This document shows positions 1-29,400 of a DNA stretch of 29,400 nucleotides, in pieces. The number at the start of each line of letters is the position of its first letter. The stretch's first letter is position 1. Both the position numbers and the translations under genes were made by a program. The notes under the pieces are model-generated. The model saw only the letters and a program-made list of their open reading frames with translations, had not been told where the DNA came from and ran no database searches. This DNA is from a virus. Location of the stretch: positions 1 to 29,400 of IMG/VR virus record IMGVR_UViG_3300042197_001477, one strand, 5' to 3'.

Positions 1-1
1 T

Positions 2-130
2 ACAAATACACAGCTAGCTGAGTTAAATACTACAATGACACGAGTCGCAGTATTGTTAGAAGATAATAATAAACTTCTTCGAAATGTAAAAACTAATACA
101 AGGGCTACTTCCGGGAATCTAGTATCATGA
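2..130 (+). CDS. C-terminal end of an unidentified phage protein (5' end outside window)
   Basis: An open frame runs in from the left edge and stops at TGA 128-130, giving 42 visible residues that end in ATSGNLVS. The stretch is hydrophilic with leucine and valine in a heptad-like spacing (LAELNTTMTRVAVLLED), so a short coiled coil is likely. Its stop overlaps the portal start as ATGA (127-130), which implies translational coupling and membership of the same operon. In T4 the genes before portal encode sheath and tube proteins (gp18, gp19), but this tail end does not let me name it. Coding is supported by the overlap and by the absence of stops. The function is unknown. Confidence 0.6.
   Translation, partial: TNTQLAELNTTMTRVAVLLEDNNKLLRNVKTNTRATSGNLVS
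22..29 (+). promoter_or_regulatory. possible late promoter octamer GTTAAATA inside the upstream gene
   Basis: GTTAAATA followed by C matches the TAAATA core seen at the other late promoter candidates in this window. It lies about 100 nt before the portal start. Because it sits in coding sequence it may be chance. Confidence 0.25.
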
Positions 131-1830
131 GTTGGAAAAGACATTTTTCACCTGCACAAGGAGCAGCATCTGGTGCCTTATCACCGATATCTGGGTCAGG
201 ACCAGGCAGCAGACCAGGACCAGCTAGGACAAATTATAGCTCCTATCTTCCTGATGTCTACAGCGGCAGTCCTAATCGTGTTGAGCGTTATATGCAGTAT
301 GATACCATGGACTGGGATTCGGAAGTAAATGCTGCCTTAGACATACTCGCAGAATTCTGCACACAGAAAAACAAAGAAAATGGTACACCATTTACCTTAA
401 ACTTTAGAGGAAAGCCAACTGGTACTGAGATACAGATTCTCAAAGAATATCTGCAGCAATGGTGTAAACTACAAGAACTTAACACTAGGATATTCCGTGT
501 AGCACGTAATCTTTTCAAATACGGTGATGGTATTTTCATCAGAGATCCTGAAACACAGAAATGGTACTACGTTGATCCAGCTAAAGTTACTAGGATCATA
601 GTCAACGAAAGCGAGGGCAAGAAACCTGAACAGTATGTGATCAGAGACATCAATGTCAACTTCCAAGAACTGGTGGTCACACAGATCAATCCAAACACAC
701 AGAATCAACAACCCGGTGGTGCTGCCTATGTACAAGGCGGTAGTGGTGCTCGAGGTATGGTCAGCAACTATCCTCAAGCCGCAGGTACTAGATATAACAT
801 CGCACAGAACGAATTTGCTATAGATTCTAAACACATCGTACACATCAGTCTCTCAGAAGGTCTAGACAACAACTATCCGTTTGGAAACAGCCTTTTAGAA
901 TCTGTGTTCAAAGTCTACAAGCAGAAAGAACTGTTAGAAGACGCTATCATCATCTATCGAGTACAGCGTGCACCGGAACGCAGAGTGTTCTACATCGATG
1001 TAGGTAACATGCCCAGCCATCTCGCTATGGGATTCGTTGAGCGTGTAAAGAATGAAATACATCAGCGCAGGATTCCGTCATCAACAGGTGGCGGATCTGT
1101 GATAGATTCTGCTTACAATCCTTTGAGTATCAATGAAGACTACTTCTTCCCGCAGACCGCAGAAGGTCGCGGAAGCAAAGTCGACACACTACCAGGCGGT
1201 ACAAATCTAGGCGAAATCGACGATTTAAAATATTTCACTAATAAACTGATGCGTGCTCTGCGTATCCCCAGCAGCTATCTACCAACTGGTGCAGATGACA
1301 GCCAGAGCCAATACAACGACGGTAGAGTCGGAACTGCTTACATACAAGAGCTAAGATTTAACAAATACTGCGAAAGACTGCAGAGTTTGATGGTAGGAGC
1401 CTTTGATCAAGAGTTTAAGTTTTACCTCTATAATAAAGGTGTTAACATTGATTTCAGCATCTTTGATCTTAGATTCCAAAGTCCGCAGAACTTTGCTGCT
1501 TACAGGCAGGCTGAACTAGATAATCAACGTATCAGTACGTTCTCGCAGATGGTACAATTGCCATTCGTTTCTAAGAGATTTGCTCTTAAGAGATTCCTTG
1601 GAATGACTGATGAAGATATCGCAGAAAACGAGCAGCTCTGGAAAGAAGAAAACGGTGAAGGCAAGCCTATATCAGATGCTGCCGGCGAACTCAGGGGCGC
1701 TGGAATCAGCCCCACAGGCATAGAAGCTGACATAGGAGATGCGCAGGGCACTGAAGAAGCGCCTGCTGACATGGAAGTGCCCGACATGGGCGCAGAAACT
1801 CCGGCTGCTGGAACACCTCCTCCGGTATAA
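127..1830 (+). CDS. gp20: portal vertex protein, T4 gp20 family
   Basis: The protein has 567 aa, close to the usual length for T4-like portals. It forms the dodecameric ring at one capsid vertex, starts prohead assembly, and later carries the packaging motor and neck. The gp20 signature LPGGTNLGEIDD is at residues 355-366, followed by a helical segment with RALRIPSSYLPT, the region conserved among gp20 proteins. The N-terminus is Gly/Pro/Ser-rich, followed by RVERYMQYDTMDWDSEVNAA, typical of marine T4-like portals. The C-terminal 60 residues are acidic and Pro/Ala-rich, a flexible tail. The ATG overlaps the upstream stop (ATGA) and no strong Shine-Dalgarno site is visible, so coupling is likely. 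Family assignment is firm; the start is chosen by coupling and N-terminal similarity recalled from relatives. Confidence 0.96.
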   Translation: MSWKRHFSPAQGAASGALSPISGSGPGSRPGPARTNYSSYLPDVYSGSPNRVERYMQYDTMDWDSEVNAALDILAEFCTQKNKENGTPFTLNFRGKPTGTEIQILKEYLQQWCKLQELNTRIFRVARNLFKYGDGIFIRDPETQKWYYVDPAKVTRIIVNESEGKKPEQYVIRDINVNFQELVVTQINPNTQNQQPGGAAYVQGGSGARGMVSNYPQAAGTRYNIAQNEFAIDSKHIVHISLSEGLDNNYPFGNSLLESVFKVYKQKELLEDAIIIYRVQRAPERRVFYIDVGNMPSHLAMGFVERVKNEIHQRRIPSSTGGGSVIDSAYNPLSINEDYFFPQTAEGRGSKVDTLPGGTNLGEIDDLKYFTNKLMRALRIPSSYLPTGADDSQSQYNDGRVGTAYIQELRFNKYCERLQSLMVGAFDQEFKFYLYNKGVNIDFSIFDLRFQSPQNFAAYRQAELDNQRISTFSQMVQLPFVSKRFALKRFLGMTDEDIAENEQLWKEENGEGKPISDAAGELRGAGISPTGIEADIGDAQGTEEAPADMEVPDMGAETPAAGTPPPV

Positions 1831-1833
1831 ATA
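1826..1833 (+). promoter_or_regulatory. T4-type late promoter octamer TATAAATA
   Basis: This is an exact match to the T4 late consensus TATAAATA. It overlaps the portal stop codon (TAA 1828-1830) and ends five bases before the ATG at 1839. In T4 the octamer spans about -13 to -6, so the predicted transcript start falls on the ATG itself. Confidence 0.55.
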
Positions 1834-1838
1834 TTTCT

Positions 1839-2075
1839 ATGATATTGAGAGAACTATTTTATTTCAATAGAGATACCGGCGATATGTATCAGAATGATAG
1901 ATATCTCTCTTCTCGCGATAAGACTCCGCTGGAATATTCGGACACTAGAAAGACTAGATTGACTCTGGGACAGATCAACGAGATACGTAGGGCCGCAGAA
2001 TCTCACATCAAAGAACAGCAGAAAGAGCTGGAATTCATAGCCAGGATGTACAGCACACCACCAGCAGAAGCATAG
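1839..2075 (+). CDS. 78-aa conserved head-cassette protein, function unknown
   Basis: A small, strongly charged protein. The N-terminus MILRELFYFNRDTGD precedes a predicted long helix, LTLGQINEIRRAAESH onward, rich in Lys, Glu and Arg, ending PPAEA. I recall similar small proteins following portal in marine T4-like phages, but I cannot name a function. Position between portal and the core protein suggests a virion or prohead role (inference). It starts nine bases after the portal stop. No Shine-Dalgarno sequence precedes its ATG, while TATAAATA lies just upstream, so it may be read from a leaderless late transcript as well as by reinitiation. It ends in TAG, two bases before the next ATG. Confidence 0.8.
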   Translation: MILRELFYFNRDTGDMYQNDRYLSSRDKTPLEYSDTRKTRLTLGQINEIRRAAESHIKEQQKELEFIARMYSTPPAEA

Positions 2076-2077
2076 AG

Positions 2078-2656
2078 ATGACGATATCTTTCGTGCTGGG
2101 CAACGGGCGTAGCCGCCTAGCAATCGATCCTCAACTACTAACACGCAAAGGAAAAACATATGGTTGCAATGCCATATACAGAGATTTCCTTCCTGATTAC
2201 CTCATAGCAGTTGATCCTAAGATGATCGTAGAAATCAATGAAAATCGAGTGCAATATACCACACATGTTTGGACTAATCGCAATTCTAGATTTAAAACTT
2301 TTGACAGATTAAATTTTTTCGAACCCAGTAAAGGGTGGAGCTCAGGACCGTCGGCGCTGTTATTGGCCAGCATGCACAAATCTACCGAGGTTTATATCCT
2401 AGGGTTTGACTATCAAGGCATAGAAGGACGACTGAACAATGTCTATGCTGATACACAGAATTATAGGAAAAGCACAGATCCTGCTACCTATCACGGTAAT
2501 TGGTCGCGGCAGACCGAAATGATAGTAAAAGAGCATCCGGACATCAACTACTATAGAGTCACAGACCCTAATCCTTTAGTCCTCGATTGGAACAATAATT
2601 ATAAAAATTTTCGTAATATCACTTACACAGAGTTTAAAGATAAGTTTTCCTTATAA
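2078..2656 (+). CDS. putative glycosyltransferase-like protein (GT42 sialyltransferase / DUF115-MptE-like Rossmann fold)
   Basis: The protein has 192 aa. It opens with a hydrophobic strand and a nucleotide-binding-type turn, FVLGNGRS (5-12), then ID (16-17), YGCNAIY (28-34), DYLIAVD (40-46), SSGPSA (88-93) and EVYILGFDY (104-112). This order matches the CMP-sialic-acid-binding half of GT42 enzymes such as Campylobacter CstII: GNGxS, CN, then SG and G(I/F)D. As I recall CstII, its first 34 residues align without gaps at G8, N9, G10, S12, I16, D17, C30, N31 and Y34. DUF115/MptE-like proteins share the fold. A possible catalytic His is H139 (YHGNW). Neighbours are head genes, so it could modify a virion or host-surface component, but activity is not shown. 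The gene follows the 78-aa gene by two bases and ends just before a terminator. Confidence 0.75.
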   Translation: MTISFVLGNGRSRLAIDPQLLTRKGKTYGCNAIYRDFLPDYLIAVDPKMIVEINENRVQYTTHVWTNRNSRFKTFDRLNFFEPSKGWSSGPSALLLASMHKSTEVYILGFDYQGIEGRLNNVYADTQNYRKSTDPATYHGNWSRQTEMIVKEHPDINYYRVTDPNPLVLDWNNNYKNFRNITYTEFKDKFSL

Positions 2657-2670
2657 AACGATCTATTTTT

Positions 2671-2693
2671 AACCGGTATTGACCGGTTTTTTT
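2671..2693 (+). terminator. Rho-independent terminator
   Basis: The inverted repeat AACCGGT (2671-2677) / ACCGGTT (2682-2688) has a four-base loop and runs into a T tract (2687-2693). It lies 14 nt after the stop of the 192-aa gene and closes the portal transcript. Confidence 0.85.
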
Positions 2694-2701
2694 ACGATAA
2701 T

Positions 2702-2709
2702 ATTAAATA
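2702..2709 (+). promoter_or_regulatory. late promoter octamer ATTAAATA
   Basis: ATTAAATA followed by C lies directly after the terminator and 57 nt before the gp67 start. It shares the TAAATA core with the other gap-located octamers and would drive gp67-gp21-gp22-gp23. Confidence 0.6.
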
Positions 2710-2766
2710 CTTCGACAGCCTTTAGGGATAGATTATCTCTTTTAATTTAACAAACAGGAGAAAGAC

Positions 2767-3657
2767 ATGTCTGATAGAAATAAACTAGAACAGATGCTTG
2801 AGCATCTGGTTAACGATAACAGAGAAAAAGCCGAGGAACTATTCCACGAACTAGTGGTAGCAAAATCTCGCGAAATTTACGAAAATCTGCTTGACGATGA
2901 TGTACAAGTAGAAGACAGCGACGAAGAAATCGAAGAGGCTTCCGATGACGAAGATCTAGACGAAGCTTCCGACGACGAAGATCTAGACGAAGCTTCCGAC
3001 GAGGAAGATCTAGACGAAGCTTCCGACGAGGAAGTTGACGAAATGTTTGGAATGAACGAGCTAGGTGGCGATCCTGCCGATGATATGATGTCTGCCGTAG
3101 AAGTAGGCAGCGATGACGAAGCAGGAATGGATGACATGATGTCCGACGAGGGCGGTGACGAGCCAGCTACCAAAGACGACGTCCTAGACATCAAAGATGC
3201 CCTAGAAGAACTAAAAGCCGACTTCGAAGCCATGCTAGCAGGCGAAGCAGAAGAAGATGAGGAAGAAGGCGAAGAGGAAGAAGGCGACGACGAAATGGAT
3301 TTTGGTGACGACGATGACGAAGAAAAGAAAGAAGATTTCGTCCGCGAGTACACTGAAAAAAGAACAGCGACCATGGGCGACAATGGTGCTAACACCAAGT
3401 CTGCGGTAGCTGGAAAGAACGATATGGGCGGCACAACCGCAAATATCGCCAAGAGCTTTTCTACAGAAAAAGGCGGCACGCAAGGTGGTCTAGCCAATCC
3501 TAGTCCTAAAGACATGAACACCGGAAACGTAAACAAAGTCGGTGGAACCAATGCTAAGTCGTTCTACAGCAAAGACAGCAAAGGGCATGGCGTAGAAAAG
3601 AAAGGTAGCGGCGACAATGGAGCCAATACCAAGAGCCTAATCGGCGGAAAAAAGTAA
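2767..3657 (+). CDS. gp67: acidic prohead core protein, T4 gp67-like, enlarged
   Basis: The protein has 296 aa, against about 80 for T4 gp67. The N-terminal ~40 residues (LEQMLEHLVNDNREKAEELF, then VVAKSREIYENLL) parallel the short helical head of T4 gp67. Next comes a very acidic region containing four copies of a nine-residue unit (ASDDEDLDE type), then a helix-prone stretch (DDVLDIKDALEELKADFEAM), more Glu/Asp runs, and a Gly/Asn/Lys-rich basic tail holding GDNGANTKS twice. T4 gp67 is an internal core protein destroyed by the head protease, and this protein should act likewise. A strong Shine-Dalgarno AGGAG stands seven bases before ATG. Its position before gp21-gp22-gp23 agrees. The N-terminal match and acidity are what I see; the family name is inference of good but not certain strength. 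Confidence 0.78.
   Translation: MSDRNKLEQMLEHLVNDNREKAEELFHELVVAKSREIYENLLDDDVQVEDSDEEIEEASDDEDLDEASDDEDLDEASDEEDLDEASDEEVDEMFGMNELGGDPADDMMSAVEVGSDDEAGMDDMMSDEGGDEPATKDDVLDIKDALEELKADFEAMLAGEAEEDEEEGEEEEGDDEMDFGDDDDEEKKEDFVREYTEKRTATMGDNGANTKSAVAGKNDMGGTTANIAKSFSTEKGGTQGGLANPSPKDMNTGNVNKVGGTNAKSFYSKDSKGHGVEKKGSGDNGANTKSLIGGKK
2938..3042 (+). repeat. in-frame 27-bp tandem repeat, about 3.9 copies
   Basis: Units start at 2938, 2965, 2992 and 3019. Each begins GCTTCCGA and contains GAAGATCTAGACGAA, encoding ASD(D/E)EDLDE. Units 2 and 3 differ by one base and the last is shortened. This is coding sequence within gp67. Confidence 0.95.
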
Positions 3658-3671
3658 TCTAGGATCAGAAG

Positions 3672-4301
3672 ATGAGTTTCTACTTAAGAGAGAACCTAAC
3701 ATTCGATCAAGCCCGAATGGTCGTGGAATCGGATGGTGCTGACGGTAAGAACCTTTATATGAAAGGTATCTGCATCCAAGGCGGCATCCGCAACGCTAAC
3801 CAGCGTGTGTATCCTGTGAGCGAGATCTCTAGGGCTGTCAAAACACTAAACGACCAAATCACTAGCGGATATTCGGTTCTCGGCGAAGTAGATCATCCAG
3901 ATGATCTAAAGATAAACTTAGATCGCGTAAGCCATATGATCACAGAGATGTGGATGGAAGGACCAAATGGCTACGGAAAGATGAAAATCCTGCCCACACC
4001 CATGGGACAGCTGGTTAAAACCATGCTAGAAAGCGGTGTGAAGTTAGGTGTCAGTTCGCGCGGATCCGGAAACGTTCGAGAGGACGGTTCCGGTGAAGTG
4101 TCTGACTTTGAGATTATCACCGTTGACGTTGTGGCGCAGCCCAGCGCACCAGGTGCTTATCCTACCCCTATATATGAACATCTCATGAATACTAGGGGTG
4201 GATACAAGGCATTTTTAACAGCACAAGAAGTTCAAGGCGACAAAAAGGCACAGCAATTTATCAAAGAAAGCCTATTAAAAGTAATAGGTGGACTCCAATA
4301 A
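3672..4301 (+). CDS. gp21: prohead maturation protease, T4 gp21 family
   Basis: The protein has 209 aa, the usual size. This serine protease is built into the prohead core and cuts scaffold, core and capsid proteins after (L/I)-x-E, allowing shell expansion. The catalytic His is in GEVDHPDD (His75) and the catalytic Ser in KLGVSSRGSG (Ser128 or Ser129), spaced as in T4 gp21. The NANQRVYP segment (41-48) and DFEIITVDVVAQPSAPGA are also typical of the family. It starts 14 nt after gp67 with a TAGGA site upstream, and is followed 14 nt later by gp22, the canonical T4 order. Family assignment is firm; which of the two serines is the nucleophile is not settled here. Confidence 0.95.
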   Translation: MSFYLRENLTFDQARMVVESDGADGKNLYMKGICIQGGIRNANQRVYPVSEISRAVKTLNDQITSGYSVLGEVDHPDDLKINLDRVSHMITEMWMEGPNGYGKMKILPTPMGQLVKTMLESGVKLGVSSRGSGNVREDGSGEVSDFEIITVDVVAQPSAPGAYPTPIYEHLMNTRGGYKAFLTAQEVQGDKKAQQFIKESLLKVIGGLQ

Positions 4302-4315
4302 TAAAGGAGAATCAC

Positions 4316-5407
4316 ATGTTGGATGCATTAAAAACACTATTCGAAAACAATGTGATTTCTGAGGAGATCAAAGCTGATATCGAACGTGCTTGGGATAAAA
4401 AAATCCAAGAAAATCGAGAGTCGGTTACAACTCAACTAAGAGAAGAGTTCGCACAAAAATATGAACATGACAAGCAGGTAATGGTCGAAGCCATAGATCA
4501 GATGATCACAGATCGTCTGACAGCAGAAATCCAAGAGTTTACCGAAGATAGAGCACAGTTGGCAGAAGCAAAAGCCAAATATACTCTAGCGATTCGTGAG
4601 CATTCTGGCAAGCTAAATGATTTTGTACTAACAAGTTTAGCCAAAGAAATCACAGAATTACACGAAGATCAAAAAGTCATGGCCAACAACTTCGCGAAAT
4701 TAGAAGAGTTTATAGTTGAATCTCTAGCTAAAGAAATCGTAGAGTTTAACCAAGACAAAAAAGACCTTGCAGAAACCAAAGTACGTTTGGTCAAAGAAGC
4801 CAAGGTACAATTTGCTCAGCTCAAGAGCAAATTCATCAAACAGACTGCCGGACTTGTTGAAGACATAGTTTCCAGAGGTCTTACCAAAGAGATCACACAG
4901 CTCAAGGAAGACATCGATCAGGCCCGCAGAAATGATTTCGGTCGTAAGATATTTGAAGCTTTCAGCACAGAATATCAACACAGTTTGCTCAACGAGAAAT
5001 CAGAGACATCAAAACTGTTAAAGATCGTTGACGAAAAAGAACAACAACTCGAGGAAGCTAAACAAGCGATTTCTGAAAAGCAGCGCCTTATCGAAAGCAA
5101 AGAGCAAGAAGTAGCTCGCGCTCAAGCTGAAGCTGCTAGGAAAGAAGTGCTAGGTGAGTTACTCAACCCTTTAAGCAAAGATCAAAAGGAAATTATGTCA
5201 GAGTTGTTAGAAAGTGTGCAGACTTCTAAGCTACGTTCTAGCTATGAAAAGTATCTACCAGCAGTATTAAATGGTGGCACACCGGAGAAGAAGAAGGCTC
5301 TTGTAGAGGCTAAGGAAATCACAGGCAATAAAGAAACAAATAGCATTAGTAGTGCTAATAGCCAGGCCGATGTAATCGACATCCGTCGCCTTGCTGGATT
5401 AAAATAA
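4316..5407 (+). CDS. gp22: major prohead scaffold protein, T4 gp22 family
   Basis: The protein has 363 aa, almost wholly helical and charged, with no cysteine: the internal scaffold around which gp23 assembles, later degraded by gp21. It is longer than T4 gp22 (about 270 aa). The extra length is explained by four related segments, LTAEIQEFTEDR (68-79), LAKEITELHEDQK (108-120), LAKEIVEFNQDKK (137-149) and LTKEITQLKEDID (189-201). Three contain an I-x-E site for gp21 at the same place. Residues 240-290 are a strong coiled coil (KEQQLEEAKQAISEK). The C-terminus IDIRRLAGLK resembles conserved gp22 ends. AAGGAG precedes ATG. Family and order gp21-gp22-gp23 are firm. Confidence 0.93.
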   Translation: MLDALKTLFENNVISEEIKADIERAWDKKIQENRESVTTQLREEFAQKYEHDKQVMVEAIDQMITDRLTAEIQEFTEDRAQLAEAKAKYTLAIREHSGKLNDFVLTSLAKEITELHEDQKVMANNFAKLEEFIVESLAKEIVEFNQDKKDLAETKVRLVKEAKVQFAQLKSKFIKQTAGLVEDIVSRGLTKEITQLKEDIDQARRNDFGRKIFEAFSTEYQHSLLNEKSETSKLLKIVDEKEQQLEEAKQAISEKQRLIESKEQEVARAQAEAARKEVLGELLNPLSKDQKEIMSELLESVQTSKLRSSYEKYLPAVLNGGTPEKKKALVEAKEITGNKETNSISSANSQADVIDIRRLAGLK

Positions 5408-5418
5408 GGAGAATTTAA

Positions 5419-6588
5419 ATGTCAGAACTACTAGAAAGCCGCTGGCAAGAAACTAAAGAGGCACTATTAGAAGGCCTTCAAGGAACTAAAAAGTCGGTAA
5501 TGTCAGTTACTTTAGAGAATACTCGCAAGTACCTTTCAGAATCTGCTACAGCTGGTTCCACTTCTGCCGGTAACGTTGCAACCCTAAATCGTGTGATCCT
5601 TCCAGTGATCAGACGTGTTATGCCAACTGTCATTGCTAATGAACTAGTTGGTGTACAACCTATGACTGGTCCAGTTGGTCAGATCCATACTCTACGTGTT
5701 AGATATGCTGATTCTGCCGATGGCGTAACAGCAGGCGATGAGGCACTCAGCCCATTCAATATCGCTCGTGCCTACTCTGGTAACAACGTAGATACTGGTC
5801 CTAAAGCTGCTTCTACTGCTACCCTTGAGGGCGTGGCCGGTAAGAAAATGAGCATCCAGATCCTCAAGCAAACTGTTGAAGCTAAAACTCGTAAGCTCAG
5901 CGCACGCTGGACTTTCGAAGCTGCACAAGATGCACAAGCTCAACAGGGCATCGACATTGAAGCTGAGATCATGGCTGCTCTTGCACAAGAGATCACAGCT
6001 GAGATCGATCAAGAGATCCTTGCTTCTCTACGTAGCCTAGCCGGCGCAGCTCTTGAGACATATGATCAAGCTGCTGTTTCTGGTACAGCTACATTCGTTG
6101 GTGACGAGCATGCTGCTCTGGCTGTCCAGATCAATCGTGCTTCTAACATCATCGCTCAGCGTACACGTCGTGGTGCTGGTAACTTTGCTGTGGTTAGCCC
6201 ATTAGCATTGACCATCCTCCAGAGCGCGACAACTTCTGCATTCGCAAGAACTACAGAAGGTACATTCGAAGCTCCAACAAACACCAAGTTCGTTGGAACT
6301 CTGAACTCCGCGATGAAAGTCTACGTTGACACCTATGCTCCAGACACCACAGCAGTGCTGGTTGGATACAAAGGTTCCAGCGAGAGTGATGCCGCAGCAT
6401 TCTACTGCCCATACATTCCATTGATGAGCAGCGGTGTTGTTCTTGACCCAGCAACATTTGAGCCAGTGGTTAGCTTCATGACAAGATACGGATATGTTGA
6501 GTTAACAAACACAGCATCGTCTCTTGGTAATGCTGCTGACTATCTTGCCAACGTTGCTATTACATCTGCAAACGTCAAGTTCAGCTAA
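5419..6588 (+). CDS. gp23: major capsid protein, T4 gp23 family (short form)
   Basis: The protein has 389 aa, versus 521 in T4. It forms the hexamers of the capsid shell (HK97 fold). The gp23 signature is VIRRVMPTVIANELVGVQPM (63-82) followed by TGPVG (83-87), and the C-terminal FMTRYGYVEL is also typical. The N-terminal ~41 residues are helical and charged and end LSE41-SATAG, a good (L/I)-x-E site for gp21, so the mature chain would be about 348 aa. The shortness suggests that the surface insertion domain of T4 gp23 is reduced or absent, an inference to test by structure prediction. AAGGAG lies seven bases before the ATG, and the gene is closed by a strong terminator. No gp24-like vertex gene is seen in the window. 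Confidence 0.95.
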   Translation: MSELLESRWQETKEALLEGLQGTKKSVMSVTLENTRKYLSESATAGSTSAGNVATLNRVILPVIRRVMPTVIANELVGVQPMTGPVGQIHTLRVRYADSADGVTAGDEALSPFNIARAYSGNNVDTGPKAASTATLEGVAGKKMSIQILKQTVEAKTRKLSARWTFEAAQDAQAQQGIDIEAEIMAALAQEITAEIDQEILASLRSLAGAALETYDQAAVSGTATFVGDEHAALAVQINRASNIIAQRTRRGAGNFAVVSPLALTILQSATTSAFARTTEGTFEAPTNTKFVGTLNSAMKVYVDTYAPDTTAVLVGYKGSSESDAAAFYCPYIPLMSSGVVLDPATFEPVVSFMTRYGYVELTNTASSLGNAADYLANVAITSANVKFS

Positions 6589-6610
6589 ACAAAACTTTTG
6601 TAAAAAGTTT

Positions 6611-6638
6611 AAAGGGCTCTTCGGAGCCCTTTTTCTTT
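6611..6638 (+). terminator. strong Rho-independent terminator after gp23
   Basis: The stem AAAGGGCTC (6611-6619) / GAGCCCTTT (6624-6632) is capped by a TTCG tetraloop and followed by a T-rich tract. It closes the head operon. Confidence 0.95.
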
Positions 6639-6642
6639 ATGT

Positions 6643-6650
6643 GATAAATA
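6643..6650 (+). promoter_or_regulatory. late promoter octamer GATAAATA
   Basis: GATAAATA followed by C stands five bases after the gp23 terminator T-run and 84 nt before the 121-aa gene. It differs from the T4 late consensus in one base and would drive the first fibre operon. Confidence 0.7.
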
Positions 6651-6667
6651 CTTTGTCTAAACGAAAG

Positions 6668-6703
6668 CCGGAAGGTCCGGACTTATGCAGTACCCCACTG
6701 CGT
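6668..6703 (+). promoter_or_regulatory. two adjacent hairpins in the 5' leader of the fibre operon
   Basis: CCGGA-AGG-TCCGG (6668-6680) is followed at once by GCAGT-ACCCC-ACTGC (6687-6701). The second is extended by a T-G and an A-T pair to 6685-6703. Both lie between the promoter and the Shine-Dalgarno site, and neither has a T tract, so they are leader structure rather than terminators. Their role is unknown. Confidence 0.5.
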
Positions 6704-6734
6704 AGACCTAGAACGTCAACAGAGGAGAAAACAA

Positions 6735-7100
6735 ATGGGACGTCCAGTAAACAAAAGATATTTTGGTAGCCCTTCCACAGGTGCTACACCAGGTGATAAC
6801 ATCCGTGTAACAGCTAAACTAACCGGCGAAACAGTCGGTGACGGATTTATTGTAAAACAAAAAGGCACTAAAAAATTCCAAGTCACGGTTGGTGCAACTA
6901 CACAGATCTGTACCGTGGTTGACAAGGCCGCAGGTGCGCTAGCCGACGGTGAAATGACACTGTTTGGCGTTACTTCAGCAACAACAGTTAGATTGGCCAA
7001 GCTTTACAACAGGACTGCCAGAGACTTCGCTGGAAATAGATACAAGTGGTCCGTGGTCGACGATTCTACAGCTAACTATATTCAGCTCGTAGCTATCTAA
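6735..7100 (+). CDS. 121-aa small virion protein, function unknown
   Basis: A small, basic, beta-rich protein beginning MGRPVNKRYFGS and containing the segments DGFIVKQKGTKKFQVTV and TTQICTVVDKAAGALADGEM. I recall similar MGRP(V/L)NK-type proteins near gp23 and fibre genes in marine T4-like phages, usually called structural or hypothetical. No signal peptide, membrane helix or catalytic motif is visible. The ATG is preceded by a strong AGAGGAG site. It is the first gene after the head terminator, led by a late promoter and a structured leader, which points to high late expression. A decoration or fibre-base protein is possible, but this is inference only. Confidence 0.8.
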   Translation: MGRPVNKRYFGSPSTGATPGDNIRVTAKLTGETVGDGFIVKQKGTKKFQVTVGATTQICTVVDKAAGALADGEMTLFGVTSATTVRLAKLYNRTARDFAGNRYKWSVVDDSTANYIQLVAI

Positions 7101-7113
7101 TCGAGTAGACATT

Positions 7114-8052
7114 GTGGCTAGGATAGTTAAAGTCAATGACAACGACTATAGGATAATAGTCGACTCTGGTGGTACAATAACTCTAGACACCGGAGAAAAT
7201 TCCGGAGGAGTTTTAGTTACCGGAAACTTATCTATCCTTGGCACCGTCTTTAACATCACCGCAGACAACACTTTTATCAAAGATAACATAATAGTCCTAA
7301 ATGAAGGTGAAACAGGGCTAGGCATAACTCCAAACCAAGGCAAAGCTGGTCTAGAGATAGATCGAGGTCAGAGAAGTAATGCATTCTTTTATTTCGATGA
7401 AAATATCTCAAGGATCGGTCAAAGCGCCGGACCAAATTTTATCGGAGCATTCTCTCTAACCAACTCTAACGATGATCTAGTACCGCTGAGAACTTCGCAC
7501 ATCAACACTAATGGCGGAAATCTTTTTCTGATCAATAACGGCACAGGAGTAATATCCGTAGAAGGTACGGTAAATTATGAATCTCGAGTAGTCAACGACG
7601 ATCACATACCCAATAAAAAATATGTCGACGATGCGATCATCGCCTATGCAGCCGACCCGATGAAGATCACAGAAGGCACCTCAACATTAGAGATCGACGA
7701 TGATGGAGCAGATTCTTTCTTATTGCTGACTCTAAACAGCCAAGTAAATGCGGCATGGACTAGAGAATTTCACACAGTCCAAGACATCAAAATCATCGGT
7801 AATAGGATAGAGCCAAGGAGAAGTTATCAAAATCTAGTGTTGTCCGCTACAGGCACCGGTCATGTGCAAGTCGACGATTCTTTGCAGTTAAAAAAGATTC
7901 CTTTCGTTCCTACAGGAACCAGCGACAGTACTATAATCTACGGAGGAGATGCGGGTAGAGGTGAATCGGGAGTGTATTTTAAAACTTCTGATAATAATGG
8001 CGGTGAATTGATAAGCGCGAGACGTGCTTTGGCTTTTAGCGTGATATTTTAA
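7114..8052 (+). CDS. 312-aa fibre-like virion protein
   Basis: It begins at GTG with the family-like start MARIVKVNDNDYRIIVDSGG. Strands of the type ITLDTGENSGGVLVTGNLSI and DNIIVLNEGETG follow, then GLEIDRGQRSNAFFYFDE. The many short beta strands with Gly and Asn turns suit a trimeric fibre or beta-helix protein on the virion. HIPNKKYVDDAI (near residue 165) is a motif frequent in phage fibre chains. Thirteen bases separate it from the previous gene, with only a weak GAG as ribosome site. The GTG start is preferred because the preceding sequence in frame gives no better start and the N-terminus matches relatives recalled from marine phages. The exact function is unknown. Confidence 0.82.
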   Translation: MARIVKVNDNDYRIIVDSGGTITLDTGENSGGVLVTGNLSILGTVFNITADNTFIKDNIIVLNEGETGLGITPNQGKAGLEIDRGQRSNAFFYFDENISRIGQSAGPNFIGAFSLTNSNDDLVPLRTSHINTNGGNLFLINNGTGVISVEGTVNYESRVVNDDHIPNKKYVDDAIIAYAADPMKITEGTSTLEIDDDGADSFLLLTLNSQVNAAWTREFHTVQDIKIIGNRIEPRRSYQNLVLSATGTGHVQVDDSLQLKKIPFVPTGTSDSTIIYGGDAGRGESGVYFKTSDNNGGELISARRALAFSVIF

Positions 8053-8061
8053 GGAAAGAAA

Positions 8062-8415
8062 ATGGCAATCAATAACGCAAAAGTTACTTTTCCTGGAACT
8101 CCGATATTCGTCGCCGGCGGAACGTTACCCAACGACCCCCAAGAATATGCACTTACCTGCATGATCTTTTGCAACGATTCATTGGTTCCTACAGAAGTAA
8201 CAGTCTATGTGGTCCCTCAAGGCGATGCTATACAAGCAAGTACTCCTGGGGTGTCGTCTAGACATAAAATCATAAACAAATTAGAAATACCGCCAGCTGA
8301 GACCGTTACCTTTGACACTGAAAAATTAATATTAAAGACCGGCGATGCTATCGTAGCAGAAGCTTCATCTAATGAGAAAATAGTAGTGACGATTAGTACT
8401 ATGAGAATAGCATGA
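8062..8415 (+). CDS. 117-aa beta-sandwich-like virion protein, function unknown
   Basis: A compact protein with alternating hydrophobic strands (EYALTCMIFCND, EVTVYVVPQGDAI, ETVTFDTEKLILKTGDAIVA, KIVVTIST), suggesting a single beta-sandwich domain. Similar short proteins sit beside fibre genes in marine T4-like phages as I recall, without assigned function. It has an AAGGAA ribosome site, starts nine bases after the 312-aa gene, and overlaps the next gene by ATGA (8412-8415), so it should be translated together with the 2015-aa fibre. A fibre-associated or adaptor role is inferred from this coupling only. Confidence 0.78.
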   Translation: MAINNAKVTFPGTPIFVAGGTLPNDPQEYALTCMIFCNDSLVPTEVTVYVVPQGDAIQASTPGVSSRHKIINKLEIPPAETVTFDTEKLILKTGDAIVAEASSNEKIVVTISTMRIA

Positions 8416-11400
8416 AATTTTTAAAACAAAATAATATTAATCCCAAGAGAATCACAGACAAGAGCGTCTATGTCAACATGAACGGCGAAGTAGTATTAAC
8501 GCCAGATGCTGAAAGAAACGTTGACATCGAATCCGATAGGGCCATGCGCATGCCTCGAGGCCCGAACAGTTCTAGACCAGTTGGTGAAAAAGGTCTAGCT
8601 CGTTATAACACCGATACCGATGAGTTCGAAGGATATAACGGAGTAGCATGGGCATCACTCGGAGGTGTACGAGATGTCGACGGTGATACTTTTATCCTAG
8701 CTGAACCCTTTCCTGGAGCCAACACCAACGAATTAGAATTTTCTACCAACGGAATAATATCTACCACAGCTAATAGATTTGGTATCAAAACTAAGAAAGC
8801 GTCTACTACTGAACTCGAAGTTATACAATTAAATCCCGACAATTCCGAAGGAAATAATGTAGTTTCCATAGAAGCGTCGGAAGACATGACGACCAGTTAT
8901 CGCTTGACCTTACCTCAAAGCCTAGCAGCACCAGGTACGTTTTTAGGTCTAGGCGTCAACGGACAGTTACTATTCGAATCGCTGGATCAAGCCGGAAACA
9001 GAGTGTATTGTAGTGCTAAAGTTGGAGACGACTTAAATGACGGTATACTAAAACCAGTCAAAACTCTGAGAAGAGCTTTACAGATAGCCTCGGGGTTAGT
9101 TTATAAACCTACTTTCGAATACAATGAGGATCTCTGTAAAAGAGATACCTATCTAATAATATCAGCCGCCGGCTACGACGGTGTATACAATTCTAATTGG
9201 CAGGTTACGAAAGCTGCGCTTACCTATTACATGGCCACAGCCAGCGAAGTAGTTACCACACAAAAAACCAAAACTCTAGAAGCTTTAAATTTCCTTAAAA
9301 CTAAGATATTAGAACTGCCAGTAACTCAGACTACTATCACTCGTTGGACAGCAAGATTAAACAATGTAATAACTATTTTCGATCAAGGACCAACATCTGC
9401 GCCAGGATTTGGTGGCGGAGCCGTGTTCATGGACGATCCTGTCGACATTGACGCAGGAGTATCGACAGCCAAAGAACTCCTCCTAGACAACGTAGAATTT
9501 ATCGCAGATGAAGTCATAGCATGGATTAATGCTAGGATTGCCGTTGGGACTGGAATTTGGTCAGAATTTACCTACGACTCGACAAAATGTCGCAGAGATA
9601 CGAAGCTTATAGTCTACTCTGTGATCTATGATCTCGTCTATGGTGGAAACACACAAAGTAGAGATGCTGGTCTAAAATACTATGACGGTCTCGGCGACGA
9701 TTCGACATCAGGCCAATTGCAGATACCGGGTCAAGTACCACAGACCGTAGCGGCCATAGAAAGAGCTAAATCTGTGGCCCAATTAGTGGCTCAGAATCTA
9801 CCAGTAACCGTGTCAGGCACATTAGCTAACACACAAAATTTCAGCAGTCCCGGCGGTTCGTTAGATGCAGCGACCACTGTAGGAGATTTGTTTGACATTG
9901 TTACTAATATAGTAGCTAATGGTACTACCGCTGCTCCTATAGCTGTGCTACCTACAGCGACACAAAACGTTGCTTTAGCTGCTGATAAACTTATTTTAGA
10001 TCAATCTGCTGATCGCCTCGCAGATAATGTCATAGCATATACCAGCGGATATGTTCCTAACGGAGTTAAGATTACTGTAGCAGTGGCCAGCGGAGAATAT
10101 AATGAAGAAAATCCACTGATCATACCTGATAATGTTAGCGTGGTCGGTGACGGTTTGAGATCTTGTATCATCCGTCCGATAAATGCTAACAGAGATATGT
10201 TTAAGGTCAGAAATGGCTGTTATTTTACTGAATTTACTTTCAGGGACAAACTAGACGAAAACGGCGTTCCTACTAACACATGGAATTATGCTTTTAGTTT
10301 CGATGAACCAAACAACGTAGCAATCAACAGGATCGGCTACGGTAAACTACCTTTGACTAAACCAACGATATCAACATCGCCATATATGCAGAACTGTTCT
10401 ATGATCAGTTTCTTAGGCGGTAACGGTGTATTAGTTGACGGCAATCTAGTAAACACACCTAATACTCCTCCACTGACACAGGAAGTAGAAAAACCTGTCG
10501 ATCTCGTAGATGGTGTTCCTGAACAGGGCAAGTCTATGGTTGCCAACGCATTTACTATGATCAGTTTCGGAGGCACAGGATGGAGATTGATCAATGATGC
10601 TTATGCTCAGCTAGTATCCTGCTTCCAGATTTTCATGCTGAATGGCACATACTGCCAGAGCGGCGGTTATGTTTCTATCACAAACTCAGCGACTAACTTT
10701 GGAAAATATGCGCTACGAGCTTCGGGTTATTCTCCCAATGCATTTACCTTTGATCGAGGATACATCGCAGGCAACGGATTGTTCGAAGGCGAACAGACAC
10801 TCAAGGTCGTAGGTTATGGACGAATTCCAGTCAATCATTTCGTGCTGAGATTTAGGAACGCACAAAATATAGATGTCACTGAAGATTTTAAACCGGCTCT
10901 AGAAGAAAAAACATTTAACGCTGCGACCGCTGTCAACACGTTTGCTAATATTATTACAGTTACCTCGCATGGATACAGCGAAGCACAGGAAGTTTTATAT
11001 CTAACCAACGGTAACCCCCCTATAGGCGGATTAGATGAAAATCAGATCTATTATGTTGGCATAGTTGATTCTAACAATATCAAACTGTATTTTGATGTAG
11101 ACAAAACTTTAGAAGTAGCATTAACAGCAACTAGCACGGGCAACCATTCTCTGCTGTCTAATGTAGAAGAATTCTTTATCAATGCTATAATCGACAGCCA
11201 CAATGTCTATCAGAGATTGACACTGGCCGCAGGAACATATACATTTACACCAGGCGCGACGATAACAGCATCAGTGAGCGGAGTAACCGCTAACGCTTAT
11301 GTTTATTCTTATGATTCGAACACTAGACAGCTGGTAATCAGCATCAACAAAATACCAGTTGGTGTCGGACAAGAACGGGTATTGTTTACCACAGGTTCCC

Positions 11401-14400
11401 AGATCGATGCCGATCAAGGATCAGCGACTAATATCAGCATCACAGGAGCTGATCGATTAACAGATATATTCTCAGCAGAATTTACGGTCAAATCTACGGT
11501 CACTAATAATCAGATAGCTAACATATCTACGTTGACCAATTTCCAGTTATATCTACATAGACCCAGCATCGTTAACAGTTCTTCACACACATGGGAGTAT
11601 GCTGGTTCAGGAATCGATTACAACTCTCTGCCGCAGAATGGCGGTAAGACCGACACTAAATTCGAGCAGTTCTCAGAACTACCAGGAAGAGTCTACACTT
11701 CGGGAACCAACGAGCTCGGAGATTTTAAAGTCGGTGATTTTATCACTGCTGAAAACAAGACTGGTAACATCAGTTTTAGAAACAAAGTCATCGTTTCAGA
11801 ATTAACAGCATTAAAACTCAGCCTCAGCGACATCGAAATCGAACAACTGTCTATCGACGTTGGTCTAGGTGACAATGAGCCAGGCGGCGCAACTAACACT
11901 AGGCTATCAACACAGCTAGCTATTAGATCTTTCCTGAGAAATAGATTAGGTAAATTTATCGACAAGGATCTTTCTACTAATTCTGTTCCAGGTGCAGTAG
12001 TTCAGCTAAATTCTTCAGGACAAATTAACGCTGATCTAATTCCAGCTACTAGAAATTTTTCAGTCAACAGCGCGGAGGGTTATAACGGTCGCCTTGTCTT
12101 AGCCGACGATATTCCTGCAGCTAACATACTGGCTGGTGACATAGCTTCTGAAGAATATGAAAAAGTTACAATAACTTTGAGCAGCGCAGTTAACGGCGGG
12201 GTTGATGGAGAGCTGATCACACAGCCGTCCACCGGCGCTCAAGGATATCTGATCGGTGACGTCAACGGTTCAAACGTGATCAATGTAGGTAGCATCAATA
12301 GAGAATTCGGCATAGATTTCGTCAGCGGTCAGCCTGTTAATGTCGGCGATTCTACAGCATTCGCGGTTTCCTCTGTGAGCGCGATATCCGACGAGTCGAT
12401 CAACTATTTCTTAAGCAATGATTCTTTCAGCCAATATCTCATAGTAAGCCAAGACTACAATTTTACCGTAGGTAACACGATTACCAGTGTGGTAAATCAA
12501 GCACAGGGAACGATCACTGCTGAAATTAATGGTGTGCTTACTGCAGTGAATAACGCAGGAATCGCAGGCGGAACAGGCTACGATCCCGCCGTAGGTAGCA
12601 GAACATACTATAACGTACCATTGACTAACATAACCGGATCTGGAACGAACGCTAGAGCAGACATAACGGTATCTAATGGCGCTGTGACCATAGTTGACAT
12701 ACATCGTGGCGGCAGCGGCTATCAAGTAGGAAATATTCTAAGCGCAAATCACAGTAATCTAGGCGGTATCGCACCTAGTCAAGCTTTCCAAATAACCGTA
12801 TCTGGAGTCGAAAATAGATTATATATAAATCTCGTAGGTAATATCAAATTTATCGGTTCTTCGAGCTCGCCAGATTTCGTGGAAGATAATAATCCCAGCA
12901 CATTTACAGTGACATTGACCGATTCTACGGTGTTAAACTTCGCTGCACCATCTGTGGGCGGAAATGTCGATTATCCAAATAGCAGAATCAATATAAGCCA
13001 CAGTTTTTCTAACGGCGATCCTGTAATGTATGCCAGCGGTCCTAACCTAGCCATAGGCGGCCTAACCGATCAACAGATCTACTACGTCAAGGTCATAGAT
13101 TCTACAAACATCGAATTATATACAGAGTATTCTTTGGTCAGCAAAGCGATTTTCACTTCGGATAGCACAGGTACACACAGCCTGACTAGGTCTGCAGTCA
13201 TGCCAGACATAGAAACTATAGTTTCTGTTAATCACGGACTATCCGCCGGTGACGCGATAAAAATCGCAGGCAATGATCTACCAGTGCCACTGTTAACAAA
13301 CACGTATTTTTATGTAGGCAGCGTGACTGTTAACAGCTTTACTCTTCACACTAATAGAGGAGAAGCACTGACCAGCGCAGCAGGCGTGACCGTAAATCCT
13401 CAGCTACTGGCAGACACTGGATCAGGAACGGCAACATTTACCAAACAGAATGTCGCTATCACAGGAGTGATCAATACTTCTAGTAAAACTGCTGCTAATT
13501 GGAAACTGGTCAATGCATCAACTATAGATGCTAGCTCTATAGTCAGTGGTGTGATCGCTACATCTAGATTGGCAGATTCGGGAACAGCCAACTCCGGCAC
13601 GTTCCTAAGAGGAGACTCTACATGGTCACCTGCTGTAGCATCTATAAAGACTACCACAGCAACTAGCCCCTTGTCCATCACAGGCGATGGCGATAATACT
13701 AATGGATATTACGGAACTCTAAGCATTGACGTCGAGCGTGTAGATGCTATATCAGGAACAGCATTGTACTCTAGCCTAGGAACTGCTAGATTCTTATTAG
13801 AGCAATTTGAAGTAGGCCTAGAATCTCAGGGAACCGCAGGAAATATCGCTATCAGGAATGGTGTTATCGATGCTGGTACCTTAGACGGATTCGACAGCTC
13901 GTATTTCTTAAATCCTGCCAACTTGACCAGCGCGGTGCCTATCAACAAAGGCGGAACCGGTCTTAGCTCATATGCTGTAGGCGATCTCATCTATGCTAAC
14001 AGTGCAGTGACATTTGGTAAGATAGCCATAGCCAGCAAAAACAAACTGCTGGCAGTCACAGAACCAGTGCCAGGAACGTTGGCTCCGGGATGGATCGAAG
14101 ATATCACTGTACAAACAGCTAAAATCGGAGTTTCTAAAACCGGAACTTCCAGCATAGCTATCAGCTCTACTTTTCCAATCGTGGTAGATTCTTTCGATAA
14201 GAGTGTGTATCGATCAGCAAACTATGTGGTACAGATATCTAACCTAACTGATCTGTCATATCAGATCAGCGAGATACTTGTAATACACAACGGAGCAACT
14301 ATATCTAAGATCAATGAGTTTGGTGCTACTACTACTAACAATGTGGCTAAAGGTACATTCACTACTAACATAGTAGGCAATAACTGCAGACTGTTGTTTA

Positions 14401-14459
14401 CTTCGTTTAACACGAACAGCCTGCAGATAAAAGTATTAAAGACTTATATAGAAATTTAA
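8412..14459 (+). CDS. 2015-aa giant tail-fibre / virion surface protein with beta-helix domain
   Basis: Domains in order. Residues 1-85 are a base module with ARYNTDTDEFEGYNGVAW, common in phage fibres. At 197-226 RVYCSAKVGDDLNDGILKP and LRRALQIA form the first part of a right-handed beta-helix (DUF1565-like). Residues 228-548 are a mostly helical insertion with two related units, YNEDLCKRDTYLI (237-249) and YDSTKCRRDTKLI (388-400). From 551 the beta-helix resumes with VKITVAVASGEYNEENPLII, then VSVVGDGLRS. Three later modules share an IGGL...YYV pattern. NKGGTGLSSYAVGDLIY precedes a C-terminal beta domain ending LKTYIEI. The chain probably acts as a trimeric fibre or whisker reaching the host surface. 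Translation is coupled to the 117-aa gene (ATGA). Fibre class is well supported; receptor and exact position on the virion are unknown. Confidence 0.88.
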   Translation: MKFLKQNNINPKRITDKSVYVNMNGEVVLTPDAERNVDIESDRAMRMPRGPNSSRPVGEKGLARYNTDTDEFEGYNGVAWASLGGVRDVDGDTFILAEPFPGANTNELEFSTNGIISTTANRFGIKTKKASTTELEVIQLNPDNSEGNNVVSIEASEDMTTSYRLTLPQSLAAPGTFLGLGVNGQLLFESLDQAGNRVYCSAKVGDDLNDGILKPVKTLRRALQIASGLVYKPTFEYNEDLCKRDTYLIISAAGYDGVYNSNWQVTKAALTYYMATASEVVTTQKTKTLEALNFLKTKILELPVTQTTITRWTARLNNVITIFDQGPTSAPGFGGGAVFMDDPVDIDAGVSTAKELLLDNVEFIADEVIAWINARIAVGTGIWSEFTYDSTKCRRDTKLIVYSVIYDLVYGGNTQSRDAGLKYYDGLGDDSTSGQLQIPGQVPQTVAAIERAKSVAQLVAQNLPVTVSGTLANTQNFSSPGGSLDAATTVGDLFDIVTNIVANGTTAAPIAVLPTATQNVALAADKLILDQSADRLADNVIAYTSGYVPNGVKITVAVASGEYNEENPLIIPDNVSVVGDGLRSCIIRPINANRDMFKVRNGCYFTEFTFRDKLDENGVPTNTWNYAFSFDEPNNVAINRIGYGKLPLTKPTISTSPYMQNCSMISFLGGNGVLVDGNLVNTPNTPPLTQEVEKPVDLVDGVPEQGKSMVANAFTMISFGGTGWRLINDAYAQLVSCFQIFMLNGTYCQSGGYVSITNSATNFGKYALRASGYSPNAFTFDRGYIAGNGLFEGEQTLKVVGYGRIPVNHFVLRFRNAQNIDVTEDFKPALEEKTFNAATAVNTFANIITVTSHGYSEAQEVLYLTNGNPPIGGLDENQIYYVGIVDSNNIKLYFDVDKTLEVALTATSTGNHSLLSNVEEFFINAIIDSHNVYQRLTLAAGTYTFTPGATITASVSGVTANAYVYSYDSNTRQLVISINKIPVGVGQERVLFTTGSQIDADQGSATNISITGADRLTDIFSAEFTVKSTVTNNQIANISTLTNFQLYLHRPSIVNSSSHTWEYAGSGIDYNSLPQNGGKTDTKFEQFSELPGRVYTSGTNELGDFKVGDFITAENKTGNISFRNKVIVSELTALKLSLSDIEIEQLSIDVGLGDNEPGGATNTRLSTQLAIRSFLRNRLGKFIDKDLSTNSVPGAVVQLNSSGQINADLIPATRNFSVNSAEGYNGRLVLADDIPAANILAGDIASEEYEKVTITLSSAVNGGVDGELITQPSTGAQGYLIGDVNGSNVINVGSINREFGIDFVSGQPVNVGDSTAFAVSSVSAISDESINYFLSNDSFSQYLIVSQDYNFTVGNTITSVVNQAQGTITAEINGVLTAVNNAGIAGGTGYDPAVGSRTYYNVPLTNITGSGTNARADITVSNGAVTIVDIHRGGSGYQVGNILSANHSNLGGIAPSQAFQITVSGVENRLYINLVGNIKFIGSSSSPDFVEDNNPSTFTVTLTDSTVLNFAAPSVGGNVDYPNSRINISHSFSNGDPVMYASGPNLAIGGLTDQQIYYVKVIDSTNIELYTEYSLVSKAIFTSDSTGTHSLTRSAVMPDIETIVSVNHGLSAGDAIKIAGNDLPVPLLTNTYFYVGSVTVNSFTLHTNRGEALTSAAGVTVNPQLLADTGSGTATFTKQNVAITGVINTSSKTAANWKLVNASTIDASSIVSGVIATSRLADSGTANSGTFLRGDSTWSPAVASIKTTTATSPLSITGDGDNTNGYYGTLSIDVERVDAISGTALYSSLGTARFLLEQFEVGLESQGTAGNIAIRNGVIDAGTLDGFDSSYFLNPANLTSAVPINKGGTGLSSYAVGDLIYANSAVTFGKIAIASKNKLLAVTEPVPGTLAPGWIEDITVQTAKIGVSKTGTSSIAISSTFPIVVDSFDKSVYRSANYVVQISNLTDLSYQISEILVIHNGATISKINEFGATTTNNVAKGTFTTNIVGNNCRLLFTSFNTNSLQIKVLKTYIEI
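10953..13443 (+). repeat. three dispersed ~70-aa beta modules within the 2015-aa fibre
   Basis: Modules at about 10953-11158, 12987-13190 and 13216-13443 share the pattern H-x2-(S/L)...G or A...(P)IGGL-x4-(I)YYV-x2-(V)-(D)S-x-(N)-I-x-L. Examples are IGGLDENQIYYVGIVDSNNI and IGGLTDQQIYYVKVIDSTNI. The third copy is more divergent and lacks IGGL. Confidence 0.7.
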
Positions 14460-14893
14460 ATTAGATCTACGATCTTAAAAACCGTATCTAGTTTAAGTCT
14501 CAGAGATTTGTTAGAAAAACTGCTACGGAGCCCCTGATGCAGAGGTTTTGGTGCTAGATCTATAGTCGCCCACGCCCAGCCAGCGTGCTCTTCGCTGAGC
14601 TGCGGTATGAATTCGTCTTCTATGACACAGAGATAGGTGTGGAAATTAAAGATCTTATCATTAGAAATAAACGTCTCTAATGGTATCGATTTGATAACAT
14701 CCGGCAAGAATCCAATTTCTTCTTTGATTTCTCGTTGCAGCCCCTGCCATGCCGATTCGGAATCTTGGGTAGTGCCACCTACTAGTCCCCAAGTTCCTCG
14801 ATGTTTGCCCGTGCTTTTCTGTAGAAGCAAGAATTTTTTAGTGTTACGAGCATAGAAAAGAGCACCTGAGCAGATTATTTGATCGCTGAGCAT
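14456..14893 (-). CDS. Nudix hydrolase
   Basis: The protein has 145 aa and a perfect Nudix box at residues 40-62: G40-x5-E46-x7-R54-E55-I-x-E58-E59-x-G61-F62. The two Glu of REIKEE bind the metal used to cleave nucleoside diphosphates linked to another group. The lead strand IICSGALFYARNTKKFLLLQ (6-25) and GTWGLVGG (33-40) are standard for the fold. I place the start at MLSDQ (14893). A longer reading to 14965 would overlap the gp15 end and adds a non-homologous-looking N-terminus. No strong ribosome site is visible, so coupling to gp15, 14 nt upstream, is likely. The substrate is unknown (nucleotide sugar, ADP-ribose, NAD or mRNA cap are options). Its stop overlaps that of the opposing 2015-aa gene. 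Confidence 0.92.
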   Translation of the reverse strand: MLSDQIICSGALFYARNTKKFLLLQKSTGKHRGTWGLVGGTTQDSESAWQGLQREIKEEIGFLPDVIKSIPLETFISNDKIFNFHTYLCVIEDEFIPQLSEEHAGWAWATIDLAPKPLHQGLRSSFSNKSLRLKLDTVFKIVDLI

Positions 14894-14907
14894 GCTAGTA
14901 GTTATTG

Positions 14908-16248
14908 CTAGAGTATCAAGCGCCAGCGATCTCTTGGATATTCGCCTTCGAACGCACGAACCCACTCGCCTTCTTCAAACTTGTACTGTATCCCAGTACG
15001 ATCATTTTTAGCGTAACGGACCTCTTCGGCGTTCCTAGAGTCAAAAAGCACAGTCCACGATGTTCCATCGAATCCGATGATGTCGTTGGCATTAGCAGTA
15101 AATCCCTCGGGCCACGCACGATCTGCGCTGTCTATGTCATTGTCAGGATCCGTGATATCATTTAATATGATATATTTTGAACCAGCTACGGCAGAAAAGC
15201 GACTGAACTTTTCGGGATCGATGATAGCATTGACATAATAATCGTTGCTGGTAAAAGTATCTTGGTCAAAGTTAACGATTAACTTAGTTTCGTCGAGCTC
15301 ATTGACAGCTACGGTACCTACGATCTCATAGCCGTTAGCTTGTTTTAAGAATATCTGCGATGATCCAGCTTTGAATTTTCCACCGTACTGATCTAATAGC
15401 ACACGCCAATTTATATCGTTTCCGTGTTTCTTAAAAGCTTCCTGTTGATCTAAAGGCAGAGATTCTATGACTGCTTTCTTTTCTAAGAGATCGATAAAGT
15501 ATTGCTGTGTGTTTTTATTGAAGTAGACAAAGACATCAAACCCACCTATGGTCACATGTTCTTCTGTCAAGAACGTGTAATCAGTGTCATGTATGTTGGC
15601 TATGATGCTGTGTATAACTCCAAGGCGCTTTACTTTAGTCGGAGGGCTGATCCAGATAGGAGTCTCAAAAGTTAGTGTACCAATATCTATCTCTGTTTCT
15701 GCGCCCATGGGTATGGTTCTCGAGCTGAAAGTTATGTCTTTGAGCTCTACCACAGACAGACTGGTCCAGTCCACGTAATTGTCTGTGGTCTGTATTTCTA
15801 AGCTGGGATTAAACAGCATCAATATCTGTTCCATGATCTGTAATTTTTGATCAGTGTTTGACGTCCATATATCAATCTTGACTGTGAGCCCGTATGGTGT
15901 GGGCATCAATCTTTCTACGGTATATGCTGAACCTTGAAACTGTGTATATTCTCCAGTGTCGGGATCTATGTCTCTTTCTCGGAGATGCATTTTGCTGACG
16001 AAGGTAGAATCTCCTACCCGCGACCTATCTAGCTGTAGATTAGATATGTAGACGGCTATCCTAGGCACAGAGGGTATCTTGTTTTCAGAATTGTCTCTGA
16101 TGATATGACCAACCTGTCTAGTCAGATCTCCGTACATCACAGGAACCACGATCTGTTTACCATCACCGGTCTGGTATTTAAAGTTACTGAACAATCTGAT
16201 CAGCTGACCAACATATCTACGTATCTGGCCGTCATAGAACCATTGCAT
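14908..16248 (-). CDS. gp15: tail sheath stabilization / tail completion protein, T4 gp15 family
   Basis: The protein has 446 aa, versus about 272 in T4. gp15 caps the tail tube and sheath and joins the tail to the neck. The N-terminus FYDGQIRRYVGQLIRLFSNF (4-23) matches the T4 gp15 opening (FYNSSFRRY...LFSN). The core continues with PTPYGLTVKIDIWTSNTDQ and QIMEQILMLFNPSLE (137-151), where T4 has a SPIKMIYELSIFTRYED / QIVEQILPYFQPH region, then LTFETPIWISPP (192-203). From about residue 230 to the end there is an extension absent from T4, finishing in YKFEEGEWVRAFEGEYPRD. Start and gp14 stop share one base (TAATG), so the two are coupled. The family call is firm from the N-terminal 200 residues. 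Confidence 0.9.
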   Translation of the reverse strand: MQWFYDGQIRRYVGQLIRLFSNFKYQTGDGKQIVVPVMYGDLTRQVGHIIRDNSENKIPSVPRIAVYISNLQLDRSRVGDSTFVSKMHLRERDIDPDTGEYTQFQGSAYTVERLMPTPYGLTVKIDIWTSNTDQKLQIMEQILMLFNPSLEIQTTDNYVDWTSLSVVELKDITFSSRTIPMGAETEIDIGTLTFETPIWISPPTKVKRLGVIHSIIANIHDTDYTFLTEEHVTIGGFDVFVYFNKNTQQYFIDLLEKKAVIESLPLDQQEAFKKHGNDINWRVLLDQYGGKFKAGSSQIFLKQANGYEIVGTVAVNELDETKLIVNFDQDTFTSNDYYVNAIIDPEKFSRFSAVAGSKYIILNDITDPDNDIDSADRAWPEGFTANANDIIGFDGTSWTVLFDSRNAEEVRYAKNDRTGIQYKFEEGEWVRAFEGEYPRDRWRLIL

Positions 16249-17807
16249 TATTCGTCCGCCTCTGCTCTTATTTTTCTCACAGCTTTAGACACAGCCTGTC
16301 TTTCTTGCACTATGCGTCGATATACATTGTATCTAATCTTGGTATCGGCCTGCAAACTGTGATTGATCCTGAAAGCCAATTTTCCTTCAGAATTCTGCGT
16401 AACGATATTCGGAACCTGTGCATCTTCGTTGAGCCAAGCTTCTACTGCTAGATCGTCGTCGTAATCCAAAGTAGTTTTAACGAATGCGGCCAGCTCATCG
16501 ATTTGGAAATCCAAGGTACTTTCTCCGGCTGCGAACTGCGCATTACCACTGATGTCTACGGTAACAACGTCTGTGAGGACTTTGTCTATGCCGCTGTATT
16601 TGCTGTTGTTTACGAAGCTCAATCGATGCGTCTGTCTATCGTCGGTGTTGGACAAGGTCATCCTTACTTTGTCTTCGAACTTGACCCACCGAGCGCCGTC
16701 ATACTTGAACAATCTATTTGGCATGTAATCTGTCCTTAGGAAGTAATCTCCTAGATTTGGAGATCTAGGAAACTGCAGACCAAACCCAAACTGCTCACCG
16801 CCAGGCGGCATGCCGTCTCCGATGAGATATCCACTGTAGCCTTCTTTGGGCGGTGCGGGATTAAGCTGGCTCGATGGCAGGCCCGACGTTGTATCGATGT
16901 CTGCAGAATCTACAGACAAGATAGAAGGCCGTCCTGTGTCTTGATCCCAGTTTAGCGTAAAGAACTGCCCTACTTCATAACCACTGGCAGGGGCGTCGGC
17001 TTCGGCCTGTGCGACCACAGCATCATTGATCTGCATCTCCGCTTCATAGGTAGACAGGATGTCTCTGAGATTGTTGCCAGCGTGTGTCCGCCAAAATCTG
17101 CTGTCAGGGGGCGGAACTCCTAGAGTCTCTGCTGTGCATTCATAGAGGTCACCTCTGAATTTCACAGTCTGTCCGATCTGATAAACTATGCCAGACTGAT
17201 AGTCGCCTCGGAAAGTGTCTTCATCTTCGGGGCGATCTAAGATGTCTTTGAACTCCTGGCTGTCTACTATGGGCTTGAGTTTTAGCCTATATAGGTGCGG
17301 GTACCAAGTGGCTGAAAATCCTTCTGCGGCACGGTCAACATCTTCGACCACATAGAATCTTTTCAGCGACGACTGAAAATCGTTGAGAGCGTACTCGTCT
17401 TTGAGATTAGGCAGCTCAAACACATCTCCAGGCATGATCTTGCGACCAACGAGATCGATAGAATTATTGATGTGTATGGTCATGAATATCGTGTCATTCT
17501 GCAGGAACAGGCCGAACTGGCTGAGATTGAAATCTATGTCAGAGACTCGGTAGTGTCCCCGTATCACGTAGACATCGGGATCGTATTTCCGGTCTCTGTT
17601 TTCTAAGAACAGTAGATCTTGTATGTTGGTTTCAGATATCCGATCGTATCTAGGATTATCCGCGGTAGATTCTGTGGGAGTACCCGGTCCTATGTATTTG
17701 TGTACATAGACGTCTACACCACCCACTTGGAACATCTCATAGACCGTGCGATCTATAAACTTGAAATCGTTGGATTTTTCAGGACGGTAAAGGCTGAGTC
17801 TGGGCAT
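16248..17807 (-). CDS. gp14: neck protein, T4 gp14 family (enlarged)
   Basis: The protein has 519 aa, versus 256 in T4. gp14 works with gp13 to seal the filled head and receive the tail. The N-terminal 190 residues (SLYRPEKSNDFKFIDRTVYE, then MFQVGGVDVYVHKY, NIQDLLFLENRDRKYDPDVY, LSQFGLFLQNDTIFMT, GDVFELPNLKDEYALNDF) are those of marine T4-like gp14 proteins as I recall them. The W-x-Y-P-H-L-Y-R segment (168-174) is also typical. Residues 203-240 look like a small carbohydrate-binding-type module. The C-terminal third is a beta domain followed by a basic helix. It is the first gene of the minus-strand operon and has no Shine-Dalgarno site. A late octamer ends six bases upstream of its ATG. 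No gp13 gene is in the window. Confidence 0.88.
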   Translation of the reverse strand: MPRLSLYRPEKSNDFKFIDRTVYEMFQVGGVDVYVHKYIGPGTPTESTADNPRYDRISETNIQDLLFLENRDRKYDPDVYVIRGHYRVSDIDFNLSQFGLFLQNDTIFMTIHINNSIDLVGRKIMPGDVFELPNLKDEYALNDFQSSLKRFYVVEDVDRAAEGFSATWYPHLYRLKLKPIVDSQEFKDILDRPEDEDTFRGDYQSGIVYQIGQTVKFRGDLYECTAETLGVPPPDSRFWRTHAGNNLRDILSTYEAEMQINDAVVAQAEADAPASGYEVGQFFTLNWDQDTGRPSILSVDSADIDTTSGLPSSQLNPAPPKEGYSGYLIGDGMPPGGEQFGFGLQFPRSPNLGDYFLRTDYMPNRLFKYDGARWVKFEDKVRMTLSNTDDRQTHRLSFVNNSKYSGIDKVLTDVVTVDISGNAQFAAGESTLDFQIDELAAFVKTTLDYDDDLAVEAWLNEDAQVPNIVTQNSEGKLAFRINHSLQADTKIRYNVYRRIVQERQAVSKAVRKIRAEADE

Positions 17808-17813
17808 GATTAT

Positions 17814-17821
17814 TATTTATC
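17814..17821 (-). promoter_or_regulatory. late promoter octamer GATAAATA for gp14-gp15-Nudix
   Basis: Read on the minus strand the sequence is GATAAATA, then six bases, then the gp14 ATG. Only four bases separate it from the divergent plus-strand octamer. The predicted start point lies within a base of the ATG. Confidence 0.6.
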
Positions 17822-17825
17822 GCAA

Positions 17826-17833
17826 GGTAAATA
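17826..17833 (+). promoter_or_regulatory. late promoter octamer GGTAAATA for the 1665-aa fibre gene
   Basis: GGTAAATA lies in the block CGCAAGGTAAATACTAGA (17821-17838), which recurs nearly unchanged before the 928-aa gene. It stands 20 nt before the ATG at 17854, and a GGAG ribosome site lies between. Confidence 0.65.
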
Positions 17834-17853
17834 CTAGATAACGGAGCAAGAGT

Positions 17854-20800
17854 ATGGCTAAACAGGTAATCAACATAGGTACACGCCCTAATTCCAAAGA
17901 CGGCGACGCTATAAGAGACGCATTTAACAAAGTAAATCAGAACTTTAACGAGCTATATGCGATAACCAGCGGTACCGTAGAAGGGATAACTGAGCTAGCC
18001 CAAGATTATGCGGCACAGATGCTGGTATCGGGCGTGCATTCCGGCATAACTGTTAACTACGACGACGTAAACAATCGATTAAATCTATCGCTGGCAGATC
18101 AGATCTCCACAGACCTTACAGGCAGCGTGTTCTCAAACAACAGCACATTGCTAGTTGATGCAGTTAATGGTACCATACCCTACTCCGTGATTTCAGGAAC
18201 CCCAACTACCCTAGCAGGCTATGGAATCACTGATAGCCCCACAGATATTTCCGATCTCAGCGACACACAGAATTTGTTAGGACAAGGACAGTTCGCAGGC
18301 ACTAGCCTAGCACACTTAGAACTCACAGATAGGATCACAGTGATCGGCTCACCGATCTCGTTCACCAAAGAACCAAATACCACGACCACAGATCCGATCG
18401 ATACAGGATTAGAGCTAACTAGACCAGTAGGTATAGGTGCCGGACTGATAAACATTGCTGTAGAAAGTTCTTGGAATACCGAGACTAGCCCCGCAGGCAC
18501 AGAATGGAACTGGGACGGCTGGGCCAATCTCGACGATGTTAAACTAAGAACATACTCTAATCTCCGCCAGGCACTGAGACATCGCATAGGCGAAAACATA
18601 GTCGGCGCTGAACTGGTCATGCATGACATCGCCAACGACAAATATTACAAGATGCAGTTTACATCTTGGGCCCAGGGTCCTGCGCACACAGGAGCATTCG
18701 CTTATACTAGACAGCTGATTGACACCAGCGCACTGGTTGGACTGCATTTCGCAGATGGTTCGGGCCTAGTAAAAGCACCCAAGGAATTTGTAGATCTGCC
18801 TCAGATATTTTCTGGAGATACCAACGAGTATATCCTAGGTCTAGCGGATCGCGGCAAGCATGTCTATGCCTTCACAGAATCTGTGATAAAAATACCCACA
18901 GATGCACAAGTCGATTTTCCTATAGGATCTACGATATTCATAGTCACTGGAGTGTTTGCGACCAACAAAGTGGTCAAAGTAGCTTGCACAGCACCAACTA
19001 CCATAGAACGAGAAGGCAGTGCCGGTGCGCTCGAGTGGGCGTTAAAGCCCTATTCGACAACCATGCTGATCAAAGTCGCGGAAAATAAATGGAATCTTTC
19101 TGGCGGGATGAATCCCCCCAGTTCGTTGGTCAACGGTGCAAATACTGTAAGCCTTGGCAGCGACGGAACGCTGACCTTACCTGGTACAGGAACGATTAGG
19201 ACCGCCTTTGGTGCTATGTCTATAAATGCGCCTACTGGCAGCAGTAATTTGTCTATCAAGAGCAGCGACACCACCACTTATATGATTGTTGGTAATGGCT
19301 CAGCAGGTGTCACAGTGGGCGCATACAACTGGCAGTTCAGCAATACCGGCAATCTCACATTCCCTGACTCTACTATACAGACCACTGCTTGGACTGGTAA
19401 TTTTGGTTACCTCACTGCGGAAAAAGACGCTATCCGAGGAACAGCAGGCTATCAATATACATTTGCCACTGACGGTTACTTTACCAGTTCTACCAGCAGT
19501 GAAAGCACCAACTACTTCTTCGTTGCCTACAACACCACAAATGCCAATATCGCAGCAGGATGGACGGTGGTTGGTGGCACAGCCAATACCACGGTCAGCA
19601 GCGTAACATATCCTGTAGCAGGATATCCCGGAGTTATAAGAGTCAACCTAACAGCAGCAGCCAGCAGCACTTCAAGTTTCTATCCTGTGACAGTGACCAG
19701 TCCAGACAGGCTGAGAGTAGAAATACAGCCCAATCCCGGCACCAGCGATAAGTTTGCATTTACAACTTCAGGACTGACTTTCCCAGATAGTACTGTCCAG
19801 ACCACTGCCTACACAGGTACTTCTAATTTAGCCACAGTGGCGAGAAACATAGAAAACGAAGATGCCGTAGAGATCCGCGTCAACCTCACAGACTCGACCA
19901 CACACACTTGGCGATTCGGTGAGGATGGTGATCTCGCATTCCCAGATGGCACTACGCAGACAACTGCTTATACTGGAGATCGAGGCGATCTAGTCCTAGA
20001 CGCGATCTCCACATTTGGAGGCAGCACTGTAGATTATCAGGCCAGCGAATTTAAGTTCGTAGGCAATAACTCAAACTTTCCTTTCAACAGAATAAGAAAT
20101 CTATTGATCAACTCGCTGATGGAAAATCGCAGTACAGGCGCAGATGAAGATGTCAGCCTGCTGGTAGGACCACTGGTAGAAAATCCCGTGTATTGTGATT
20201 TGACATTGATCAGCGACTCTGATCCTAGCCAGGTCTGGCAGTACCGCGCGGCGCATATAGGTAGGGACAACGTCCAAGTGTTCTACAGAAATTATTACGC
20301 TAGATTTAACACAGCATACAGCAACGACAGCGCTGTCATCCGGGTAGTCATCACTGACAACGCCGGTATAGTAGACTATGAGACTTCTCTGCACAACAGT
20401 TACGGAGATCGAGATGACTGGTATGTGAGCGGACCTCTAGGTTCTAATATCCTAGCATTTACCATAGCAGACAGCACTAGATCCGTGCCTCGGAGTCGGG
20501 AACAGATCAGCAACTTTTTCAAATCAGTAGTGGACAACATTATCTACAATGACAGCACTGAAATAACAGATGCGGAGACACTGAGGACTAGATTCTATGC
20601 CAACATCGACAGCCTAGTCTCTGCCATAGGCGGTAATCTTTACCACAATTTTAGAGCATTCGGCAGCAATAGATTGTTTGGATCTGTGCCTATCTCCAGC
20701 GGAACCAGCACGGTGCCAGCACAGATTACATTCGATGCACACAGAGACGGTGGCAGATATCAGAGTCCCAACGGAATTCCTGTAGCAGGCGCAGGATTCC

Positions 20801-22851
20801 AGGTAGGACAGACCATCACTATACTGGGATCTACCTTAGATCAATACAGCAACGATCCCGGCGATTCGTTGGACGGAGTACACGATGCCACAGTGACCAT
20901 CACCGGCGTAGACGGCAGCGGCGGAGTCACTGCTTATACTGTCACAGGTGAAGGTATAGGCAATTGGAATGATGATTATATCGGCGATGGCGGCGATGAT
21001 CAATTCGATGATTCCAATCAATATACCACCAATCTGCGGCATCAGACCTATGAATCCGACGGCAGCACCAGCAGCGATGGTGGGTTTCTAGCCTACAACG
21101 ATGGGTTCGTGACCACAGACGACCGAGCAGTAGATGCGTTCGGTGCGGGCAGCAAGTATGTCATAGCCTACAGGCGAGGCATCGTGGCTCTATTTGCCAC
21201 GGGCTGTACAGGAGTCCAATGGTTGGGCATCTTGGGCAATTCTGGAAGAGATGGTAACGGCACGGTCATAGAAGGTCCTGTGAAATGGACACTGGCCTAC
21301 AAATTCGATGTGCTGTGTGTCAGCGGTCCTGAATATCTGCCCGAAGAGGACGAGCGATTCCGCGTGATACTGCGCAGGACCGACGAGCAGTCATTGGTGC
21401 GATTCTATAAGAGGGAAAGCAGCAGCAGTATAGATCAAGACACTTATCTACAGAGCCTACACGGTGGCAATTTCTATGTCAAGGGCAATGACCGATTATA
21501 TATCACTGCCAACAGAGATGTCCGTGTGGAAGCAGGCGATGGTATGCCGGGATCTACATCAGGTGCCAATGTCAATATAACGGCAGGCCAAGGACTAGAA
21601 ACCTATAACGATTTACAAGGTCTAAAACTCACAGGCATCGGAGGCACGGTCAATATCAATGCGGGAGCGGGCGGCGTCGTAGCTACCAACGATGTCATAA
21701 TTTCGATCACTAGGGCGAATCCTGCTGTGGTAACGCTGACCAGTCCCATAGGTGATGCAGTTTTAATAAGATTTGACAACATAGTAGGAATGACTGAACT
21801 CAATGGCAATGTTTACTCATATGATAAAATCTCTGACAATCAATTGACATTGATAGATCGTGTCACAGGTTCCGAGCTAGACACTAGCGACTACGGTGCG
21901 TTCGTGTCCGGAACTGTGTCTGCTGTAGGTCGCAGCTATGGTAATGTAAGCATTTCCGCTAGAGACGGCAGTTATGGCTTCCACGGCCGTTTACAGCTCA
22001 ATGATTTTGAATGGCCTACCAATCCCGATACCGCAACTGAGGGTCAATACCTACGCATCAAATCTACCAGCGGAGTTACTCCTGTGTTAGAGTTCGCCAG
22101 CGATGTCACAGCCAGTATAGCCAGGAACATCGAATCAGAAGGCGATGTCAGCATCCGAGTCAACCTCACAGATTCGACCACGCATACCTGGAGATTTGGT
22201 GAGGATGGTGATACAGAATTTCCTGGATCCATCACAATTCCCGGAAGAATCGAAGGGCCGAGTGAATTAATTTTATCTGGGGGAACAGGGCCTGTTTATA
22301 TAGGAAATGGTGCCGGGCCCGTGCCAACAATGCCGAGTTCGATGATAACAGTGGGAGGTTCAGATCCCCTCGTGATTTCTCGAGCAAACGGAACAAACAA
22401 TCCGAGTTGGAGTTTTAAAAACAGTGGAGCATTACGCTTTCCGAACAGTACAGAACAGACCACTGCTTATATAGCCGATAATGTGGTCCAAGTCAGCACC
22501 ACCGGTGGATTTTCCGACGATACTATAACATACAACTTGGGCGTTTATCAGTTCAAGATGACCAGTGGCCACTTACAAATTCGATTGCTAGCACCAGCTG
22601 GTATAGTAGTAAATGCATGGGTCAGCACCGTGGAAAATATCAATGAAATAATATCAGGCAATAACACTGGACTGCTGACTCTAGATGAGTCTAACTGGGT
22701 CACGGTAACAGGAACACCCACGGCCGCCGGTGGAGATACTATCGTGGCCACTGTAGTATCTACCCAAGAAGGAAAAATGTATAGGGTGACTGCTTTTAGA
22801 AGTTTCACAAGTTCGGCCCACATGGTGTCTAGAGAAACACTGCGTGGATGA
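17854..22851 (+). CDS. 1665-aa tail-fibre-like virion protein
   Basis: The start MAKQVINIGTRPNSKDGD, followed by IRDAFNKVNQNFNELY, is a fibre-base module widespread in marine T4-like phages. The rest is beta-rich and modular. The motif FP(D/N)(S/G)T-x-QTTA occurs four times (19360, 19780, 19939, 22438). An NLTDSTTHTWRFGEDGD module occurs twice. A central region without obvious repeats spans about residues 700-1150, and Gly/Asn-rich short-strand segments such as NVNITAGQGLETYNDLQGLK lie in the C-terminal half. The FPDST-QTTA pattern is common in chains that form trimeric beta fibres. The ATG follows a CGGAG site and a late promoter. No enzyme motif is visible, so a structural or host-binding role is inferred. 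Confidence 0.87.
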   Translation: MAKQVINIGTRPNSKDGDAIRDAFNKVNQNFNELYAITSGTVEGITELAQDYAAQMLVSGVHSGITVNYDDVNNRLNLSLADQISTDLTGSVFSNNSTLLVDAVNGTIPYSVISGTPTTLAGYGITDSPTDISDLSDTQNLLGQGQFAGTSLAHLELTDRITVIGSPISFTKEPNTTTTDPIDTGLELTRPVGIGAGLINIAVESSWNTETSPAGTEWNWDGWANLDDVKLRTYSNLRQALRHRIGENIVGAELVMHDIANDKYYKMQFTSWAQGPAHTGAFAYTRQLIDTSALVGLHFADGSGLVKAPKEFVDLPQIFSGDTNEYILGLADRGKHVYAFTESVIKIPTDAQVDFPIGSTIFIVTGVFATNKVVKVACTAPTTIEREGSAGALEWALKPYSTTMLIKVAENKWNLSGGMNPPSSLVNGANTVSLGSDGTLTLPGTGTIRTAFGAMSINAPTGSSNLSIKSSDTTTYMIVGNGSAGVTVGAYNWQFSNTGNLTFPDSTIQTTAWTGNFGYLTAEKDAIRGTAGYQYTFATDGYFTSSTSSESTNYFFVAYNTTNANIAAGWTVVGGTANTTVSSVTYPVAGYPGVIRVNLTAAASSTSSFYPVTVTSPDRLRVEIQPNPGTSDKFAFTTSGLTFPDSTVQTTAYTGTSNLATVARNIENEDAVEIRVNLTDSTTHTWRFGEDGDLAFPDGTTQTTAYTGDRGDLVLDAISTFGGSTVDYQASEFKFVGNNSNFPFNRIRNLLINSLMENRSTGADEDVSLLVGPLVENPVYCDLTLISDSDPSQVWQYRAAHIGRDNVQVFYRNYYARFNTAYSNDSAVIRVVITDNAGIVDYETSLHNSYGDRDDWYVSGPLGSNILAFTIADSTRSVPRSREQISNFFKSVVDNIIYNDSTEITDAETLRTRFYANIDSLVSAIGGNLYHNFRAFGSNRLFGSVPISSGTSTVPAQITFDAHRDGGRYQSPNGIPVAGAGFQVGQTITILGSTLDQYSNDPGDSLDGVHDATVTITGVDGSGGVTAYTVTGEGIGNWNDDYIGDGGDDQFDDSNQYTTNLRHQTYESDGSTSSDGGFLAYNDGFVTTDDRAVDAFGAGSKYVIAYRRGIVALFATGCTGVQWLGILGNSGRDGNGTVIEGPVKWTLAYKFDVLCVSGPEYLPEEDERFRVILRRTDEQSLVRFYKRESSSSIDQDTYLQSLHGGNFYVKGNDRLYITANRDVRVEAGDGMPGSTSGANVNITAGQGLETYNDLQGLKLTGIGGTVNINAGAGGVVATNDVIISITRANPAVVTLTSPIGDAVLIRFDNIVGMTELNGNVYSYDKISDNQLTLIDRVTGSELDTSDYGAFVSGTVSAVGRSYGNVSISARDGSYGFHGRLQLNDFEWPTNPDTATEGQYLRIKSTSGVTPVLEFASDVTASIARNIESEGDVSIRVNLTDSTTHTWRFGEDGDTEFPGSITIPGRIEGPSELILSGGTGPVYIGNGAGPVPTMPSSMITVGGSDPLVISRANGTNNPSWSFKNSGALRFPNSTEQTTAYIADNVVQVSTTGGFSDDTITYNLGVYQFKMTSGHLQIRLLAPAGIVVNAWVSTVENINEIISGNNTGLLTLDESNWVTVTGTPTAAGGDTIVATVVSTQEGKMYRVTAFRSFTSSAHMVSRETLRG
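19360..22467 (+). repeat. four FPDST-x-QTTA coding motifs
   Basis: Thirty-base segments at 19360, 19780, 19939 and 22438 encode FPDSTIQTTA, FPDSTVQTTA, FPDGTTQTTA and FPNSTEQTTA. The DNA keeps a CAGACMACTGCYT core in all but minor positions. Confidence 0.9.
19840..22212 (+). repeat. 93-bp direct repeat, two copies (19840-19932 and 22120-22212)
   Basis: Both copies are exactly 93 bp and in frame, share GTCAACCTCACAGA and GGTGAGGATGGTGAT, and encode ARNIE(N/S)E...RVNLTDSTTHTWRFGEDGD. Most differences fall at third codon positions, indicating an old duplication kept by protein selection. Confidence 0.9.
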
Positions 22852-22873
22852 TCTAAAATCGTAATAACGCAAC

Positions 22874-22881
22874 GGTAAATA
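22874..22881 (+). promoter_or_regulatory. late promoter octamer GGTAAATA for the 928-aa fibre gene
   Basis: GGTAAATA lies within CGCAACGGTAAATATTAGA (22868-22886), nearly the same block as at 17821. It ends 18 nt before the ATG, and a TAGGA ribosome site lies between. Confidence 0.6.
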
Positions 22882-22899
22882 TTAGAAATAGGATAAATC

Positions 22900-25686
22900 A
22901 TGGCAGCAGAAATTTATTTACAGCATAGAAAAGCCTACGGCGGAGAGGACATACAAGTCATAATCTATGACAGTGATTTGACGGTTTTAGATACACCTAT
23001 ATATTGGAAAATCGTCCCCGACGTAGCAGCCGGAACTATAGAAGATCGTACTTTCTTCGTAGCAGGTTCTGGTGCAGGTTGGCTCAACGGCGGAGCCGCT
23101 ACTAGCCTAGAAGATTTTGGTGGCTCGGGCGTAAAATACAGCGGAACCGGACTACCTACTGTGATCACGCAGACATCCCCATATCTAGAAACTCCAACAC
23201 CGGATCTGTATGCATCTTTCCTGCTGAAGATACCCACAGAAGCGGGAGTCTCTCCGTGGCGTAGATTTAAGATAGAATACTATGGTGAGGACAGTACCTA
23301 TACTACCGTAAAATCTACATCAGCTAACGTCGATCTCTTTGACGAATCTCTGACAGCCACATACGGAATAACCGCAGATAAAATCAATGTCATAGAGGGA
23401 GAATCAGTAAATTTTACCATCACTACAAATAACTTCAGCAACCCCGCAAACGGTAATGTAACCTATCCTAATCTGCGAATAATATGGCAGGGCATCGGTA
23501 CCTATAACGGCAATTCGTCGTGGAGACCTCGAGGTAATCAAGGCAGCAATGGGATATTAGTTTTCAACGATAACACCAGCTGGACCAGCGTAATTCCTAT
23601 AACAGACGACAGTGAAACAGACGACAGTGCTACTTTTAGAAAACCTATAGTAAAAGACACTATAGTAGGAAATAAACAGTTTAGAGCCGCAGTGATTGAT
23701 ACTAGCAGGAATTTTTTCACTGACACTATCAATGTAACTCCAACATCTTTAGATTATGCTAGGAGCTTTTATTTAACATCAGTGGCAACCGGTGGTACCG
23801 TAACTGTGTTTGATAGCGCAGTTACCTTAGAAATCACTACCTCAGAAATATTCGAAGGCGAAGGTGTTAGCGTACTAGCCAGCCTTGACAGAATCCTAAC
23901 CACTCCAGCAAACTACACAGTATATTGGAGGATCGAGCAGATCTCTGGTACTGTCACAGGCAGCACGTTTACTACACCAGAAATGACAGGCAGCTTCCAA
24001 TTAAGGACTGCAGGCGAGTATACTGATCAAATTTTATCAAAGACCACTGTAGTAGAAGACGGTTTCCAAGAAAAATCTTTTAAAGTTAAAATCTATTATG
24101 ATCAAGCATATACTGATCTAGCAGGCGAAACGGAAACTATCACGATCAGAGATTCGTCTACTAGACCGATATCTTCATCGGATCCGTTCTATGTCAGTGG
24201 TGGTATATCGGTAGGATCTCCTCCTAAAACGATCATCGACGGAGCGGGTAATATTTTAGGAAAAAATATTTCAGCCACTGATAACCTCATAGTCAACGGC
24301 GATTACACCGCACTAAACTCTGAAGTTTTCATAGAAGATGAAAAGATAACACTAAATGCCGCAGAATCGGCCAACGACTTCACTGCTAGAAACGGTGGTA
24401 TCGTCCTCAGAGGCGATACAGATAAGACTCTGCTATGGACCGTAGACAATGGCAGTTCTTCTTGGACATCTAATCAAGATTTTAATCTAATCACAGGAAA
24501 AGAATATAGGATCAATGACACCAAAGTCATTGATTCTACGTCTCTAGGATCAGGAGTAGTAACTTCTAGCCTAACATCGGTAGGCACGATCGGAACTGGC
24601 GTGTGGCAGGGAACTATCATATCGCCGACCTACGGCGGCACCGGCATAAACAACAGCACTAAGACTATTACCTTAGGTGGTAACCTCACTACCAGCGGAG
24701 CCTTTGCGTCTACGTTTACCATGACCGGCGCTACCACAGTGACTTTTCCTACCACAGGTAGATTAGTTGGAACCAACGATACTGACATAGTTACCAACGC
24801 CATGCTGGTCAACGACGGAATCACTGTCAATGGCAGCGAAGTAAAGCTGGGAGGAACTGTTACTACCTTAGACAACGATACCACTTATTCTATATCGGCA
24901 GCAGCAGGCACAGGTGGTGCTAGGATAGATCTAGTTGCAGGCGGAAGCGGCTCTGGTACAGACAGCATCACTCTAGTCGGCGGAACTAATGTCACAGTAA
25001 CAAGAACCAATGCCGATACTATAACAATATCATCACAAGATGATGACACGAAATATAGCCTATCAGCAGAAACTGCCACAGGCGGGGTAGATCTAAGGCT
25101 TACAGGCACAGACACCACCACAGACAATGTTAGATTCGCTAACGGATCTAATGTTACGATCACCCGCACAGATGGTAGCACTGTTACTATCTCAGCCACA
25201 GACACTACCTATACCGCAGGTACAGGAATCACGCTCACTGGAACTAGTTTCAGTATTCCGCAGGCAGTAGCTACTAATTCTACGGTAACATTCTCAGCGA
25301 TGAATCTAGGCACAGCCACAGGAGCTGCTGCAGGTCAACTAAGGGCATCAGACGACATCATAGCTTTCGCATCATCTGATATAACGCTGAAAGAAAATAT
25401 ATCTTTAATCTCTAATAGCTTAGAAAAAGTAAAACGGCTCCGCGGAGTGGCCTATGATTGGACCGATTCTTATATACAAAGGAAAGGCGGGCTCGATGAT
25501 GTGTACATGCGCAGACGAGACATCGGTCTCTTAGCGCAGGATGTAGAGCAGGTTCTGCCAGAGATAGTAGCCAGGCGCCAAGACGGATATCTGGCTATCA
25601 AATATGATCGAGTGGTAGCTCTGCTAGTAGAAGCTATCAAAGATCTTTCAGAGCAAGTAGAAAGATTAAAGAAAGATGCCACTTAA
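22900..25686 (+). CDS. 928-aa tail-fibre protein with C-terminal Peptidase_S74 intramolecular chaperone
   Basis: Domains in order. An N-terminal beta domain (1-160) is followed by Ig/Calx-beta-like segments with INVIEGESVNFTITTNN (near 163) and EIFEGEGVSVLASLD (near 315). A fibre shaft follows with GVWQGTIISPTYGGTGINN. Two consecutive ~55-residue units then begin DNDTTYSISA and DDDTKYSLSA. The C-terminal 105 residues (824-928) are a Peptidase_S74 domain: S(825/826)-D827 and K831 of SSDITLKENI, LRGVAYDW, IGLLAQDVEQVLPEIV, and a final coiled coil LLVEAIKDLSEQVERLK. S74 domains fold the trimer and then cut themselves off before the Ser-Asp. The mature fibre would be about 824 residues. The ATG has a TAGGA site. 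Its end overlaps the next gene by 11 nt. Confidence 0.92.
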   Translation: MAAEIYLQHRKAYGGEDIQVIIYDSDLTVLDTPIYWKIVPDVAAGTIEDRTFFVAGSGAGWLNGGAATSLEDFGGSGVKYSGTGLPTVITQTSPYLETPTPDLYASFLLKIPTEAGVSPWRRFKIEYYGEDSTYTTVKSTSANVDLFDESLTATYGITADKINVIEGESVNFTITTNNFSNPANGNVTYPNLRIIWQGIGTYNGNSSWRPRGNQGSNGILVFNDNTSWTSVIPITDDSETDDSATFRKPIVKDTIVGNKQFRAAVIDTSRNFFTDTINVTPTSLDYARSFYLTSVATGGTVTVFDSAVTLEITTSEIFEGEGVSVLASLDRILTTPANYTVYWRIEQISGTVTGSTFTTPEMTGSFQLRTAGEYTDQILSKTTVVEDGFQEKSFKVKIYYDQAYTDLAGETETITIRDSSTRPISSSDPFYVSGGISVGSPPKTIIDGAGNILGKNISATDNLIVNGDYTALNSEVFIEDEKITLNAAESANDFTARNGGIVLRGDTDKTLLWTVDNGSSSWTSNQDFNLITGKEYRINDTKVIDSTSLGSGVVTSSLTSVGTIGTGVWQGTIISPTYGGTGINNSTKTITLGGNLTTSGAFASTFTMTGATTVTFPTTGRLVGTNDTDIVTNAMLVNDGITVNGSEVKLGGTVTTLDNDTTYSISAAAGTGGARIDLVAGGSGSGTDSITLVGGTNVTVTRTNADTITISSQDDDTKYSLSAETATGGVDLRLTGTDTTTDNVRFANGSNVTITRTDGSTVTISATDTTYTAGTGITLTGTSFSIPQAVATNSTVTFSAMNLGTATGAAAGQLRASDDIIAFASSDITLKENISLISNSLEKVKRLRGVAYDWTDSYIQRKGGLDDVYMRRRDIGLLAQDVEQVLPEIVARRQDGYLAIKYDRVVALLVEAIKDLSEQVERLKKDAT
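24871..25200 (+). repeat. two tandem ~55-aa shaft units in the 928-aa fibre
   Basis: Units at 24871-25038 (56 codons) and 25039-25200 (54 codons) share D-x-D-T-x-YS-(I/L)-SA...TGG...GTNVTVTRT / GSNVTITRT...TITIS / TVTIS. A third, partial start DTTYTAGTGI follows. Confidence 0.85.
25369..25683 (+). other. Peptidase_S74 self-cleaving chaperone domain (residues 824-928)
   Basis: The Ser-Asp / Lys dyad (SSDITLK), AQDVE and the C-terminal coiled coil are all present. By analogy with endosialidase and other S74 fibres, cleavage is expected before the Ser of Ser-Asp (Ser826), releasing about 103 residues. Confidence 0.88.
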
Positions 25687-28600
25687 AACTTCTGGAGAGC
25701 TTTCGTTTACAGAAATAGCATCTGAGTTTTTCGTAACTGCTCCTTATCGCCTCTCTGAGTTTTACAGAGGATCGTTGACAGTACCCGACACCGATCTAAA
25801 CATAGGAGTACCTACTTCTGGCCTGATTTCTTTCAGCGATTTTTACGGAACAGCCTATGCTATTCCTCCGGATATACCCGCAGGCGCTATAGTTTTTTAC
25901 AGCGGAGACACGATTCCCAGCGGTTGGCAGGAGTATACCGCAGCAGAAGGTAGATTCGTCAGGAGCACAGTCAGTAACTCACAGATCGGTAGAGTTACCG
26001 CGGGTTCTTTGCCACAGGGAATCCCGCAATCAGGAAGTTCAGGAACTGCAGGTGCGCATACTGGGGGTACGTTCAGCGCCGGAGATATGGGATCAACCAG
26101 CGGTTCTGTGAGCAATTATCCGGACAATTCATCGTCTCCTGCGAATCATAATCATATAGTAGACGGAATTAGTTCGTCAACGATCGGAACAGACGTACCA
26201 ATGCCAGCATATAAAAGATTTAAGATGATAAAATCTCTGTCGACCACACAGGTAGTTCCAGCTAACTCGTTGATAATGAGCCAGCTTAGACCATCGCCTG
26301 CTTGGAACGCAGAAACCGGTTTTTCCGGAAATACTTATATCATGGCTGGGACAGGTCCAGACGCATCTACTGCTGCGACTAAAAACTATACCGCTACCAG
26401 CAGCACCAGCGGCGCACACAGTCATAGACTGGCTAGCACCTCTAGATATTACAATGGCGGTGTTAGACAGTCAGTCTATGCTGATGCCGTTTCAGGACAG
26501 CATACCCATACTAATATAAATGTCGGAGTAACAGTTACTAAGATAAAATCAATCTGTTTAAATTTATGGAGATCGGTACAGAACACCATAGCTTCAAATA
26601 ACGCTATATTCATGTTTGATGGCGATCTCAATAACCTCCCTCAAGATTGGTATGTCTGTAATGGTCTCAACGGTACCATAGATCTTTCAGATAGATTCAT
26701 ACAGATCGGGGGATCGGGAGGAGTAGTACACGGTGTCAAAGAAGACGACTCGGAGATCAGAGTCACCTACAGTAGTTTACCTAGCCAGTCGGTCCCTCAC
26801 AGTCACAGGCAGGACAATCAGTTTATCACTTATCAGACGTTTAGAGCTAATTTATATCACGCAGATCAAGGATGGAGCCATTCCCACACTGCACCGGCTA
26901 CGGTAACTCGTACAGGTAATTGGTATAATCCGCCGGCGATAAACATAGGTTTTATACAGTATATCAAAGACAATGTTAACATATCAACGATCACAGTCAC
27001 ACAAAACGCAACAACAATCAACGAAAACTCTGCGGTAACGATAACAGTAAATCACACTAACTATCCCATAGGCACCGTGATATACTGGGATACCGAGGCC
27101 GTGGTCGGTACTCTAGAAGCTACTGAATTTACTGACGGTGCGCTCAGCGGCAGCGTCTCTATAGCAGCGGTTAATTCTTCTTTCGCGCTAGCCAGGACCC
27201 CTAGGAACGATCTAAGAGAAGAGGGCCTAGAACAGTTTAGGATAAGATTTTTCAGCGATTCTGCTAGGACCAACCAAATAGGAGCCAGTCAGCCTATCAC
27301 TGTCAACGATACTTCTTTGCCTGAATACGTTATAAGAGTGTTAGACACCGACGGGGTAGAAGCTGTCACAGTCAACGAAGGTGACATTGTTACTTTTGAG
27401 TTACTTACTTCGGTGCTGACAGCAGGTACTACGGTTTACTGGTCAACTACAAGTGAAGGATCACCGCTCAACGTAAATTCTACAGATTTCGAAGACAATA
27501 CATTAACCGGCAGCGTAGTTTTAGAAGCTACTACCGGTCCTTATAGACGAGCTTTGGTTGCTAGGACTCTGAAAAAAGATCAAAACACTGATATATTCCA
27601 AGAACAGTTTAGACTACAATTTAGAACTACCAGCACGGCAGGAACTACAAGGGCCACTAGCAATTACGTATTAGTCAATGATACTTCAAAAACTCCTGGA
27701 TATTCTTTTGTAGGATTAACTCTCAGTGGTACCAACGAAAGTAATACAAGTTTCATACACGAAATAGAAGCTACAAATGTACCTGACGCCGGAGAAACCG
27801 TGTACTGGCAGATCGTGGGCTATGATGCGGGCACCGGAGAAACTACCACAGTAGATGGCGATTTCTTAGAAGGAAATACCGGATCTTTCCTAGTTCCAGG
27901 ACCAGCCACAGATAAAAAAACAGTGAGTCTTACCCTGCGTACTAATGCTGATACAAGAACAGAACCTGTAGAATACTACCTGCTAAGGCTACGGCGAGGA
28001 AGTGCGACCACAGGCGAATTGCTGGCTGAACAGACGATGACGATGAATGTGCCCAGCAGTTCTAACGCTAGCTACAGTCTCACTGTTTCATCCAGCACTC
28101 CGTCCCCGATAAACTGGGGGCAATCTATAACATTTGTTACCAGCGTGTTGTCAGGCTCGCACGCAGCAAACACTGTTTATTACTACAAAATCGTTGGATG
28201 GAGCACTGACGATTTTAGCACCGCTGAGATACAACGTGTAACGAAAGGCGCTAGTACTACTAATACTTCGATCACAGTCAATACTAGATCGTCTTTTTCT
28301 AAAGCCGGAAAAAACTATACTCTAGAACTCTATAACGACGATCCTGCAGCAGATAGGGGCGCTTGGCTCATGGCTTCAAGAAGTTTTAGCGTAAATACCG
28401 CTTCAATAAACTCTCTAACTCCAAATGTAACTTCTGTGAACGAAGGTCAGACAGTAACATTTACCATAGGTACCAGCGGAATAACTAACGGAACTACCTT
28501 ATACTGGAATCTAGATTTCATGTCTAGCTCTGCATCTGGTGATTTTTCCGCGACCAGCGGCAGTTTCACCATCAATTCAAACACAGGCAGTTTTTCGATA

Positions 28601-29400
28601 ACTACGATCGCTGACGGACTCACAGAAGGCGCAGAAACATTCACAGTCAGCGTGAGGACAGGAAGCACTATCGGTCCGGTCGTAGCTACCAGTAATTCTG
28701 TGACCATCAATGACACATCCCTGACGAGGACCTATGCGTTTGGTACCATACCCACGAAAATCAACGAAGGCAGCTCAGGCACATTTAATGTCACGACCAC
28801 CAATGTACCCAACGGCACTACCCTCTATTGGAATATAGAAGGTGTGTCCGGACCGGCCCCTAACTTAGTTACAACCGCGATACTCAGCGGATCGGCCGGA
28901 ATCCTTCCGCAAGAAACACATTTCCTGGAAATTTTTAATAGTAGGCGATTGGGAGATATCGACAACAACGGGCTTCTTAATGCCGGAGATTCTTTACAAC
29001 ACCTGAAATGGGCCTATGATACAACTGGGTCTGCGGTCCCTTCCGATCAGTCAACATATATCGTAAACACGCTTTATCCGAGACTTCGTAGCGACGCTAC
29101 CAAATACTCCTATGTATACGGGCCTGCGGCCTCTACAGCTGACTTTTTAGGCTCGCAGGGTTCTTTTACAATAGGTCCTACCGGCCAAGGCAGTTTAACG
29201 GTATCACCACTAAATGAGGCAGCAACCGGAGAAAATGACGAAACGTTTCGTATAAGATTATTTACCGACGAAGCCCGCACTAATCTAGTAGCCACTAGCC
29301 ATACTATAGCTATAGTCGAACCAACATACTCAGTGACTGCTCCGGCCAGTATCAACGAAGGAACCGCAGGAACATTTACTGTAAATACTGCCGGCGTTTC
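25676..29400 (+). CDS. giant tail-collar / Calx-beta adhesin, 3' end outside window (at least 1241 aa)
   Basis: A frame from ATG 25676 has no stop to the window edge. Residues 1-60 (MPLKTSGELSFTEIASEF, ending SGLISFSDFYGTA) are a base module frequent in marine phage fibres. The first tail-collar domain (67-98) has IPAGAIVFYSGDTIPSGW and GRFVRS; a second (about 309-350) has FMFDGDLNNLPQDWYVCNG and DLSDRFIQIGG. Five HxH motifs occur at residues 158, 248, 276, 375 and 402. From about 439 onward come at least six ~100-residue Calx-beta-like repeats of the type (V)NEG-x-(T)-VTF...GTTLYWN...EGAETF-x-V...NDTS. One (the sixth) holds an inserted dockerin-like loop, GDIDNNGLLNAGD (1093-1105). It overlaps the 928-aa gene by 11 nt with a weak purine-rich ribosome site. 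It is probably an extended host-binding fibre. Confidence 0.9.
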   Translation, partial: MPLKTSGELSFTEIASEFFVTAPYRLSEFYRGSLTVPDTDLNIGVPTSGLISFSDFYGTAYAIPPDIPAGAIVFYSGDTIPSGWQEYTAAEGRFVRSTVSNSQIGRVTAGSLPQGIPQSGSSGTAGAHTGGTFSAGDMGSTSGSVSNYPDNSSSPANHNHIVDGISSSTIGTDVPMPAYKRFKMIKSLSTTQVVPANSLIMSQLRPSPAWNAETGFSGNTYIMAGTGPDASTAATKNYTATSSTSGAHSHRLASTSRYYNGGVRQSVYADAVSGQHTHTNINVGVTVTKIKSICLNLWRSVQNTIASNNAIFMFDGDLNNLPQDWYVCNGLNGTIDLSDRFIQIGGSGGVVHGVKEDDSEIRVTYSSLPSQSVPHSHRQDNQFITYQTFRANLYHADQGWSHSHTAPATVTRTGNWYNPPAINIGFIQYIKDNVNISTITVTQNATTINENSAVTITVNHTNYPIGTVIYWDTEAVVGTLEATEFTDGALSGSVSIAAVNSSFALARTPRNDLREEGLEQFRIRFFSDSARTNQIGASQPITVNDTSLPEYVIRVLDTDGVEAVTVNEGDIVTFELLTSVLTAGTTVYWSTTSEGSPLNVNSTDFEDNTLTGSVVLEATTGPYRRALVARTLKKDQNTDIFQEQFRLQFRTTSTAGTTRATSNYVLVNDTSKTPGYSFVGLTLSGTNESNTSFIHEIEATNVPDAGETVYWQIVGYDAGTGETTTVDGDFLEGNTGSFLVPGPATDKKTVSLTLRTNADTRTEPVEYYLLRLRRGSATTGELLAEQTMTMNVPSSSNASYSLTVSSSTPSPINWGQSITFVTSVLSGSHAANTVYYYKIVGWSTDDFSTAEIQRVTKGASTTNTSITVNTRSSFSKAGKNYTLELYNDDPAADRGAWLMASRSFSVNTASINSLTPNVTSVNEGQTVTFTIGTSGITNGTTLYWNLDFMSSSASGDFSATSGSFTINSNTGSFSITTIADGLTEGAETFTVSVRTGSTIGPVVATSNSVTINDTSLTRTYAFGTIPTKINEGSSGTFNVTTTNVPNGTTLYWNIEGVSGPAPNLVTTAILSGSAGILPQETHFLEIFNSRRLGDIDNNGLLNAGDSLQHLKWAYDTTGSAVPSDQSTYIVNTLYPRLRSDATKYSYVYGPAASTADFLGSQGSFTIGPTGQGSLTVSPLNEAATGENDETFRIRLFTDEARTNLVATSHTIAIVEPTYSVTAPASINEGTAGTFTVNTAGV
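26989..29400 (+). repeat. Calx-beta-like repeat array (six units and the start of a seventh)
   Basis: Units start near 26989, 27314, 27695, 28061, 28402, 28718 and 29317. Shared landmarks are (I/V)NEG or INEN near the start, G-T-(T)-(L/V)-YW about 20 residues later, and NDTS or an equivalent at the end. Unit 4 (NWGQSITF...VYYYKIVGW) is the most divergent. Confidence 0.8.

Follow-up and report, generated by a model that had tools for sequence, protein, structure and literature searches.

The described systems closest to the gene studied here are the GT42 sialyltransferases, in which the general base is a histidine (His188 in CstII and His202 in CstI) (PMC4202792), and the Maf/DUF115 proteins, among which the Maf enzymes transfer Kdo or Neu5Ac from CMP donors onto Ser/Thr residues of proteins (PMC11339370). 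On phage particles, glycans have been reported on the capsid and tail tube subunits of mycobacteriophages (Freeman et al. 2023, as cited in PMC12619734). Our search of open-licence papers found no description of a sialyltransferase-like gene adjacent to a T4-like portal gene, and the literature yielded no biochemistry on the family to which the present gene belongs. The gene lies in a 29.4-kb virus record from a T4-type phage (IMGVR_UViG_3300042197_001477), here called the window; it encodes a GT42/DUF115-like protein of 192 aa at 2078..2656 on the plus strand and is referred to as GT. Many large T4-type water phages carry this small, conserved, sialyltransferase-like gene between the portal gene and the remaining capsid genes, and from its sequence the encoded enzyme probably attaches an acidic sugar to some late-infection product, perhaps the virus head.

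The GT reading frame begins with an ATG at 2078 and ends with its stop at 2656, and the confident AlphaFold model of the protein (pLDDT 96.3, pTM 0.92) shows a domain of alternating alpha and beta elements in which residues 109 to 139, approximately, form a long loop. The first-pass annotation of this DNA had listed GNGRS at residues 8-12, ID at 16-17, CN at 30-31, SSGPSA at 88-93 and GFDY at 109-112, and all five are where it put them. We aligned 83 family members with 28 to 67% identity to the window GT, and all of them keep N9, S12, R13, C30, N31, D46, G90, G109, D111, N121, Y129 and W142. The GNGRS motif (2099..2113, plus strand, as are all motifs of GT) provides N9 and S12 and is followed directly by R13, with G8 and G10 present in 82/83 homologues; the CN motif (2165..2170) is found in 83/83 and carries the same residue numbers as the CN of CstII. 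The Maf/DUF115-like motif PDYLIAVD (residues 39-46, 2192..2215) has P39 in 79, D40 in 77 and D46 in all of the 83 sequences. G90 is the invariant residue of SSGPSA (2339..2356), and the segment made up of GFDY and a putative lid (residues 109-142, 2402..2503), a loop in the model, holds the invariant D111, N121, Y129 and W142. Loss of GNGxS and CN among homologues had been one half of the annotation's own refutation test, and because both are retained across the alignment, that half came out in its favour. The family has at least 595 confirmed relatives in IMG/VR, and dN/dS between pairs of GT orthologues is 0.05-0.15, a sign of purifying selection, so GT is confirmed as a real and strongly conserved gene. 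All 14 members of our first alignment matched phrog_30607 ('unknown function'), the window GT at 5.6e-32, and eight of the 14 matched phrog_4603 ('alpha-2,3-sialyltransferase'), the window GT at 2e-4. Annotated phage relatives are few, namely the pelagiphages HTVC008M (two accessions, one phage) and Mosig.

Searched alone against Pfam, the window GT matched no family, PF06002 (GT42) and PF01973 (MptE-like) included, and the PF06002 model was also unmatched by the 14 members of the first alignment. When the 14-sequence profile was compared with the PDB, nine GT42 chains ranked at the top (E 4.5e-4 to 0.2), and with the 83-sequence profile GT42 chains were recovered at E 3.2e-6 to 6.1e-5 with nothing else below 0.5. 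Genome searches with PF06002 for a GT42 alignment gave one good member, and the comparison with GT42 was therefore made with PDB sequences and one ORF; this bacterial GT42 ORF aligned to the GT family over 125 columns (hhalign E 2.5e-6). The first-pass annotation had given a match to CstII without gaps over the first 34 residues at nine identities. The match is indeed gapless, the two proteins agree in the numbering of N9, S12, C30 and N31, and we count 11 identities instead of nine; the number of relatives, the dN/dS and the GT42-only PDB matches show that it is more than chance. Three of the 14 members matched PF01973 weakly (best E 3e-4), and together the profile, PHROG, PF01973 and hhalign matches bear out the proposed homology to the GT42/DUF115 superfamily. 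We also considered whether Maf/DUF115 might be the nearest family and rejected this, because the GT profile missed 30 bacterial Maf proteins and hhalign aligned only 25 columns. Maf proteins contain a PDxxxxxDP motif (PDxxxAIDP), and D46 of GT lies in the matching motif. The profile is nearer to GT42, yet the motif is as in Maf, and we therefore place the family between GT42 and DUF115, nearer to GT42 by sequence.

The active site appears to differ from that of GT42. H139, which had been put forward as the catalytic histidine, is a histidine in just 13/83 homologues and was discarded; close to it, N141 (76/83) and W142 (83/83) are conserved. Y123 (81/83) and Y129 (83/83) have the spacing of the CstII lid tyrosines Tyr156 and Tyr162, in a region, the lid, where the profile alignment is uncertain. 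In our reading of the alignment, D46 stands opposite Asn51 of CstII, and we propose that D46 or D111 may act as the catalytic acid/base. A sialic-acid pathway in the phages was also considered and rejected, NeuB being found in 0/15 related phage records and a CMP-sugar synthetase in 1/35. Since the general-base histidine is missing and the 15 records contain no NeuB, the notion of a canonical GT42 sialyltransferase is not supported, and GT is better described, as far as its sequence tells, as a GT42/DUF115-type variant.

The genes around GT belong to head assembly and, like GT, are all on the plus strand. The portal protein of the T4 gp20 family (127..1830; PF07230, E 2e-110) is followed by orf78, a small conserved cassette protein (1839..2075; phrog_13986), GT, an acidic 296-aa cassette protein recognized by synteny (2767..3657), a prohead protease of the T4 gp21 family (3672..4301; PF03420, E 8.8e-26), a scaffold-like protein (4316..5407; phrog_10922, with a PA5oct-group homologue annotated as scaffolding) and the major capsid protein of the T4 gp23 family (5419..6588; PF07068, E 3.4e-99). 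The PA5oct counterparts of orf78 and of the acidic protein are virion proteins by mass spectrometry, and the nearest isolates for the window portal and scaffold are jumbo phages such as Phosso, Atu_ph07 and PA5oct. The acidic protein has tandem acidic repeats of the DEASDDEDL type, encoded by repeated gacgaagcttccgacga blocks at 2920-3030 of the window. Among loci having both flanking genes, a set that includes some contigs twice because two queries retrieved them and that was partly gathered with GT as the query, GT lies between orf78 and the acidic gene in 125; the order portal-orf78-GT-acidic-protease-scaffold-capsid is kept as far as each contig extends. Of the loci found via the scaffold protein in which the interval is present, 38 have GT and 12 lack it. 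In three loci (L048, L050 and L060) GT is duplicated in tandem within the head cassette. Three contigs labelled as bacterial MAGs (L103, L104 and L113; Neomarinimicrobiota, for example) contain phage head genes together with the GT family, and are therefore probably phage contigs binned into MAGs. The window also has a NUDIX hydrolase gene (14456-14965, minus strand) among its tail genes.

Expression signals at the locus, as judged from motif matches, suggest that GT is transcribed with the portal. The element TATAAATA (1826..1833, plus strand), which overlaps the portal stop and resembles a T4 late promoter, occurs near the portal stop in 58/137 loci. GT starts 2 nt past orf78, and a terminator-like hairpin with a T-run (2671..2693, plus strand) follows GT and closes the portal-orf78-GT unit; close relatives have the same hairpin, and in the phages inspected that lack GT at this site it lies directly after orf78. 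Beyond it, an element consisting of TATTAAATA and GACAGCC (2701..2720, plus strand) precedes the acidic gene in phages with and without GT alike, GACAGCC being present in 116/138 loci, where it lies downstream of a TAAATA-type box. From the 2-nt gap, the hairpin and TATAAATA at the portal stop, GT appears to be the final gene of the portal late unit. Synteny and these signals agree with the first-pass proposal that GT is made together with the portal.

In 12 IMG/VR loci and in PA5oct, orf78 is followed directly by the acidic gene. These empty sites are clean, mostly of 117 nt, and with the 125 occupied loci they make the embedding of GT in the head cassette far stronger than first claimed. As the cassette is otherwise intact in the 12 loci and in PA5oct, GT appears to be dispensable for head assembly. 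In a 77-row tree of the scaffold protein, presence and absence of GT require three changes, versus a mean of 9.6 when shuffled, a pattern compatible with an ancestor of the clade that had GT and with two later losses, PA5oct being the outlier. The distances of GT follow those of the portal (Mantel r 0.66) and scaffold (0.65), versus 0.93 between scaffold and portal, implying mainly, not strictly, vertical inheritance. In three GT-minus contigs of 153-278 kb, no family member was found elsewhere. GT is thus an accessory gene, yet one of long standing in the head operon of a single phage lineage. The same observations bear on the idea that GT is a non-enzymatic relative whose GT42-like fold serves in the structure or the assembly of the head. 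The conserved cassette position and the missing catalytic histidine would suit such a use; the retention of N9, S12, R13, N31, D46, D111, N121 and Y129 in 83/83 sequences, including relatives outside the cassette, is not what a structural role would predict, and GT has been lost cleanly with the remaining cassette intact. We regard this explanation as very improbable.

Relatives outside the lineage adjoin UvsY/UvsW, ThyX, gp59 and gp32, genes of replication and recombination, instead of head genes, and the family as a whole is therefore not tied to heads. One T4-type phage locus (L017:2634-6457) has three paralogues close to ThyX, gp59 and gp32, and two of the three are neighbours. In a 270-kb phage contig (record G402) a second, divergent paralogue adjoins a PTPS-family gene, with a UV-endonuclease gene nearby (L243:6560-7846, minus strand). 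Such neighbourhoods could point to a nucleotide-dependent enzyme without sugar-transfer activity, which might be a pyrophosphokinase of the archaeal MptE kind or might have modified nucleotides or DNA as its substrate: PTPS genes are of pterin or queuosine type, and ThyX, gp59, gp32 and UvsW neighbours, the PF01973 matches of 3/14 members, the position of D46 within a DUF115-like motif and the absence of the GT42 histidine would all fit. However, the profiles are clearly closer to GT42 than to Maf/DUF115, the cassette copy has no linked pathway gene, and expression would be late and with head genes, unlike that of the T4 DNA-modifying transferases, which act during replication. We therefore think a non-sugar enzyme quite unlikely, and GT is probably a sugar-nucleotide transferase, the reading that best fits its similarities and conserved residues.

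If GT is such a transferase, its donor and acceptor may be sought in the genomes that carry it. CMP-Kdo is synthesised by Gram-negative hosts, and one GT-plus record (G406, 98.6 kb, the contig of L066) has adjacent genes for KdsA (1.4e-79) and KdsB (2.4e-29) at L242:2454-3885 on the minus strand, which points to CMP-Kdo synthesis by the phage. A CMP-sugar synthetase is absent from the other 34 of the 35 records, many of which are fragments, so that the link to CMP-Kdo comes from one genome, and CMP-Kdo, though the likeliest donor, is one that we name with considerable doubt. As to the acceptor, the place of GT in the cassette and its late expression speak for a virion protein. Between two GT-minus clades and their GT-plus relatives, no acceptor signature lost with GT was found in the head proteins, and the portal, orf78, protease, scaffold and capsid proteins show almost no differences between the two groups. 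The many differences in orf312 and orf121 were considered as such a signature and rejected: the two GT-minus clades lie apart on the orf312 tree, which indicates rapid divergence instead of an allele in common. These two genes, located after the capsid gene (6735-8052 of the window), evolve very fast (orf312 has 60% identity to L114, versus 94% for the capsid protein), have no Pfam or PHROG match and are possible decoration or host-contact proteins. Action on a virion protein is a tentative reading, to which we give somewhat less than an even chance.

The main rival to a virion acceptor is modification of the host lipopolysaccharide. A late transferase would attach an acidic sugar, Kdo or some other, to the LPS core or O-chain of the host, altering receptors and thereby blocking re-adsorption of progeny or adsorption of other phages. 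GT42 enzymes do use lipooligosaccharide as a substrate (PMC4202792), and glycosyltransferases of pelagimyophages have been proposed to alter the host O-chain (PMC7029224). In our data, kdsA/kdsB, a pathway of the LPS type, occur in one GT-plus phage, and a GT61 gene is found on a MAG contig that also has a relative of GT (L105). However, GT is fixed in the head late unit, whereas the pelagimyophage glycosyltransferases are reported to lie largely in the host-recognition cluster (PMC7029224), and a membrane segment is not apparent in the 192-aa globular model. We consider a surface modifier unlikely.

Returning to the reading in which GT modifies the virion, the model and the conserved residues suggest how it might work. 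GT would be a minimal enzyme, with a single alpha/beta nucleotide-binding domain and a lid loop, and would bind a CMP-activated acidic sugar via N9/S12/R13, C30-N31 and S89-G90. The lid (residues 110-142) would close over the bound CMP-sugar, D46 or another invariant acid would replace the missing GT42 histidine, and the sugar would pass from the CMP donor to the acceptor. With less assurance, the donor may be CMP-Kdo, made by Gram-negative hosts and by at least one GT-plus phage itself; the acceptor may be a virion protein made late, a head protein being the most plausible; and heads might then bear an acidic sugar without needing it for their assembly. Our overall reading, that GT is a late accessory CMP-sugar transferase of the GT42/DUF115 superfamily modifying a late, possibly head, protein, is one that we put only a little short of even. 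The most specific version is unlikely by comparison: in a widespread T4-type jumbo-phage lineage, an enzyme that resembles GT42 but lacks its histidine would draw on CMP-Kdo or a comparable acidic sugar and, by a catalytic arrangement new to the superfamily, glycosylate a protein of the portal, prohead or capsid while the head is being assembled. If GT does modify the virion, a lineage common in aquatic metagenomes would encode a T4-type head-glycosylation step in its capsid operon, and head glycosylation, if true, could affect particle charge, stability and adsorption. The natural empty-site relatives are a ready control set.

Compared with the known systems, the GT phages are unrelated to the mycobacteriophages with glycosylated virions, and head glycosylation in the former is our proposal. 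At about 276-285 aa the pelagiphage homologues are longer than the window GT (192 aa), and their genes are found outside the head cassette, not inside it; GT is also shorter than the GT42 PDB chains (about 259-303 aa). Like GT42 (CstI and CstII), GT has GNGxS followed by CN, an SG motif and a GxD strand end in a comparable order. Unlike GT42, the family has PDxxxxxD with the invariant D46 and the invariant W142, and has no conserved catalytic histidine. With DUF115/Maf it shares the PDxxxxxD motif after the second strand, the GxD strand end and the absence of a GT42-type histidine, whereas its CN motif was not seen in the Maf sequences examined. GT thus represents a compact family that mixes features of GT42 sialyltransferases and of Maf/DUF115 without the known catalytic base, and its mechanism would therefore inform how the superfamily works.
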